A stretch of 64,000 nucleotides of DNA. Source: an uncultured Litoreibacter sp. (GTDB lineage: Bacteria; Pseudomonadota; Alphaproteobacteria; Rhodobacterales; Rhodobacteraceae). Of the stretch, positions 1 to 64,000 are shown in pieces. The stretch lies in the NCBI GenBank assembly GCA_947493265.1, contig CANLQL010000003.1, positions 186,001-250,000 of the forward strand, in the 5' to 3' direction. The notes beneath the pieces are model-generated. The model was not told the origin of the DNA, made no database searches, and saw only the letters and a program-made list of their open reading frames with translations. Both the position numbers and the translations under genes were made by a program. Within the stretch, counting starts at the first letter, position 1, and each line of letters begins with the position of its first letter.

Positions 1-243
1 CAGGAATGTCGGCACGCCTTTTTCTTTAACGGATTTCAGCTTGGCTGGGACGCCCGCTTTCCGGAAATACTTCTGCGCAATGACGTCAGAGGCCACTTGG
101 CTCCAACCGGCAGGGATTTCGACGTTATCAAGTTTGAAGACGATCGTGCCGTCAGGGTTCCTGATCTCAGAAACCGTGTTGGAAAACTCCAGTGCTGCGT
201 AGGCATCTTGTCCAGCAGTTGTCAGCTTGCGATCAATTTTCAT
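1..243 (-). CDS. nrdJ: Adenosylcobalamin-dependent (class II) ribonucleotide reductase, N-terminal part
   Basis: This is the first 81 codons of a gene whose 3' end lies beyond the left edge of the window. The start ATG is at 243, read on the minus strand. The product begins MKIDRKLTTAGQDAYAALEF and continues with a segment containing IRNPDGTIVF and VASDVIAQKYFRKAGVP, which I recognise as the amino terminus of the vitamin B12-dependent RNR common in Rhodobacteraceae. The enzyme reduces ribonucleotides to deoxyribonucleotides in the cytosol and works with or without oxygen. The catalytic cysteines and the cobalamin-binding part are outside the window, so the class rests on N-terminal resemblance. 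The leader holds an NrdR-like operator. Confidence 0.85.
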   Translation of the reverse strand, partial: MKIDRKLTTAGQDAYAALEFSNTVSEIRNPDGTIVFKLDNVEIPAGWSQVASDVIAQKYFRKAGVPAKLKSVKEKGVPTFL

Positions 244-506
244 CGTATTTGTGTCCCGATCCGTTGCCCGGACGGTTCATCCGGGTCGCGCCTTGCTCGC
301 GCTTCGTTCCTGTTTATTGGCCTGCCTCCGCGGACCGTCTTATCGTTTCGGGAACGGATATCCTCTGTCTGCCGCGCACACACGCTTTGCAGGCATTGGC
401 ACCTGACGGTGCTCGTTTGCTATGAATTTCGTCCGTCCCACACACCAACCAGTTTTGATACTAGATATGGTGCCGCTCTACCGAGCACCCACAACCTGAC
501 GTATCG
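244..506 (-). promoter_or_regulatory. Long structured 5' leader and control region of nrdJ
   Basis: About 260 bases upstream of nrdJ contain no credible gene. On the nrdJ strand they include a 6-bp hairpin (arms 267-272 and 280-285, loop 273-279) about two dozen bases before the start codon. Further upstream lies an NrdR-like operator pair. A TTGACG element at 517-522 on the minus strand could be a -35 box, but I see no good -10 partner, so the transcription start is unplaced. I looked for the conserved B12-box of a cobalamin riboswitch and did not see it. Confidence 0.4.
458..504 (-). promoter_or_regulatory. Putative NrdR operator pair upstream of nrdJ
   Basis: On the nrdJ strand, 458-473 reads GCACCATATCTAGTAT. 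It agrees at about 13 of 16 positions with the proteobacterial NrdR-box consensus as I remember it (ACACwATATCTwGTGT). A second, degenerate copy (about 9 of 16, with ATAC and TTGTG conserved) sits at 489-504, exactly 31 bp centre to centre. That three-turn spacing is typical of NrdR box pairs. NrdR represses ribonucleotide reductase genes in response to ATP/dATP. Confidence 0.5.
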
Positions 507-812
507 GCCCCTAGCCCGTCAACGGTTTTATTTTGAATTGCGAAGGTTTTTTGACATTGACTGGCACCCCAAAATTTGCGCGGCGCGACAGACTCAAAAA
601 TGAAGATTTTCTTAATGCGAAAACCGGATCAGAAAAAACCTGTTGAACACTGGGGGGTTAGCTCACGGACCTGTGAACGCGTATTAACTATGAATGGGAT
701 TCGGGTCTGAGAATTCGAATTCAAAGGCGCACTAATTGCGTCCTGAGAATTCTTGAAATTCTTTTCCGCCGCGGAAGCGGTGCTGCAAAAATGTAATGGT
801 GGAGGATTTAGA
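507..812. other. Intergenic stretch with no recognisable gene
   Basis: This AT-richer spacer lies between the nrdJ control region and tRNA-Pro. I see no supported coding region. It holds a direct repeat CTGAGAATTC at 707-716 and 743-752 (36 bp apart), the first running into a GAATTCGAATTC palindrome (711-722). Near the tRNA 3' side there is a TTCCG/CGGAA hairpin without a T-run. Either strand could hold promoters, but nothing is decisive. Confidence 0.3.
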
Positions 813-889
813 TGGTCGGGACGGTAAGATTCGAACTTACGACCCCCTGTACCCAAAACAGGTGCGCTACCAGGCTGCGCCACGCCCCG
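813..889 (-). tRNA. tRNA-Pro (anticodon TGG)
   Basis: The minus strand folds into a standard 77-nt cloverleaf with an encoded CCA end. The acceptor stem pairs CGGGGCG with CGTCCCG (one G-U pair), the D-arm contains GCGCAGCCTGGTAGCGC, the anticodon arm is CCTGT-TTTGGGT-ACAGG, and the T-arm carries GTTCGAATC. The anticodon is TGG, which reads proline CCN codons. It lies 48 bp downstream of the DUF192 gene on the same strand. Confidence 0.97.
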
Positions 890-937
890 ACGATCTAGAC
901 CCGCTTCCTAGCGCCGCTTTGAGGGTTTGAAAAGCCC

Positions 938-1471
938 TTAGTTTGCTTCACAGGGCCAAGCTGCGAGATTTTGTGGCATTCCGGGATGACGCAGTTCGGA
1001 ACCGACAGTAATTCCCAGTGTTTTTGCCAAACCACCGTTAATCTCCAGGACCGCAAGCCGGCCCTGCCCACCCGAAATTGCCGTTTCATCCAAGGGAATC
1101 GCGTTTTCATGAATATGACCCACCGTGCCATCTGGATTGAGAAACAACATGTCGAGGGGAATCAACGTATTGCGCATCCAGAACGACAATTCGCCTGGGC
1201 TTTGGTAGATGAATAACATGCCCGACAGGCGCGGCATTGATGACCTGTTCATTAAACCAACAGCGCGTTCTTCGAAATCGTCGGCAATCTCGACATTGAA
1301 CCGGATCTGGCCCCAGTCACCGCGCAGATCAGCGACGTTGTCACGGCACATAGAAAGGGCGCTCACAGAAGTGAACGCCCAAATTAGTCCAGTGAGTGCA
1401 AAACGCTTAGTTATGGGTGAGTGCGTAGTCCCATGCGTGGATTTCAGCAGCCATTTTGCCGCGCTCTCCAT
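938..1471 (-). CDS. DUF192 family protein, probably exported
   Basis: The protein has the DUF192 fold signature: an N-terminal hydrophobic segment (RFALTGLIWAFTSVSAL), then VEIADDFEERAVGLMNR, MLFIYQ, FWMRNTLIPLDMLF and a C-terminal LAVLEINGG...GITVG...H. These are small periplasmic proteins of unknown function that often sit beside cold-shock genes. The start is uncertain. The ATG at 1471 lies inside the upstream cold-shock gene and gives 177 residues, while the signal-like segment begins only near 1411, where I see no ATG, GTG or TTG in frame. The overlap suggests translational coupling with the cold-shock gene. Confidence 0.75.
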   Translation of the reverse strand: MESAAKWLLKSTHGTTHSPITKRFALTGLIWAFTSVSALSMCRDNVADLRGDWGQIRFNVEIADDFEERAVGLMNRSSMPRLSGMLFIYQSPGELSFWMRNTLIPLDMLFLNPDGTVGHIHENAIPLDETAISGGQGRLAVLEINGGLAKTLGITVGSELRHPGMPQNLAAWPCEAN

Positions 1472-1979
1472 CAACGATGCGCAGGCAAACTGCCTCGCCC
1501 GGTTGCAGATCGGCAAGACCACAGCGACGCAGGACTTCCACGTGCAAGAAAACATCTTCTGAACCTGCATAGCAATTTGCAAAACCAAAGCCTTTTGTCG
1601 TGTCGAACCATTTCACCCGTGCCGGGATCAATGGGACATCGCCCAAATCGGCGCTCAGTTCAACCAGGTCTGTCTCTGTCTCGACGTCTGTGGGGGGTGC
1701 AACAGAGACGACTTCCGTCGCTTGCAGTCCGCGGTCGGTCTTTTGAACCTTCAAACCAACAAGAGTACCATCAGCGATCGAACCTTGCCCGAAATTGCGC
1801 AAGACATTGGCGTGCAGAAGGATGTCTGGACCGCCAGCGTCGGCTATCACAAAGCCAAACCCTTTGACGGCATCAAACCATTTTACCTGCCCGGTAACTA
1901 TTTTATCTTCACTCAACACGCCTAGTTCGTCCGATATCCATGCTGCGCTGAAAACGTCAGCGTCTTCGAGCTTGCCCAT
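1407..1979 (-). CDS. Tandem cold-shock-domain protein
   Basis: This 190-residue protein contains two complete cold-shock domains, at about residues 28-94 and 118-183. Each carries an RNP1-like KGFGF motif (residues 39-43 and 129-133) and starts with a VKWFD strand. An acidic linker joins them. Single-domain Csp proteins of about 70 residues are the family norm; the double form is common in Rhodobacterales. It is expected to bind single-stranded RNA or DNA as an RNA chaperone. An AGAGGAG ribosome-binding site precedes the ATG at 1979. The DUF192 gene follows directly and probably shares the transcript. Confidence 0.92.
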   Translation of the reverse strand: MGKLEDADVFSAAWISDELGVLSEDKIVTGQVKWFDAVKGFGFVIADAGGPDILLHANVLRNFGQGSIADGTLVGLKVQKTDRGLQATEVVSVAPPTDVETETDLVELSADLGDVPLIPARVKWFDTTKGFGFANCYAGSEDVFLHVEVLRRCGLADLQPGEAVCLRIVDGERGKMAAEIHAWDYALTHN

Positions 1980-2083
1980 GGGCTGCTCCTCTTGTTGTTT
2001 TTTATACTACGCATTCACTGTCTCACGATTTTTATTGTCTCTAAAGTACGGGTTTCCTGCCCTTTGCTGCCAAAAAGACTCAC

Positions 2084-2701
2084 TTAGGGGTTCAATCGGC
2101 TGATTTCCCACCCTTTTTCGGCGGTTTTCCGCCGCCATTGGAACCGATCATGCAGGCGAAACGCCCCATCGGCCCAAAACTCAATCTCGGTCGGTAAGAT
2201 CCTGTAACCACCCCAAAAAGGCGGCCGTTTCGGGGCTGTGCCTTTTTCGGCGGTGATCTTCGCAACTTTGGCCATCAGCGCACCGCGCGAAGACAAGGGC
2301 CGCGACTGTTCCGACGCCCAAGCCCCCAACCGACTTTGCAGCGACCGGGAGGCATAATAGGCATCCGCCTGCGGACCATCTTCACGGGTTACCGTCCCAC
2401 GCACCCGGATTTGGCGGTGCAAAGATTTCCAATGCAGCACGAACGCGGCCTTTCCAGCACCTTCGATTTCGCTGGCCTTGGTTCCTTCGTAATTTGTGTA
2501 GAAAACAAACGCGTCGTCTTCGATCTCTTTCAACAGCACCATGCGTACGTTAGGCATGCCATCCGCGTCGCATGTGGCCAGGGCCATTGCGTTGGGATCA
2601 TTGATCTCCGACTTTTCTGCTTCTGCTAGCCATCGCCGCGCGATCTCTATTGGATCGTCTCCAGCAAATATGCCGTCCCGCTCACTCATTGTTGTCCCCA
2701 C
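2084..2701 (-). CDS. pdxH: Pyridoxamine 5'-phosphate oxidase
   Basis: This 205-residue FMN enzyme oxidises pyridoxine or pyridoxamine 5'-phosphate to pyridoxal phosphate, the last step of vitamin B6 synthesis and salvage. Family features seen are [22 protein letters not shown] near residues 37-58, [36 protein letters not shown] and the C-terminal [15 protein letters not shown] and RLHDR motif. The length is normal for PdxH. The start could be the first ATG (2701) or the fifth codon (2689). It stands divergent from fabI across a 158-bp spacer. Confidence 0.93.
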
Positions 2702-2859
2702 AACTTTTCGAGTTCTCAGCTAGCAGGTCAAATTTCGCTTTTCAAGAACTGAACGACACAGTTCATAAATCGGCGGCGCAACGTCAACTTGGACGACTTG
2801 AAGCCCCACATTCTTTGGCCTAAACCCGATAACAACACAAAAAACGGTGAGGGACGGGA

Positions 2860-3663
2860 ATGTCGAACGGATTGATGGCGGGCAAGCGCGGCCTGATTAT
2901 GGGGGTTGCGAATGACAAATCGATTGCGTGGGGCATCGCGAAAGCCTGTGCCGATCAAGGGGCGGAAATCGCATTCTCCTACCAAGGCGAAGCACTTCTA
3001 AAGCGTGTCCGGCCACTGGCCGACAGCATCGGGGCAGAACATGTCATCGAGTGCGACGTCTCGGACGCGGGGTCTCTCGACAGTCTCTTTGTCGAATTGG
3101 AGAAGGTCTGGGGTAAGCTTGACTTCGTCGTCCATGCGATTGGTTTTTCTGATAAAAACGAACTTCGCGGGCGCTATGTCGATACCAGCCCCGAAAACTT
3201 CCGAATGTCGATGGATATCTCGGTCTATTCGTTCACAGCTGTCGCGCAGCGCGCCGAAAAGCTGATGACGGATGGCGGCTCTATGCTGACCCTGACATAT
3301 TACGGTGCCGAAAAAGTCATGCCGCATTACAACGTCATGGGTGTCGCAAAAGCCGCCTTGGAGGCGTCTGTACGCTACATGGCCGAAGATCTTGGCAAGC
3401 AAGCGATCCGTGTCAACGCGATCTCTGCGGGAACGATCAAGACGCTCGCGGCCTCCGGGATTGGTGATTTCCGCTATATTATGAAGTGGAACGAATATAA
3501 CGCGCCGCTGCGCCGGACCGTCACCCAGGAAGAGGTCGGCAATTCGGCTTTGTATCTGTTGTCTGATCTTGGCGCCGCCGTCACCGGTGAGGTTTTGCAT
3601 GTCGATGCGGGCTATCACGTCGTTGGCATGAAGGCCGTTGACGCACCGGATATCGAAAAATAA
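2860..3663 (+). CDS. fabI: Enoyl-[acyl-carrier-protein] reductase (NADH), FabI type
   Basis: This short-chain dehydrogenase carries out the last reduction of each fatty-acid elongation cycle. The 267-residue sequence has the FabI nucleotide-binding pattern GVANDKSIAWGIAK (residues 15-28), HAIGFSDK, and the catalytic Tyr157-x6-Lys164 arrangement (YNVMGVAK). It ends with the LLSDLGAAVTGEVLHVDAGYH block typical of FabI. Length and motifs are normal. gpt follows after 51 bp and may be cotranscribed. FabI is the triclosan target in many bacteria. Confidence 0.96.
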   Translation: MSNGLMAGKRGLIMGVANDKSIAWGIAKACADQGAEIAFSYQGEALLKRVRPLADSIGAEHVIECDVSDAGSLDSLFVELEKVWGKLDFVVHAIGFSDKNELRGRYVDTSPENFRMSMDISVYSFTAVAQRAEKLMTDGGSMLTLTYYGAEKVMPHYNVMGVAKAALEASVRYMAEDLGKQAIRVNAISAGTIKTLAASGIGDFRYIMKWNEYNAPLRRTVTQEEVGNSALYLLSDLGAAVTGEVLHVDAGYHVVGMKAVDAPDIEK

Positions 3664-3714
3664 CAAACGCCGCGAAAGTATCGCGGAACCTGACACCACC
3701 TGAGGGAAACTTAC

Positions 3715-4224
3715 ATGTCTGACGCCGACCGCCTGCCCCATGAGAAAGGGTTTCATATCAGCTGGGACCAGATCCATCGTGACAGCCGGGCTCTTGCGTG
3801 GCGCTTGGACGGGCATGGCCCCGATAATGGCGCGTGGAAAGCGGTGGTGGCGATCACCCGCGGCGGGATGGCTCCGGCAATGATTGCGGCGCGGGAGTTG
3901 GACATTCGCACGGTCGATACGATCTCCATCAAATCCTACGATCACCAGTCGCAATCTGCCGCAACGGTTTTGAAGAAGCCTGATGACGCGCTGATGGGCG
4001 ACGGGACCGGCGTTTTGATCATCGATGATCTGGTCGATAGCGGCAAAACGCTGGAAGTTGTACGCGACCTTTATCCAAATGCGCATTTTGCAACGGTCTA
4101 TGCCAAACCCAAGGGACGCCCGCAGGTTGATACGTTCATCACCGAGGTGTCGCAGGATACATGGATCTTCTTCCCGTGGGATATGGCGATGCAATATGTG
4201 AAGCCCTATCGCGGACAAGACTGA
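3715..4224 (+). CDS. gpt: Xanthine(-guanine) phosphoribosyltransferase
   Basis: This 169-residue purine-salvage enzyme transfers phosphoribosyl from PRPP to xanthine or guanine. The type-I phosphoribosyltransferase PRPP loop [13 protein letters not shown] is at residues 100-112, preceded by the family's [13 protein letters not shown] stretch. The C-terminal WIFFPWDM is characteristic of Gpt. It ends one base before the ATG of the aminotransferase gene, so the two are probably translated from one mRNA. Confidence 0.93.
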
Positions 4225-4225
4225 C

Positions 4226-5404
4226 ATGACACTGCTAAACCCGAATATGGCCGCAACCTTCCCGCCCCCGGTGATGGAGGCGCGGCGCTGGCTGGATGGG
4301 GTGACATTTTCCGACAACCAGCCTTTGATCAATGTCAGTCAGGCCGCACCGGTTGATCCGCCGCCCGTGTCAATGCGCGAAGCGATGGCCAAATTCGTGC
4401 TCGAAGATGATGACGCGCATCTCTACGGGCCGGTTCTGGGCTTGCCAGAATTGCGCGCTGAATTGGCGGCAAACTGGTCGAAACATTACGCTGGTTCCGT
4501 TTCAAGTGATCAGATCGCGATCACATCAGGGTGCAATCAGGCGTTTGCCGCGACGCTGGCCACTCTGGCCGCCGAAGGCGACGAAGTTATTCTGCCGACG
4601 CCTTGGTATTTTAACCACAAGATGTGGCTTGATATGGGCGGCATCCGAACAGTCGCGTTGCCAACCGGGGACGGCTTGGTTCCAACTGCTGAGGCCGCAG
4701 AGGCGCTGATCACATCAAAAACGCGCGCTATCGTCTTGGTTTCGCCGAACAATCCTGGCGGCGTTGAATACCCTGCGGATACACTGCAAGCGTTCTTTGA
4801 TCTGTGTGCTGCACGTGGCATCACGTTGATTGTCGATGAAACCTACCGCGATTTCGACAGCCGCACCGGTGCACCGCACGGGTTGTTGCGCAATCCGAAT
4901 TGGGCGGAAACACTGATCCAGCTCTATTCGTTTTCAAAATCCTACCGTCTGACAGGACACCGCGTCGGCGCGATGATTGCCAGCCCGGAGCGTTTGGCAG
5001 AGGCCGAAAAGTTCCTCGATACGGTCGCGATCTGTCCCAACCAGCTGGGTCAGCGCGCCGCGCTGTGGGGCCTGCGCAATCTCGACCCTTGGCTGGCAGA
5101 ACAACGGTTGGAAATTCTGGACCGCAGGCAGGCAATGATCGATGGGTTTCCAGTGTTGGAGGCAAAAGGTTGGAAGCTGTTGGGAAGCGGTGCGTATTTC
5201 GCCTATATGACCCATCCGTTTGATATGCCCTCTGATGCTTTGGCGCAGAAAATGGTCAAGGAAATCGGCGTGTTATGTTTGCCAGGAACGATGTTTGCAC
5301 CGGACGGTGATCCGCTTGGGCCCCGGTCGTTGCGCATCGCCTTTGCCAATATAGATCGCGCCGGGATATCGACGCTATATGACCGGATGGCGATGCTGGC
5401 ATGA
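4226..5404 (+). CDS. Pyridoxal-phosphate aminotransferase, class I/II fold
   Basis: This is a 392-residue fold-type I aminotransferase. The PLP lysine is Lys238 in SFSKSYRLTGHRVG, with Asn176 in SPNNPGG, Asp204 in VDETYRDF and Arg246 of the lysine loop as cofactor contacts. The amino donor and acceptor cannot be read from sequence. It begins one base after the gpt stop codon, so translational coupling is likely, although no metabolic link to gpt is evident. Rhodobacteraceae genomes commonly annotate it only as 'aminotransferase'. Confidence 0.88.
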   Translation: MTLLNPNMAATFPPPVMEARRWLDGVTFSDNQPLINVSQAAPVDPPPVSMREAMAKFVLEDDDAHLYGPVLGLPELRAELAANWSKHYAGSVSSDQIAITSGCNQAFAATLATLAAEGDEVILPTPWYFNHKMWLDMGGIRTVALPTGDGLVPTAEAAEALITSKTRAIVLVSPNNPGGVEYPADTLQAFFDLCAARGITLIVDETYRDFDSRTGAPHGLLRNPNWAETLIQLYSFSKSYRLTGHRVGAMIASPERLAEAEKFLDTVAICPNQLGQRAALWGLRNLDPWLAEQRLEILDRRQAMIDGFPVLEAKGWKLLGSGAYFAYMTHPFDMPSDALAQKMVKEIGVLCLPGTMFAPDGDPLGPRSLRIAFANIDRAGISTLYDRMAMLA

Positions 5405-5507
5405 CCGGTTGACCGGAAGTTGACCAACAACTTGCCAACCGGGCGCTTGCCCCTTTCCACGCAAAGCATTACCACGTCAAAACCAAACCAATATAAGGGC
5501 GTCTGCA

Positions 5508-7364
5508 ATGGCCACGGCTGCGGGTAAAAAATCTTCAAGAATCTTTGTCTGGATCATCTTGATCCTCTTGATCGCGGGCTTGGCCGGATTTGGTGCAAAT
5601 GGGCTGGGTGGCACAATCCGGTCCGTCGGCTCTGTTGGTGAAACGGAGATCACCGTTGAGCAATATCAACGTGGATTGCAGCAGGATATTCAGACGCAAA
5701 GCCAGCGTTTTGGAACCCAGTTCAGTGTCCAGCAGGCATTGCAATTGGGAATTGACCGCCAGACACGTGCCCGCCTTGTCGCGACGGCAGCTTTGGATGA
5801 AGAAGCTCGCGTAGCCGGTGTTTCTGTGGGCGACGCCGAAGTCGCGCGCCAGTTGCAATCGATCCCGCAATTTCGGGGTGTGGACGGCAATTTCGACCGG
5901 GAAGGCTATGAATTTGCCCTGTCGCAAAATGGCCTTCGCCCAAGCGAGTTTGAAGATAATTTGCGCGCAACCGCATCGCGGCAATTGCTGCAGCAGGCTA
6001 TCACAGGCGGTCTGACCGCCAACCCTGTCTATTCTGAAACGATCTATACGTATCTGGCAGAGCGGCGCGATTTCCGCTGGGCACGGATCAATGAAGATGT
6101 GTTGATCGGTGAAAACCCTGAACCAACCTCGGCTGATATCGACGCATTCTATGCGGAGAACGAAGCGCAGTTCATGACACCTGAAACCCGCAAGCTGTCC
6201 TATGTGAAACTGACACCGGATATGTTGCTGTCCTCTATTGAAGTTGATGAGGATGCGTTGCGGTCGCTTTATGACGCGCGCGTCACAACCTACAACCAGC
6301 CTGAACGACGCTTGGTCGAACGGTTGGCCTTTCCGACGATGGATGATGCCGTCGCCGCAAAAGCCGCCATTGAAGACGGTAGCGAAACATTCGAAGCCTT
6401 GGTCGAGGCGCGCAATCTCACCTTAGAAGACGTTGATTTGGGCGATGTGTCCCGTGAGGATCTTGACCTCGATATTGCGGATGCGGTGTTTGCGTTGTCT
6501 GAGCCTGGGATCGCAGACCCGGTCCAGACGTCGCTGGGGCCAGCACTGTTTCGGATAAACGCTGTGCTGGAAGCCACAAGCGTCAGCTTTGAAGAAGCCC
6601 GGGAAGAGTTGTTGGACGAAACCACAACCGACCGTGCCCGTCGGATCATTCAGGATGAAATTGACGCCGTGGATGATTTGTTGGCCAGCGGTGCGACGCT
6701 GGAAGAGGTTGCCGATGAAACCGATATGGAATTCGGCACGCTGGATTACGTCAGCGGGACGGAAGAAGACTTCGCGGCCTATGAAGAAGTGCGCGCAGAA
6801 ATTCAACGGATCACCAGCGACGACTTCGCCGAAGTCCGGGAGCTTAGCGACGGTGGGATCTTTGCGATCCGTCTTGACAGTATCGTCGCACCTGCCCTGC
6901 CCGCTTTGGACGATATCCGCGAGGATGTCACCGCTGCTTGGGACGCAGCACAGACACGCGACCGTCAAGTGACGCTTGCAGAAACGCTGCGCGCGCAAAT
7001 GGAAAACGGAACACCGATGGAAGCGCTTGGCCTTGTGCCGACCGAGGAAACTGAGGTCTCGCGCACCGGGTTTATCGAAGATGCGCCCGAAGGATTGCTG
7101 GCGCAGGTGTTCGAGATGGAGGCCTCTGACGTCGCCGTCCTTTCAGACGACCAAGGCGCTGTTTTGGTGGAGCTGACATCCATTATCACACCTGATCTGG
7201 CGTCAGACGAGGCGCAGCAGGTTTTGGACGCGATCACGGATCAAAATGTCCAGACCATCGCCGCAGACGTGTTTGAACTGTTTGGCCAAGCCGCCCAAAC
7301 CCGTCACGGCCTGACCCTGAACCAAGCCGCGATCAACGCTGTGCACCAGCAGTTTCACCAATAA
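5508..7364 (+). CDS. ppiD: PpiD/SurA-like periplasmic peptidyl-prolyl isomerase
   Basis: This 618-residue protein has one N-terminal transmembrane anchor (IFVWIILILLIAGLAGFGANGLGG, cited here by position 12-35), then a SurA-N-like chaperone region and a divergent parvulin-type domain around residues 240-360. It matches the PpiD architecture: an inner-membrane foldase that helps newly secreted outer-membrane proteins. The body is very rich in Asp and Glu, as expected for a periplasmic protein here. Its stop codon overlaps the trpE start by one base. The symbol is by family resemblance. Confidence 0.82.
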   Translation: MATAAGKKSSRIFVWIILILLIAGLAGFGANGLGGTIRSVGSVGETEITVEQYQRGLQQDIQTQSQRFGTQFSVQQALQLGIDRQTRARLVATAALDEEARVAGVSVGDAEVARQLQSIPQFRGVDGNFDREGYEFALSQNGLRPSEFEDNLRATASRQLLQQAITGGLTANPVYSETIYTYLAERRDFRWARINEDVLIGENPEPTSADIDAFYAENEAQFMTPETRKLSYVKLTPDMLLSSIEVDEDALRSLYDARVTTYNQPERRLVERLAFPTMDDAVAAKAAIEDGSETFEALVEARNLTLEDVDLGDVSREDLDLDIADAVFALSEPGIADPVQTSLGPALFRINAVLEATSVSFEEAREELLDETTTDRARRIIQDEIDAVDDLLASGATLEEVADETDMEFGTLDYVSGTEEDFAAYEEVRAEIQRITSDDFAEVRELSDGGIFAIRLDSIVAPALPALDDIREDVTAAWDAAQTRDRQVTLAETLRAQMENGTPMEALGLVPTEETEVSRTGFIEDAPEGLLAQVFEMEASDVAVLSDDQGAVLVELTSIITPDLASDEAQQVLDAITDQNVQTIAADVFELFGQAAQTRHGLTLNQAAINAVHQQFHQ

Positions 7365-8875
7365 TGGCGCTCGAACCTTCCTTTGACGCGTTTGAGGCGG
7401 CGTATTTGGCTGGGCAAAACCAGATTGTCTATACGCGTCTGGTGGCCGATCTTGATACGCCGGTATCGCTGCTTCTGAAACTGACCGATGCGCAACAAGA
7501 CAGCTTTGTGCTGGAATCCGTCACTGGCGGTGAAGTCCGGGGACGGTATTCGATCATCGGGATGAAGCCGGATTTGATCTGGCGGTGCCACGGCACCACT
7601 TCCGAGATCAACCGATCCGCCCGCTATGATCGTGACAATTTCGAACCTTGTTCCGAAGACCCGCTGACCGCGTTGCGCAGCATTCTTGCAGAAAGCCGGA
7701 TTGAGATGCCCGACGGTTTGCCAGCAGCCTCTGCCGGGCTTTTTGGCTATCTGGGGTATGACATGATCCGGCTGGTTGAACATCTGCCGGACATCAATCC
7801 CGACGTTCTGGGAATGCCCGATGCGGTGATGATCCGACCCTCTGTCGTGGCGGTTCTGGACGGTGTGAAGGGGGAAGTGATCGTTGTCAGCCCAGCGTGG
7901 GCAGGCACCGGCCTCAGCGCGAAAGCGGCCTATGCGCAGGCCGCGGAACGCGTGATGGACGCTGTGCGCGATTTGGAACGCCCTGTACCAGCCGCCGCCC
8001 GCGATTTCGGCGAGAACGAAGATGTCGGTGCGCCAGTGTCAAATTTCAGCCACCAAGGGTATCTGGACGCCGTGGAGAAGGCGAAAGAATACATCAAGGC
8101 GGGTGACATCTTTCAGGTCGTGCCGTCTCAGCGGTGGACGCAAGACTTCAAGCACCCGCCTTTTTCGCTTTACCGGGCTTTGCGGCGCACCAACCCGTCG
8201 CCGTTCATGTTCTACTTCAATCTTGATGATTTTCAGATCATCGGTGCGAGCCCGGAAATTCTGGTGCGGGTTTTCGACAAGGAAGTCACGATCCGCCCGA
8301 TCGCCGGCACCCGCCCACGCGGGGCCACGCCGGAAGAAGACCGTGCTTTGGAAGAAGACCTCCTGGCAGACAGCAAAGAATGCGCAGAGCATTTGATGCT
8401 CCTTGATCTTGGGCGCAATGACACCGGCAAAGTTTCAAAGATCGGGTCAGTTCGCCCGACCGAGAAATTCATCATCGAACGCTATAGCCACGTGATGCAT
8501 ATCGTTTCAAACGTTGTGGGTGAGTTGAGTGATGACCACGACGCGCTTTCCGCCCTGCTGTCGGGTCTGCCTGCAGGGACCGTGTCTGGTGCACCAAAGG
8601 TTCGCGCGATGGAGATCATCGACGAGCTGGAGCCTGAAAAACGCGGTGTCTATGGTGGTGGCTGCGGGTATTTTGGGGCCAATGGCGATATGGACATGTG
8701 TATCGCGCTGCGCACGGCGGTTTTGAAGGACCAAAAGCTCTATGTGCAAGCAGGGGGCGGTGTCGTCTATGATAGCGATCCACAGGCCGAATTTGACGAG
8801 ACTGTCAATAAATCGAAAGCCTTGCGGATGGCTGCAGAACAGGCCGGGTTGTTCCGGCGTGACGGCAACGGCTAA
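7364..8875 (+). CDS. trpE: Anthranilate synthase component I
   Basis: The 503-residue protein has the chorismate-binding signature: an N-terminal segment with VLESVTGGEVRGRYSIIG (residues 47-64, feedback-site region) and the catalytic C-terminal block with PSPFMFYF, GASPEILVR, RPIAGTRPRG, LLDLGRNDTG and GTVSGAPKVRAMEII. It uses glutamine-derived ammonia from TrpG to make anthranilate. There is no fused glutaminase domain. It overlaps ppiD by one base, leaving no room for a trp leader peptide or attenuator directly in front. Its partner trpG lies beyond an opposing gene. Confidence 0.96.
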   Translation: MALEPSFDAFEAAYLAGQNQIVYTRLVADLDTPVSLLLKLTDAQQDSFVLESVTGGEVRGRYSIIGMKPDLIWRCHGTTSEINRSARYDRDNFEPCSEDPLTALRSILAESRIEMPDGLPAASAGLFGYLGYDMIRLVEHLPDINPDVLGMPDAVMIRPSVVAVLDGVKGEVIVVSPAWAGTGLSAKAAYAQAAERVMDAVRDLERPVPAAARDFGENEDVGAPVSNFSHQGYLDAVEKAKEYIKAGDIFQVVPSQRWTQDFKHPPFSLYRALRRTNPSPFMFYFNLDDFQIIGASPEILVRVFDKEVTIRPIAGTRPRGATPEEDRALEEDLLADSKECAEHLMLLDLGRNDTGKVSKIGSVRPTEKFIIERYSHVMHIVSNVVGELSDDHDALSALLSGLPAGTVSGAPKVRAMEIIDELEPEKRGVYGGGCGYFGANGDMDMCIALRTAVLKDQKLYVQAGGGVVYDSDPQAEFDETVNKSKALRMAAEQAGLFRRDGNG

Positions 8876-8878
8876 GCC

Positions 8879-10516
8879 CTACTGGGACTGCATCACCGCT
8901 GAAACCGGACCAATCGCCAGCCCGCTTGTCTTCCGCTCGAGGCTCCATTCCAGAATTGCCGCAATGGTTTCGGGGCGATTGCGCCCCAATACAACGACAC
9001 TGCCGTCGCGATTGGCATTAAACGCCGCGCGTTCCAGATACCGTTTGATTTTCGGAGCCTGTTCATTCTCTGCGTCCAACACGCGGAAGATCGCAGCAGC
9101 TGGAACGCCTTGCCGCGCCGCAGCCTGTTCCGCCGCGTTCAAGCCTTGATCATAGGTGATCATGCCATGGCCCGAGCGCTTGATGACCCCCAACACAGAC
9201 GCCAGTAGCTGACGGTTCTTTTGCAGCCGTGCATCCGTCGGGTCCAGCACAGCTACGGTTTCTGCCATCGCATTGAAAAAGCCTTCCAGCGTTACTTCAA
9301 CATCTGTCGGGCTGGCCTCATTGGCAAGGCCGTCCAGCAATGCCACGACCTCCAGCCCGGTCGAGCGATATTCCGCAGCGGCGGCCGCTGCATCCGGGCG
9401 CAGCGGGTCGATCGCGATTGTCACTGGAACCTGAATATTCTTGAGTTGATCCCGCGGGATGCCTGCGCCTTGTTCGTCGATCAGGATAATCGACAAGAGT
9501 GGTAAGTCAGTGCTGTCAAAGTCAGCCGCATAAGTTGCCAATGCGCCCGCTTGCGGGGCGGCACGGCTTTCGGTGATCGGCTTGGCAAGCGTTGTGCCAC
9601 TGCCCACAGTTGGCAGCCTGCTGGAGCCAGAGCTGCGAGACGTAAACGAGTTGGACGCAGCCGTGCCTTGTGTCGGTGTGCCAAGGACCGCGATCTCAGT
9701 ATCTGGTTCCGCGGGCACGTCTTCGGCGATCTCTGTGGTTTCTGGCGTGACCGGATTTTCGATCACCGGCAGGTTGATCGCGATTGATTTGGGCTTCGGG
9801 GTCTCTTTCGGTGGCGCAGGTGTTGCCGTTGCAACCTGCGGCGCGTCCGCTTCCGTGTCGGTCACCAACGTCGTTTTCGGTGCAGCCCCTTGCGGGTTGG
9901 TGCCGGTTTGCGTTGTTGGTGCTTTAGCTTGCGCGCTTTCGCTTGGGGCCTCCAGTGTGCTGCCTGCAGTCGCAACCTTTGGGGGGTTGCCACTGGACGG
10001 CTCCAGCACAGGAAGTGTATCCGTATCTGCCGGGGCTGCCGCCGCCGCCGTCGCAGGCTGACGGGCGAGTGGTGCTTCCTCGGATGTTTCAATGGTCGGG
10101 ACAGCCCCATCAGCGCTGCTTGGGGCAACAAGCCCGCCCAGATCGTCACCGGTTGGGTTTCCGATGGCGACGTCGACGTCCGGCTCAGATGTTACCGGGG
10201 CTTCAACCTCGGCCTGCGCAGGGCTTTCTTCAACACCAGCGGGCGCTTCGACTGCGATATCTTCAGCAACAGGTTCTTCTGCCTTAGGTTCGGACACGTC
10301 CGCTTCTGCAACCACTGGCGCTTCTTCCACTGGTTCAGGTGCAACCACATCCTCTTCGACAGGCTCTGGCGCGATGATCTCAGGTTCTTCGGAGTTATTT
10401 GCCGCAACCGCATCTTGCGACGGATCGGAAACAGGGGATGTCAGCGACACCGCCATCAACGCTGCCACGCTCAACAGACTGCCCCAGAAGAGGCCGAAAA
10501 ACAGTCCTCTAATCAT
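8879..10516 (-). CDS. Divergent polysaccharide deacetylase (YibQ/DUF610-like) with long low-complexity linker
   Basis: I place the start at ATG 10516, preceded by AAGGA and followed directly by a transmembrane or signal segment (MIRGLFFGLFWGSLLSVAALM). That gives 545 residues. A Pro/Ala/Glu/Thr-rich linker spans about residues 30-330. The C-terminal domain (about 338-545) resembles the YibQ branch of the NodB-like deacetylases. The usual metal-binding Asp-Asp of the first strand reads Asp-Glu (ILIDEQG), so catalysis is doubtful. The gene lies antisense between trpE and trpG. An upstream ATG at 10666 would put an uncharged extension before the signal segment and is less likely. Confidence 0.75.
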   Translation of the reverse strand: MIRGLFFGLFWGSLLSVAALMAVSLTSPVSDPSQDAVAANNSEEPEIIAPEPVEEDVVAPEPVEEAPVVAEADVSEPKAEEPVAEDIAVEAPAGVEESPAQAEVEAPVTSEPDVDVAIGNPTGDDLGGLVAPSSADGAVPTIETSEEAPLARQPATAAAAAPADTDTLPVLEPSSGNPPKVATAGSTLEAPSESAQAKAPTTQTGTNPQGAAPKTTLVTDTEADAPQVATATPAPPKETPKPKSIAINLPVIENPVTPETTEIAEDVPAEPDTEIAVLGTPTQGTAASNSFTSRSSGSSRLPTVGSGTTLAKPITESRAAPQAGALATYAADFDSTDLPLLSIILIDEQGAGIPRDQLKNIQVPVTIAIDPLRPDAAAAAAEYRSTGLEVVALLDGLANEASPTDVEVTLEGFFNAMAETVAVLDPTDARLQKNRQLLASVLGVIKRSGHGMITYDQGLNAAEQAAARQGVPAAAIFRVLDAENEQAPKIKRYLERAAFNANRDGSVVVLGRNRPETIAAILEWSLERKTSGLAIGPVSAVMQSQ

Positions 10517-10680
10517 CACAATGATCCTTAATCGCCCACTCGACGCCGCTCCGGGCTTAAAATTTGCCCGGTTGTCAGGGTCTTGCCAGAAAGCGGCACT
10601 TGACCCCGGCGGCATGCTCTGAGCATTTATACCCCAAGGCTCACAAGGCGAAAAGCCATTTTGCAAGACAAGGCGAGATC

Positions 10681-11262
10681 ATGCTGCTTTTGATCGATAA
10701 CTATGACAGCTTTACCTATAATCTGGTCCATTATCTGGGCGAGCTTGGGGCTGAGGTTGTCGTCAAACGAAACGATGCGCTGAACGTGCAAGACGCGATG
10801 GCAATGCGCCCGTCGGGCATTGTGCTGAGCCCCGGTCCTTGCGATCCATCACAAGCCGGTATCTGTCTGGCGATGACCCATGCGGCTGCCGACGCAGGTA
10901 TCCCACTTTTCGGGGTGTGCCTTGGGCATCAAACCATCGGCGAGGCGTTCGGCGGCAAAGTCATCCGCCACAACGAAATCGTGCATGGCAAGATGGGGCG
11001 CGTGAAACACAACAACACAAGCGTGTTCAAGGATATCCCGCAACCATTTGAGGCCACGCGGTATCACTCACTGGTCGTTGAGCGCGACAGCCTGCCAGAC
11101 AGTCTTGAGATCACAGCGGAACTTGATGACGGCACAATCATGGGACTTGCCCATAAGACCAAGCCAATTCACGGCGTTCAATTTCATCCCGAAAGCATCG
11201 CGTCCGAGCACGGCCACCAGCTTTTGAAAAACTTCCTTGATCTTGTTCCGGTGCCCGCATGA
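10681..11262 (+). CDS. trpG: Anthranilate synthase component II (glutamine amidotransferase)
   Basis: This 193-residue class-I glutamine amidotransferase supplies ammonia to TrpE and possibly also to 4-amino-4-deoxychorismate synthase (PabA role). It has [12 protein letters not shown] at the start, LSPGPCDPS, the nucleophile motif GVCLGHQ, and GVQFHPESI with the catalytic His and Glu. The ATG at 10681 is preceded by AGGCGAG. It overlaps trpD by four bases (ATGA), giving a tight trpG-trpD-trpC unit. Confidence 0.95.
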
Positions 11263-12278
11263 GCGATGACCTGAAACCACTGATTGGGATTGCCGCGGAT
11301 CGCCCTCTGACCCGGACAGAGGCTGAGACAGCGTTCGAGACCCTGTTCAACGGCGACGCGACCCCCAGTCAAATCGGCGGATTGCTCATGGCGCTGCGCA
11401 CACGCGGCGAAACCGTCGAGGAATACGCCGCCGCCGCTGCGGTGATGCGCTCAAAATGTAAGCCAGTGACTGCGCCAGTGGGCGCGATGGACATCGTTGG
11501 AACCGGCGGCGATGGCAAAGGAACGCTTAATATCTCGACTGCGACGGCCTTTGTCGTTGCAGGTGCGGGCGTGGTTGTCGCCAAGCACGGCAATCGCAAC
11601 CTGTCGTCCAAATCTGGGGCCGCTGACGCGCTGGCGCAGATGGGCATCAACGTCATGGTTGGCCCTGATGTCGTGAACAAGGCGCTTAGCGAGATCGGTA
11701 TCGGGTTCATGATGGCGCCGATGCACCATCCTGCCATTGCCCATGTCATGCCGACACGGGCTGAGCTTGGAACACGGACTATCTTCAATATCCTTGGGCC
11801 TTTGACCAATCCGGCGGGTGCGAAGCGCCAACTTACAGGCGCGTTTTCCCCCGATCTGATCCGCCCAATGGCTGAAACCTTGGCGGCACTCGGCAGTGAA
11901 AAAGCGTGGTTGGTGCATGGTGGGGACGGCACGGACGAATTGGCCATTTCGGCCCCCTCAAAAGTTGTGAAGCTGGAAGGCGGCCAGATCTCAGAGGCGG
12001 AAATCGCCCCGGAAGATGCGGGGCTGAGCCCGCATCCGTTCGAGGACATTCTTGGCGGCTCGCCTGAGGAAAACGGAAAAGCGTTCCGGAACCTATTGGA
12101 CGGTGCAGCATCTGCGTATCGCGACGCCGTGTTGCTGAACGCGGCCGCCGCTTTGGTGGTGGCAGACAAAGTCACCTCCCTGCCCGACGGCGTGGCTTTG
12201 GCCCGCGAAAGCATCGACAGCGGCGCCGCCTTGGCGAAGGTCCAGGGCCTTGCAAAAATCACGTCGGAGGCCGCATGA
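11259..12278 (+). CDS. trpD: Anthranilate phosphoribosyltransferase
   Basis: This 339-residue enzyme joins anthranilate to PRPP in the second step of the tryptophan branch. It shows the family motifs [15 protein letters not shown] (PRPP-binding), [18 protein letters not shown] and a [11 protein letters not shown] segment. The four-base overlaps with trpG upstream and trpC downstream suggest translational coupling. Confidence 0.95.
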
Positions 12279-13090
12279 GCACCCCAACGATCCTTGAGAA
12301 AATCAAGGCCTACAAGCTGGAAGAAATCGCGGCCCGCAAGGCCGATCTGCCTTTCGATGAGCTGGAGGCCCAAGCGATCGAGGCACCGCAGCCGCGGGGC
12401 TTTGCAGACGCGCTTTTTGCGGCGGCCCGCAGCGACTATGCCCTGATTGCCGAAATCAAGAAAGCCAGCCCGTCTAAAGGATTGATCCGCGAAGATTTCG
12501 ATGTGCCCGCGCTTGCCCAGGCCTATGCAGATGGCGGGGCAACCTGTCTAAGCGTTTTGACCGACGCGCCGTCTTTCCAAGGCTCCGAAGAGTTTTTGAA
12601 GCAGGCTCGCGCATCCGTTGAGTTGCCGATTTTGCGCAAGGATTTCCTCTATGATCCGTATCAGGTTGCAGAGGCGCGCGCGATGGGGGCCGATTGCATC
12701 TTGATCATCATGGCGTCTGTGTCTGACGCGCAAGCGCTCGAACTTGAGGCTGCTGCCACGCAATTCGGATTGGACGTTCTGATCGAGGTTCATAATGCCG
12801 AAGAACTGGAGCGCGCCGCGGTTCTATCGTCCCCATTGCTGGGCATAAATAACCGTGATCTCAATACGTTCGAAGTCACTCTTGAGACGACACGCCAGCT
12901 TGTGAAGATGGTGTCAGATGACAAATTGATCGTGTCTGAAAGCGGATTGTTTGAACCCGGTGATCTGGCGGATCTGGCACGTTACGGCGTACGGAGCTTC
13001 CTGATCGGGGAAAGCCTGATGCGCCAAGATGATGTGGCCCTCGCAACCCGCAAGATCCTCAGCGAAAAGCCATTGATGGGGGGCATGTAG
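12275..13090 (+). CDS. trpC: Indole-3-glycerol phosphate synthase
   Basis: This 271-residue TIM-barrel enzyme closes the indole ring. Motifs are [12 protein letters not shown] (catalytic Lys), [31 protein letters not shown] and FLIGESLM. It is monofunctional, without a fused TrpF domain; trpF, trpB and trpA are not in this window. moaC begins three bases after its stop. Confidence 0.95.
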
Positions 13091-13093
13091 GCT

Positions 13094-13573
13094 ATGGCCG
13101 AGCTGACCCATTTTGATGGCAAGGGCCAAGCGCATATGGTCGACGTGTCTGACAAACCAATAACGGCCCGCGTCGCTGTGGCCACAGGCAGTGTCACCAT
13201 GCAATCCGAAACGCTGGCGATGATCACGGAGGGGCGCGCCAAGAAAGGCGATGTTCTGGCTGTAGCCCGGCTTGCTGGCATCATGGGGGCCAAGAAGACT
13301 GCGGATCTGATCCCGCTTTGTCATCCGCTTCCGATTTCCAAAGTGGCGGTGGATCTAACGCCCGATCCAAGCCTGCCCGGCGTTCGGATCGAGGCCACCG
13401 TGAAAACAACCGGACAAACCGGGATCGAGATGGAGGCGCTGACGGCCGTCAGCACAGCCGCGCTGACCTTGTACGACATGGTGAAGGCCGTCGAAAAGAC
13501 GATGGTTATCAGTGATATACGGTTGGTTCTTAAAGATGGTGGCAAGTCTGGACGATTTGAGGCTGAGTTGTGA
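13094..13573 (+). CDS. moaC: Cyclic pyranopterin monophosphate synthase
   Basis: This 159-residue MoaC makes cyclic pyranopterin monophosphate in molybdenum-cofactor synthesis. Motifs are [28 protein letters not shown], and [20 protein letters not shown]...KAVEKTM, which include the conserved His, Glu and Lys residues of the active site. It follows trpC by three bases and overlaps moeA by four, so molybdenum-cofactor genes are transcribed with the trp genes. Confidence 0.96.
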
Positions 13574-14742
13574 TCACAACCAAAGAAGCGCTGGACCACC
13601 TGCTTGCGCTGACGACCCCATTGCCCACAGAGACGATCCCGCTGTCGGAGGCCGCTGGCCGTGTGCTCGCAAGCCCGGCAAAAGCGCTGCGCGATCAACC
13701 CCCTTTTGCGGCATCTGCGATGGATGGCTACGCTGTTTGCCCTGAAAGCGTGAGAGAAGGCGATCGGTTTGCGGTGATCGGGGAAGCCGCTGCTGGTCAT
13801 GCTTTCGATGGTGATCTCGGTGAAAAGCAAGCCGTCCGAATTTTTACCGGTGCGCCCGTTCCAACAGGGGCGCGGCGGGTGATTATTCAGGAAGATGTGA
13901 CGGTCAATGGAACCGAAATTACCGTTGGGCCAAGAGTAGATAAGTCTAGCAATATCAGGCCGCAAGCCGGTGACTTTGCAACCGGTGCAATCTTGGATTC
14001 CCCCCGCAGACTGTCCCCGTCTGATATCGCCCTGCTTGCGTCGATGAGCTATGGAACCGTTGCCGTTACCCGAAAGCCGATCATCGCCTTGATCGCCACA
14101 GGCGACGAGCTTGTTTATCCCGGGGAAGCCCCGCGCGCGGATCAGATCATCGCCTCCAATAGTTTTGGCCTGAAAGCGATGTTTGATGCTGCTGGTGCAG
14201 ATGCGCGGCTATTGCCAATAGCAAAAGACACTCTTTCTTCTCTGGGAACCGTTTTTGATCTGGCGAAAAGCGCGGACCTTGTGATCACAATCGGCGGTGC
14301 GTCTGTCGGGGATCATGACCTCGTTGGTCAAGCCGCGGCAAATATGGGGCTGGAAAGAAGCTTTTATAAAGTCGCGATGCGTCCTGGAAAGCCATTGATG
14401 GCCGGGAAACTAGAAAATGCGGCCATGGTTGGTCTTCCTGGAAATCCCGTATCTTCAATGGTTTGCGGCGAGGTGTTTATCCTTCCTATGATCTCACGCT
14501 ATCTCGGTCTTCCATCTGGTCCACGCACACAAGTTGAGATGAAACTTGCGCAAGATTTGCCCGAAAACGGCCCGAGAGAGCATTATATGCGCGGCAAGAC
14601 AACGCCCGAGGGGGTGATGGCATTCCCGCGGCAAGATAGCTCTTTGTTAACCATATTGGCGGATGCTGATGTTCTCATCGTCCGGCCACCGCATGACCCG
14701 GCGCGTCACGCAGGAGACAGTGTCGGTGTAATTAAAATTTGA
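13570..14742 (+). CDS. moeA: Molybdopterin molybdenumtransferase
   Basis: This 390-residue MoeA inserts molybdenum into adenylated molybdopterin. Diagnostic motifs are [36 protein letters not shown], the GGASVGDHD loop, and RPGKPLMAG followed by [10 protein letters not shown]. It starts with GTG inside the moaC stop (GTGA). Its 3' third is AT-richer than the neighbours. lexA follows with its own promoter. Confidence 0.95.
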
Positions 14743-14748
14743 CGTTTC

Positions 14749-14787
14749 TTGACACAAAACAAGAACAGGCATAGAACATCTGAGAAC
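14749..14787 (+). promoter_or_regulatory. lexA promoter with overlapping LexA (SOS) box
   Basis: TTGACA at 14749-14754 and TAGAAC at 14772-14777 are 17 bp apart, a good sigma-70 pair. A direct repeat GAAC-N7-GAAC, the alphaproteobacterial LexA box, lies at 14763-14777 and covers the -10 element. A third GAAC follows at 14784-14787 with a 6-base spacer. The arrangement predicts that LexA represses its own gene. Confidence 0.9.
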
Positions 14788-14819
14788 ATAGGGTTTTTCC
14801 TACAGGGAGTTCAAGTAGA

Positions 14820-15509
14820 ATGCTGACACGTAAACAGCTGGATTTGCTCAAATTTATCAATGATCGTGTAAAGCGCGATGGTGTTCCGCCTTCGTTCGAT
14901 GAAATGAAGATAGCGCTTGATCTTCGCTCTAAGTCGGGCATCCACCGTTTGGTCACAGCCCTTGAGGAACGCGGCTTTATTCAGCGGCTCGCCCACCGGG
15001 CGCGGGCCATTGAAATCGTAAAGTTGCCGGAATCCATGCAAGACCGGGGCGGGTTCACACCGAAAATCATTGAAGGTGACAAGACAGATCCGCCTGCCTC
15101 TGCTCTGCCTGTTGAGGCGATCCACGCGCAGGAAGTGCCTGTGATGGGTCGGATTGCAGCGGGTACGCCGATTGAAGCGATCAGCGAAGTCTCACACCAT
15201 GTGGCCGTACCAGGTCAAATGCTGGGTGGCCAAGGCCATCACTACGCGCTGGAAGTCAAAGGCGACTCGATGATTGATGCGGGGATCAACGATGGTGACG
15301 TCGTGGTCATCCGCGAACAGATCACCGCAGACAACGGCGATATCGTGGTCGCGCTGGTTGAAGGTCAGGAGGCGACGTTGAAGCGCTTCCGCAGACATGG
15401 ATCATCAATCGCGCTTGAGCCTGCGAACTCCGCCTATGAGACCCGGGTGCTTCCCGACAATATGGTGAAGGTACAAGGCCGTTTGGTCGGCTTGATCCGG
15501 TCATACTGA
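14820..15509 (+). CDS. lexA: LexA repressor
   Basis: This 229-residue SOS repressor has an N-terminal winged helix (residues 1-65), the Ala114-Gly115 self-cleavage site ([11 protein letters not shown]), and the Ser150 ([10 protein letters not shown]) and Lys188 (EATLKRF) protease dyad. It shuts off SOS genes until RecA-ssDNA triggers cleavage. It has its own promoter downstream of moeA and a terminator shared with the 3' end of comEC. Confidence 0.97.
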
Positions 15510-15521
15510 TCCTTCCAAAAT

Positions 15522-17615
15522 TTATCTAACCCATAGCCGTGATCCTCTGTGGTCACGGCTATTTGTTATCGCCAATCCAGTCTCAGTTGCCCTAACGCTG
15601 TGCGCCCCGTTCTTGCGGAAATCGATAGCATTCAAGCCAGCACAAGGAAGTGTGTCCTTGTTAAGCGGCGCGATTAGAAATTCGGTGTCCTTGCAGTACT
15701 GGGCAAGATCAACCTGTGTCAGCGTTTTGCCTGCAATGAACGTCACGCGCGCGGCCCCGATCAACATTTCCGCGAAATTTGGATCAAGCTGCGCCCTTCC
15801 AGCAGCGGTTTCCTGATCCGCAGGGTCCGCGTCGTTTTCTAGCCAACCGCGCGCCGTGAAGCCATCCCCCTTTGGTTTATTCAAGACCCTGCCCTCTACC
15901 GTCAAAAAGCCCGTTAACCGCCCCGTATCTGAGATCAGCAGATCAGGCCGCGACGCGCTGGCCCACAGTCCGAAAGACAATGCCACCACAAGGATGCCCG
16001 ATGCTCGTATCCGTCCTTGCAACAGGCACAGCATGAGCCCGCCAAATGTAAATAATGGCAGGACGAATGGTGGCGGTGCGGGAATAAGCCGGACAGAACC
16101 GCCAAGGCCCGCGATACGCTCTGCCACGCCCAGGATCCAGGCAAGGCCCAATCGCATTACCTCCAGCCCGATCCAATCCAATCCAAGCGGGTAAAGGAAC
16201 ACGGCGGCGACGGCCCCGGGCATCACGACGCTTCCCATAACAGGCACGCTCAGCAAATTGGCCAGCAGGCCGTATTGTGCCATCTGGTTGAAATGCGCCG
16301 CGCCAAACGGCGCTGTGGCCAGCCCAGCGATGCCTGAGGACACGACAAGTGCAAAGACGGGTTTGAACCAAGCGCCACGGGTCCAACGAAGATTCTGGTC
16401 GCGCAGCCATGCAAAGGTTGCCACAAGGGCCGTTGTTGCGGCGAATGACATCTGAAACCCCGGCCCGGTCACGCTGTCGGGCGCGATGATCATGACCAGC
16501 AGCGCGGCGATGGCCACAGCGCGCAAGGTGATTGCCCGCTTTTCCAGCAAGACCGCACAGAGCATGACGCTAACCATAATGAAGGCGCGCTGCGTGGCGA
16601 CACTGGCCCCCGAGATACCAAGATAGGCCAGCGCCACGACCAGTGCGCAGAGCGCTGCGATTTTCTTTGGATTGTGCCGCATTGAAAATGCCGGAGCCAG
16701 TGCAAGCCCCCAGCGCACCAACGCGAAAACAACCCCTGTCAGCAACCCCATATGCAAACCTGAGATCGCCAACAAATGTGCAAGGTTTGATGCGCGTAAC
16801 GCAACCAATGCATCTGTGTCCAGATCGGCACGATCACCCGTTAGGATGGCCGCGGCAAACGGCCCTTCCCGTCCGCCAATGTTTTCTTTCAGATATCCGG
16901 CGATCGTGCGTCTGAGGCTGTAGAGCCACATCGAAAACCCATCCGCTTGTGCAGGCTCAAGGACCAGCATCGGCACCCGTGTATATCCGAGCCCCCCTAG
17001 CTGATCGAACCATGTCTTGCGCTGGAAATCATACCCCCCGGGCTCAATCGGGCCGGACGGTGGTGACAGATGGCCGGTGGTCATCACCCGCAACCCTGGC
17101 TCTGGGGTCAGAAATGGTTGATCGCCGTGCAGAGAGACACGCACGTATTTCGGCGTTTTCGCAGGCGCGACCCGGTCGAGGATCACCTGATCGAGGGTCA
17201 GACGCGGTTTGTCTGATCCGGACTTGTCTATGGCCACAATCCGTCCCTCAATCGGTCCGTAATAACGAAACTCCAACACGGGCGCGGCTACATTATGGGC
17301 CTGAAATCCCGCCCAAAGGCAGCCCAGGATGGCGAAAACCGCTGCTGTGACACCGGGCGTTCGTGCCAAGGGAAAGCGGAGGCTTGCGGCGAGCAAGACT
17401 AACAAGACGGTGCTGAGGGCAAGGTAGAACGTACGCTCCGGCTCCCATGTCAGGGCGAAATAGCTGGCTGCACCACCGCCGAAGAAGACCGCTGCCCAAG
17501 GAAACAAATGTCCCCGCTGCGCGTCAAAGCTGGGGACAAGCTTGCCCGCCATCGTGAAAAACCCGTGCGGCGGCGCGTTGCTGGCAGCAATTGATTGTGG
17601 CGCACTTGTTTCCAT
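15522..17615 (-). CDS. comEC: ComEC/Rec2-family DNA-uptake channel protein
   Basis: This 697-residue polytopic membrane protein has a soluble N-terminal domain (DUF4131-like, with GRIVAIDKSG and HGDQPFLTPEPG) and a competence domain with the hallmark LAISGLHMGLLTG and ISGASVATQRAFIMV segments. The C-terminal part lacks a full metallo-beta-lactamase domain; a short YCKDTEFLIAPLNK-like remnant is present. ComEC moves single-stranded DNA across the inner membrane during natural transformation. In Rhodobacter capsulatus, ComEC is also known to be needed to take up DNA from gene-transfer-agent particles. It is divergent from gltX. Confidence 0.88.
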   Translation of the reverse strand: METSAPQSIAASNAPPHGFFTMAGKLVPSFDAQRGHLFPWAAVFFGGGAASYFALTWEPERTFYLALSTVLLVLLAASLRFPLARTPGVTAAVFAILGCLWAGFQAHNVAAPVLEFRYYGPIEGRIVAIDKSGSDKPRLTLDQVILDRVAPAKTPKYVRVSLHGDQPFLTPEPGLRVMTTGHLSPPSGPIEPGGYDFQRKTWFDQLGGLGYTRVPMLVLEPAQADGFSMWLYSLRRTIAGYLKENIGGREGPFAAAILTGDRADLDTDALVALRASNLAHLLAISGLHMGLLTGVVFALVRWGLALAPAFSMRHNPKKIAALCALVVALAYLGISGASVATQRAFIMVSVMLCAVLLEKRAITLRAVAIAALLVMIIAPDSVTGPGFQMSFAATTALVATFAWLRDQNLRWTRGAWFKPVFALVVSSGIAGLATAPFGAAHFNQMAQYGLLANLLSVPVMGSVVMPGAVAAVFLYPLGLDWIGLEVMRLGLAWILGVAERIAGLGGSVRLIPAPPPFVLPLFTFGGLMLCLLQGRIRASGILVVALSFGLWASASRPDLLISDTGRLTGFLTVEGRVLNKPKGDGFTARGWLENDADPADQETAAGRAQLDPNFAEMLIGAARVTFIAGKTLTQVDLAQYCKDTEFLIAPLNKDTLPCAGLNAIDFRKNGAHSVRATETGLAITNSRDHRGSRLWVR
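15533..15568 (+). terminator. Terminator after lexA, embedded in the comEC 3' end
   Basis: A perfect 10-bp inverted repeat (ATAGCCGTGA at 15533-15542, TCACGGCTAT at 15553-15562) has a 10-base loop and is followed by TTGTTA. It lies 24 bp past the lexA stop and inside the last codons of comEC on the other strand. It could act for lexA, and being symmetrical it may also slow transcription from comEC. Confidence 0.65.
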
Positions 17616-17700
17616 GGGATTGATTGCCTAAACACCAACGACTGCGCCTATCGCGCAACCCGTTATCGTTTTTTACGGTTTCCAAAAGGTTAAATCTGCC

Positions 17701-19116
17701 ATGTCCGAGACATCCTCAGCCCGCCCTGTCGTGACCCGCTTTGCGCCTTCACCTACCGGATATCTGCATATCGGCGGGGCGCGGACGGCCTTGTTCAACT
17801 GGCTCTACGCCCGGGGTCGTGGCGGCAAGTTTCTATTGCGGATCGAAGACACAGACCGTGAAAGGTCGACGCCCGAAGCCACTGCGGCCATTCTGGATGG
17901 TTTGAGCTGGCTGGGATTAAACTGGGATGGTGATGCCACCAGCCAGCACGAAGCGATGCCGCGACATGCAGAGGTTGCTCATGCGATGCTGACCGATGGC
18001 ACCGCGTATAAGTGCTTTTCAACACAGGATGAGATCGCCGCGTTTCGTGACGCCGCGCGGGCAGAAGGTCGGTCGACCTTGTTCCGTTCCCCTTGGCGCG
18101 ACGTGGCGGCACAGGACCATCCGGATCTGCCATTTGTGGTGCGCCTCAAGGCCCCGCAATCTGGGGAAACTGTTGTTGCTGACGCCGTGCAAGGGGACGT
18201 GACCTTCGCAAATGATCAGCTTGATGACATGGTGATGCTGCGCTCCGACGGGACGCCGACCTATATGCTGGCGGTTGTTGTCGACGATCACGATATGGGC
18301 GTGACCCATGTAATTCGCGGCGATGATCATCTGGCCAATGCAGCCCGCCAATCGCTGATCTATCTGGCGATGGGATGGCCCCTGCCCGTTTTCGCGCATA
18401 TCCCGCTGATCCACGGACCTGACGGAAAGAAACTATCGAAACGCCACGGTGCTTTGGGCGTTGAGGAATACCGCGCGATGGGATATTCGCCCGCAGGCCT
18501 GCGCAATTACCTGGCCAGGCTCGGCTGGAGCCACGGAGATAACGAAGTCTTTACCACCGATGAGGCATTGGAATGGTTCGATCTGGATGGGATCGGCCGG
18601 TCGCCTGCCCGGCTGGATTTCAAAAAGATGGAGCATATCAATGGCGCACAAATCGCGCTGACCGAGGATGATGAAATTTTGGCCGATTTGGACGCTTTTT
18701 TGCAGGCTACAAAGGGCCCTATACTTTCTGCGCCGCAGAAAGATTTGCTGAAAAAAGCGATGTTCTGTTTGAAAGATCGCGCTAAAACGCTGCCGGATTT
18801 GCTGGAAAAAGCCCAGTTTGTGCTGTCAGAAAGCCCATTTACGTTGGATGAGCGGGCTGAAAAGGCGCTTGATCCGGTATCCCGCGGTATACTGAAGGAA
18901 TTGACGCCGCAGCTGCAAACTGTTAGCTGGGAGCGTGAACCGCTAGAGCGGGCAGTCATGGAATTTGCAGAGGCAAGAGAGCTGAAATTCGGCAAGCTTG
19001 CCGGGCCCCTACGGGCCGCACTTTCCGGCCGCGCCGTCTCTCCCAGCGTTTTCGATATGATGATGGTCATCGGGCGTGAAGAAACTCTTGCGCGCCTGAC
19101 CGATCTACCTTCGTGA
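17701..19116 (+). CDS. gltX: Glutamyl-tRNA synthetase
   Basis: This 471-residue class-I aminoacyl-tRNA synthetase charges tRNA-Glu. The HIGH-equivalent motif is in [20 protein letters not shown] near the start and the KMSKS equivalent is [18 protein letters not shown] is also diagnostic. Many alphaproteobacteria have two gltX copies, one acting mainly on tRNA-Gln for the amidotransferase route; which one this is cannot be told here. Confidence 0.95.
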
Positions 19117-19238
19117 GGCCACGGCCTTACGGGATGTCGCACAGGGCGACACATCTCGAAGGATTATCCTTTGAGCGATAATTCAATGTGACGCCTGCGA
19201 CCGCGCAGCGTGGCTATCAACAGGAAAAGGGGCTCGTT

Positions 19239-20528
19239 ATGACAGAAAAAACCGCAAAATTGACCTATGGAGATATGGAACTTGAATTGCCGGTTCACAC
19301 TCCGACAGTTGGCCCCGACGTTATCGACATCACCAAGCTTTATTCGCAAGGCAAAGTGTTCACCTATGATCCCGGCTTCACGTCTACGGCTGCGTGTGAA
19401 AGCACGATCACATATATCGACGGTGGCAAAGGGGAGCTGTTGCATCGCGGCTATCCGATTGACCAGCTGGCGGCGAAATCTCACTACCTCGAAGTGTGCT
19501 ATCTGCTGCTGTATGGTGAATTGCCATCTGCCGATCAGCTTGAAGATTTCGAAAGCCGTGTGACAAATCACACGATGATCCACGAACAAATGATGTTCTT
19601 GTTCCGGGGCTTTCGTCGTGACGCGCATCCAATGGCGATCATGAACGGGGTCGTTGGCGCGATGTCTGCGTTCTACCACGATTCCACCGATATTTCGGAC
19701 CCGTGGCAGCGCGAAGTGGCGTCCATCCGGATGATCGCAAAAATGCCGACGATTGCAGCGATGGCTTATAAGTTCACCATCGGCCAGCCGTTCGTCTATC
19801 CGCGCAACGATCTTGATTATGCGTCCAATTTCTTGCGCATGTGCTTCTCGGTACCTTGCGAAGATTATCAGGTTGACCCGATCCTGAGCCGGGCAATGGA
19901 CCGGATTTTCACGCTGCATGCCGATCACGAACAAAACGCATCAACCTCGACAGTGCGCCTAGCGTCATCGTCCGGGGCGAACCCTTTTGCGTGTATTGCA
20001 GCTGGCATTGCCTGTCTTTGGGGTCCAGCCCATGGCGGTGCAAACCAAGCTTGTCTGGAAATGTTGAAAGAAATCGGCACCCCAGACCGCATCCCGGAAT
20101 TCATTGCCCGAGCGAAAGACAAAAGCGATCCGTTCCGCTTGATGGGCTTCGGTCACCGGGTTTACAAAAACTTCGACCCGCGTGCGACCGTGATGAAGCA
20201 ATCTGCCGACGAGGTTCTGGATTTGCTGGGTGTCGAAAATAACCCGACCTTGCAGGTTGCAAAAGAACTGGAAGCAGCGGCCTTGGCCGACCCGTATTTT
20301 GCCGAGAAGAAGCTGTTCCCGAATGTGGATTTCTACTCTGGCATCATTCTCGAAGCCATGGGCTTCCCGACCTCCATGTTCACACCGATTTTTGCGGTGA
20401 GCCGGACGGTGGGTTGGATTTCCCAATGGAAAGAGATGATCGCAGACCCGGCGATGAAAATCGGACGCCCGCGTCAGCTGTATACTGGCGAAAGTCAGCG
20501 TGACTACGTCGACATCGAAAACCGCTGA
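19239..20528 (+). CDS. gltA: Citrate synthase (type II, hexameric)
   Basis: The enzyme condenses oxaloacetate with acetyl-CoA at the entry to the TCA cycle. The 429 residues contain [27 protein letters not shown], the active-site [13 protein letters not shown], and [16 protein letters not shown] start at ATG 19239, after AGGAAAAGGGG, because the 17 codons before it do not resemble the family. A hairpin and T-run terminator follows. Confidence 0.96.
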
Positions 20529-20547
20529 GGCGGGAACAAATAACCAC

Positions 20548-20586
20548 GAAAGGCGTTCTGAAAAGAGCGCCTTTCTTGCGTTTTTT
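20548..20586 (+). terminator. Rho-independent terminator after gltA
   Basis: An 8-bp stem GAAAGGCG/CGCCTTTC (20548-20555 and 20568-20575) can extend inward by three pairs across one mismatch to a GAAA loop. A run of six T occurs at 20581-20586. It lies 19 bp after the gltA stop codon. Confidence 0.75.
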
Positions 20587-20675
20587 GGGCCTTTATGTCG
20601 CAGAGTCGGCCTATGGAACGCCGCCCATCTGACCCTAAGTGAGGTGTAGGTTAAAAACTGCGCGAAGGATTTGTT

Positions 20676-21344
20676 ATGTCAGACACATCTCAAGACTTGC
20701 CGAAAGCTGCGTCATCTGTGGATGATGTCGCTTTGGATGCCCATCATGTTCCCAAGGATATCCATGACAAGTTTGCGCTGAAGTTTGTTAAGTTCCTGCG
20801 GATATTTGCGGATCGGTTTTTTGCGAAACGCTATGGCCACCGAGCCGTGGTTTTGGAAACCGTTGCCGCCGTTCCGGGCATGGTTGGCGGATTGTTGCAG
20901 CACCTGAAAGCCTTGCGCCACATCCGTGATGATCAAGGCTGGATCAAAGAGCTGATCGAAGAAGCCGACAATGAGCGGATGCATCTGATGACATTCATCA
21001 AGATCGCAGAACCCTCCCGGATGGAGCGTTTGCTGATCATGGTGGGTCAGGCGATCTTCTATAACTTCTACTTCTGGCTCTATCTCTTCATGCCAAAGAC
21101 CGCGCACCGGGTTGTAGGCTATTTGGAAGAAGAAGCGGTGGTCAGCTATACCCAGTATCTCAACGAGATTGATGCGGGCCGGGTTGAAAACGTCCCTGCC
21201 CCGCAACTGGCGATCGACTACTGGAACCTACCTCAGGATGCGCGTCTGCGGGACGTCGTGATCGTTATCCGCGCCGACGAGGCGGAGCATCGCGACAAGA
21301 ACCACGCCTTTGCCGATGCAATCGTCACCGGGGAGCATGTGTAA
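20676..21344 (+). CDS. aox: Alternative oxidase (cyanide-insensitive ubiquinol oxidase)
   Basis: This 222-residue di-iron membrane enzyme oxidises ubiquinol and reduces oxygen without pumping protons. All four ligand motifs are present: [20 protein letters not shown] and [10 protein letters not shown] central hydrophobic hairpin ([16 protein letters not shown]) is the membrane-associated part. No eukaryotic regulatory cysteine region is evident. The gene stands alone after the gltA terminator and ends nine bases before the convergent enoyl-CoA hydratase gene. Confidence 0.95.
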
Positions 21345-21353
21345 AAGCGTGCT

Positions 21354-22130
21354 CTAGCGGCCTTCGTAGTTCGCCGCGCGCTTGTCGAGAAACGCCAAAA
21401 CGCCCTCGCGGAAGTCGTGGGTTTTTCCGCACTCGCCCTGTAGCTTCGCTTCCAGGATAAGCTGGCGTTCCAGATCGTTTTCAAAGCTGGACCGCAGCGC
21501 TTTTTTGACGTGCTTATAGGCCACACTTGGCCCATTGGCCAAATGCGCCGCGCGATCTTTCCAGACCGTCTCAAACTTATCGTCAGGCACCGCTTCCCAG
21601 ATCATCCCCCAGTCACTGGCCTGTTGCGCCGTAACAGGTTCAGCAAAAAGGGCCGCCCCCATGGCTTTGGCCAGTCCGATCTGCCGGGGAAGGAAATACG
21701 TCCCGCCCGCATCCGGGATCAGACCGATCCGGGTGAACGCTTGTAGAAACACTGCCGACTCGGTCGCAATGACGACATCTGCCGCAAGGGCCAGATTGGC
21801 CCCGGCACCTGCGGCGGGTCCGTTGACGGCTGAAATGGTCGGAATTTCACATTCGTAAATCGCCATCAGCATCGGCACATATTCATCGCGCAGCGTGCGT
21901 TCCATATCGATCCGCGCCGCAGATGTCGCGTCACCAAGATCCTGGCCAGAACAAAACGCCCGTCCCTTGCCTGTAAAGACCAGCGCACGGGCATTCGATT
22001 GCACGTCTTTGACCGCATGGAGAATTTCCGCACGCATCTGCGTGTTGAGCGCATTCATCAAATCGGGCCGGTTCAATTCCAAAACCGCGATCTGGTTTCT
22101 GACGGACAGATTGATCGTATCATATTGCAT
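21354..22130 (-). CDS. Enoyl-CoA hydratase/isomerase family protein (PaaG-like)
   Basis: This 258-residue crotonase-fold protein shows GRAFCSGQDLGD, AVNGPAAGAGANLALAADVV (oxyanion loop) and GLIPDAGGTYFLPR. The C-terminal FREGVLAFLDKR resembles PaaG-type epoxyphenylacetyl-CoA isomerases, but no other phenylacetate genes are nearby, so a fatty-acid or general CoA role is equally possible. I use ATG 22130 (MQYDTINL); the upstream extension to 22217 does not resemble the family. Confidence 0.85.
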   Translation of the reverse strand: MQYDTINLSVRNQIAVLELNRPDLMNALNTQMRAEILHAVKDVQSNARALVFTGKGRAFCSGQDLGDATSAARIDMERTLRDEYVPMLMAIYECEIPTISAVNGPAAGAGANLALAADVVIATESAVFLQAFTRIGLIPDAGGTYFLPRQIGLAKAMGAALFAEPVTAQQASDWGMIWEAVPDDKFETVWKDRAAHLANGPSVAYKHVKKALRSSFENDLERQLILEAKLQGECGKTHDFREGVLAFLDKRAANYEGR

Positions 22131-22236
22131 GGTGCACGCCTTCCTTGCTTTTTGGCCTTGCTGCTTGGCCACAGGATAGCTGATGCACAAATGGGGGAAA
22201 GCGAAACCCTCCGTCACTGCGAGATTTTCGATGTAC

Positions 22237-22740
22237 TTAAGGCTGCTTGTTGCGCCGCCATGCGTTCAGCGCCGGGTTATCGCCTGTACTCTCTTGGTGT
22301 CGCGTCGTGCGTTTTGTGGGTTGCGTCGGACGTGGCCGCGCTGGCTTCGGGCCACGGCGCGCATAGTGCAATTCCCGCGCGCCAAAATAGAAACTGACGA
22401 TCGCACCCAAAAGCCACCAAAGCGGATCGGGAACATAGGCCAATCCCTCCATTCGGGCAGAAAACCCGACCGGATCAACCATCGAAAAAACAAACAAACC
22501 CAAGGTCCCTAAGGCCAACATCGGGCGGGGCAAACGGTTCAGCCCGTTGATTGCGGAATCAAACCAGCTAGAGCCAGGATTGGCAAACTCTTCGCTATAT
22601 TGGGAAAGCGCGTCGCCAAAGGCTTCGTGTTCCAGTTCCATCTGGCGGTTCGCATTGGGGCGAAACACTTCGGTGACGTCTTGGACGGTCCGCCCAAGGG
22701 CAGTTGCCCCGCCTGCCAATATCGTTGAGATTATCCCCAT
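22237..22740 (-). CDS. GTA-type holin (3-TM holin family)
   Basis: This 167-residue protein has a glycine-rich amphipathic start, two clear hydrophobic segments (PMLALGTLGLFVFSMV and LWWLLGAIVSFYFGARELHY) and a basic, proline-rich tail. It matches the three-TM holin family found with Rhodobacterales gene transfer agents (in R. capsulatus, rcc00556 as I recall). The start overlaps the end of the endolysin gene, as expected for a lysis cassette. Holins make the inner-membrane holes that release the endolysin. Confidence 0.85.
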   Translation of the reverse strand: MGIISTILAGGATALGRTVQDVTEVFRPNANRQMELEHEAFGDALSQYSEEFANPGSSWFDSAINGLNRLPRPMLALGTLGLFVFSMVDPVGFSARMEGLAYVPDPLWWLLGAIVSFYFGARELHYARRGPKPARPRPTQPTKRTTRHQESTGDNPALNAWRRNKQP

Positions 22741-23342
22741 GCCGCCACCCGCCCTTTATGTTCGGCCCGCGACAGGTGATAGGCGGGGGAGATGAACTCT
22801 TCAGCGCGTTTGATCCAGCCCCCTTTGCCACCGTCACGCCTGCGGGCGTATTTGCGGGATTTTGGCCGACGATCAGCAAGGCGGTAGTAGTAATTCCGCC
22901 GCGCAATGCCGTAGGCGTCCACGATATGATCTGTCGCCTCCTCAAACGCCGCGTAGCAGGCCCGAATGGTTTGCGGACCAATCTGGCCGTCAACGCGGAT
23001 ATCCTGTCCCATATCAATCAGAAGCCGCTGAAGGATACGCACAGCATTGGAACCCGCGTTGACATACATATCAAAGACCGTCGCGTGCAGCGGTTCCGGA
23101 AGATCAGCAATCCGCGGCTTGTCGAAATAATGTGTGACGAAGATCTCCAGCGCTTGCGCGATACTCAACGCGCGGACATCGGCTGTGTTGATCTTTCCAT
23201 CACCGGTCAGATCCAGCCCCAAGCGCCGCATCGTGTGAATTGTCACCCCGTGATTGGTCGCCCCGCCGGGATCATCGGGATCGTTCACATAGCCGCCCTC
23301 GCGGCGCAGAATTTCCGTGGCAATTTCTTGAACGGTTTGCAT
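22731..23342 (-). CDS. GTA-type endolysin (glycoside hydrolase 108 family)
   Basis: This 203-residue muramidase-like endolysin has the GH108 active-site segment EGGYVNDPDDPGGATNHGVT (residues 15-34, catalytic Glu15) and a C-terminal peptidoglycan-binding-3-type domain starting around VDGQIGPQTIRA. An EF-hand-like loop at residues 44-55 sits between them. It corresponds to the endolysin of the R. capsulatus GTA lysis pair (rcc00555 as I recall). No GTA head or tail genes are in this window, which fits the known separate location of GTA lysis genes. Confidence 0.88.
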   Translation of the reverse strand: MQTVQEIATEILRREGGYVNDPDDPGGATNHGVTIHTMRRLGLDLTGDGKINTADVRALSIAQALEIFVTHYFDKPRIADLPEPLHATVFDMYVNAGSNAVRILQRLLIDMGQDIRVDGQIGPQTIRACYAAFEEATDHIVDAYGIARRNYYYRLADRRPKSRKYARRRDGGKGGWIKRAEEFISPAYHLSRAEHKGRVAAWG

Positions 23343-23397
23343 GACGCAACTCCCATCAGAAAAGGGAGAGGCTGCGAAATCTTCGTTAATTGGGCGC

Positions 23398-23844
23398 TTA
23401 GGTACCGTTCGGTGCCTGGTAGACGCCTTGCTCTTTCAACGCGTCGATGACTTCCACTGGCATGTAGGTTTCGTCATGTTTGGCAAGGATTTCAGAAGCT
23501 TGGAAGACACCGTCAATGTATTTTCCAGTCCCGACCATGCCTTCACCTTCCTTAAACAGGTCCGGAAGAAGGCCCTGGTAGCTGACCAGCACCGTTTCAT
23601 TGCCATCGGTGACGCTGAACGTGATCTTGTCATCCTCTGTGGCCGTCAAGCTGCCTTCAGTGACCAGACCGCCAATGCGAAACGTCTCATTCGGGGTAGG
23701 TGGTTCTTCGACGACCTGCGTGGGCGAACGGAAGAAGTTGATCCCATCGCGCATCGCATAGCCGATCAACGCCGTAGAGACCGCTAGCGCCACGATGGCG
23801 ACAGCAATGATCTGGATACGGCGTTGTTTCTTCAGTCCCTTCAT
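23398..23844 (-). CDS. ccmE: Cytochrome c maturation heme chaperone
   Basis: CcmE holds heme covalently in the periplasm and passes it to apocytochrome c. The 148-residue protein has one N-terminal anchor (residues 10-28), an OB-fold body with RIGGLVTEGSL, and the heme-binding HDETYMP motif with the conserved His and Tyr. It is eight bases from argC. The other cytochrome c maturation genes (ccmF, ccmH, ccmABC) are not beside it here. Confidence 0.95.
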   Translation of the reverse strand: MKGLKKQRRIQIIAVAIVALAVSTALIGYAMRDGINFFRSPTQVVEEPPTPNETFRIGGLVTEGSLTATEDDKITFSVTDGNETVLVSYQGLLPDLFKEGEGMVGTGKYIDGVFQASEILAKHDETYMPVEVIDALKEQGVYQAPNGT

Positions 23845-23852
23845 CGATTCCT

Positions 23853-24881
23853 CTACGGAAAGAGCGGAGCCAACATCAGGCCCGCTGTCTCTTCAAGACC
23901 TAACATCAGATTGGCGTTTTGCAATGCTTGGCCCGATGAACCTTTCGTCAGATTATCAAGTGCTGCAATCACCACCGCACGGCCGTCGATCCGGTCAGCT
24001 GTCACGCCAATATGGACGAAATTCGATCCGACGATATGGCGGGTTGATGGCGCTTCGCCCATTGGCAGCATTTCGACGAACGGCTCTGCCTCATAAGCGT
24101 TGCAAAGCGTTGCGTGAATGTCTACCGCATCCCCCTTCACATAAATCGTCGCCAATATGCCGCGGTTGGCTGGCAACAAGTGCGGTGTGAATTGAACTTT
24201 GACGGGCCGTCCGGCAAGTGCCGAAAATTCCTGATCAAATTCTGCCAAGTGTCGATGTGTGCCGCCAATCGCATAGGCGTTCGCGCCACCGGAAAGTTCC
24301 GCGTGCAGCAGGTTTTCTTTCAAAGACCGCCCTGCCCCGGAAACGCCGGTTTTCAGGTCGATGATGATCTCATCTAGGTCAATCACGCCCGCTTCGATCA
24401 ACGGACGCAATGCGAATTGGCCAGTGGCGGCATTGCATCCTGTGCCGGCCACAAGGCGGGCGGACTTGATCTGATCGCGGTAGAACTCGGTCAAGCCGTA
24501 AACGGCCTCGGCCTGTTGGGCCAGCGCCGTGTGTGGGTTGCCGTACCATTTTGCGTATTCGTCCGGGTCTTGCAGACGGAAATCGGCGCTCAGATCGACG
24601 ATCTTTAACGTCTTTGGCAGCTTACTGATCACATCTTGCGAGGTTTTATGCGGCAAGGCGCAGAAACACAGATCAATGTCTGCAAAATCAATCTCGTCGA
24701 TTTTAACCAGTGTTGGCAGGTCCAGGTGGCGCAGATGCGGAAAGACCGATGCCATCGGTTGGCCCGCCTTACGATCCGCAGACAGTGCTTTGATCTGCAT
24801 GCCCGGATGCGTGGCGATGAGCCGGACAAGTTCTGCGCCTGTGTAGCCAGACGCGCCAAGAATGGCGATATTTTTAGTCAT
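23853..24881 (-). CDS. argC: N-acetyl-gamma-glutamyl-phosphate reductase
   Basis: This 342-residue arginine-biosynthesis enzyme reduces N-acetylglutamyl phosphate. Motifs are [15 protein letters not shown] (NADP-binding), [10 protein letters not shown], and the catalytic cysteine in [23 protein letters not shown] also fits. I start at ATG 24881 (MTKNIAILG); the 18 codons before it are not family-like. It lies between murI and ccmE in a minus-strand run. Confidence 0.95.
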
Positions 24882-24935
24882 GGAATTTCCGATCGAATTT
24901 GAAACGTGTTTAGAACAAAGCATTTCCGCCCGCAA

Positions 24936-25748
24936 TCAGGCGGCTTGAAATTCGATCTTTCGTCGGAGGATTTGGGTGGCTTTGTCGGACACAGACACCG
25001 GATCGCCAGTGGTCAGAAACAGGTTTTCTGTGCCTGAGCCGCACATATCCGGATGCCGGTCCAGATAATCAGACAGGCTTTCGGCGACCAATGCCGCCTG
25101 CGAATAGACTTTCACATCTGCACCCAAAGCCATTTGAAACGCGGTTTCCATCAGCGGGTAATGCGTGCAGCCCAGGATTGCGGCTTCCGGGTTGGGCATC
25201 CGACGCTTCAGAGCTTCGACATGGGACCTTACCAAAGCCTCGGCCAGCATCTCATCCCCGTCTTCAAGCGCATCGACAAGACCACCACAAGGCTGGGCTT
25301 CCACGTCCACACCTATGGCGCGGAACGCCAATTCCCGTTGGAAGGCCCGGCTGGAAACCGTGGCAGGCGTGGCAAATAACGCAACATGTTTGACGGCCAC
25401 TTCGCGTGGCGGAGAATTATCGCCCCATTGCCGTTCTGTTAGCGCCTCGATCAGTGGCACAAACACGCCCAATACGCGTTTGTCAGACGGGATCCACGCC
25501 TCCTGCATCCGGCGCAGTGCGGCAGCAGATGCGGTGTTGCACGCCAGAATGACGAGGTCGCAGCCCGCATCCCAAAGGCGTTCAACGCTTTTGCAGGTCA
25601 GATCGTAGATGTCGTCGGCGTCTCGAACACCGTAAGGCGCGTGGGCGCTGTCCCCGAAATACACAACGGGCTGATCCGGCAACCGGGCGGTCACCTTGTC
25701 ATAGACGGTCAAGCCGCCCAATCCGCTGTCAAAAATTCCGATGGCCAT
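24936..25748 (-). CDS. murI: Glutamate racemase
   Basis: This 270-residue enzyme supplies D-glutamate for peptidoglycan. The two catalytic cysteines are in ACNTAS and GCTHYP, and the N-terminal IFDSGLGG and [11 protein letters not shown] motifs are diagnostic. Its start overlaps the stop codon of the upstream acyltransferase gene by one base, so the two are likely coupled. Confidence 0.95.
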
Positions 25749-26641
25749 TACTGTGCCGCCTTCACCTTGTGCTTGTCTTCAAACTCAAACCCGTACCCAA
25801 AAGATCGGAGGGGTGTTGGGGAAAGCTCATACGTTGCGCGGCGCAGGAAATCCATCATTGCTTTTGGATCGCCGGCATATTTGTTCAGCTTTGCCCGCGG
25901 GATCGGTTTCCCGATCAAAACCCGTACCGGTTCATCCACGCGGCGCTTGAACTCGTTGATCAACAAGGCCATGCGCAGCGTGGAATGTGCGTGGCTGGCA
26001 ATTTGAAATCTTCGGGAGTTCGCTCCATCAAAATAAATCGGCACCACCGCCGCGTCGGACCGGCTGACCAATTTGGCCGTGAATGTGCGCCAGGCAGGGT
26101 CCATTGGTGGGCCAAACAGTCTGCTGGAGGTTGAGACTGTGCCACCAGGAAAGATCCCAATCGCGCCCCCGCCCTGCAGATAGCGCTGTGCAGTTTTTCG
26201 AGTTTCGATGTTTTGGCTAACCGCATCTTTGGTTTCGTCGAAATTGACGGGCAGGATTATCTTGTCGATGTCCCGTGCTTTGCCAAAGACGCGATGCGCA
26301 AGAATGCGGAAATCCTCGCGTGTTTCGCTGAGGATATGGCCCATCATCAACCCATCAAGAATGCCATAGGGATGGTTTGCAATGGTCAGAAGAGGGCCCG
26401 TCTTGGGAATGTTGGCAAGCGATCCGCCAACCACATCAAGTGATAGCCCATAACGGCTGGTCATGACGGACCAGAAGTCCGCGCCACCAGCGACTTGGTC
26501 CTCATACCCTTTGGCGCGCTTGATCAGTCGAATGCGCCCGGTGGCGTTTTCCATCGTGCGGATCAGCGCCCGGCCACTTTTTGACTTGGCGGAATGGGCG
26601 TAACTGATCTCACGCGTGGCGTTGTTTTTCAGAAAGCTCAT
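25748..26641 (-). CDS. Lysophospholipid acyltransferase-family protein
   Basis: This protein of 297 residues has the acyltransferase His-x4-Asp equivalent in [10 protein letters not shown] and a [11 protein letters not shown] block corresponding to the second acceptor motif. [10 protein letters not shown] strand follows. No strong membrane segment is seen, so it may attach peripherally. I start at ATG 26641 (MSFLKNN) rather than seven codons upstream. Its substrate is unknown; a role in phospholipid or amino-lipid acylation is an inference. A second, different PlsC-type gene is at 62770-63621. Confidence 0.8.
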
Positions 26642-26717
26642 GGCGATGCCCTCAAGGCGCACTGACAGGACGTGTTACGCGTCGCCTATATGATGGCGAC
26701 AAGACAGTTATGTGACA

Positions 26718-27659
26718 TTAGCGATAAGGCACGCCCGGCAGCACAGAAAGCATCTCATACATGATATTTGCCCCGGTCAGCGCTGTATTGCCCAACGGAT
26801 CATAGGGCGGCGACACTTCCACAAGATCAGCCCCGACGATGTTCAGACCGCGCAGCCCGCGGATAAGTTCCAAAGCTTGCGGTGTGGTCAGCCCGCCAAT
26901 CTCTGGCGTGCCTGTGCCCGGCGCAATCGACGGATCAAGGCTGTCGATATCGTAAGAGATATACATCGGCCCTTCGCCCATTTTCTGTTTGATTTCAGCA
27001 GCTAATGGCGCGGTGCTCTTGTGCCAAAGCTCTTGCGCAAGCACATGATTGAAGCCCCAATCACGCGGCTCGTCAAAGTCTTCTGCCGTGTATCCGGTGC
27101 CACGCAGACCAATCTGCCAGACCCGCTTCGGATCAAGCAAACCTTCTTCATAGGCGCGGCGGAAGACCGTTCCGTGGGTTTCGCGTTCCCCGAACATTTC
27201 GTCACTTACATCTGCATGGGCATCCACATGAACCAATCCGACTGGCCCGTGTTTCTTAGCGATAGACCGTAGGATCGGCAGCGTGATCGTGTGGTCGCCG
27301 CCAAGCGTCATTGGGATCACCGGATACTTTAAGAGATCGTCGTAATACTCTGTTATAATGCGAATACTGTCGCGCAGATTAAACGTATTGATCGCCACAT
27401 CACCCAGATCCGCGCATTGCAAAGCGTCAAAAGGTGCGGCACCTGTTTGAATGCCATAGGGGCGGATCATCGCACTTTCGTTTCGCAATTGTTGCGGGCC
27501 AAACCGTGTTCCGGATCGCCAGCTCGCCCCGTGATCCATTGGAATACCGACAAAGCCCACATCAAGCCCCTCGGCACTACTGGCGCTTGGCAGGCGCATG
27601 AATGTGCCTGCGCCTGCAAAACGGGCAAGATCATTGCCGGAAACGGGTTGGTTAGGCAT
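26718..27659 (-). CDS. Ureohydrolase (agmatinase / guanidinobutyrase type), copy 1
   Basis: This 313-residue arginase-superfamily enzyme has all binuclear manganese motifs: GGDHTITLP, VHVDAHADVSD and SYDIDSLDPSIAPGTGTPE. MDHGASWRSGTRFGP near residues 41-55 resembles guanidinobutyrase/guanidinopropionase members as much as agmatinase. Substrate cannot be assigned from sequence alone. It overlaps the neighbouring ureohydrolase gene by one base, so both are on one transcript. Confidence 0.88.
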   Translation of the reverse strand: MPNQPVSGNDLARFAGAGTFMRLPSASSAEGLDVGFVGIPMDHGASWRSGTRFGPQQLRNESAMIRPYGIQTGAAPFDALQCADLGDVAINTFNLRDSIRIITEYYDDLLKYPVIPMTLGGDHTITLPILRSIAKKHGPVGLVHVDAHADVSDEMFGERETHGTVFRRAYEEGLLDPKRVWQIGLRGTGYTAEDFDEPRDWGFNHVLAQELWHKSTAPLAAEIKQKMGEGPMYISYDIDSLDPSIAPGTGTPEIGGLTTPQALELIRGLRGLNIVGADLVEVSPPYDPLGNTALTGANIMYEMLSVLPGVPYR

Positions 27660-28627
27660 CAGCGACGCTCCTTCAGGTTATGGCAATAGAGGCACATAAG
27701 CTCCATCGCGACATGGGCCCCCGCAACCGCGGTCATATTGCCCGCATCATAGGGGGGTGAAACTTCGACGACATCGCCACCAAGCATGTTGATCCCTGCC
27801 AGATCCCGCAGGATATGCGCCGCTTGCGCGGAACTGAGGCCACCCCAGACAGGTGTCCCTGTACCGGGCGCAAATGCTGGATCGAGGCAGTCGATATCAA
27901 AGGTCAGATAGGTTTGATGATCCCCCAAGATGGCCTTGATCTGTTTGGCTGTCTCACCGGGACCAATTTCATGGACCTCGCGCGCGTCGATCACGTTGAT
28001 CCCCATGTGATCACTGACAACCGTCCGTATCCCTACTTGGACAGACCGTTCCGGGATGATCAGACCTTCTTTAACCGCCTTGTAAAACATCGTTCCATGA
28101 TCGACCCGGTCAAAGTCATCATCCGCCCAAAGGTCGGAATGCGCATCGAATTGCAGCAGGCCAACCGGTCCGAATTTTTCGACATAGGCCCGCAGGATCG
28201 GAAAAGAGATATAGTGGTCTCCACCAAGTACAAGTGATCCTGCGCCGGCGTCCAAAATACCAGAAATATGGCTTTGAAGAACTTTAGGAAAGGCCGGTAT
28301 GTCTGCATAATCAAACGCTAAATCACCATAGTCTGCCACATTGAAATCGACCAGTGGGTCAATTTCCCACCCATAAGGCGGATCGCAAGGTTGCAAGGTT
28401 GACGCTTCGCGGATTGCACGTGGTCCAAGACGTGTGCCCGGCCGGTTTGTCACCGCCTGGTCAAAGGGAACGCCTGTAACCGCCAAGTCGACACCGTTCA
28501 AGTCCTTCGTATAGGTCCTGCGCATGAAGGACAGCGCCCCACCAAATGCGTTTTCAAAGGAATGGCCGCGAAACCCGTCCCGGGTTAGCGCGTTGTCCAC
28601 GTCATTTGCTGCATCGCTTAATGCCAA
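27659..28627 (-). CDS. speB: Ureohydrolase (agmatinase family), copy 2
   Basis: This 322-residue ureohydrolase carries GGDHYISFP, LQFDAHSDLW and TFDIDCLDPAFAPGTGTPV as metal-binding motifs. Its specificity loop (VPFDQAVTNRPGTRLGP) differs from the adjacent paralogue, so the two probably act on different guanidino compounds. The likely reaction is agmatine to putrescine plus urea. It is the promoter-proximal gene of the pair and diverges from a flavin reductase gene. Confidence 0.85.
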   Translation of the reverse strand: MALSDAANDVDNALTRDGFRGHSFENAFGGALSFMRRTYTKDLNGVDLAVTGVPFDQAVTNRPGTRLGPRAIREASTLQPCDPPYGWEIDPLVDFNVADYGDLAFDYADIPAFPKVLQSHISGILDAGAGSLVLGGDHYISFPILRAYVEKFGPVGLLQFDAHSDLWADDDFDRVDHGTMFYKAVKEGLIIPERSVQVGIRTVVSDHMGINVIDAREVHEIGPGETAKQIKAILGDHQTYLTFDIDCLDPAFAPGTGTPVWGGLSSAQAAHILRDLAGINMLGGDVVEVSPPYDAGNMTAVAGAHVAMELMCLYCHNLKERR

Positions 28628-28767
28628 AAGCCTTCTCTCCCTTGAATTGCGTTGGACCGCCTTAATATCTACTCAATTGCACCCTGTGCTAGCCTCAAAA
28701 GGATTGCAAGACTTGCGCGCATCGCGGTGAAATGCGACAGACCAAAGAAACCAAGGCAGGCGAATTG

Positions 28768-29253
28768 ATGAGTTTGAGAGCCGAATTTATTGACGCGATG
28801 AGCGGTCTTGTCTCTTCCGTCAGCATTGTGACGACGGATGGGGTGGCTGGCCGCGCGGGTGCGACTGTATCAGCGATGACCAGCGTTGCCGCCGATGGCG
28901 ATGCGCCGACGCTTCTGGTCTGTTTGCATCACGAAACCGCAGCTGCCCCGGCAATTTTGGAAAACGGCTGCTTTTGCGTCAATATTCTAAATTCCGATCA
29001 GGCCGAGATTGCGAATATCTTCGCGTCCCGCACGACCATGCTAGGGGCCGACAAATTCAACGCAGGCCCGTTTGAAACCTACGAGACTGGAGCGCCGTCG
29101 CTGTCATCTGCCTTGGCCAGCTTTGATTGCGCGTTAATGTCGGAAGAACGTGTGGGCACGCATCACGTAATTATCGGTGCCGTGCGGAAAATCGCGAAGA
29201 CCAACGGCAAGCCGCTTTTGTACGGTGATCGGGACTACCAGGCGCTGGCCTAG
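28768..29253 (+). CDS. Flavin reductase-like (FMN-binding) domain protein
   Basis: This 161-residue protein has the flavin-reductase fold pattern: SSVSIVTTDG, AGATVSAMTSVAADGDAPTLLVCL, NGCFCVNIL and DKFN...FDC, ending in the GDRDYQAL typical of the family. Such proteins supply reduced FMN to a partner monooxygenase, but no partner is next to it. The ATG at 28768 gives the better family start; one 12 codons upstream is possible. It overlaps the convergent M20 hydrolase gene by four bases. Confidence 0.85.
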   Translation: MSLRAEFIDAMSGLVSSVSIVTTDGVAGRAGATVSAMTSVAADGDAPTLLVCLHHETAAAPAILENGCFCVNILNSDQAEIANIFASRTTMLGADKFNAGPFETYETGAPSLSSALASFDCALMSEERVGTHHVIIGAVRKIAKTNGKPLLYGDRDYQALA

Positions 29254-30437
29254 TCGGACTTTGCGCTTGTTGGTTGCGCGGTTTCCACCAATTTTGCGAA
29301 GAAGCTGGCCCCAACAGGCGCAATCTCATCGTTGAAATCAAATCCGGGATGGTGGCAGAACGGTGTGTCGCCTTGTCCGATAAACAGATACGCGCCGGGA
29401 CGTTTTTCCAGCATGTAGGAAAAGTCCTCCGCCCCCATTTCTGGTCCTGAGCGGGCATTGACTGCCTCAACACCGACAACCTCTTGCGCGACCTCAACGG
29501 CGAAATCGGTTTTCTCGGGAGTGTTGATCGTCGCGGGATAGGCCCGTTCATACTCAAAGTCGATTTGCACATTGAAAGCGATCTCATGACCTTTGACGAT
29601 CTCCGTCATGCGCTGTTCTGCCATATCTCGATCGCTCGGATCAAAGCTGCGCACTGTGCCGCCAACAAAGCAGGTTGCCGGGATGATATTTGATGCGGTT
29701 CCGGCGTGAATTTGCGTGATGGAAACAACCAGATCGCGCGTGGGCTTGTGATTGCGCGACACAATGGTCTGGCACGCCTGTGTCAGGCTGACAGCCGCTG
29801 CAATCGGGTCAACGGCCTCATGAGGATAGGCCGCGTGACCACCCACACCCGTGATCGTGAACCGCACTTCGTCGACAGCCGCCATGATCGGGCCGGGATC
29901 GGTATAGAAATGTCCCGCTGGAATGCCCGGCGCATTATGAAGTGCGTAGACTTCGGTGATGCCGAAACGCTCCATCATGCCTTCTTCGACCATCACGCCG
30001 CCGCCGCCGCCCTCTTCTTCGGCGGGCTGAAAAATCAACGCGACACGCCCAGAAAAATTACGTGTTTCAGCAAGGTATTTTGCGGCGCCAAGCAACATCA
30101 CAGTGTGCCCGTCATGGCCACAGGCATGCATTTTCCCGTCAACGGTTGAGCTGTGCTCCGCCCCGGTTTCCTCCAGGATCGGCAGCGCGTCCATATCTGC
30201 GCGCAGTCCCAGGGTCGGACCGTTTTTGCCGGCCTCACCCTGCCCTTCTATGATTGCCACAACCCCACTTGTGGCAATTCCTTCATGAATTTCGGTGATC
30301 CCAAATTCCTTCAGGCGTTCAACCACAAACGCGGCTGTCTTGTGGCATTCAAACCCAAGTTCGGGATGTTGATGCAAATGGCGCCGCCAAGCGGTCATTT
30401 CATCGCTATAGCCTGCAATTCGGTTGATGACTGGCAT
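29250..30437 (-). CDS. M20-family amidohydrolase (hippurate hydrolase-like)
   Basis: This 395-residue metallo-aminoacylase has LGLRADMDALPI, ACGHDGHTVMLLG, FQPAEEEGGGGGVMVEEG and GPEMGAEDFSYML, giving the conserved metal-binding Cys, His and Glu residues of the HipO/AmhX branch. Family members cleave N-acyl amino acids. The substrate here is unknown. It ends against the flavin reductase gene and diverges from mazG. Confidence 0.88.
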   Translation of the reverse strand: MPVINRIAGYSDEMTAWRRHLHQHPELGFECHKTAAFVVERLKEFGITEIHEGIATSGVVAIIEGQGEAGKNGPTLGLRADMDALPILEETGAEHSSTVDGKMHACGHDGHTVMLLGAAKYLAETRNFSGRVALIFQPAEEEGGGGGVMVEEGMMERFGITEVYALHNAPGIPAGHFYTDPGPIMAAVDEVRFTITGVGGHAAYPHEAVDPIAAAVSLTQACQTIVSRNHKPTRDLVVSITQIHAGTASNIIPATCFVGGTVRSFDPSDRDMAEQRMTEIVKGHEIAFNVQIDFEYERAYPATINTPEKTDFAVEVAQEVVGVEAVNARSGPEMGAEDFSYMLEKRPGAYLFIGQGDTPFCHHPGFDFNDEIAPVGASFFAKLVETAQPTSAKSD

Positions 30438-30494
30438 GGCCCGGCTCCTTCTGGCACAACGCGTTTATGCTCGCTTAAACCCGGAGGCCATGCA

Positions 30495-31307
30495 ATGTCC
30501 GATTTGATCAATGACCCAAATGGCGGCATGCCACGGCTCTTGGAGATCATGCGCAGATTGCGCGATCCGGACAGCGGGTGTCCTTGGGATATCGAACAGG
30601 ACTTTACCTCGATCGCGCCCCACACAATCGAAGAAGCCTATGAGGTTGCCGATGCGATTGAGCGGAAGGATTGGCCGGAGTTGGAAGGTGAACTGGGCGA
30701 TCTGCTGCTGCAGACCGTCTACCATACGCAAATGGGTGAAGAAGCCGGGCATTTCACATTTGCCTCTGTTACGAATGCGATCAGCGAAAAGATGGTCGCC
30801 CGCCACCCCCATGTTTTTGGGACCGAGTCTCGCGAAAAATCCGCCGATCAGCAAACAGCGGATTGGGAAAAGATCAAAGCGGCAGAACGGGCTGGAAAGG
30901 CGCAGCAAGGCACGTTGGACGGTGTTGCCGTTGGCCTGCCAGCATTGCTGCGCGCGGTGAAGCTGCAAAAGCGCGCTGCGCGTGTGGGGTTTGACTGGCC
31001 ATCGACCGATCAAGTGCTCGACAAGATTGTGGAAGAGACACAGGAATTGACCGAAGCGCGCGACACACTCAGCCAAGCGGAAGTGGAGGAGGAGTTTGGA
31101 GATCTTCTGTTCGTCATGGCAAACTTGGCACGGCACCTGAAAATTGATCCCGAAGCGGCATTGCGCGCGGCCAACAGCAAATTCACCCGGCGGTTCGAAG
31201 CGGTGGAAGCAAAGCTCAAATCCCTGGGCAAAACCCCGGATCAATCCGATTTGACGGAAATGGATGCCTTGTGGGACGCCGTCAAAGCAGACGAGCGTGC
31301 AGGCTGA
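30495..31307 (+). CDS. mazG: Nucleoside triphosphate pyrophosphohydrolase MazG
   Basis: The 270-residue protein contains two MazG domains. The first has CPWDIEQDFTSIAPHTIEEAYEVADAI and the second has VEEEFGDLLFVMANLARHL; EExxE-type metal ligands are present in both. It hydrolyses (d)NTPs to monophosphates and is thought to clear aberrant nucleotides or tune (p)ppGpp. ATG 30495 is used because the upstream in-frame extension is antisense to the M20 hydrolase gene. Confidence 0.93.
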   Translation: MSDLINDPNGGMPRLLEIMRRLRDPDSGCPWDIEQDFTSIAPHTIEEAYEVADAIERKDWPELEGELGDLLLQTVYHTQMGEEAGHFTFASVTNAISEKMVARHPHVFGTESREKSADQQTADWEKIKAAERAGKAQQGTLDGVAVGLPALLRAVKLQKRAARVGFDWPSTDQVLDKIVEETQELTEARDTLSQAEVEEEFGDLLFVMANLARHLKIDPEAALRAANSKFTRRFEAVEAKLKSLGKTPDQSDLTEMDALWDAVKADERAG

Positions 31308-31310
31308 GCG

Positions 31311-32864
31311 CTACCGTCCTTTGAACAGGCTGCCCATCACGCCCCGCACAATAGCTGTCCCGGCCTTGGTCCCGATCGACCGCATCATCGACTTGGCGAA
31401 CGCCGTACCAACGGAATCCCCACGTCGGGAAGTTTTCTTACGCGATGTTGACCGGGTTACTTTCTTTCCGGTGTAGCGGCGTGCGGTCTGGTATTCCCGC
31501 TCGCGGGCTTCCAGCTCCTCTTCCCGTTTCTCTGCTTCTTCGGCTTCCTTGGCGGCTTTTTCCGCACGTTTCTGAAGCATCTCAAACGCCGAATCTCGAT
31601 CCAGAGTTTCTTCGTACTTGCCCGCGACCGGCGAAGTATTGATCACCGCTTGTCTCTCAATCGGCGTGATTGGCCCAAGCTGGGAGGATGGTGGGCGGAT
31701 CAACGTCCGCTCTGAAATTCCGGGCATGCCTTTCTTGATCAAGAACGACGTCACCGCTTCACCGACACCAACTTCCTTGATCGCATCTTCCACATCAAAC
31801 CGCGGGTTCGGCCGGTACGTATCTGCCGCCCGGCGCAGGTCTTTTTGGTCCTTCGGTGTGAACGCACGCAGCGCGTGCTGGATCCTGTTGCCCATCTGGC
31901 CCAGAATATCTTCGGGCACATCTGAAGGTTGTTGCGTGATGAAGTAAACACCCACCCCTTTGGACCGGATCAAACGCGCGACCTGTTCGACCTTATCAAC
32001 CAGTGCATCCGGCGCCCCATCAAAGAGCAAATGCGCCTCGTCAAAGAAGAACACGAATTTCGGCTTATCGGGGTCGCCGACTTCTGGCAGTGTCTCGAAC
32101 AGCTCGCTGAGCATCCACAACAGGAACGTGGCATAAAGGCGCGGTGCGCTCATCAACTTGTCCGCGGCCAGAATGTTGATCTGTCCCCGACCGGACGCGT
32201 CGGTGGTAAACATGTCCTCCAGATCAAGCGCTGGTTCACCGAAGAATTCTGCAGCACCCTGGTTTTCTAGAACCAGCAAACGGCGTTGGATCGCCCCAAC
32301 GGATGCTGAAGATACGAACCCATACCGCAGCGCCAACTGTTTGGCGTTCTGTCCGATCCATACCAGAAGCGATTGCAGGTCCTTCAGGTCAAGAAGCGGC
32401 AGCGCTTCTTCATCGGCCACACGGAACGCAATGTTCAAAATACCTTCCTGCGCCTCGCTAAGTTCCAGCAGGCGGGACAGAAGCAGCGGACCCATTTCGG
32501 AGACAGTTGTGCGGACAGGATGCCCTTTCTCCCCGTACAAGTCCCAAAACGTGACCGGGAAAGCCTCGTAGGTGTAGTCATCGAAACCGATTTTTCCGGC
32601 ACGCTCCATAAACGCGCCGTGCAGTTTGTGGCTTTCGGACCCCGCTGCGGCCAGACCGGACAGGTCCCCTTTCACATCAGACATGAAGACCGGCACACCA
32701 GCTTTTGACAGACCTTCGGCCAGAATTTGCAGGGTGACGGTTTTACCTGTCCCTGTCGCCCCGGCAATCAGACCATGACGGTTGGCATATTTGAGCAAAA
32801 GGTATTGCTTCTCCGCATAGTCTTCACCGCCGCCGCCTGCAAAAATACTGTCTTCTTGTGTCAT
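31311..32864 (-). CDS. HerA-like ATPase (DUF853 / YjgR family)
   Basis: This 517-residue protein has a Walker [15 protein letters not shown] near residue 36, a Walker [11 protein letters not shown] and the conserved [11 protein letters not shown] and [23 protein letters not shown] segments of the DUF853 HerA-like family. The C-terminal 90 residues form an acidic/basic coiled coil ([16 protein letters not shown]) ending in a basic tail. Function is not established; HerA relatives are hexameric DNA translocases. I use ATG 32864; the preceding TTG codon is a less likely start. Confidence 0.85.
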
Positions 32865-32944
32865 CAATCTTTCCCGCGTTGTCTGGGCCCCACTTCCCGT
32901 TGGGCCTGAACATACATTGTTAATACTTCTATGCCAGAGTGATT

Positions 32945-33031
32945 GCGTTGCCGCGAGCCATCTGCTTGCTGGCGGCTAACTTCCTCCCTGTCTGACTAGG
33001 CCGTGTCATCTTGGCACGGCCATTTTTTTTT
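32945..33031 (+). ncRNA. Candidate small RNA 1 with anti-Shine-Dalgarno motif
   Basis: A 5' hairpin (32950-32976; arms GCC..GCCA and TGGC-GGC) is followed by an unpaired stretch carrying CTTCCTCCC at 32980-32988, complementary to ribosome-binding sites. A terminator with a perfect 7-bp stem (GGCCGTG 32999-33005, CACGGCC 33015-33021) and nine T closes the unit. This hairpin, C/U-rich single strand, terminator layout is typical of alphaproteobacterial anti-SD sRNAs (CcsR and 'cuckoo' types). No clear promoter was found, so the 5' end is approximate. Confidence 0.55.
32999..33031 (+). terminator. Rho-independent terminator of candidate sRNA 1
   Basis: A perfect 7-bp GC-rich stem with a 9-base loop is followed by A and nine consecutive T. 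No plus-strand gene precedes it within 1.6 kb, which points to a short non-coding transcript. Orientation is plus only, because there is no matching T-run on the other strand. Confidence 0.85.
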
Positions 33032-33101
33032 CGAACGTTGCCAATTTCTTGTGGGCGGACCTTCGACCAATCACTTTTTGTGAATCCATCCATAAACATA
33101 G

Positions 33102-33130
33102 TTGACCCGAATTTTTCCTTGCCCTATCGT
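33102..33130 (+). promoter_or_regulatory. Sigma-70-type promoter of candidate sRNA 2
   Basis: TTGACC at 33102-33107 and TATCGT at 33125-33130 are separated by 17 bp. The expected start is an A near 33137. The nearest downstream gene (IalB family) is 270 bp away, beyond a terminator. Confidence 0.6.
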
Positions 33131-33136
33131 CTGCTC

Positions 33137-33198
33137 AATAAGTCGGCTAGTCCGACAGGGAGAGAAATTGAAAGAGGGTCCTCAACAGGCCCTTTTTC
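33137..33198 (+). ncRNA. Candidate small RNA 2, partly complementary to sRNA 1
   Basis: Between the promoter and a terminator lies a stretch of about 60 nt with no coding capacity. It folds a 5-bp hairpin (GTCGG 33142-33146, CCGAC 33152-33156, loop CTAGT), then a purine-rich single strand beginning AGGGAGAG, then the terminator. Positions 33147-33162 are the reverse complement of sRNA 1 positions 32984-32999 at 15 of 16 bases. It might instead be a leader of the IalB gene with early termination. Confidence 0.5.
33172..33198 (+). terminator. Rho-independent terminator of candidate sRNA 2
   Basis: The stem AGGG-(T)-CCT / AGG-CCCT (33175-33182 and 33187-33193) has one bulged T and a CAAC loop, followed by a run of T. 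Flanking AAA/TTT pairs can extend it. A second GGGCCC-T5 element lies 20 bp downstream and may be a partial duplication. Confidence 0.75.
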
Positions 33199-33408
33199 TA
33201 TTTTTAGGGCCCTTTTTCATCAACTTACACTCAACAGAACAAGCAAAGTCTTTTGCTTAGTTTGAACGCGCGCGTCTCGCGGTGCAGCCCCTGATTGGCA
33301 ACAAACTGTTCATCGCGCACTCGTGTGAAAATCCTACCTGACATGCCCCTAGCAGCATGTTAAATGAGGGCAACTGGAGTCCGCTCCAACCCATATAACG
33401 GATCAAAA

Positions 33409-34050
33409 ATGTTCAATCAGTTCAAGACCTTTGCCGCTGTTATTGCCCTGAGCTTTGCAGTGCCTGCCTTCGCCCAAGAAACAACAACTGAGGCGGAAGA
33501 ACCCGCAGCAACGCAAGAGGCCGCAGAAACAGAAGCACCTGCGACAGCGGAAGAACGCACAGACGGCTTGTCCACCGGCGCAGAGGTGAGCGACGTAGGC
33601 AAGACTTATATCCGGTCAGATCACGGCGATTGGGAATTGCGCTGCATCAAAGCCCCCGAAGGTCAGGATGACATTTGCCAGCTGTACCAACTGTTGGAAG
33701 ACCAGCAAGGAAACTCTGTCGCTGAGATCAATTTGTTCAGCTTGCCTGCCGAAGACCCGCTGGCCGCTGGCGCAACCATCGTAACCCCGCTCGGCACGCT
33801 ATTGACCAAACAGCTTCGTTTGTCCGTCGACGGGGCGAATGCGAAAGTCTATCCGTTTACCTTCTGCATGGAGCAAGGGTGTTTCTCGCGGATTGGTTTG
33901 GCCGATGCGGACATCGCCAGCATGAAAGCCGGCTCGCAAGCGACAATCGTGATTGTGCCTGCGCAAGCACCCGACCAAACGGTCCAGCTGAAAGTGTCTC
34001 TGACTGGCTTTACAGCAGGCTTCAACGCAGTGACCGAAGCGTCCAAGTAA
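33409..34050 (+). CDS. IalB-family (invasion-associated locus B) periplasmic protein
   Basis: This 213-residue secreted protein has a clean signal peptide (FKTFAAVIALSFAVPAFAQ) and an Ala/Glu/Thr-rich spacer (about residues 21-55). The IalB domain follows, with DWELRCIKAPEGQDDICQLYQ and PFTFCMEQGCFSRIGL, which supply the paired cysteines of the family. The role of IalB proteins outside Bartonella is not established. I start at ATG 33409, directly before the signal peptide. A GAAA-tetraloop terminator follows. Confidence 0.88.
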   Translation: MFNQFKTFAAVIALSFAVPAFAQETTTEAEEPAATQEAAETEAPATAEERTDGLSTGAEVSDVGKTYIRSDHGDWELRCIKAPEGQDDICQLYQLLEDQQGNSVAEINLFSLPAEDPLAAGATIVTPLGTLLTKQLRLSVDGANAKVYPFTFCMEQGCFSRIGLADADIASMKAGSQATIVIVPAQAPDQTVQLKVSLTGFTAGFNAVTEASK

Positions 34051-34057
34051 TCAATGA

Positions 34058-34330
34058 TCAGGTCGGGGAAACCCGGCCTTTTCTCCCGCCGCGGCGTTTC
34101 GGTTGTGGTGCCTGCGCCAGACCTTCGGTTAGAACCGACGTCATCGGATGCCCGTCCTGGCCATCGGCAAATTTCGCCAACACCGTCTTGATCGCGGTTT
34201 CGGTATCCGTGCCCGCGGGAAGTGTTAACGCCCAATCCAAAAAGATGGACCGGCATTCGCCCAACGTAATTCCATCGATGCGGTAAGCTTCGCGGATCAA
34301 TCCCTTTGGATCATAGTCAGTCTGTGTCAT
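34058..34330 (-). CDS. Conserved hypothetical protein, 90 residues
   Basis: I do not recognise a named family. The first half (about 60 residues) looks like a compact helical domain with LIREAYRIDGITLGECRSIF and FLDWALTLP. The tail is basic (PKRRGGRKGRVS). The ATG at 34330 is preferred because a longer reading frame would run into the glnE 3' end. It follows glnE by 50 bp on the same strand and may be cotranscribed with it. Confidence 0.65.
   Translation of the reverse strand: MTQTDYDPKGLIREAYRIDGITLGECRSIFLDWALTLPAGTDTETAIKTVLAKFADGQDGHPMTSVLTEGLAQAPQPKRRGGRKGRVSPT
34061..34082 (+). terminator. Terminator after the IalB-family gene
   Basis: A 7-bp stem GGTCGGG/CCCGGCC (34061-34067 and 34072-34078, one G-U pair) is capped by a GAAA tetraloop and followed by TTTT. 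It starts 10 bp after the stop codon and lies inside the last codons of the convergent small gene. Confidence 0.75.
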
Positions 34331-34380
34331 TGCGCGCGCATTCCTTGCATTGGCGTCTTTTCCGGACTTATCACGGTCTG

Positions 34381-37143
34381 TTAGCCCCTCAGCGCCGAAT
34401 TTATCACTTTTTTCGCCTGTTTCCGACACTTCGCAACCTGCTGCTGCAATGACGGCAAGTCCGGCGCCCCGGTTTCGCGCAGAAGGACATCTTGCCCCCC
34501 TGAGGACATCTGGTCCGGATCAAGCGTTCCGTCGGTCAAAAGTCGTGCAGATATCTGGAGATTGCGCATCAATCGGTAGGCTTTCGAAAGGTCGTCCACT
34601 TGATCCGCCGACAAAATCCCCGCTGCGACCCCTGCGTCTAACTGCGCGGAAACATCATAAGCCAAAGCCCCGGACAGAAGCGCAACAGATTGCGCAAACA
34701 ACTCAACGTCCTGAGACCCGCCTGAGCCGTCCTTGACGCTCCAGTCTTCTTTTCCGGGTCGGGCGGCGACCAGTCGGACGCGCATCTCCGAAAGTTCTGT
34801 GAACACTTTTTTGCGCGACTGTTCTTGGCGAAGAACCTCGCGCCGGACTGCGTCAACATCTCCACAAAGGGACGCGTCCCCCGCAATGGGTCGGGCCCGG
34901 GTCAGCGCAAGATGTTCCCAAACCCAGGCTTCTGTTTTCTGATATGCAGTGAAGGATTGAAGCGACGTCGCGACGGGTCCTGACTGGCCTGACGGCCGCA
35001 AGCGCATGTCGACATCATAAAGCTTTCCTTCCGACGTCGGCGCAGACAGTGACGTGATCAGCGCTTGCGTAAGTCGCGCAAAATACGGGCGGATGCCGAG
35101 CGGTCGCGGACCATCTGATGCGTCCACGTCTTGGGCGTCGTAGATCACGATCAAATCCAGATCCGACCGCGATGTCAGGCGCCCTGCCCCCAAAGACCCC
35201 ATTGCCAGTACCGCAGCCCCGCGCCCCGGTTGTTCACCGTGCTTTCGGGCAAACTCTTGCGTAACCACTGGAAATAGCGCGGCAACAACGGCTTGCGCCA
35301 AATCGGCATATTGAGTGCTGGCCTCTTCAGCCGGAATGATGCCGCGCAGAAAGTGCACGGACACGCGGAAATGCCATTCTTTCTGCCAGCGCCGCGCAAG
35401 ATCAAGCCGGGCTTCGTAGCTGTCGGCTTGTCCCATCATTTTCACAAGTTCATGACGCAGGTTTTCAACACCCGGCCAGGGCGCAAAGAAATCACCTGCG
35501 ATAACGGCATCAAGCACCTGCGCGTTACGGGAAAGATACTCTGCCAATTCCGGGGACGCGGTGCAGATATCAACAAACAGATCGACAAGGCCCGGGTTCG
35601 ATTCAAACAGGGAAAAGACCTGCACACCTGCGGGAAGACCTGCCAAAAACCGTTCAAAGGCCGAAAGCGCGGCGTCGGGGTCGGTGCCTGAATTCAAGCG
35701 TTCCAAGATATTGGGAAACAGCCTGCGAAAAATGGAAACCGCGCGCGGTGACCGCAACGCCGCAAACCCGCGCCACTTCTCAAGATAGGTCTGTATATCA
35801 GCTTGGGACGGCTTTGCTTCCGCTTCTATCGGAGCATAAAAACTGTCGGTCAGTTCAACAACATCAGCGATCCGTTCCGCCAGCGACATTTTCAGTACCT
35901 TTGAATTCGTTTCCCCCATAAAACATGCCAAACGGGCGAAATCCTCATCACTTTTTGGGAGGTCGTGGGTTTGTGCATCACCGATCATTTGCAACCGGTG
36001 CTCAACCGCGCGCCACGCACGATATTGTTTGGATAGCCGCTGGGCAATGTCGTCTTCCACCCATCCCGCACGCGCCAATTGTCCAAGGGCCGTCACTGTT
36101 TCGCGCGACCGCAAGTTTGCGTCGCGACCGCCTGCAATCAATTGCCGGGTTTGAGTGAAAAACTCGATTTCCCGAATGCCGCCGCGCCCCAGCTTTACGT
36201 TGTGGCCTTCGATCGCGTCCGAGTGCAGCCGTTTGTGATCGCGAATGCGCGTGCGCATATCATGCGTGTCTTCGATTGCAGCGAAATCAAGGTGACGGCG
36301 CCAGATGAACGGCGTCAACCGTTCTAGGAATGCGCCCCCTGCGGCGATGTCCCCTGCGCAAGGGCGCGCTTTGATATAGGCCGCGCGTTCCCAGTTTCGC
36401 CCGACACTCTCATAGTACCGCTCTGCGGCTTCCATCGCGATGCAGACCGGGGTGACGGACGCATCGGGGCGCAGGCGCAAATCGGTGCGAAAAACATAGC
36501 CGTCTTTTGTATTTTCCGAGATCAAGGACATCAACCGTCGGGTAATCCGCACGAAACCTGCACGCGCGTCCTGATAGTCATCCGGATCAAACCGTGTCTC
36601 ATCAAACAAGCAGATCAGGTCGATATCTGAGGAATAGTTCAGCTCCCCCGCGCCCATTTTCCCCATCGCCAGGACACACATGCCACCGGCAGTTTCAATG
36701 TCGTCTTCGGTCAACATCGGGAGCTTTCCGCGCCCGATTTCGGCCCGAAGCAAGTGTTTCAAGCCTAGATCAACCGCCAGATCAGCGTAGTCCGTCAGCG
36801 TGCCGGTAACTTGTTCCAACGACCAAACGCCGCCCAGGTCCGCCAGTGCGGCCAGCAAGGCAACCCGGCGCTTTCCTTGCCGCAGATGGCCTGCAATGTC
36901 ATTCGAAGCTATGTCACGGGTCAACACGTCGCTGCGCAATGCCTCTGCGCCTTCCACTTCTATGCGGGTGATCCAGTCGCTTTCCTGCGCCAGAAGCCCC
37001 GCCAAGTACGGAGAGCACCCTGCAGTCCCGGCAACCAAATCCTGGAACGATCGCGGCATTTGTGAAAACAATGCTGCCGCCTCCTGCCCGCGCTCTGGGT
37101 TATAGGGGACAGGCATCGTATTGATCTGGTTTGAAAAACTCAT
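34381..37143 (-). CDS. glnE: Glutamine synthetase adenylyltransferase / adenylyl-removing enzyme
   Basis: This 920-residue bifunctional enzyme adenylylates glutamine synthetase, and removes the AMP again, in response to PII. Two nucleotidyltransferase domains are visible: one around MGKMGAGELNYSSDIDLICLFD (about residues 170-190) and one around MGSLGAGRLTSRSDLDLIVIYD (about 652-673), each with the GS-x-D-x-D pattern. It is somewhat shorter than the roughly 945 residues of E. coli GlnE. It diverges from the YbaK-domain gene. Confidence 0.95.
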   Translation of the reverse strand: MSFSNQINTMPVPYNPERGQEAAALFSQMPRSFQDLVAGTAGCSPYLAGLLAQESDWITRIEVEGAEALRSDVLTRDIASNDIAGHLRQGKRRVALLAALADLGGVWSLEQVTGTLTDYADLAVDLGLKHLLRAEIGRGKLPMLTEDDIETAGGMCVLAMGKMGAGELNYSSDIDLICLFDETRFDPDDYQDARAGFVRITRRLMSLISENTKDGYVFRTDLRLRPDASVTPVCIAMEAAERYYESVGRNWERAAYIKARPCAGDIAAGGAFLERLTPFIWRRHLDFAAIEDTHDMRTRIRDHKRLHSDAIEGHNVKLGRGGIREIEFFTQTRQLIAGGRDANLRSRETVTALGQLARAGWVEDDIAQRLSKQYRAWRAVEHRLQMIGDAQTHDLPKSDEDFARLACFMGETNSKVLKMSLAERIADVVELTDSFYAPIEAEAKPSQADIQTYLEKWRGFAALRSPRAVSIFRRLFPNILERLNSGTDPDAALSAFERFLAGLPAGVQVFSLFESNPGLVDLFVDICTASPELAEYLSRNAQVLDAVIAGDFFAPWPGVENLRHELVKMMGQADSYEARLDLARRWQKEWHFRVSVHFLRGIIPAEEASTQYADLAQAVVAALFPVVTQEFARKHGEQPGRGAAVLAMGSLGAGRLTSRSDLDLIVIYDAQDVDASDGPRPLGIRPYFARLTQALITSLSAPTSEGKLYDVDMRLRPSGQSGPVATSLQSFTAYQKTEAWVWEHLALTRARPIAGDASLCGDVDAVRREVLRQEQSRKKVFTELSEMRVRLVAARPGKEDWSVKDGSGGSQDVELFAQSVALLSGALAYDVSAQLDAGVAAGILSADQVDDLSKAYRLMRNLQISARLLTDGTLDPDQMSSGGQDVLLRETGAPDLPSLQQQVAKCRKQAKKVINSALRG

Positions 37144-37235
37144 GCCCTAGGATGAAAGCGCATGCGTTTAGCGTCAACCGCTTCTTGCATCACCGCTTCC
37201 GATTTTGCACAAACACACAAACGAACGGAGCAGTC

Positions 37236-37715
37236 ATGAGCAAGAGTTTAAAGCGGGTCAAACAAGCCCTGAGCGATGCGGGAATGACCTGCGAAATCCT
37301 TAAAACCGGAACAGATACCCATACTGCCGCGCAAGCCGCTGATGCAGCAGGCTGCCAGCTGGACCAGATTGTGAAATCGATCATTTTTCGCGGCGACACA
37401 TCCGGGCATGCGATCCTGTTTCTGACCGCAGGTGGCAACCGGGTTGATGATCAGAAAGCCGCCATTTGCGCAGGCGAGCCGTTGGGCAAGGCCGATGCCG
37501 CACTTATTCGCGCGCAAACAGGATTTGCCATCGGCGGCGTGTCTCCGGTTGGGCATCTGAACCCGATCCGGGCCTTTGTTGATCCAAAACTGATGGATTT
37601 TTCGACGATCTGGGCCGCAGCTGGAACACCCCATCATGTCTTTGAACTTACGCCCACACAGCTTGTTGATTTAACCGGCGGTCAAGTTGCGGAGTTTACA
37701 ACCGCGCCGAAATAA
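37236..37715 (+). CDS. YbaK/aminoacyl-tRNA-editing-domain protein
   Basis: This 159-residue protein has the YbaK/ProX editing fold: HTAAQAADAAGCQLDQIVKSIIFRG, the conserved Lys region, and GFAIGGVSPVGH followed by FVDPKLMDFSTIWAAAGTPHHVFELTP. Relatives hydrolyse mischarged Cys-tRNA(Pro) or Ala-tRNA(Pro). ATG 37236 follows CGGAG; the in-frame extension before it is not family-like. Its 3' end overlaps lpxB on the other strand by 20 bp. Confidence 0.88.
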   Translation: MSKSLKRVKQALSDAGMTCEILKTGTDTHTAAQAADAAGCQLDQIVKSIIFRGDTSGHAILFLTAGGNRVDDQKAAICAGEPLGKADAALIRAQTGFAIGGVSPVGHLNPIRAFVDPKLMDFSTIWAAAGTPHHVFELTPTQLVDLTGGQVAEFTTAPK

Positions 37716-38877
37716 CCTTCAGAACCGCATCTGCAGCACGCAAGCCGGGGGCTTCCTCCCCCCGTCCTAACCGCTGCATTGTGATTTGGCAGGCCTCGAT
37801 CTGGGCTGTGCGATTGGGATCATCTGCGAGAAGCTTTATCAAAGCGGGTGCGATGTTATTAGGCTTGCACGCGTCACCCAGGAACTCCGGGACAACCCGT
37901 GTCTCGGACACAAGGTTCACGAGCGTCACGGAATCGATGCGCGCCATTCGCTTCATGATCTGCCAGGATATCCAGTTCATATCATAGGCAATCACCATCG
38001 GCGTTTCGCAAGCCGCAAGTTCCAAGGACACGGTCCCGGACGCCGCCAGCGCAACATTTGCAGCCGCAAATGCCGCCCGCTTTTCTGCTGCGGCCTGATC
38101 CGGAGGCATCGATCGCGGGTCCAACACAACCGGGTTGCCCGGCCAGTCTTTCACCAATCCCAAAACCGTCTGCGCCACAGCGCCTGCGGCCGGAACAACG
38201 ACGCGCATTTCGGGGACTTGCTTTTGCACCCGCTGTAACGCTGCGCCGAAAATTGGGGCAAGACGGCTGACTTCCCCCTGACGGGACCCAGGCAGGGCCA
38301 GGATCACAGGGGCGTCGCCCAAACCATGCGCTGTACGAAAAGCTTGCGCCTGCGCTTGTGTTGCGACGGGTTCAGCGACCACCGGGTGCCCCACGAAATC
38401 ACATCCCAATCCAGCATCCTGCATGTAAGGCGGCTCAAAGGGCAGCAGCGCCAGAACATGATCGATGATGCCGCGCATCTTGTCCGCACGCTTCGTGCGC
38501 CAGGCCCAAACGGACGGCGCCACATAGTGGATCGTCGAAATATCTGAGGCCGCTTTCACCCCCCGTGCCACCCGCAAGCAGAAGTCGGGGCTGTCTATCG
38601 TGATCAAGGCATCTGGCGAGATGGTCAGAATGTCATCTACGGTCTGGTCGCGCCGCTTGAGCAATCCACGCAGCTTGGGCAGCACTTCCGCAATCCCCAT
38701 CACGCTCAGCTCACGCATCGGAAACAACGATGTCAGCCCTTCGGCCTGCATCAACGGGCCACCGATGCCGAAGAATTCTACATCCGGCGATCTGGTTTTG
38801 AGCCCTGCCATCAAGGCCGCCCCGAGCCTGTCGCCCGAAGGCTCCCCCGCGATGAGGTAGAGGCGCAGCGCAGCCAT
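37696..38877 (-). CDS. lpxB: Lipid-A-disaccharide synthase
   Basis: LpxB joins UDP-2,3-diacylglucosamine and lipid X to form the lipid A disaccharide at the inner membrane. The 393-residue sequence shows LIAGEPSGDRLGA, FFGIGGPLM, HYVAPSVWAWR, FVGHPV, LPGSRQGEVSRL and ASGTVSLELA. I use ATG 38877, one base after the lpxI stop; a GTG three codons upstream would overlap lpxI. It is the last gene of the envelope run in its direction. Confidence 0.94.
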   Translation of the reverse strand: MAALRLYLIAGEPSGDRLGAALMAGLKTRSPDVEFFGIGGPLMQAEGLTSLFPMRELSVMGIAEVLPKLRGLLKRRDQTVDDILTISPDALITIDSPDFCLRVARGVKAASDISTIHYVAPSVWAWRTKRADKMRGIIDHVLALLPFEPPYMQDAGLGCDFVGHPVVAEPVATQAQAQAFRTAHGLGDAPVILALPGSRQGEVSRLAPIFGAALQRVQKQVPEMRVVVPAAGAVAQTVLGLVKDWPGNPVVLDPRSMPPDQAAAEKRAAFAAANVALAASGTVSLELAACETPMVIAYDMNWISWQIMKRMARIDSVTLVNLVSETRVVPEFLGDACKPNNIAPALIKLLADDPNRTAQIEACQITMQRLGRGEEAPGLRAADAVLKVISARL

Positions 38878-38878
38878 G

Positions 38879-39814
38879 TCAGTCACGGACCCAGAAAATC
38901 AAACCAAACTCATCAGCGAGCTTCACGCAGTGATCCAGATCGACGACCATAACCCGGCCCGCTTCGATCACGATACCGCGCAAGTCGGTCTCAATGGCGC
39001 GCCGGACCGTTTCTACGCCGATTGTTGGTACATCAACCCGCATGTCTTGATTGCTCTTGGCCGCCTTCAACAGCAGCCCTTTCATCGGCAAGGCCGGATC
39101 GCGGGTCAGCCGGATCAGCGGTTGTTGGTCGGAGCCGGACATATAGTCGGCCACCATACCAATCGGGTCAGACCAGTCGCTGATTTTCCCGCTTACAGTC
39201 TCGGTCATTTTTTCGGCCAAACCGGTTTGCGTCCGCAATAGCGAGCGCATCATCCGGTCCGTCCCACCAATAGTTTCAACCGCTAATGCCTGCCCACCTG
39301 AGACGATGCAGGCCTGTCCGATATCCGCGCCGGAAATAGCGCGAATAATCTCAGCACCGCGGTCGGCATCCGCCTCATCCTGCTTGTTTGGCTTTTCCGC
39401 GCTGTAAACACCCGGCGCAGGGATCAGCGCAGGCGCGAGGTTGTGGGCTGCAACAATTTCGATCCCGGCTTCTTCGAAAAACCCCAGCACGGCACGCAAG
39501 GCACCATCATCGCCGGCTTGCAACGCGGCCAGCATCCGCGGAACCAACGGCTTCGTGGCCTCATCCAGTTTTGAAGGATCCAGCGATGGTCGGACAACGC
39601 GGCCCGCAAAACATACCTTGTCGACGTCAAACTTGATCAACTGCTGGATGAAACTTCCGATCGTTTCCACGCGAAACCGCAAAACAGGACGGCCCGCCCT
39701 GCCCGCGCAGGCATGGCCTTCCACTTCGCAAAGACGAAAGGGTATGTCGTCCCGATCAAGCGCATCCATTACAATTTTTGGCAATTGCCCTTCGCCCGCG
39801 ATCAGAGCCAGCAT
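38879..39814 (-). CDS. lpxI: UDP-2,3-diacylglucosamine diphosphatase, LpxI type
   Basis: This enzyme cleaves UDP-diacylglucosamine to lipid X and replaces LpxH in alphaproteobacteria. The N-terminal domain has LALIAGEGQLP and VCFAGRVVRP. The C-terminal domain has the KAAKSNQDMRVDVPTIG active-site block and GIVIEAGRVMVV. At 311 residues it is longer than the usual roughly 275, owing to an extra segment at about residues 195-243 that contains SDPIGMVADYMSGSDQQPL. Confidence 0.9.
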   Translation of the reverse strand: MLALIAGEGQLPKIVMDALDRDDIPFRLCEVEGHACAGRAGRPVLRFRVETIGSFIQQLIKFDVDKVCFAGRVVRPSLDPSKLDEATKPLVPRMLAALQAGDDGALRAVLGFFEEAGIEIVAAHNLAPALIPAPGVYSAEKPNKQDEADADRGAEIIRAISGADIGQACIVSGGQALAVETIGGTDRMMRSLLRTQTGLAEKMTETVSGKISDWSDPIGMVADYMSGSDQQPLIRLTRDPALPMKGLLLKAAKSNQDMRVDVPTIGVETVRRAIETDLRGIVIEAGRVMVVDLDHCVKLADEFGLIFWVRD

Positions 39815-39839
39815 CGGTGCACTCCTTCTTTGCGTCTTC

Positions 39840-40619
39840 TCAGCGCGGCGTCAGGAAAGAGCGGTCACTGGCCCCAAGAATGAAATCGACGACTTCATGC
39901 ACATATTCGCTGTCGCTTTCATCGCGCAATCTACGCGCGCGTTCCTGAAACGCCCCATCGCCCTGTCGCAGCATTTGGTAGGCAGCGCGCAGCGCGGTTA
40001 TGTCCTCGCGCGCAACGCCTGCCCGCTTCAAACCCACATAATTCAATCCGTCCAATTCGCCGCGCGGCGCTTGCACCAAACCGTAGGGAATGACGTCATT
40101 GGTCACCATTGTGACCGCGCCGATGATCGCTCCGCGTCCCAAACGAACAAATTGATGAATGCCCGCAAGCCCACCGATGATTACACGATCTTCGACGACA
40201 CAATGTCCGGCCAAGGCTGCTTGATTGGCCATAATCACATGATCGCCGACGATCACGTCGTGGCCGACATGGGCACCGGTCATGAATAGGCAATCATTGC
40301 CAACTTTCGTAAGACCACCACCACCTTCGGTGCCTGTATTCATCGTCACACCTTCGCGGATGCGATTTCGCGCCCCGATCTCCAGACGCGTTTCTTCACC
40401 AGAAAATTTCAGGTCTTGCGGGATTTCGCCGATGGTCGCGAAGGGAAAGACGATCGTATCTTCGCCAATCGTTGTTTTGCCGGTTACCACCACGTGGGAT
40501 TTCAGCTCAACCCCCTTGGCCAACTGAACGTCCGCGCCAACAGTGCAAAACGGCCCAACCGTCGCGTCAGGATCGATCTTTGCACCGGGTTCTATGATTG
40601 CGGATGGATGAGTAGCCAC
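39840..40619 (-). CDS. lpxA: UDP-N-acetylglucosamine O-acyltransferase
   Basis: LpxA adds the first 3-hydroxyacyl chain to UDP-GlcNAc. The 259-residue protein is a left-handed beta-helix with many hexapeptide repeats (IEPGAKIDPDATVGPFCTVG, VFPFATIGEIPQDLKF). The catalytic His lies in the GAHVGHDVIVGD turn. The C-terminal helical part follows GLNYVGLKRAGV. It lies between fabZ and lpxI as in most proteobacteria. Confidence 0.95.
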   Translation of the reverse strand: MATHPSAIIEPGAKIDPDATVGPFCTVGADVQLAKGVELKSHVVVTGKTTIGEDTIVFPFATIGEIPQDLKFSGEETRLEIGARNRIREGVTMNTGTEGGGGLTKVGNDCLFMTGAHVGHDVIVGDHVIMANQAALAGHCVVEDRVIIGGLAGIHQFVRLGRGAIIGAVTMVTNDVIPYGLVQAPRGELDGLNYVGLKRAGVAREDITALRAAYQMLRQGDGAFQERARRLRDESDSEYVHEVVDFILGASDRSFLTPR

Positions 40620-40624
40620 GGGGG

Positions 40625-41089
40625 TTATCCAGCCTCCGCCGGAAGATCCATCATTGCTGTAAACTCAGCCTGTGCAGCCATTTCGCCATCAACAGTTGCC
40701 GTACCTTTGAATTTCCATACCTTCGCGCCCGGTTTGCCACGGGTTGCTACCACATGCATATGCAGCACGTCACCGGGCACAACTTTGCGGCGGAATTTGC
40801 AGCCATCAATTCCCATAAAATACACCAGCAAATCCTTGTCAGCCATATCCATTGTCACACCGACCATAACAGCTGCTGTTTGCGCCATCGCCTCAATTAT
40901 TGTGACACCGGGCATGATTGGCGCACCGGGAAAATGTCCTTGAAAATGCGGCTCGTTGAAGGTGACGTTCTTGATCCCTACGGCGGATTTCCCGTGTTCG
41001 ATATCGACGACCTTGTCGATCAACAGAAACGGGTAGCGATGGGGAATGATCCGCTGGATCAGGTCAATATCTGCGGTTGTGACTGTCAT
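40625..41089 (-). CDS. fabZ: 3-hydroxyacyl-[acyl-carrier-protein] dehydratase
   Basis: This hot-dog-fold enzyme of 154 residues dehydrates 3-hydroxyacyl-ACP and balances fatty-acid and lipid A synthesis. Motifs are [13 protein letters not shown] and [20 protein letters not shown], with the catalytic His and Glu. The start ATG at 41089 has GAGGA in front; a second ATG five codons upstream is less well placed. It sits five bases from lpxA. Confidence 0.94.
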
Positions 41090-41183
41090 CGGGTCCTCAA
41101 TCATTGGGCGCGCTTACCGGCTGCTTGTCTGGTCAATACTAAGGCGATTGTCGGCACAAAAGGCAAGCCTCGTCGCTTGCTTT

Positions 41184-41807
41184 CTAGTCTTGCTGCTCGT
41201 CAGGAGTTTCGTCCGGGCTGTCAGGGCGCTGGGTCGGACTGACCTCTGGGGCTTTGTCCAACGGCGCGTCCCCGATGGCCAGATTGACCTCCGCGATTGC
41301 GCGCTCGGTGATATCGATGTTGCGCACAGAAAAGATCACTGCGGAATTGTCAAGAATTGCCACCGCGCCGGTTTCCTCAACGAGACGCAAAAGGATCGGA
41401 AAGGCCATTTCATAAAACCGCGCGCGTTCGCTGTCGGCAGTGCGTTGGATCGCGTCACGTTTTTCGTCCTGAGCGCGACGGATTTCCGTGACACGGCTGT
41501 CAAAATCGTCTGCCAATTCGCGGAACGCGTCAGGCTCCATATTGCGCCGTTCGATGGTCAGGCGTTGTTCTTCTTCTGTCAAAGTGGTTTCGATGGCGCG
41601 GTTTTCTTGCGCCAATTCACGCGATTGCTGCTCAAGCTCACGCTGAACACGCTTGCCGAATTCTGAACTTAGATACAGCGCTTCCTGATTGAGCGTCAAA
41701 ACGGGTGATTGCTGCAGGACGGCTTGTTGCGCCATCCCGGGCATCGACATCATCAGAAGCGAAGCGGCAATAAGGCCGCTCCGCAGGAGGTGGCGGTAAA
41801 GCCTCAA
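41184..41807 (-). CDS. OmpH/Skp-family periplasmic chaperone
   Basis: The 207-residue product has a signal peptide (residues 1-26, ending GMAQ), VLTLNQEALYLSSEFG at the start of the mature protein, and a long charged coiled-coil region (about residues 53-145). This is the layout of Skp, which holds unfolded outer-membrane proteins. The C-terminal 30 residues are a Pro/Asp/Glu-rich tail not found in E. coli Skp. It overlaps bamA by four bases, consistent with joint function. Confidence 0.85.
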   Translation of the reverse strand: MRLYRHLLRSGLIAASLLMMSMPGMAQQAVLQQSPVLTLNQEALYLSSEFGKRVQRELEQQSRELAQENRAIETTLTEEEQRLTIERRNMEPDAFRELADDFDSRVTEIRRAQDEKRDAIQRTADSERARFYEMAFPILLRLVEETGAVAILDNSAVIFSVRNIDITERAIAEVNLAIGDAPLDKAPEVSPTQRPDSPDETPDEQQD

Positions 41808-44170
41808 AACTGGGTTGAGACCGTGAGGTCAAAGGTGCGTTCGCGGTCATAAACTTCCGAGACCAGCGCGCGCGAGAAGTTCAACCGCAGCGGACCAATT
41901 TGGGTGTTCCAGAAAATCGAAAAGCCGATTGTAGAACGCAGATTAAAGCCATCATCCACAACGCCTGTGGGTTGGTTTGCGCCCACAGTTCCCGCTGTGT
42001 CATCCAATCCCCAGACAGACCCGACATCGAAGAACAGACCACCCGTGATGCCGTATTCCTCAGGCAAACCAAGGGGGAACTCCGCTTCGAACCGTGCAGC
42101 GGCAAAGAAGTTACCGCCCAGCGGATCAGAGCCCGCGGAATCAAGGTCGCGTGGGCCAATCCCACCACTGTCAAACCCGCGAATGATCCGCGAATTGGAG
42201 AAGAACCGTTCGGTTACAAGTGAATTGCCAGTCAGTGCGGTATGCGCGCCAAACTCAAGCTCTGCCCGCAGGGTGACTTCCTCTTGCGCGATCGCCGTTT
42301 GCGCAGACACGAGACCTGTCGTTTTGACAAATTCCCGACCAACACCAAATGTGCCGAGTTGCTGACCAAATCGCAGCAAAACGCCTGCGTTGGGGTTCAG
42401 GCCAGTGCGGCGGGTATCGTAGCTGTAGTTATACCCGATGGATGCTGAATCGTATTTTCCCGCATCGCGTTGTATAATCGGTGTCGTCGTTGCCGCGACG
42501 TCGGAAATCTCTTCCTGTTTCAACTGAAAGTTTAATTCCAGCCGGCCATTGGCACTGATCGGAAATGCAAGCGACGGCTGGATCGTAATCACTTCGGTCG
42601 CGTAGTCAGCAAACTGATTATCTGTAGTCCGGTAACTGACAGAGATCCCTGCTGCCAAATCCCGACCAAGGAAGGCAGGCTCCACAAATGAAAGGAATGT
42701 ATTTTGGTTGTCAGACCCTGTGTCGAAAGAGAACCGCAAAGACTGGCCACGACCTAGGAAGTTCCGTTCCGAGAAGTTGACGTTAAAGGCCACACCGTTG
42801 TCACTGCCGTAACTGACACCGAAGCCCAAAGACCCTGTTGTCGTTTCTTCGACATCGACATCAATTACAACTTGATCAGGCCCAGACCCTTCGCGCGTGT
42901 TCACGTCCGCGGTCGAAAAGTAGTTCAACGCCCGGATACGCTCTGCCGCATCGCGGATTTCACGTGGATTGAAAGGATCGCCTTCGACTGTTCGGAACTG
43001 ACGACGCACGACCCGGTCAAGTGTTGTCGCATTGCCTTCAATGTCGATCCGCTCAACAAAAACGCGCGGCCCGCGGGTGACGGCGAACTCAACATTCAGC
43101 AAGACACCCGCGTCATCGCGATCAATCCGCGGCTCAACACGAATGAAGTTCAAACCTTTTTGGGCGGCCAAGCGCTCCATCCGGGTAATCGTGTTTTCAA
43201 CTTGAGCGGGTGAATAGGTCCGGCCCGGGCGGATGCGCGAGACGGCCTGAAATTCATCTGGGTCAACTTCACTTAGATCGCTGGTTGTTGTGATCTCACC
43301 AAATTTGAACTGCTGCCCTTCACGGACATTGAAGGTGATGAAAAAGGCATCACGCTGGCGGGTCAGCTCTGGGGTGGCGGATAGAATTTGAAAGTCGACA
43401 AAGCCGCGCGACAGGTAGAAATCACGCAACAACTGACGGTCAAAATTGATCCGGTCTGCAATGAACGTGTCGCGGCCAACGATCGCCCGGAACAAGCCAG
43501 CCTGCTTACTGTCAAGGACGCGACGCAGGCGGCGATCGCTATAGTTTCGGTTGCCGACAAAGCTGATCCGTTCGACCTCGATCACGTTGCCCTCGGCAAT
43601 TTCAAAAACCAGATCGACCCGGTTGTTGCTGCGTTCGATAATTCTTGGCGTAACCGTCGCGGTAATCCGACCAGCTTGCGTATAGGCATCCGTCAAAGCG
43701 GCTGCATCAGCTTCGGCTGTGGCCGGGTTATAAACCCTGCGCGAACGCGACTGGATCAAAGTCTGCAAGACCTCATCATCAAGCCGCTCGTTGCCCTCCA
43801 GATTAACCCGGTTGATCGTCGGGTACTCTGTGACATTGACCACAAGCGTGCTGCCTGCAGGCACCAGATCGACGCTTGAGAACAGCCCGGAGCGTTGCAA
43901 GCGTTGGAATGCGTCATTGAGTTGCGCTGCACTGACCCGGGTGCCGCGTTCAAAATTCAGGTAGGACAGGACCGTTGCATCTTCGATCCGCTCATTGCCT
44001 TCAATGGTGATCGTGTTGATGACAAAGCTTTGTGCGTAAGCGGGTTTCACAGTTGGTGTAGCGAGCGTTGCAAAGACTGCCAGGAATGTGATGACAGCAA
44101 GGCGGAGTGCCACGTTCGAAAACGCAGGTTGCCTGATCGCGGACCAATTTCCTGATTTTTGAAAGTTCAT
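41804..44170 (-). CDS. bamA: Outer-membrane protein assembly factor BamA
   Basis: This 788-residue Omp85 protein is the central insertase for outer-membrane beta-barrel proteins. A signal peptide (ending PAYAQ near residue 48) is followed by POTRA repeats (IEGNERIEDATVL, VNLEGNERLDDEVL, ISFVGNRNYSDRRL, DIEGNATTLDRVV) and a C-terminal 16-strand barrel containing the lid-lock type IRGFDSGGIGPRD and a terminal QF. The start is ATG 44170, preceded by a G-rich stretch; the 27-codon upstream extension includes the promoter. Confidence 0.95.
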   Translation of the reverse strand: MNFQKSGNWSAIRQPAFSNVALRLAVITFLAVFATLATPTVKPAYAQSFVINTITIEGNERIEDATVLSYLNFERGTRVSAAQLNDAFQRLQRSGLFSSVDLVPAGSTLVVNVTEYPTINRVNLEGNERLDDEVLQTLIQSRSRRVYNPATAEADAAALTDAYTQAGRITATVTPRIIERSNNRVDLVFEIAEGNVIEVERISFVGNRNYSDRRLRRVLDSKQAGLFRAIVGRDTFIADRINFDRQLLRDFYLSRGFVDFQILSATPELTRQRDAFFITFNVREGQQFKFGEITTTSDLSEVDPDEFQAVSRIRPGRTYSPAQVENTITRMERLAAQKGLNFIRVEPRIDRDDAGVLLNVEFAVTRGPRVFVERIDIEGNATTLDRVVRRQFRTVEGDPFNPREIRDAAERIRALNYFSTADVNTREGSGPDQVVIDVDVEETTTGSLGFGVSYGSDNGVAFNVNFSERNFLGRGQSLRFSFDTGSDNQNTFLSFVEPAFLGRDLAAGISVSYRTTDNQFADYATEVITIQPSLAFPISANGRLELNFQLKQEEISDVAATTTPIIQRDAGKYDSASIGYNYSYDTRRTGLNPNAGVLLRFGQQLGTFGVGREFVKTTGLVSAQTAIAQEEVTLRAELEFGAHTALTGNSLVTERFFSNSRIIRGFDSGGIGPRDLDSAGSDPLGGNFFAAARFEAEFPLGLPEEYGITGGLFFDVGSVWGLDDTAGTVGANQPTGVVDDGFNLRSTIGFSIFWNTQIGPLRLNFSRALVSEVYDRERTFDLTVSTQF

Positions 44171-44207
44171 CTGCCCGCCCCCGCAACAATACTCATTCTT
44201 ATCGTCT

Positions 44208-44236
44208 TGAGTAGACGGAGTCGCACAGGTTGTCAA
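44208..44236 (-). promoter_or_regulatory. Likely bamA promoter
   Basis: On the minus strand, TTGACA (44231-44236) and TACTCA (44208-44213) are spaced by 17 bp, about 40 bp before the bamA start codon. The -35 is perfect and the -10 weak. It lies just downstream of a strong terminator, so bamA is probably transcribed independently of rseP. Confidence 0.5.
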
Positions 44237-44249
44237 AAGGCTCAGACGC

Positions 44250-44272
44250 AAAAAAGACCCGCGAGCGGGTCT
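44250..44272 (-). terminator. Strong terminator between rseP region and bamA
   Basis: On the minus strand a perfect 8-bp stem (AGACCCGC/GCGGGTCT, 44255-44262 and 44265-44272) is followed by six T. It lies 51 bp after the stop of the small 41-codon ORF and 80 bp before bamA. Confidence 0.88.
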
Positions 44273-44322
44273 CTGCAGATAGGCATGATTTCAGCTGTGT
44301 TTTCCCGGCCCGGCCTGTAGCC

Positions 44323-44448
44323 TTAAAGCCCGACAGTCCAACCGCCGACATAGAGGCCAGCAGCAATCGCACAGGGCCACAGAACGCGGTCCCAGTTCAA
44401 CAGAACAAGGAGCTTCAGGCCTTTATATCCATGTTGTACGATCTGCAT
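44323..44448 (-). CDS. Small membrane protein, 41 residues, between rseP and bamA
   Basis: The ORF runs from ATG 44448 to TAA 44323. It starts MQIVQHGYKGLKLLVLLNWD and ends with one predicted membrane span (RVLWPCAIAAGLYVGGWTVG). An AAGG lies ten bases before the start. It is read in the same direction as rseP, begins 66 bp after it, and is followed directly by the strong terminator, which is the context expected of a real gene. I recognise no family. It could be a chance ORF within a 3' untranslated region. Confidence 0.6.
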   Translation of the reverse strand: MQIVQHGYKGLKLLVLLNWDRVLWPCAIAAGLYVGGWTVGL

Positions 44449-44513
44449 TATTCCAAACCTTATTGAGGACAATCACGATTGTGCCAACGCTTTGTGTCAA
44501 CAATGGGGCAGAA

Positions 44514-45848
44514 TTAGGGGCAGAAAAGGTCATTCGACAATGCAAACAACATGAGCGACAGCAACAGCGCCAAGCCGCCCGCCATCAACACTTGCAGCGC
44601 ACGGTCGCTTGGAGGACGCCCTGTTACAGCTTCATATGCATGAAACACCAAATGGCCGCCATCCAATACGGGGATCGGAAACAGGTTCAACAGCCCGACA
44701 GCCGTCGACAGAACTGCGATAAACCAGATGAATTCCTGTAGTCCCTGGCTTGCCATGTCGCCCGATGTCTGGGCGATCCCAATCGGGCCTTGGATGTTGC
44801 ACGAACTTATTGCGCCAGTGATCATGTGATACATGCCAGACAGACTGGAGGTTGCCACAAACCACGTCTGCTGCACTCCGCCCAACAACGCATTGCCTAT
44901 GCCCAGTGTTTCTTTCGGGGTTTCGAAGAACGGACCGCCTGAGAAGCCGATCAACCACCGGGTTTCAAAGCCGTCATCAGTTGGTAGGTCCCGCGAAAGC
45001 GGTGACAGGGTGACGTTATAGATTTCTCCATCCCGCCAAACCTCAAGATCCATGGGGGCACCTGCCCCATCTTGGGCTGCTTTTTGCACTTCGCTGAGCG
45101 CGTAGACCGGCTTGCCGTCCAGTGACACGATGACATCGCCCACTTCCATGCCAACGGCCATGGCAGGGGATCGCGCGGATAGCTGGCCCAGAACCGGCGG
45201 GAACGGGAACACGCTTTCAAAGGCGAGCTCTTTTCCGTCACGTTCTACGACATATTCAACGGATTCCGCGGGCTCCGTTTCGCGGGCAACAGTATAGAAG
45301 GTTGCCAAGTCTGGCGTCGGAACGCCGCCCACTGACAATAACTGGTCACCTGGCTCAAAAATTTCTTCGTTGCCGGGAAGATTAGCGACTTTGCCAATCA
45401 CCGGCTTGTCACCTGAAGTGCCAAGGAACATGAAAATTCCGGCAAACACGATGATGGACAGGATGAAATTGAACGCCGGTCCTGCAGCAACGGCGGCGGC
45501 GCGGCGCCACAAATCGGCCCCGTGCATCGTGCGCTTTCGGTCTGCATCACTTAGCCCGGTAATCGCGTCAGGGTCTTTGCCACTGGCCGCATCTGCGTCA
45601 CCAAGGAACTTCACGTAACCGCCAAAGGGCAGCAAGGCGAATTGCCATTTCGTCCCACGTTTGTCGACGCGCGAAAACAGCACCGGTCCAAATCCGAGTG
45701 AGAACACTTCCGCGTGGATGCCGCACCAACGGCCAACGATATAGTGACCATATTCGTGAATCGCGACGATCACGCTAAGCGCCACAACGAAGGCCGCAAT
45801 AGTTCCAAGAAATCCACCAAATGACGGGATCATCCCGACTAAATCCAT
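44514..45848 (-). CDS. rseP: RIP metalloprotease RseP (site-2 protease)
   Basis: This 444-residue intramembrane zinc protease cleaves anti-sigma factors and signal-peptide remnants. The HExxH motif is in VAIHEYGHYIVGRW (residues 30-35) and the third ligand is in LNLFPIPVLDGGHLV. PDZ-like domains lie between (VSLDGKPVYALSE, LSVGGVPTPD). Four membrane segments are evident. It follows dxr by 25 bp in the isoprenoid-envelope run. Confidence 0.93.
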   Translation of the reverse strand: MDLVGMIPSFGGFLGTIAAFVVALSVIVAIHEYGHYIVGRWCGIHAEVFSLGFGPVLFSRVDKRGTKWQFALLPFGGYVKFLGDADAASGKDPDAITGLSDADRKRTMHGADLWRRAAAVAAGPAFNFILSIIVFAGIFMFLGTSGDKPVIGKVANLPGNEEIFEPGDQLLSVGGVPTPDLATFYTVARETEPAESVEYVVERDGKELAFESVFPFPPVLGQLSARSPAMAVGMEVGDVIVSLDGKPVYALSEVQKAAQDGAGAPMDLEVWRDGEIYNVTLSPLSRDLPTDDGFETRWLIGFSGGPFFETPKETLGIGNALLGGVQQTWFVATSSLSGMYHMITGAISSCNIQGPIGIAQTSGDMASQGLQEFIWFIAVLSTAVGLLNLFPIPVLDGGHLVFHAYEAVTGRPPSDRALQVLMAGGLALLLSLMLFALSNDLFCP

Positions 45849-45873
45849 GTGCTCTGCCTTCTTTTTCGCCGTT

Positions 45874-47043
45874 CTACGCCGTATTGCGGGTCAATTCCGC
45901 CGCTACCTGTCTAGCGAGATGGTCCATCTGCTGCACCTTATCAAGGGTGATCATGTCACATCTAAGGCCATCTTGAGTTTCAATTTGATCAATTGTTTGC
46001 TCAACAATCCGTGCCATGTCCAAAAAACCGATCTTTTCGGAGATAAACCCGTCAAGCGCTTGTTCCTTGGCCGCATTGAACACAGCACCGGCCAGTCCGC
46101 CTGTTTCCATGACATAGCGTGCAATACGCAACGCGGGGTAACGCGTCTCGCAGGCTTTACGGAAATTCAGCGATCCGATCTGTTCGAGGTCCAGCCGCGA
46201 TACGGGCAAATGTCCACGATCAGGCCAGTTTAATGCGTAGCCGATCGCGTGACGCATATCGGGCGGACCAAGATGCGCCATCAGCGCCCCGTCATTGAAG
46301 CCGACCAGTGCATGGATCAGGCTTTCAGGATGAACAACGGCCTCTATTTGACTTGGCCTAACACCAAAGAATTCCTTTGTTTCAATGAGTTCCATCGCCT
46401 TGTTGAAAAGCGATGCTGAATCGATTGTGATCCGTTGGCCCATATCCCAATTTGGATGGGAAGACGCCTCGGCCAGAGTGGCTTTTTCCAAAGCCTCAAT
46501 TGGCCAATCCCGGAAGGCACCGCCAGATGCCGTGATGATGATCCGCTCGACGCTGTCTATGTCTTCGCCAACAAGGGCTTGAAACACGGCCGAATGCTCA
46601 CTGTCTACTGGCAGGACGGTGGCATTGTGTTTCGCCGCTTCGGACAGCAGCAAAGGCCCAGCCGTGACAAGGCTTTCTTTATTGGCCAGCGCCAAGATCG
46701 TCCCATGCTTCAACGCGCGCAGCCCCGGTACTAACCCGGCGGCACCGACAATGGCTGACATGAACCAGTCCGCGGGACGGTCTGCGGCCTCTGCGATTGC
46801 GGCTTCACCAGCTGCGGCTTCGATGCCCGTCCCCGAAAGCGCGTCGCGTAATGGGCCAAGGCAGTCTTCAAAGGCCGTCACCGCAATTTCTGCTTTCAAT
46901 GCAATGGCTTGTTCGGCCAAGCGGGTCACGTTGCGCCCACCGGTCAATGCAATCACATCAAACTTGTCAGGTTGGCGTTCGATCAGATCGACGGTGTTTT
47001 CGCCGATAGACCCGGTGGAGCCGAATATAGTGATCTTGCGCAT
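45874..47043 (-). CDS. dxr: 1-deoxy-D-xylulose 5-phosphate reductoisomerase
   Basis: This 389-residue enzyme makes 2-C-methyl-D-erythritol 4-phosphate, the first committed step of the MEP isoprenoid pathway. Motifs are IFGSTGSIGENTVDLI (NADPH), ALANKESLV, PVDSEHSAVFQ, SGGAFRDWP and NWDMGQRITIDSASLFNKAMELIE. It is three bases from cdsA. Confidence 0.95.
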   Translation of the reverse strand: MRKITIFGSTGSIGENTVDLIERQPDKFDVIALTGGRNVTRLAEQAIALKAEIAVTAFEDCLGPLRDALSGTGIEAAAGEAAIAEAADRPADWFMSAIVGAAGLVPGLRALKHGTILALANKESLVTAGPLLLSEAAKHNATVLPVDSEHSAVFQALVGEDIDSVERIIITASGGAFRDWPIEALEKATLAEASSHPNWDMGQRITIDSASLFNKAMELIETKEFFGVRPSQIEAVVHPESLIHALVGFNDGALMAHLGPPDMRHAIGYALNWPDRGHLPVSRLDLEQIGSLNFRKACETRYPALRIARYVMETGGLAGAVFNAAKEQALDGFISEKIGFLDMARIVEQTIDQIETQDGLRCDMITLDKVQQMDHLARQVAAELTRNTA

Positions 47044-47046
47044 GGC

Positions 47047-47847
47047 CTAGCTTAGCGGAATGATCGCGGGCGGAAAATCCACCAATTGTTCGATCAGCAG
47101 CAAGAAAACGGAGGCGCCCAGCATCCCGTCAAAGCGGTCAAAAACACCGCCATGTCCCGGAATGAGGTTGGAGCTGTCTTTGACACCCATTTTCCGTTTC
47201 ATTGCACTTTCCGAGATATCGCCCATCTGCGACGCCATTGAAATTGCAATTGAAATCCCAATGATTTCAATGCCTACGCCAGAGAACCTCGTGTAGATTG
47301 CGCCGACAATCCCTGCCGCAATCCAGCCCGCCACGGTTCCCGACCAGGTCTTTTTCGGACTGACCCTTGGCCAGAACTTGGGTCCACCAAGGATACGCCC
47401 CGCGAAATATCCAAAGACATCCGTGGCAATCACAACCAGCGCCAGCCACAACATCCAGATGAACCCGAAATCATCGCGCAGAAGCGACAACCCGTAACAG
47501 GCAATCACGATCATTGCGGTGAAAACGATATAAAGCGTGCGGTTCTTGGCCAATAGCGCGATGCCTGCGATTGCTGGCAGCAAGACAAAGGGGAGTCCGA
47601 CGCCAAGAGGTAAAAGTCTGGCCGCCATAAATGCGGCCGCGGCCCCGGCCCCCAGAATAAGCGCAGACCGGGACCCGCCGCCAAGCATACGCACAAGTTC
47701 CCAGACAAGCGCGCCGCACATGAAGGCCACAAAGGAAAAGAAGAAACCGCCGCCCAAATACATGGCGCTGATGCCCACAACCGCGACAACGGCACCCGAG
47801 GTTAATCGAACTGCAAGATCGGAAAACTTGTCGTCAGGCAGGCTCAC
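47047..47847 (-). CDS. cdsA: Phosphatidate cytidylyltransferase
   Basis: This membrane enzyme of 266 residues makes CDP-diacylglycerol for phospholipid synthesis. It has several transmembrane segments and the C-terminal CDP-DAG synthase signature SQMGDISESAMKRKMGVKDSSNLIPGHGGVFDR (cited by position: residues 205-238). The start is GTG at 47847. It follows uppS by 15 bp. Confidence 0.93.
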   Translation of the reverse strand: MSLPDDKFSDLAVRLTSGAVVAVVGISAMYLGGGFFFSFVAFMCGALVWELVRMLGGGSRSALILGAGAAAAFMAARLLPLGVGLPFVLLPAIAGIALLAKNRTLYIVFTAMIVIACYGLSLLRDDFGFIWMLWLALVVIATDVFGYFAGRILGGPKFWPRVSPKKTWSGTVAGWIAAGIVGAIYTRFSGVGIEIIGISIAISMASQMGDISESAMKRKMGVKDSSNLIPGHGGVFDRFDGMLGASVFLLLIEQLVDFPPAIIPLS

Positions 47848-47862
47848 ATCCAGCTCGACGGG

Positions 47863-48615
47863 TCAGGAGGGAACAGCGCCGAAACGCCGCTCGCGTTTGC
47901 CATAGCGACGCACCACCGCTTCAAACACATCCGGGGTGAAATCGGGCCATTGAGTGTCAATGAACTCGTATTCCGCATAGGCAGACTGCCACAGAAGGAA
48001 ATTTGAGATGCGCGCCTCACCCGAGGTCCGGATCACCAGATCGGGATCTGGCAAGACATATGTATCGAGAAACGTGGCCAATGTTTCGCTGTCGACCTGA
48101 TCGGGACGCAACCGACCTTCGGCCACTTCAACGGCAAGGCGCTGCGTGGCGCGCGTTACCTCGTCGCGGGAGCCGTAATTCAACGCGATTGTCAGGTGCA
48201 CGTGATCATTGTCGGATGTTAGATCTTCCAGATACTGCATCAAAGTTTGCAGCTTCTTGTCCAGCTTCGCGCGATCTCCAATAAAGCGCACCCGTGCGCC
48301 CAAGCGCTGCAGATAACTGGCTTCGCGTTGGATATAGCGGCGAAACAAGGCCATCAGACCGGACACTTCTGTCTGTGTTCGCTTCCAGTTCTCTGTCGAA
48401 AAAGCAAATATCGTCAGATACTTAACACCGAGGTCCGGACATGCGGACACGGTTTGGCGCACGCGCTTGGCTCCTGCCTGGTGGCCAAACAATCGCGGCT
48501 TGCCGCGTTGCGTCGCCCATCGGCCATTGCCGTCCATGATGATCGCAACATGTTTGGGACCATCCGCTGGAGGTGGCGTTTTCATCTTTTTGGCAGTCGC
48601 TTTGCTCAAAGCCAT
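47863..48615 (-). CDS. uppS: Undecaprenyl diphosphate synthase (isoprenyl transferase)
   Basis: This 250-residue cis-prenyltransferase makes the C55 carrier for peptidoglycan and O-antigen. Motifs are VAIIMDGNGRWA (catalytic Asp), GHQAGAKRVR, FAFSTENWKR, ALNYGSRDE and LVIRTSGEARISNFLLWQ with YAEYEF. ATG 48615 has AAGGA in front of it. The order frr-uppS-cdsA-dxr-rseP is the standard proteobacterial arrangement. Confidence 0.95.
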   Translation of the reverse strand: MALSKATAKKMKTPPPADGPKHVAIIMDGNGRWATQRGKPRLFGHQAGAKRVRQTVSACPDLGVKYLTIFAFSTENWKRTQTEVSGLMALFRRYIQREASYLQRLGARVRFIGDRAKLDKKLQTLMQYLEDLTSDNDHVHLTIALNYGSRDEVTRATQRLAVEVAEGRLRPDQVDSETLATFLDTYVLPDPDLVIRTSGEARISNFLLWQSAYAEYEFIDTQWPDFTPDVFEAVVRRYGKRERRFGAVPS

Positions 48616-48668
48616 TCGACATCCTTAATTTTGAACGCATACCACCGCTGAGATGCGGCACCGGGTTC

Positions 48669-49232
48669 TTAGACTTGCATGATTTCTTCTTGTTTGTTGT
48701 CCAACGCCGCATCGACCGCTTTGATCTGAGCATCGGTCATATCCTGCACTTCGGACTCCCAAAGCTTCTGGTCATCTTCCGACATGCCATCAGCCTTGGC
48801 TTTCTTAATCTGGTCCATGCCATCACGACGGACATTACGGATCGCGATACGCGCGTTTTCTGCATAGGTAGCAGCGACTTTCGTCAACTCGCGCCGGCGT
48901 TCTTCGTTCAACTCAGGGATCGGCAGCATGATGATCGTGCCATTAAGCTGCGGGTTTATCCCCAAACCGCTTTCGCGGATCGCTTTTTCAACCTTGCCGA
49001 CAAGGCCCTTGTCCCAGACATTGATTGTGACCATGCGCGGCTCGGGCACATTGACCGTCCCCACCTGGTTGATCGGTGTCATCTGGCCATACGCATCCAC
49101 CTGCACAGGTTCCAACATGGAGGCAGAAGCCCGCCCGGTGCGCAACGAGCCAAACTCAGTGCGCAATGACGCCATTGCCCCATCCATGCGACGTTGCAAA
49201 TCGTCTGTATCAAGTTCGAAATCTTCAGCCAT
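48669..49232 (-). CDS. frr: Ribosome recycling factor
   Basis: The 187-residue factor splits post-termination ribosomes with EF-G. It has the family's [44 protein letters not shown] and [25 protein letters not shown] segments. Length is normal. It is 125 bp from pyrH with an AT-rich spacer between. Confidence 0.96.
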
Positions 49233-49357
49233 TCACGTGCCCTAACCGTCCTCGTTTGCTTTGCCGCGGTATGCTCCAACGTACAAATTTAGATAACTTT
49301 TTCAATTCTATGCACCAACTAAAGAAGAGTTTTGGCAAGAATGCGGCAGTTATATCG

Positions 49358-50101
49358 TCAATCTTTCACGATTGTATAGGTCCCTTCCCCGGCCAGAATG
49401 CCTTTCAGACCGCCGGGCTCGTCGAGGGAAAAGACGATGATCGGCAGATCATTGTCGCGCGCCAAAGCAATCGCAGACGCGTCCATTACCCCCAGACGTT
49501 TCGCCAGAACATCATCATAAGACACTTTGTCATAACGCTTCGCGTCGGAGTGCTTGGCCGGGTCCTTGTTGTAAACCCCGTCAACCTTGGTGCCTTTGAA
49601 GATCGCTTCGCATTTCATTTCAGAGGCGCGCAATGTCGCGGCCGTATCTGTGGTGAAATACGGGTTGCCGGTACCAGCGGCAAAGATGCAGACCCGCGAT
49701 TTTTCAAGATGTCGGACTGCGCGGCGACGAATGTAAGGCTCTGCCACTTCGTTCATCGTAATGGCGGAAATTACCCGGGTGTGCACTTTCAGCGCCTCAA
49801 GCGCTGATTGCATCGCAAGCGCGTTCATAACAGTGGCCAACATCCCCATATAGTCCGCCGTGGTCCGTTCCATCCCCTGGGCGGAGCCTTGCAGCCCGCG
49901 GAAAATATTGCCGCCGCCGATAACCATGCAAATCTCGACGCCCATGTCGTGCACCGATTGAACTTCACGCGCGATGCGTTCGACGGTCGGTGGGTTCAGA
50001 CCGAACCCTTGGTCGCCCATCAGCGCCTCTCCTGAAATTTTCAACATGACCCGCTTATAGGCGGTCGCGGGTTGATCCGTTTCGGAGGCACTGTCGGTCA
50101 T
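49358..50101 (-). CDS. pyrH: Uridylate kinase
   Basis: This 247-residue amino-acid-kinase-fold enzyme phosphorylates UMP. It has [40 protein letters not shown] and [21 protein letters not shown] precedes the ATG at 50101. rpsB and tsf, which usually precede pyrH, are not here; miaA diverges instead. Confidence 0.96.
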
Positions 50102-50254
50102 TTTGGGGGGTCCTCATCATAGGGTTATTGTGTTGCGCACCCACAGGCTTGCAAATTGTGCGCAAAATGTCGGAAAACGCGCTGAGTTTCAACTGACGAT
50201 GCGGGCTTACCCCGGTTCACCGCAAAAATTCTTGCCAACGGAAGGCAACAGCAG

Positions 50255-51160
50255 ATGTCGACCGCCCCAATTCAGGACCTGGACACCCTTCTCAGCAAGG
50301 TGAAACCCGACCAACCTGTCCTGATTGCCGGTCCAACAGCGTCCGGCAAATCAGCATTGGCCATTCGATTGGCACAGGAGGTTGGCGGGGTCATCGTCAA
50401 TGCTGACGCTTTGCAGGTGTTCAACTGCTGGCAGGTTTTGTCAGCGCGACCAGATGCAGATGAATTGGCGCAAGCCCCACACGCGCTTTACGGCCATGTG
50501 GATTACCGCGCCGCCTATTCCACCGGGCATTGGCTGCGTGATGTCGCACCATATCTAAGCGGAACCGAAAGGCCGATCATTGTCGGGGGCACCGGGTTGA
50601 ACTTCACGGCCCTGACCGAAGGACTGGCGGAAATCCCGGCGATCCGCGAAGAGGTTCGGTCTTTGGCTGGGACGCACACACCGTCGGACTTGCTTGCAGA
50701 ACTAGCAGCCGAAGACCCGGAAACGCTTGCGCGAATAGATCCGCAGAATCCGGCGCGGGTCCGGCGTGCATGGGAAGTTTTGCGCAGCACGGGCAAATCA
50801 CTGGCCCAGTGGCAGGACGAAACACCGCCGCCCCTGCTTCCGCTGGCACAGTCCTATCCAATTGTCGTTGACGCCCCGAAAGAATGGCTAACGCCGCGCA
50901 TCGAGCGCCGGTTTGACAAGATGTTGGACAGCGGTGCTTTGGAGGAGGTCGCGGCGATTGAGGCGGACTGGAACCCTGCCCGACCCTCTGCCAAAGCGAT
51001 TGGTGCCCCAGAGTTGATCGCGCATCTGCGCGGTGAAATGACCTTGGACGCTGCAAGACAGGCTGCCACAATTGCCACGCGCCAATATGCAAAGCGTCAA
51101 CGGACTTGGTTTAACGCACGAATGAAAGCCTGGATGCGAATCGATGCATCCTGTTTGTGA
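50255..51160 (+). CDS. miaA: tRNA dimethylallyltransferase
   Basis: MiaA adds the isopentenyl group to adenosine 37 of tRNAs reading UNN codons, using the isoprenoid precursor made downstream of dxr. The 301-residue sequence has a P-loop [14 protein letters not shown] (residues 22-35), [18 protein letters not shown], and [18 protein letters not shown], with [12 protein letters not shown] near the end. ATG 50255 is used; the upstream region is a divergent promoter zone with pyrH. Confidence 0.94.
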
Positions 51161-51327
51161 GCATATCTAGCGGCGCAAAATTGACCTCGCCCTAGGTGTG
51201 GCGCCCGCTTGTGCGAAATACAGAACCCTTTGCAATTGTGTCAAAAAAGCGCCAAAATTGAGGCGTCTTCGGGGGAAGATGTGCGGCATAACCAGCCCAC
51301 GGATGGTGGCAGATATCGAGTATTTAC

Positions 51328-52173
51328 ATGAGCTTTGAATTTGACGGGACCGAGCTTGCGCATCGCACTGAAGCCAGCCGGGGTCTGGAGTATGTGACGC
51401 AGAACACTGTCGTCGCCTCGATGCTGACGGCGCAGCGCAGGGAAACCTGGCGCTCTGATACGGCGCAGTCGTTTGATCATCCAGTGCTGTTCTGGATCAC
51501 CCGCGGTCAAGGCCGGTTCATGCTGGATTGCAAAATGCGCGGGATTGGCGCGAATACGGTGATCTACATCCCGAAAGACGCGCTGTTCAGCTATGAGATG
51601 TTTGCCCAGCCGCAAGGCATGTTCGTGCGCCTGCCGGATATGGCTGAGTTCCGGTTCCCGGACCAGCCTGCCCTGATCAAAGTGCCTGGCATGCAGGCGC
51701 AGGCCGAATTTACAGCAATGATTGACGCGCTATCCCGGGAGCTTGGCAATGTCAGTACCGGTCAGCATCGAGCGGTGCATGCGCAAATCATGATGATTTC
51801 CGTATGGCTTGATCGTATGCGCGACCAGCAGCCAGCGGCAAAGCTGCGCAAATCTGACCGGGTCTTGCGCAATTTCAGTCGCGTCGTATCAATCGGTCAC
51901 CGTGACGGCAAATCCCTTGGAGAATTCGCGGCCGATCTGAAAGTGACACCGACACATCTGACACGATTGACGCAAAGTGCGGTCGGCAAGCCAGCATCCG
52001 CGCTTTTACAGGAGCGTGTAATCCACGCGGCATGTGATGCGTTGGCGACGACAGATCGCCCGATCCAAGCCATCGCTCAGGAGCTTGGGTTCAGTTCCCC
52101 GGCCTATTTTACACGGGCGTTCCACAATCATACCGGACAAAGCCCGTCGGCATTTCGGAAGGCCAGAAAGTAA
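51328..52173 (+). CDS. AraC-family transcriptional regulator
   Basis: The 281-residue protein has a cupin-like sensing domain (about residues 25-120) and a C-terminal two-helix-turn-helix AraC domain (about 190-279). The latter carries LGEFAADLKVTPTHLTRLTQSAVG and PIQAIAQELGFSSPAYFTRAFHNHTGQSPSAFR. It reads toward the ABC importer genes 240 bp away and may control them, although this is only positional. The inducer is unknown. Confidence 0.87.
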   Translation: MSFEFDGTELAHRTEASRGLEYVTQNTVVASMLTAQRRETWRSDTAQSFDHPVLFWITRGQGRFMLDCKMRGIGANTVIYIPKDALFSYEMFAQPQGMFVRLPDMAEFRFPDQPALIKVPGMQAQAEFTAMIDALSRELGNVSTGQHRAVHAQIMMISVWLDRMRDQQPAAKLRKSDRVLRNFSRVVSIGHRDGKSLGEFAADLKVTPTHLTRLTQSAVGKPASALLQERVIHAACDALATTDRPIQAIAQELGFSSPAYFTRAFHNHTGQSPSAFRKARK

Positions 52174-52414
52174 GCTTCGACTTTAGTTAACCTGACCCAA
52201 GGTAACCTTTTGGGCGTCGTATTTGATACAAGCCAATGTCGCAAAAAAATCATTTTGTGCCGGATACATCAGTTGACCTACCCCGAATAATCGGGAGGAT
52301 TGACGTTCAGAGCGCACTGGGGACGAAAGTCGTCGCTCGCAAATAGAATGTTGTGAAGGGCCGCAGAAAGCTCTCACATTCAAGAAAATGTCAACGTCGA
52401 CAGGGAGAACAGAC

Positions 52415-54088
52415 ATGACAAAAGAAACCATCAACGGGCTGCCGATTCATTCGGCCGCCAAAATGTACGCGAAGGAATGCCTCAACGGTCAAATGGACCG
52501 TCGGGAATTCATGACGCGTGCAACAGCGTTGGGTGTTACCGCAACTGCCGCTTACGGCATGATCGGTGCGACACCTGCGAAAGCCGCAGCACATGCCCAG
52601 CAAGGTGGGACGATCCGAATGCAGATGGAAGTCCGCGCGCTGAAAGATCCACGCACTTATGACTGGACACAGATCGCCTTCTTCACAGCTGGTTGGCTGG
52701 AGTATCTCGTAGAGTACAACTCTGACGGTACATTTGAGCCGATGCTGCTTGAAAGCTGGGAAGTCAATGATGACGCGACACAGTACACACTGAACGTGCG
52801 TCAGGGCGTGAAATGGAACAATGGTGACGACTTCACGGCCGAAGACGTTGCACGCAACATTTCTGGCTGGTGTGACAAGGACGTCGAAGGCAACTCCATG
52901 GCGGGTCGTTTCGCGGTTCTGATCAACGCTGACACGAACAAAGCGCTTGACGGTGCAATCGAAGTTACAGGCAGCCACACGGTTGTTCTGAACTTGCCAG
53001 CGCCAGACATCACGCTGATCGCGGGTATGTCTGACTACCCGGCAGCAATCACCCATGCGAGCCATGATGGCACCGCCGAAGGTATGCTGGCCAATCCAGT
53101 GGGCACAGGTGCCTACAAGCCTGAAAGCCTTGAAGTTGGTGTCAAAGGCGTCGTTGTTCGCAACGAAGGCCATGACTGGTGGGGCTATGGTGCCGGCAAA
53201 GGCGCTTACATCGACCGTTTTGAGTTCATCGATTACGGCACAGACCCAGCGGCTTGGGTTGCCGCAGCGGAAGCTGAAGAAGTTGACATGTTCTATGAAA
53301 CAGTTGGCGACTTCGTTGACGTGATGACTGGCCTCGGCTGGGAAGAAAGCCCAGTTGCCTCTGCGGCGACAATTGTGATCCGTCCGAACCAGGTCTACAC
53401 AGACGCCGATGGCAAAGCGCCGTATGCGGATGTGCGGGTACGTCAGGCGATCGCGAAAGCGGTTGATCGTGCCGTGTGTCTTGAGCTGGGTTATTCCGGT
53501 CAGGGCGTGACAGCTGACAACACACATGTTGGCCCGATGCACCCTGAATATGCCGACGTTCCAGGCTTCGACCATGACCCAGCAGGTGCGCTTGCGCTTC
53601 TGAAAGAAGCTGGCATGGAAGACTATGAGTTTGAGCTGATCTCTATCGATGATGACTGGCGCAAGAACACAACGGACGCTGTGGGCGCGCAGATGCGTGA
53701 CGCAGGCTTCAACGTGAAGCGGACAATCATTCCGGGCTCTACTTTCTGGAACGACTGGACGAAATACGGCTTCTCTTCCACAAACTGGAACCACCGTCCT
53801 CTGGGCGTTCAGATCCTTGGTCTGGCTTACCGGTCCGGTGAAGCGTGGAACGAAGCTGGTTTCTCCAACGCTGATTTCGATGCGGCTTTGGCTGAAGCGA
53901 ACTCCATTGCTGATGCGGATAAGCGCCGTGAAGTCATGAGCACGCTGCAGACGATCATGCGCGACGAAGGCGTGACGATCCAGCCGTACTGGCGCACGAT
54001 CTACCGTCACTACAAGCCGGGTATCGTCGGCGCGGACATGCACATCGCGTATCTGCCGCAGATCTACAAATACGGCTTCGCAGCCTAA
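52415..54088 (+). CDS. Peptide/nickel-type ABC transporter substrate-binding protein (Tat-exported)
   Basis: This is a family-5 solute-binding protein (SBP_bac_5) of 557 residues. The N-terminus has a twin-arginine signal: [20 protein letters not shown] near residues 28-47, ending at PAKAAA. Typical family blocks are [35 protein letters not shown], and [15 protein letters not shown] later. The ligand is unknown; neither peptide nor nickel can be confirmed. ATG 52415 follows AGGGAG. It is separated from the permeases by a terminator-like hairpin, so binding protein may be made in excess. Confidence 0.9.
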
Positions 54089-54102
54089 CCAAAAACTGGA
54101 AC

Positions 54103-54130
54103 GGGCCACATCATTTGATGTGGCCCTTTT
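54103..54130 (+). terminator. Partial terminator between binding-protein and permease genes
   Basis: A perfect 10-bp stem (GGGCCACATC at 54103-54112, GATGTGGCCC at 54117-54126) has a 4-base ATTT loop and is followed by TTTT. It lies 14 bp after the binding-protein stop codon and 90 bp before the first permease. Such elements commonly let the binding protein outnumber the membrane components. Confidence 0.8.
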
Positions 54131-54220
54131 CAATAATTCTCCCCGCTGCCCTGAAATTCCTCAGGCCAAGAAGTTCACAAGAGCTCGATCGCAGCGGTCC
54201 GACAGACAATAGGGAACCTT

Positions 54221-55267
54221 ATGGGACGCTTCATTCTGCGCCGTCTAGGCGTGATGCTTTTGACAGCACTCTGCCTGACTTTCATCGTCTTCTGGCTGAC
54301 AAACCTTTATCCGAACCTCGAAAAACTGGCGAAGACGCAAGGCAACTTCCGGATGTCAGACGAAGCTGTGACAAGCTACCTGACACGCGAAGGGTATCTG
54401 CAGCCCCTGCCCGTCAAATACGGCCAGTGGCTGGGTATTTTGCCGGGGCATGTTTTCACAGATGACGAAGGCAAGACGACCGGACGCTGCATCGCGCGCG
54501 AACAATTGCCAGAAGATGCGCCCCGCTTTTGTGGCGTTTTGCAAGGCGACTGGGGGTACTCAACAGTCTTCAAGGATGAAGCCAGCAACATTATCGGCAA
54601 GCGGTTGGGCCTGACAGGATGGCTGATGCTGGCGGTGATGTGCGTCATGGTTCCAAGCGCGTTGATCCTTGGTGTTCTGGCCGGGATGCGAGAAGGTTCA
54701 CGCACCGACAGAACGTTATCGACATTCTCCATCGCCTCAACGGCGACACCGGAATACGTTTCGGGGGTTATCTTTATTGCGGTCTTTGCCTCTTCGGCCT
54801 TTGGGTTGAAGTGGTTCAAAGGGTCCGCGACGTCTGCGATGGACGACATTACATGGGCAAACTTCACCCTGCCCGTCATCACCATTGCGCTATACGGGAT
54901 GGGCTACATCGCCCGGATGACCCGCGCCTCGATGACCGAGGTGATGACCGCGCAGTACATTCGAACGGCCCGCCTGAAAGGCGTCAGCTTTCCCAACATC
55001 GTCATGAAGCACGCGCTTCGGAATGCGCTGATCGCGCCGTTCACAGTGATCATGCTGCAATTCCCATGGTTGTTGAATGGCGTTGTCATCGTCGAGACCT
55101 TGTTCAACTACAAAGGGTTCGGCTGGGTGTTGGTGCAGGCCGCAGGCAATAACGACATTGATCTGCTTCTAGGCTGCTCGGTGGTTGCCGTTTTCGTGGT
55201 TCTGGTGACACAGCTGATTTCCGATATCGGCTACGTGTTCCTCAACCCTCGTATCAGAATAGCTTGA
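54221..55267 (+). CDS. ABC transporter permease, OppB/DppB type with periplasmic insertion
   Basis: This 348-residue inner-membrane permease has the usual N-terminal span (LRRLGVMLLTALCLTFIVFW), five more spans, and the EAA loop around EVMTAQYIRTARLKGVSFPNIVMKHALRNALIAP. The first periplasmic loop is enlarged by about 36 residues (72-107) and has two cysteines, Cys90 and Cys104, which could form a disulfide. The second permease gene follows after 13 bp. Confidence 0.9.
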   Translation: MGRFILRRLGVMLLTALCLTFIVFWLTNLYPNLEKLAKTQGNFRMSDEAVTSYLTREGYLQPLPVKYGQWLGILPGHVFTDDEGKTTGRCIAREQLPEDAPRFCGVLQGDWGYSTVFKDEASNIIGKRLGLTGWLMLAVMCVMVPSALILGVLAGMREGSRTDRTLSTFSIASTATPEYVSGVIFIAVFASSAFGLKWFKGSATSAMDDITWANFTLPVITIALYGMGYIARMTRASMTEVMTAQYIRTARLKGVSFPNIVMKHALRNALIAPFTVIMLQFPWLLNGVVIVETLFNYKGFGWVLVQAAGNNDIDLLLGCSVVAVFVVLVTQLISDIGYVFLNPRIRIA

Positions 55268-55280
55268 GGGGGGAGAGAAC

Positions 55281-56471
55281 ATGGATCCGCTAAGCTGGGG
55301 CGAAATTATCGTCCAAATCTTTATCCGCTTCACACCCGTCTGGATCGCGCTGATCACGACATTTGTGATCTCGATCTTCTACAAGCGTAAACTGGGCCTC
55401 TATGGAAAGCTCTTTGACAGCCCCATCGGCATGACTGGCTTTGCGCTGGTGATGTTCTGGGTCTTTACGGCGCTGTTCGCCGATTTGATCATGACCCATG
55501 ATCCGCTGTTTCAGGTCTCCGGCATGAAAAACAAAGTGCCCGGCACCCCAATGAGCAGCGCCGGTGGAGATGACCTGTTCCAATACTACCTACTGGGGGG
55601 CGACAATCTTGCCCGGGACGTCTTTTCACGCATGATCCTTGGCAGCCGCGTCGTGTTGCTGATCGCACCACTGGCAACGGTTTTTGCCTTTATGGTGGGT
55701 ATCACGCTGGGCCTTCCGGCGGGTTACTACGGCGGCAAGCTGGACACGGTCCTGTCCTTCCTGTCGAACCTGGTTTTGGCCTTCCCAGTGATCTTGCTGT
55801 TCTACCTTCTGGTCACGCCAGAGATCGTCCAGACAGGCTTACCGACATTCATGGCGATGTTCCTGTTCGTGTTCCCGTTGATCTTCTTGGTGATCTTGTT
55901 CAATTCGCGGTACTTCACCCAAACGACGAAGCGCAATGTGCTTGTCGCAACTGTGCTGATCGTTGGTGGCTCGCTCTATCTTTCAACGATCTCGCAGCCC
56001 GGAACGCCGATCAACTTCCTGCCGCCGGGGCTTGATATGTTCGATATCGAAAGCGGTATTCTGATCGTGTTTGTCTCGGTGGTCTTCGTGAACTCACCCA
56101 CTGTGTTCCGGATCGTTCGGGGCCTCGTGCTGGATATCAAAACCCGCGACTACGTGGCGGCCGGTCAGACCCGCGGCGAAGGTCCTTGGTATATCATGCT
56201 TTGGGAAATCTTGCCCAACGCACGTGGTCCGCTGATCGTCGATTTCTGCCTGCGCATCGGCTACACCACGATCCTTTTGGGCACCTTGGGCTTCTTCGGC
56301 CTCGGACTGTCCTCGGAATCGCCTGACTGGGGGTCGACCATCAACGCTGGTCGCCGTCTGCTTAGCGTGTTCCCGCACCCGGCCATCGCACCTGCCATCG
56401 CTTTGATGACGCTGGTGCTGGGCCTGAACCTTCTCGCAGATGGTCTGCGCGAAGAAAGCTTGAAAGACTAA
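55281..56471 (+). CDS. ABC transporter permease, OppC/DppC type with extra membrane segment
   Basis: The 396-residue protein is about 90-100 longer than typical OppC. An additional N-terminal span (residues 15-34) precedes the normal first span. An insertion of about 80 residues (178-258) with two hydrophobic stretches lies just before the EAA loop (DIKTRDYVAAGQTRGEG...LPNARGP). The rest is normal: GGDNLARDVFSRMILGSRV and a C-terminal GLNLLADGLRE. It is 13 bp from each neighbour, indicating an operon. Confidence 0.9.
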   Translation: MDPLSWGEIIVQIFIRFTPVWIALITTFVISIFYKRKLGLYGKLFDSPIGMTGFALVMFWVFTALFADLIMTHDPLFQVSGMKNKVPGTPMSSAGGDDLFQYYLLGGDNLARDVFSRMILGSRVVLLIAPLATVFAFMVGITLGLPAGYYGGKLDTVLSFLSNLVLAFPVILLFYLLVTPEIVQTGLPTFMAMFLFVFPLIFLVILFNSRYFTQTTKRNVLVATVLIVGGSLYLSTISQPGTPINFLPPGLDMFDIESGILIVFVSVVFVNSPTVFRIVRGLVLDIKTRDYVAAGQTRGEGPWYIMLWEILPNARGPLIVDFCLRIGYTTILLGTLGFFGLGLSSESPDWGSTINAGRRLLSVFPHPAIAPAIALMTLVLGLNLLADGLREESLKD

Positions 56472-56484
56472 GGGGAGCGAGAAC

Positions 56485-58569
56485 ATGGCAAAACGCGACT
56501 ACGACGGCCCAATTCTGGAGATCGACAAGCTCTCCATTTCGTTCTTCACGCGGTTGCGGGAAATCCCGGCTGTGATGGATTTTTCCTGCACCGTTCAACC
56601 CGGTGAGGCGATGGGCCTCGTGGGGGAATCCGGCTGCGGGAAATCCACTGTTGCGCTGGGCGTGATGCAAGATCTTGGGGTGAATGGCCGGATTGTCGGT
56701 GGGTCGATCAAGTTCAAAGGCAAAGACTTGGCAGAGATGTCCGCCGATGAATTGCGCGACGTGCGCGGCAATGAGATCGCCATGATCTATCAGGAACCGA
56801 TGGCGTCCCTAAACCCGGCCATGCGCATCGGCAAACAGTTGATGGAAGTGCCGATGATCCACGAGGGCGTCGGCGAAAAAGAAGCTTATGATCGCGCGCT
56901 GGAAGTTGTCACCGATGTGAAACTGCCCGACCCGGCCCGTATCTTGAACTCATTTCCGCACCAACTGTCAGGCGGCCAGCAGCAGCGCATCGTGATCGCC
57001 ATGGCGCTGATGTCGAAACCGTCCCTTCTTATTCTTGATGAACCCACGACAGCACTCGACGTGACCGTCGAGGCGGCCGTTGTGGAACTGGTCAAGGATC
57101 TGGGCAAAAAATACGGCACGTCGATGCTGTTTATTTCCCATAACCTTGGGCTGGTGCTGGAAACCTGTGACCGGATCTGTGTGATGTATTCGGGCGAAGC
57201 GGTTGAAACTGGCTCCATCAAGGACGTGTTCGATGAAATGCAGCACCCGTATACGCAGGCGCTGTTCCGGTCGATCCCGCTGCCGGGTGCCGACAAAAAT
57301 GCCCGGCCGCTTGTGGCCATTCCCGGCAACTTCCCCCTGCCCCATGAACGGCCGCAAGGCTGCAATTTCGGACCACGTTGCGACTACTTTGAAGACGGAC
57401 GCTGCAATGTGGGTGACATCAAGATGGAAACCGTACCCGGCAATGACCGGCACGGGTCTCGCTGCGTGAAATTCAAGGAAATTGACTGGAACGCGCCGAT
57501 CACTCTGGGCGAACAAAAAGAAAAAGCAGAGCCGGGTAACGTGGTTCTGAAAATGGACAACCTGAAGAAGTACTACGAGGTTGCGGCCTCCGCACTGTTC
57601 GGGGGTGCCAACAAGAAGGTTGTCAAAGCCAACGAAACGCTCAGCTTTGAAGCGCGCGAGTCTGAGACGCTCGCCATTGTGGGCGAATCCGGTTGCGGCA
57701 AGTCGACGTTTGCAAAGGTCCTAATGGGGCTGGAGACAGCCACAGACGGGAAAATCCTGCTCGATAATCACGAGATTCAGGACGTGCCGATTGAAGCCCG
57801 CGATACCAAGACGATCTCCAACGTACAAATGGTGTTCCAGAACCCGTTTGACACCCTGAACCCTTCCATGACCGTCGGACGGCAGATTATCCGGGCCCTT
57901 GAAATCTTCGGCATCGGAAACACCGAGGAAGAACGCAAGCAGCGCATGTTGGAGCTTCTTGATCTGGTCAAACTGCCGCGCGAATTTGCGGGCCGCATGC
58001 CGCGGCAATTGTCGGGCGGGCAAAAACAGCGCGTCGGCATCGCCCGTGCCTTCGCCGGGGACGCCCGGATTGTTGTGGCGGACGAACCTGTCTCAGCCCT
58101 TGACGTTTCGGTTCAGGCGGCCGTGACGGACCTGCTGATGGAAATTCAGCGCGAAAACAAGACGACGCTTTTGTTCATCTCCCACGATCTGTCGATCGTG
58201 CGCTACCTCAGCGACCGCGTCATGGTGATGTATCTGGGACATGTGGTGGAACTGGGCAGCACCGATCAGGTGTTTGCACCGCCCTATCACCCTTACACCG
58301 AAGCACTGCTGTCGGCGGTGCCAATCGCCGATACCAAGATCGAAAAACAGCATATTGTTTTGGAAGGCGACATCCCCTCTGCGATGAACCCACCGCCCGG
58401 GTGCCCGTTCCAGACCCGATGCCGCTGGAAATCAGACGTTCCAGGTGGCCTGTGCGAAAAAGAAGTGCCGCCCGTGCGCCATCTTGCCGATGGACACCAA
58501 GTAAAATGCCATCTTGCAGATGACATTTTGGCGCGCATGGAACCGGTAATCAAAGTCGCGGCGGAGTAA
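56485..58569 (+). CDS. ABC transporter ATP-binding protein with two fused ATPase domains (OppD-OppF type)
   Basis: This 694-residue protein joins two ABC domains. Each has Walker A GESGCGKST (first at residues 48-56, second near 395-403), the signature LSGGQQQR or LSGGQKQR, and Walker B ILDEPTTALD or VADEPVSALD. Each ends with an oligopeptide-transporter C-terminal region with cysteines (PQGCNFGPRCDYF and PPGCPFQTRCRWK) that in relatives bind an iron-sulfur cluster or zinc. A single polypeptide thus powers the importer. A normal family format in alphaproteobacteria. Confidence 0.95.
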   Translation: MAKRDYDGPILEIDKLSISFFTRLREIPAVMDFSCTVQPGEAMGLVGESGCGKSTVALGVMQDLGVNGRIVGGSIKFKGKDLAEMSADELRDVRGNEIAMIYQEPMASLNPAMRIGKQLMEVPMIHEGVGEKEAYDRALEVVTDVKLPDPARILNSFPHQLSGGQQQRIVIAMALMSKPSLLILDEPTTALDVTVEAAVVELVKDLGKKYGTSMLFISHNLGLVLETCDRICVMYSGEAVETGSIKDVFDEMQHPYTQALFRSIPLPGADKNARPLVAIPGNFPLPHERPQGCNFGPRCDYFEDGRCNVGDIKMETVPGNDRHGSRCVKFKEIDWNAPITLGEQKEKAEPGNVVLKMDNLKKYYEVAASALFGGANKKVVKANETLSFEARESETLAIVGESGCGKSTFAKVLMGLETATDGKILLDNHEIQDVPIEARDTKTISNVQMVFQNPFDTLNPSMTVGRQIIRALEIFGIGNTEEERKQRMLELLDLVKLPREFAGRMPRQLSGGQKQRVGIARAFAGDARIVVADEPVSALDVSVQAAVTDLLMEIQRENKTTLLFISHDLSIVRYLSDRVMVMYLGHVVELGSTDQVFAPPYHPYTEALLSAVPIADTKIEKQHIVLEGDIPSAMNPPPGCPFQTRCRWKSDVPGGLCEKEVPPVRHLADGHQVKCHLADDILARMEPVIKVAAE

Positions 58570-58628
58570 TCCTCCCCCGCGGTTTTGCCGCATCTTGTAG
58601 GCTAGAATACCTACGCCGCAGGCACCCG

Positions 58629-60098
58629 TCAGAGGTCGTAAAGCGCTTCGAATTTTCGGTCGAGATAGTCCAAAAGCGGGGCCTCAGAGGGCGCGAACCC
58701 GCAGGCCAGGGCGATCACTTCTTTCGGCTCATAAAGCCCGCCGTGCCGTTGCAGGTTTTCGCGCAACCATGTCGTCGCGCTTGATGTGTCGCCACGCGCC
58801 AGGTCTGCATCCAGGTTCGGCACTGCCTCGCGCAAGGTCTGATACAGGCATCCTGCATATACATTGCCAAGGCTATAGGTCGGAAAATATCCGAACAGGC
58901 CGCACGACCAATGCACATCCTGCAAAACACCGTTGGACGCTTTGTCGACAGGAACGCCAAAATCGGATGCAAACCGGGTGTTCCAGGCCTCCTCCAGATT
59001 CGCAACTTCCAGATCGCCCGAGATCAGCTGCCGTTCCAGATCAAAGCGCAGCATAACGTGGAGGTTGTAGTGAACCTCATCAGCTTCGGTGCGAATATAG
59101 CCCGAGCTGGCCCGATTCACGACTTTGTAAAATGCCTCTTCATCTTTGACGCCAAAATCGCCGAACGTGTCACTCATCTGCCCAAACAGCCAGCCTGTGA
59201 ATGCGCGGGATCGGCCAAGTTGGTTTTCATAGATCCTGCTTTGGCTTTCATGCACGCCCATCGACACGCCATTGCCCAAAGGTGTCAAAGCGTAGTCCGG
59301 GTCAATCCCCTGCTCATAGCACGCGTGGCCGACCTCATGGACCGTTGAATAAAAGCAGTTAAACGGATCGCGCGGGTTGACCCGTGTGGTGATCCGCACA
59401 TCGGTCCCGGAGCCGCTTGAGAATGGGTGAACGGCCTTGTCGATCCGGCCTTTGGTGAAGTCATAGCCAAAGGCCGCCGCCAATTTCGCGCTCAGCGCAA
59501 GTTGACCGTCTTCCGGAAACTCTCTGTCCAACGCGTTTGGCCCGTCAGCCGCCAGAACGCGTGACCGCAAATCCACCAGACGCGGACGCATCTTGTCAAA
59601 AACACTCTGGATTTCAGCGCCTGTGATCCCTGGCTCATAGTCTTCAAGCAGCGCATCATAAAGATCACCACCATCGGCCAGGGCTGCCGCTTCTTGCCGC
59701 TTCAGATCAATCATCTGCGCCAGAACAGGTGCAAAGCCTTTGAAATCATTGTCTGCGCGCGCCTGTGCCCAAATCCCTTGGGCGCGCGAGGCCAAACGCG
59801 CGAGATCAGTGGCGAGTTTCTCGGGGATTTTGGTCGCCCGGCTGTAACTGCGTTTGATATGGCGCAGGTTTGCTTTCGCAACGGCATCAGCGCCTTCTGC
59901 ATTTGCCAACCACTCCCCGATTTTGGGATCGGTGCGCCGCGCGTGCAGGACCGTTTCCAGTGCTGCCATTTCTTCCGACCGCAGATCTGCCGCCCCTTCC
60001 GGCATCATGGTTTCCTGGTCCCACCCTGTGCGCCCTGCGACAGAGCCCAAGGCTTGCGTTACCCGGTCATAGGCCATCAATTCGTCATATGCAGTCAT
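58629..60098 (-). CDS. M32-family metallocarboxypeptidase
   Basis: This 489-residue enzyme (Taq-type carboxypeptidase) removes C-terminal residues from peptides in the cytosol. The zinc motif HEVGHACYEQG is in STVHEVGHACYEQGIDPDY. Other M32 blocks are HPFSSGSGTDVRITTRV and GVHESQSRIYENQLGRS. Length is typical (about 490-500). It ends 59 bp after the convergent ABC gene. Confidence 0.93.
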   Translation of the reverse strand: MTAYDELMAYDRVTQALGSVAGRTGWDQETMMPEGAADLRSEEMAALETVLHARRTDPKIGEWLANAEGADAVAKANLRHIKRSYSRATKIPEKLATDLARLASRAQGIWAQARADNDFKGFAPVLAQMIDLKRQEAAALADGGDLYDALLEDYEPGITGAEIQSVFDKMRPRLVDLRSRVLAADGPNALDREFPEDGQLALSAKLAAAFGYDFTKGRIDKAVHPFSSGSGTDVRITTRVNPRDPFNCFYSTVHEVGHACYEQGIDPDYALTPLGNGVSMGVHESQSRIYENQLGRSRAFTGWLFGQMSDTFGDFGVKDEEAFYKVVNRASSGYIRTEADEVHYNLHVMLRFDLERQLISGDLEVANLEEAWNTRFASDFGVPVDKASNGVLQDVHWSCGLFGYFPTYSLGNVYAGCLYQTLREAVPNLDADLARGDTSSATTWLRENLQRHGGLYEPKEVIALACGFAPSEAPLLDYLDRKFEALYDL

Positions 60099-60099
60099 C

Positions 60100-61236
60100 T
60101 CAGCCTCTTACGGATTGGGTGGTTGGATACATCGCGGCAAACCGCGCGCGCAAAATCAGGCAGATCAGCACGACGGCGCCAAACTGGTGCACAATCGCCA
60201 AATGCCAGGGTGCGGCGTACAGCACGGTGCCAATGCCCAGAACAATCTGACCAAACAGCATCACCGCCATCCAGTCGAAAGCCTGCTTTGTGGCCCGATT
60301 GGGCGATTTGCGGGACGCGCGCCAAACGTAGATGCCAAACGCGAACACGATATATCCAAGGATACGGTGATTGAACTGAACCAAAGCCTCGGACTCGAAG
60401 AAATTACGCCACCATGGAGAATGCTCGAACGCCAATGTCGGAAACACATCGCCGCCCATCAATGGCCAGTCGGTATAGGTTCGGCCCGCGTCGATCCCTG
60501 CAACAAGCGCACCGACGATGATTTGCAGGTAGCTGAGATGTAGCAGTGCAGAAATCTTGGTCTTTAATCCGGGCTCTGCGGATCGTCTGGCTTGGATCAA
60601 ATCCGCCTCCGTGCGTCCCAGCCGGAAGATGTACCACGCAATCAGGCCCAGGATCACAAAGGCCAAGCCCAGATGGACGGCCAGACGGTAAGAGGCCACA
60701 TCAAGCATCGTTCCGGTCAACCCCGACGACACCATCCACCAGCCTATTGCGCCCTGCAAACCGCCCAGGCCCCCAAGGATCAGCAGCCGCGAGGTCCATC
60801 CGGTCGGGATGTTGCGGGTTATCAGGAAGGCAAGAAAGCCCACAGCCCAGACAAGTCCGATCACTCGTCCAAGTTGCCGATGACCCCATTCCCACCAATA
60901 GATGGTTTTAAACTCAGCCAAAGACATGCCAGCATTTTGCAACTGGTATTCCGGGATCGCCTTGTATTTCTCAAATTCGGACGCCCAATCCTCTGCGCTG
61001 AGCGGTGGAATCGCCCCGGTCACAGGGGCCCATTCAGTGATCGACAGTCCGGAATCTGTCAGTCGTGTCAAGCCGCCGACCGCGATCATCACAACGACCA
61101 ACGCGAACAGTGCCATTAACCAGAGCCTGATCCCGTTGCGGGCCCCGCTACGCTTTGCACGGTCAATTGCACCGGGGGCAACTGCTGGCTTTTCGGCCGT
61201 TTCAACCTCTTCGAAAATACTGCGTTTTCCGGCCAT
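60100..61236 (-). CDS. ctaA: Heme A synthase (CtaA/COX15)
   Basis: This 378-residue polytopic enzyme converts heme O to heme A for aa3-type cytochrome oxidases. It has eight predicted spans and conserved histidines in YWWEWGHRQLGRVIG and AVHLGLAF in the first half, and FNHRILGYIVF and IVHQFGAV in the second. The KRSGARNGIRLWL entry is normal. It lies one base from the M32 gene and is probably cotranscribed. Confidence 0.93.
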   Translation of the reverse strand: MAGKRSIFEEVETAEKPAVAPGAIDRAKRSGARNGIRLWLMALFALVVVMIAVGGLTRLTDSGLSITEWAPVTGAIPPLSAEDWASEFEKYKAIPEYQLQNAGMSLAEFKTIYWWEWGHRQLGRVIGLVWAVGFLAFLITRNIPTGWTSRLLILGGLGGLQGAIGWWMVSSGLTGTMLDVASYRLAVHLGLAFVILGLIAWYIFRLGRTEADLIQARRSAEPGLKTKISALLHLSYLQIIVGALVAGIDAGRTYTDWPLMGGDVFPTLAFEHSPWWRNFFESEALVQFNHRILGYIVFAFGIYVWRASRKSPNRATKQAFDWMAVMLFGQIVLGIGTVLYAAPWHLAIVHQFGAVVLICLILRARFAAMYPTTQSVRG

Positions 61237-61292
61237 CTCAGCCCTTTCTGTATCCTGCGCTTAACCTAGGTCGCCGCGCACAGTCCGGCAAG

Positions 61293-62066
61293 TCATTCAC
61301 CACGCTCTTTCCAGCGGACAAACTGGCGCAGCATGCCGTGAAATGTTTGAATATCGGCTTGCGTCATCGGCATGCGGGAAAACAAATTGCGCAAATTCAG
61401 CTTCATGCTCTCTGCCTTGTGGTCGGGATAGAAAAACCCAGCTGTTTCAAGGCGATCCACGAAGTGCTCAAACAGTTTTTCAACTTCGATCCCGGTGGCA
61501 AATTCTGTTCCCGCCAGCTCCATGACCTCGGCGATGTCTTCCCCGGTTTGTCTGCGCCATTCATAGGCCACCAGCAGCACGCATTGCGCAAGGTTCAGGG
61601 AGGCAAAACCGGGATTGACCGGTACTGAAATAATCGCATTGGCTTGCGCGATCGCGGCGTTTTCCAAACCAGCACGTTCCGGACCGAACAGAATGCCAAC
61701 TTTCTTGCCTTCCGCCGTCAGCGCGCGGGCATGGGCCATCGCCCGTTCCGGGGTCATCACAGGCTTGCTCAGATCGCGGCTGCGCGCTGTGGTCGCAAAA
61801 ACGTAGTTCAGGTCGCCAAGTGCGTCAGCGGTCGTGTTGTGGACGCCAAGCTTATCCAGCACCCGGGCCGCACCTGAGGCTGTTGCTGTTGCGCGCTCAT
61901 TTGGCCACCCGTCGCGTGGATTGACCAGCCGCATATGCTCCAAGCCGAAATTCCACATCGCGCGGGCGGCAAAACCAATGTTTTCCCCCATTTGCGGATC
62001 GACCAGCACGACGACAGGTTGCGGCCCTGCCCAATCCGGTTGAGTTGCGTGATCTGTTCCCGACAT
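61293..62066 (-). CDS. SPOUT-class RNA methyltransferase (TrmJ-like)
   Basis: This 257-residue protein has VVVLVDPQMGENIGFAARAMWNFGLEHMRLVNPRD at the N-terminus and the SPOUT knot motifs LFGPERAGLENAAIAQ and VNPGFASLNLAQCVLLVAYEW. TrmJ methylates the 2'-O of tRNA position 32. Which position is modified cannot be told from sequence. I use ATG 62066; the in-frame upstream extension is not family-like. Confidence 0.87.
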   Translation of the reverse strand: MSGTDHATQPDWAGPQPVVVLVDPQMGENIGFAARAMWNFGLEHMRLVNPRDGWPNERATATASGAARVLDKLGVHNTTADALGDLNYVFATTARSRDLSKPVMTPERAMAHARALTAEGKKVGILFGPERAGLENAAIAQANAIISVPVNPGFASLNLAQCVLLVAYEWRRQTGEDIAEVMELAGTEFATGIEVEKLFEHFVDRLETAGFFYPDHKAESMKLNLRNLFSRMPMTQADIQTFHGMLRQFVRWKERGE

Positions 62067-62180
62067 CGCATTTCCTTTTCGTTGCCGGGGGTTTACGCGC
62101 AGCGCTTGCGCCTCGCAATGGTCTTGTCGCACCGCATCCGCCCCGCTAAGAGAGACGGCAAGCAATTAAGGCCTGACCCA

Positions 62181-62813
62181 ATGACCGACACCACCGAGCA
62201 TGAGACGCCACAGATCTATCTGATCACCCCGCCAGAAATAGAGTTGTCCAGCTTTCCCGGTCAATTGAGCGCCATACTGGATGCCGTCGATATTGCCTGT
62301 GTGCGCCTGAGCCTTGCCAGCACGGATGAAGACAAAATTTCCCGCGCGGCCGATCTGATCCGCGAACAGGTTCATGCCCGCGATATCCCCTTGGTGATCG
62401 AAAGCCATTTTCGCCTTATCGAAAAGCTTGGCCTCGACGGTGTGCATCTGACCGATGGGGCGCGTTCGGTGCGCTACGTGCGCAAAGAAATCGGGTCTGA
62501 GCCGGTTGTCGGTGCCTTTTGTGGACCATCCCGGCACGAGGGAATGAATGCGGGTGAAAGCGGATGCGACTATGTCTCGCTCGGGCCCCTCAGCGATACG
62601 GGGTTGGGCGACGGCGCTGTCGCTGAATTCGACGCGTTCCAGTGGTGGTCGGAAATGATTGAGCTGCCGGTGGTTGCTGAAGGCGCATTGGACCTACGTG
62701 CCGTCGAAACGCTGGCCCCTGTGACTGACTTTTTCGGAATCGGTCCCGAGATTTGGGGAACCGACGATCCTAAGGCCGCCATGCAAGCTTTGATTGCCCC
62801 GCTGGGGTCGTGA
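62181..62813 (+). CDS. Thiamine-phosphate synthase family protein (ThiE-like)
   Basis: The 210-residue TIM-barrel protein has LITPPEIE, VRLSLASTDEDK, GLDGVHLTDGARSVRYVR and GCDYVSLGPLSDTG, as in ThiE/TenI proteins. The usual TKQ signature of ThiE at the GP end is replaced, so catalytic ThiE activity is uncertain. The ATG at 62181 is used. The last 44 bp overlap the 3' end of the olsA-like gene on the other strand. Confidence 0.8.
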   Translation: MTDTTEHETPQIYLITPPEIELSSFPGQLSAILDAVDIACVRLSLASTDEDKISRAADLIREQVHARDIPLVIESHFRLIEKLGLDGVHLTDGARSVRYVRKEIGSEPVVGAFCGPSRHEGMNAGESGCDYVSLGPLSDTGLGDGAVAEFDAFQWWSEMIELPVVAEGALDLRAVETLAPVTDFFGIGPEIWGTDDPKAAMQALIAPLGS

Positions 62814-63621
62814 CATGCCCTGCCCTGACCGCCGCCTCGCAGGCTGCACTCAGGGCTTTTCTGTCCGGGTAATCTGCAACGCGCAAGGCAGGATGAAACG
62901 TAACTAGGGCGTGTCCTTTTGATCCAAGCGCCAGAAGGCCCAGCATATGCGGTGCGAAATCCATATCGCCCCACCAACCATATGTTCTGGGGTCCATCCC
63001 ACTAGGTGCCGCATAGCTGACGCTGACGGGTTGTACGTACATCTTGTCCTTCAGCGTTGGCGAAAAGAACGCCGCAAAAAGGGTCGATCTGAACGGAAGA
63101 ACTTGAAGTCCATCGCTGCTGGTCCCTTCAGGGAAAAAGAGCAATCGGTGACCCGCGCCCAATCGTTCCTTGAACAGGTCGCGCTGAAGGGCTGCATCCT
63201 TGGCAGCCCGCCGAATGAAGACTGTTCCGACGACCCGCGCCATGAAACCGATGGCAGGCCAGTCTGAGACCTCTGCCTTTGAAACGAAGAAAACCTGATC
63301 TGCGGAGTTCAGCACGAGAATATCGAGCCAGGAGCTATGATTTGCCACGCACGCCCCGGCCCCCTTAAAAGGTGTACCTGTCACTTTCAGCGGCAGCCCC
63401 ACAATAATCAATGCGAGCCGACAGACGGTCCTCACCACAAAGGGGGAGGTTTTCCGGCGCCCCTTCGCAAATGCGACCTCTGTTGCGCGAAACCCCAGAA
63501 AAATCAGAAGGCCTGTGCTGAACAGAAGAACAAGCAGTGCTAACCGCAATGCGACGCGCACCCAACCAACGGGGCTGATCTTATGTTCCGGAGGGCTGTC
63601 CTGAGAGGTCCATGTACTCAT
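62770..63621 (-). CDS. olsA: PlsC-type acyltransferase, probable OlsA (lyso-ornithine-lipid acyltransferase)
   Basis: This protein of 283 residues has an N-terminal membrane segment and the acyltransferase motif NHSSWLD (His-x4-Asp), VFIRRAAKDAAL, and FFPEGTSSDG. It lies four bases after olsB on the same strand, the classical order for ornithine lipid synthesis, so OlsA is likely; an ordinary PlsC is the alternative. ATG 63621 gives a start with hydrophobic segment nearby. The 3' end overlaps the ThiE-like gene. Confidence 0.82.
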   Translation of the reverse strand: MSTWTSQDSPPEHKISPVGWVRVALRLALLVLLFSTGLLIFLGFRATEVAFAKGRRKTSPFVVRTVCRLALIIVGLPLKVTGTPFKGAGACVANHSSWLDILVLNSADQVFFVSKAEVSDWPAIGFMARVVGTVFIRRAAKDAALQRDLFKERLGAGHRLLFFPEGTSSDGLQVLPFRSTLFAAFFSPTLKDKMYVQPVSVSYAAPSGMDPRTYGWWGDMDFAPHMLGLLALGSKGHALVTFHPALRVADYPDRKALSAACEAAVRAGHVTTPAGQSKLAWRP

Positions 63622-63625
63622 GGTC

Positions 63626-64000
63626 TTAGGATCCGCGTCGGGCCTGCGTGTAGATTTGCTTATGACGCGCTGACAGGTTTTGCGTATCCAGAACCAGACA
63701 GACATCGACGGTGTTGAAATCCCTGTCAATGAATGCGCCATCTCCGACAACACCACCTAAGCGCAGATAGGCCTTGATCAGTGAGGGCATGGCCTTGATC
63801 GCAGATTTCCGGTCGATTTGGTCAGCGGCCAGAATATTCATCGGCGCGTAGGATTTTGAACGTGGTCGCAGAACTTCTGGGGCCAGGTGGTCGGCATGCA
63901 AAAGCGACAGCGGTGCCGCAATCGCGCCTGTATCCGTGCCATGAAAGCTGGCCACGCCGAACAAAACTTCGATCCGGTGGGCATCGATATAATCGGAAAG
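63626..64000 (-). CDS. olsB: OlsB-like N-acyltransferase, C-terminal part
   Basis: This is the last 124 codons of a gene that continues beyond the right edge. The end of the protein shows SDYIDAHRIEVLFGVASFHGTD, LSLLHADHLAPEVLRPR, MPSLIKAYLRLGGVVGDGAFID and FNTVDVCLVLD. This is the signature of the OlsB family, which joins a 3-hydroxyacyl chain to the alpha-amino group of ornithine or another amino acid. The stop codon is at 63626-63628, four bases before olsA. Confidence 0.85.
   Translation of the reverse strand, partial: LSDYIDAHRIEVLFGVASFHGTDTGAIAAPLSLLHADHLAPEVLRPRSKSYAPMNILAADQIDRKSAIKAMPSLIKAYLRLGGVVGDGAFIDRDFNTVDVCLVLDTQNLSARHKQIYTQARRGS

Follow-up and report, generated by a model that had tools for sequence, protein, structure and literature searches.

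Introduction

The nearest described system to the locus presented here is that of CrfA, a sponge sRNA of Caulobacter crescentus which, in the parts of the report covered here, sponges the alphaR8 sRNAs SisA-D via a UUUCCUCCCU core (PMC12559287). The same parts describe the alphaR8 RNAs as carrying this core single-stranded between a hairpin and the terminator (PMC12559287). A second system is StsR (RSs0827) of R. sphaeroides, a 72-nt sRNA that is induced by RpoHI/RpoHII and binds the sRNA UpsM (PMC8307010), and the covered portions of two reports give UpsM and the rpoE mRNA as its targets (PMC8307010, PMC11354728). SorX and SorY have been described in the same species (PMC9438474, PMC8307010); for an stsR mutant, the covered text states at one point that the level of SorY is slightly lower and at another that it is increased (PMC8307010). 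The literature searched, as far as its covered text extends, does not give the genomic location of StsR, and its titles and abstract beginnings, together with full texts covered in part, name no sponge for SorX or SorY.

Here we describe a pair of adjacent candidate sRNAs, sRNA1 and sRNA2, in a 64-kb stretch of DNA from an uncultured Litoreibacter sp. (the window), and we propose that sRNA2 is probably a stand-alone sponge for a small family of anti-Shine-Dalgarno (anti-SD) sRNAs, comprising its neighbour sRNA1 and unlinked SorX-like and SorY-like sRNAs. The likeness to CrfA, which is one of description and not of CrfA sequence, lies in a sponge that titrates several sibling sRNAs by pairing its G/A-rich stem-loop to their anti-SD core (5'-UUUCCUCCCU), as the covered text has it. 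Unlike CrfA, the putative sponge gene of Rhodobacteraceae adjoins one of its predicted target sRNAs, its match continues beyond the core across GUCCGAC and the loop, and its other predicted targets are SorX- and SorY-like. StsR binds an sRNA, as sRNA2 is predicted to do, and its 72 nt would fit the predicted length of sRNA2, both ends of which are estimated; it differs in that UpsM was not a predicted partner of sRNA2 in either genome tried, a comparison in which the ends of UpsM were estimated and cofolding can miss a real pairing. The locus of StsR is presumably RSP_0827, as read off the name RSs0827.

Results

Two candidate sRNAs with complementary segments share one intergenic region

The window is part of contig C3 of a 3.5-Mb genome. 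The intergenic region 32868-33402 has a HerA-family ATPase gene on its left (minus strand) and an IalB-family gene on its right (plus strand), followed by glnE. The features of the locus, in window coordinates, are as follows.

31311..32867, minus strand: HerA-family ATPase gene (PF05872; Pfam HerA_C, 753 bits), the divergent left neighbour and comparison anchor
32944..33030, plus strand: sRNA1, predicted transcript (from fold, recurrence and sub-threshold Rfam matches; ends estimated)
32947..32976, plus strand: 5' hairpin of sRNA1 (predicted fold)
32984..32999, plus strand: anti-SD core and predicted pairing site of sRNA1, complementary to 33147-33162
32999..33030, plus strand: intrinsic terminator of sRNA1 (10-bp stem and T run, giving a U-tract)
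33102..33130, plus strand: predicted sRNA2 promoter, sigma-70-like, TTGACC-17-TATCGT (conserved spacing motif upstream of sRNA2)
33134..33205, plus strand: sRNA2, predicted transcript of about 72 nt (from recurrence in anchored regions; ends estimated)
33142..33156, plus strand: 5' hairpin of sRNA2, GTCGG-CTAGT-CCGAC (predicted fold of the 72-nt transcript)
33147..33162, plus strand: putative decoy segment of sRNA2 (hairpin loop, 3' stem arm and purine strand AGGGAG), complement of the sRNA1 core
33170..33205, plus strand: intrinsic terminator of sRNA2 (11-bp stem and T-rich tail)
33409..34050, plus strand: IalB-family protein gene, the right neighbour (Pfam PF06776, 132 bits)

A first, sequence-only reading of this DNA had claimed reverse complementarity, with one position excepted, between the segments 32984-32999 and 33147-33162, and we found the same 15 of 16 matching positions at those coordinates. 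The two arms are inverted on the same strand with a gap of 147 nt. When the whole window was scanned for inverted repeats with arms of at least 15 nt lying within 250 nt of each other, this pair was the most complementary of 12 (94%), the other 11 being 76-88% complementary. Independent arithmetic also agrees with the earlier estimate that such a match arises by chance about once in 5000 stretches of about 180 bp; over the full 64 kb, however, chance alone should give about 0.15 such pairs within 200 bp, and the statistic from a single genome can therefore only be suggestive. Counting the pattern at up to 3 mismatches was uninformative, with two or more matches also found in 26 of 100 shuffles.

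sRNA1 has the layout of an anti-SD sRNA and is a relative of SorX

The segment 32946-33033 folds into a 5' hairpin, an open core and a terminator (z -5.0). Between hairpin and terminator lies the open linker ACUUCCUCCCUGUCUGACUAG, which holds ACUUCCUCCCUG, 9 of the 10 alphaR8 core letters, in the single-stranded position of the alphaR8 layout. Like SorX, SorY and suhB/mmgR, sRNA1 has a CUCCCUG core placed between a 5' hairpin and a terminator; alphaR8 is here taken to be equal to suhB/mmgR. Among the 97 genomes in which both RNAs were called, a predicted hairpin ended no more than 10 nt from the sRNA1 core in all 97 (an uncontrolled count).

These three families were also the best Rfam matches of sRNA1 in the window, all below their gathering scores: SorX (RF02784) gave 32.0 bits against 46.6, suhB/mmgR (RF00519) 28.3 against 41, and SorY (RF02651) 26.2 against 111. 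We therefore file sRNA1 as a relative of these families and not as a member. The copy at the sRNA1 position of another genome (G026) reached 48.6 bits with the SorX model, which makes sRNA1 a relative, though its window copy is not filed as SorX. The Rfam 15 scan placed no family at its cut-off on sRNA1 or sRNA2 in the window, and sRNA2 had no Rfam match with an E-value below 0.9. Elsewhere in the window, at 54844-55023 on the minus strand, the scan matched Cis52_sRNA (RF02647, a Ruegeria sRNA) with 93.8 bits against a gathering score of 56.

Upstream of sRNA1, at 32910-32945, a block of the type ACAATACATTGTTAACC...TGCCAGT appeared conserved by eye, at the same place in loci L002-L027 of our comparison. 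This block may be the sRNA1 promoter or the divergent HerA promoter.

sRNA2 is predicted to be transcribed separately

A TTGAC-N16..19-TANNNT motif stands upstream of sRNA2 in 106 of the 113 genomes in which sRNA2 was called; none of the 781 control windows taken further upstream contains it. With its conserved promoter and the terminator found in the window, sRNA2 is predicted to be a separately transcribed RNA. Another possibility, raised in the sequence-only reading, is that both arms form one long hairpin within a single transcript, as their inverted orientation on one strand at a distance of 147 nt might suggest. This did not hold up against the strong terminator after the first arm, the conserved promoter before the second, and an arm spacing that ranges from 97 to 364 nt across genomes, and we consider such a hairpin very unlikely.

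The predicted 72-nt transcript folds into the GUCGG/CCGAC hairpin and a terminator. The hairpin is present in this fold, for which no z-score was computed, and in that of 33114-33223 (z -2.1); in the best fold of 33114-33205 (z -3.2), which starts 20 nt further upstream, the hairpin arm is paired differently. Across the 113 genomes, the stem is kept by two-sided changes in 5 (GCCGG/CCGGC in 3, GCTGG/CCAGC in 1 and ATCGG/CCGAT in 1) and by a G-U pair in 18. sRNA2's own hairpin engages about half of the decoy segment, which counts against the sponge reading.

The purine strand of sRNA2, AGGGAGAGAAA, is followed in the window by a TTG at a plausible distance, as it would be if sRNA2 were a short leader or a small coding mRNA with AGGGAG as a real ribosome-binding site. 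The other genomes have no common start codon there (by eye, uncounted) and sRNA2's own terminator follows directly, so that such a leader or coding role is most improbable.

Conservation is concentrated in the two complementary cores

For comparison across genera, the HerA protein was used as the anchor, because genomes are then not chosen by an sRNA motif. Searching 150 family genomes, one per genus, gave 128 HerA matches at E<=1e-80, counting the window's own genome. Eight of these were omitted (seven among the lowest-scoring, one at a contig edge), and the 650 nt upstream of HerA from 119 genomes plus the window made up a set of 120 regions. When the DNA of the whole region was used as the query, 27 of 61 genomes gave a match, again with the own genome counted, and most of the loci inspected repeat the order HerA, sRNA1, sRNA2. 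A further scan, with a pattern that fixed most sRNA2 letters, gave at least 120 loci and served for names and context alone.

sRNA2 was called in 113 of the 120 regions, sRNA1 in 100 and both in 97, while the same rules applied to 360 shuffled regions produced 25 sRNA2 calls and 7 sRNA1 calls. At two motif errors or fewer, sRNA2 was found in 109 of the 120 real regions against 4 of the 360 shuffled ones. The reverse strand gave 73 sRNA2 calls and 16 sRNA1 calls in the 120 regions; we judged it no valid null for sRNA2 because the reverse complement of sRNA1 resembles sRNA2, and the shuffles were used instead. A chance origin of the arms was considered and rejected, because most of the sampled genera have both elements again in this position, and few of the shuffles give a call.

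Conservation is concentrated in the two complementary cores. The sRNA1 core had a mean column homozygosity of 0.96 and the decoy segment of sRNA2 one of 0.91. The neighbouring parts measured had 0.32 (5' part of sRNA1), 0.36 and 0.32 (downstream side of the sRNA2 motif) and 0.26 (spacer). Part of this contrast is ascertainment, because the motifs served to find the RNAs; regular-expression searches inflate apparent conservation.

The same comparison bears on the proposal of the sequence-only reading that both RNAs descend from one inverted duplication. That the arms are inverted copies is the sole point in favour of a functionless relic of such an event, which we regard as barely credible, for the core is conserved across genera and the measured surroundings are not, the flanking structures differ, and sRNA1-like cores occur at unlinked loci. 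A common duplication as such was likewise not borne out by the two architectures, which differ outside the core, or by the relatives of sRNA1 at other loci.

Pairing is largely kept where the arms vary

Duplex energies were computed for 95 genomes under a looser calling rule than that of the 120-region count, and two of the sRNA1 cores used look spurious. The native sRNA1:sRNA2 duplexes averaged -36.3 kcal/mol compared to -35.8 kcal/mol when partners were permuted among genomes, with 0 of 5000 permutations as good; with shuffled sRNA1 segments the mean was -17.6 kcal/mol.

At most varying duplex positions, a standard or G-U pair was kept in the 97 genomes with both RNAs. A purine of sRNA2 (A in 56, G in 41) lies opposite U in all 97; the first position after it holds C in 93 or U in 4, opposite G in 97; the second is A in 80 or G in 17, opposite U in 95; and the third is G in 96, opposite C or U in 96. 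The central position is unpaired in most genomes, the sRNA1 column there (n=97) being A in 65, a gap in 13, T in 5 and a pairing G in 14.

An exchange of ACTT in sRNA1 with AAGT in sRNA2 was the clearest covariation in raw counts (9/11 versus 6/86, Fisher 1.7e-7). We placed it on a HerA tree of 41 rows, which took in the full 17 that carry either form, a further 23 and the window. The exchange fell mostly in one clade, with just 5 and 3 changes, and the independent-pairs test of ACTT/AAGT covariation on this tree was not significant. Covariation was thus rejected as an independent proof of pairing, its raw counts being strong but phylogenetically not independent. Judged by non-compensatory change, which the sequence-only reading had named as refuting the pairing model, the outcome was mixed. 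Pairing is retained at most of the positions that vary; on the other side, the central mismatch persists in most genomes, and in 6 of the 15 genomes whose sRNA2 has the AAGT form, sRNA1 does not show the corresponding change.

sRNA2 is also complementary to unlinked SorX-like and SorY-like sRNAs

The strict 16-nt complement of the sRNA2 decoy, at 2 mismatches or fewer, occurs at 5 sites in the window's own 3.5-Mb genome, and a backward control pattern at 1. In addition to sRNA2 itself and sRNA1 (one mismatch), these sites are as follows.

C3:515882: SorY-like sRNA, one mismatch, a G-U pair
C1:86202: SorX-like sRNA, two mismatches, one of them a G-U pair
C3:115506-115521 (genome G000), minus strand: further complement site, two mismatches

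A degenerate form of the pattern, allowing up to 3 mismatches, gave 146 matches against 262 in its backward control, so we used its top ranks alone and repeated the test without degeneracy. Under the SorX model, which has a cut-off of 46.6, the two unlinked sRNAs reached 76.7 and 63.0 bits, and we read the one at 63.0 bits as SorY-like from its core and terminator.

Cofolding with sRNA2 gave gains of -17.3 for sRNA1, -21.4 for the SorX-like and -18.8 for the SorY-like sRNA. Shuffle means were -5.1, -5.4 and -4.2, respectively (sd 2.6), and the strongest of 200 shuffles each reached -14.9, -12.9 and -13.0, none matching its native value. With G-U pairs included, the SorX-like and SorY-like sRNAs are as good a fit to sRNA2 as sRNA1 is, or a better one. 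sRNA2 is therefore complementary to the seed of at least one sRNA, one mark of a sponge, in the cofolds as well as in the genome-wide match set, and the complementarity is kept across genera. In the own genome, neither the UpsM leader (gain -4.1 versus -3.3 in shuffles, sd 1.9) nor the CcsR array cofolded with sRNA2 above shuffles.

These matches also bear on whether sRNA2 is an ordinary trans-acting sRNA with its own mRNA targets, its anti-SD match coming from a shared ribosome-binding-site-like sequence. AGGGAG is indeed a Shine-Dalgarno-like string, but the complementarity extends past it through GUCCGAC and the loop, and three of the four full-complement sites outside sRNA2 (at 2 mismatches or fewer) are anti-SD sRNAs, which leaves this explanation unlikely, though deserving some weight.

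Two further elements in the own genome were seen by eye or in weak matches. Near 717.97 kb of C3 (locus L169 of genome G000) lies a further CTCCTCCCTGATG element with a weak SorX match of 20.6 bits, perhaps a further anti-SD sRNA. Near 555 kb of C2 (locus L153, about 360-760, minus strand), four CCTCCTCCC-type motifs lie beside the mraZ leader with a possible short ORF adjacent, a layout that by eye resembles that of ccaF1-CcsR1-4 and UpsM in R. sphaeroides, the names being taken from papers.

The SorX search found a match in 94 of 100 genomes, and the best 30 SorX copies of the family search all keep CCTCCCTGTTGGA, the GG of which pairs with the central C of sRNA2, a partner missing in most sRNA1 copies. 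The duplex of SorX with native sRNA2 was stronger than that of sRNA1 in 18 of 28 genomes (means -37.9 and -37.5). Sixteen of the 20 genomes lacking an sRNA1 call keep sRNA2 at two motif errors or fewer; ten of these 16 were in the SorX search, and all ten had a match at E<=0.001. Read most simply, sRNA2 would serve the anti-SD family as a whole and not just sRNA1.

The same network of three could also run in the reverse direction, with sRNA1 as a decoy that titrates sRNA2 and lets the SorX-like and SorY-like sRNAs escape it. sRNA1 is encoded beside sRNA2, which fits SorX-type RNAs as well or slightly better, as such a decoy would have it; however, sRNA1 shows every layout feature of an active anti-SD sRNA (5' hairpin, open CUUCCUCCCU core and terminator) and goes uncalled in 16 genomes that keep sRNA2. 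We hold this reversal to be decidedly unlikely and retain sRNA2 as the putative sponge.

The pair is kept, with a weaker signal, in an R. sphaeroides-like genome

In one R. sphaeroides-like genome (G091), the SorX match starts at C4:2598225 and a weaker SorX-model match lies at C4:1632636. The 5' ends published for strain 2.4.1, in the covered part of the source, are 2,598,224 for SorX and 1,632,642 for SorY (PMC6238624). As these coordinates fit and a MraZ-like frame (by eye) follows the expected UpsM position, we take this genome for R. sphaeroides 2.4.1.

HerA had no match there at E<=1e-80. An sRNA1-sRNA2 pair nonetheless lies at C4:1426580, between catalase-like and IalB-like frames (by eye), with the core CTCCCTGAACTGGACTGGCC in sRNA1 and with AGTCGGCCAGTCCGACAGGGAG in sRNA2, the latter RNA having been located by a promoter-plus-hairpin pattern. 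The catalase-like frame (locus L405, C4 near 1.4266 Mb) takes the place of HerA, and both sRNAs and IalB keep their order.

The predicted pairings in this genome were weaker relative to their controls. The sRNA1:sRNA2 gain of -15.6 was not clearly above shuffles (-10.9, sd 3.2, minimum -21.4). SorX and SorY each gained -19.2 with sRNA2, against -8.7 (sd 3.3, minimum -19.7) and -9.6 (sd 2.9, minimum -20.0) in shuffles, at least 1 of 200 shuffles being stronger in each case. The signal is thus weaker here than in the window's own genome. UpsM did no better than shuffles as a partner of sRNA2 (-5.3 versus -6.5, sd 2.8). The ChrR model TIGR02451, our route to a test of rpoE for a possible identity of sRNA2 with StsR, had no match in this genome; absence of ChrR is not expected in R. 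sphaeroides.

Discussion

The sequence-only reading had taken the two RNAs for a sponge or antisense pair. The conservation of both arms, the predicted binding and the promoter and terminator signals between and after the arms support that reading, but its partner set was incomplete, since the SorX-like and SorY-like sRNAs are predicted to belong to it as well. In the mechanism that we propose, the loop, the 3' stem arm and the AGGGAG strand of sRNA2 would mimic the ribosome-binding site of an mRNA plus a specific extension, and this decoy would pair over about 15-17 bp with the open anti-SD core of sRNA1, of the SorX-like and of the SorY-like sRNA. Synthesis of sRNA2 would then cover the anti-SD core and release the target mRNAs, and the duplex would perhaps decay. 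Expression, help from Hfq, pairing in vivo and the direction of regulation are steps that we infer.

A wider claim makes sRNA2 a single off-switch shared by the CUCCCUGU-type anti-SD sRNAs of Rhodobacteraceae (sRNA1, SorX-like and SorY-like) in a family-wide sponge network, and here the case for and against seems to us evenly balanced. sRNA1 and its relatives, the predicted targets of sRNA2, are putative regulators of stress responses and nutrient uptake. If true, sRNA2 would add to the SorX and SorY stress responses a layer that we did not find in the literature searched, and a sponge and one of its targets would form a tandem gene pair. If one RNA neutralises SorX, SorY and a third sibling, the response would have a built-in release, and the phenotypes of these sRNAs would have to be read differently. 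A tandem sRNA-sponge pair in most genera sampled would also offer a large natural set of variants for the study of how an sRNA and its sponge evolve together.
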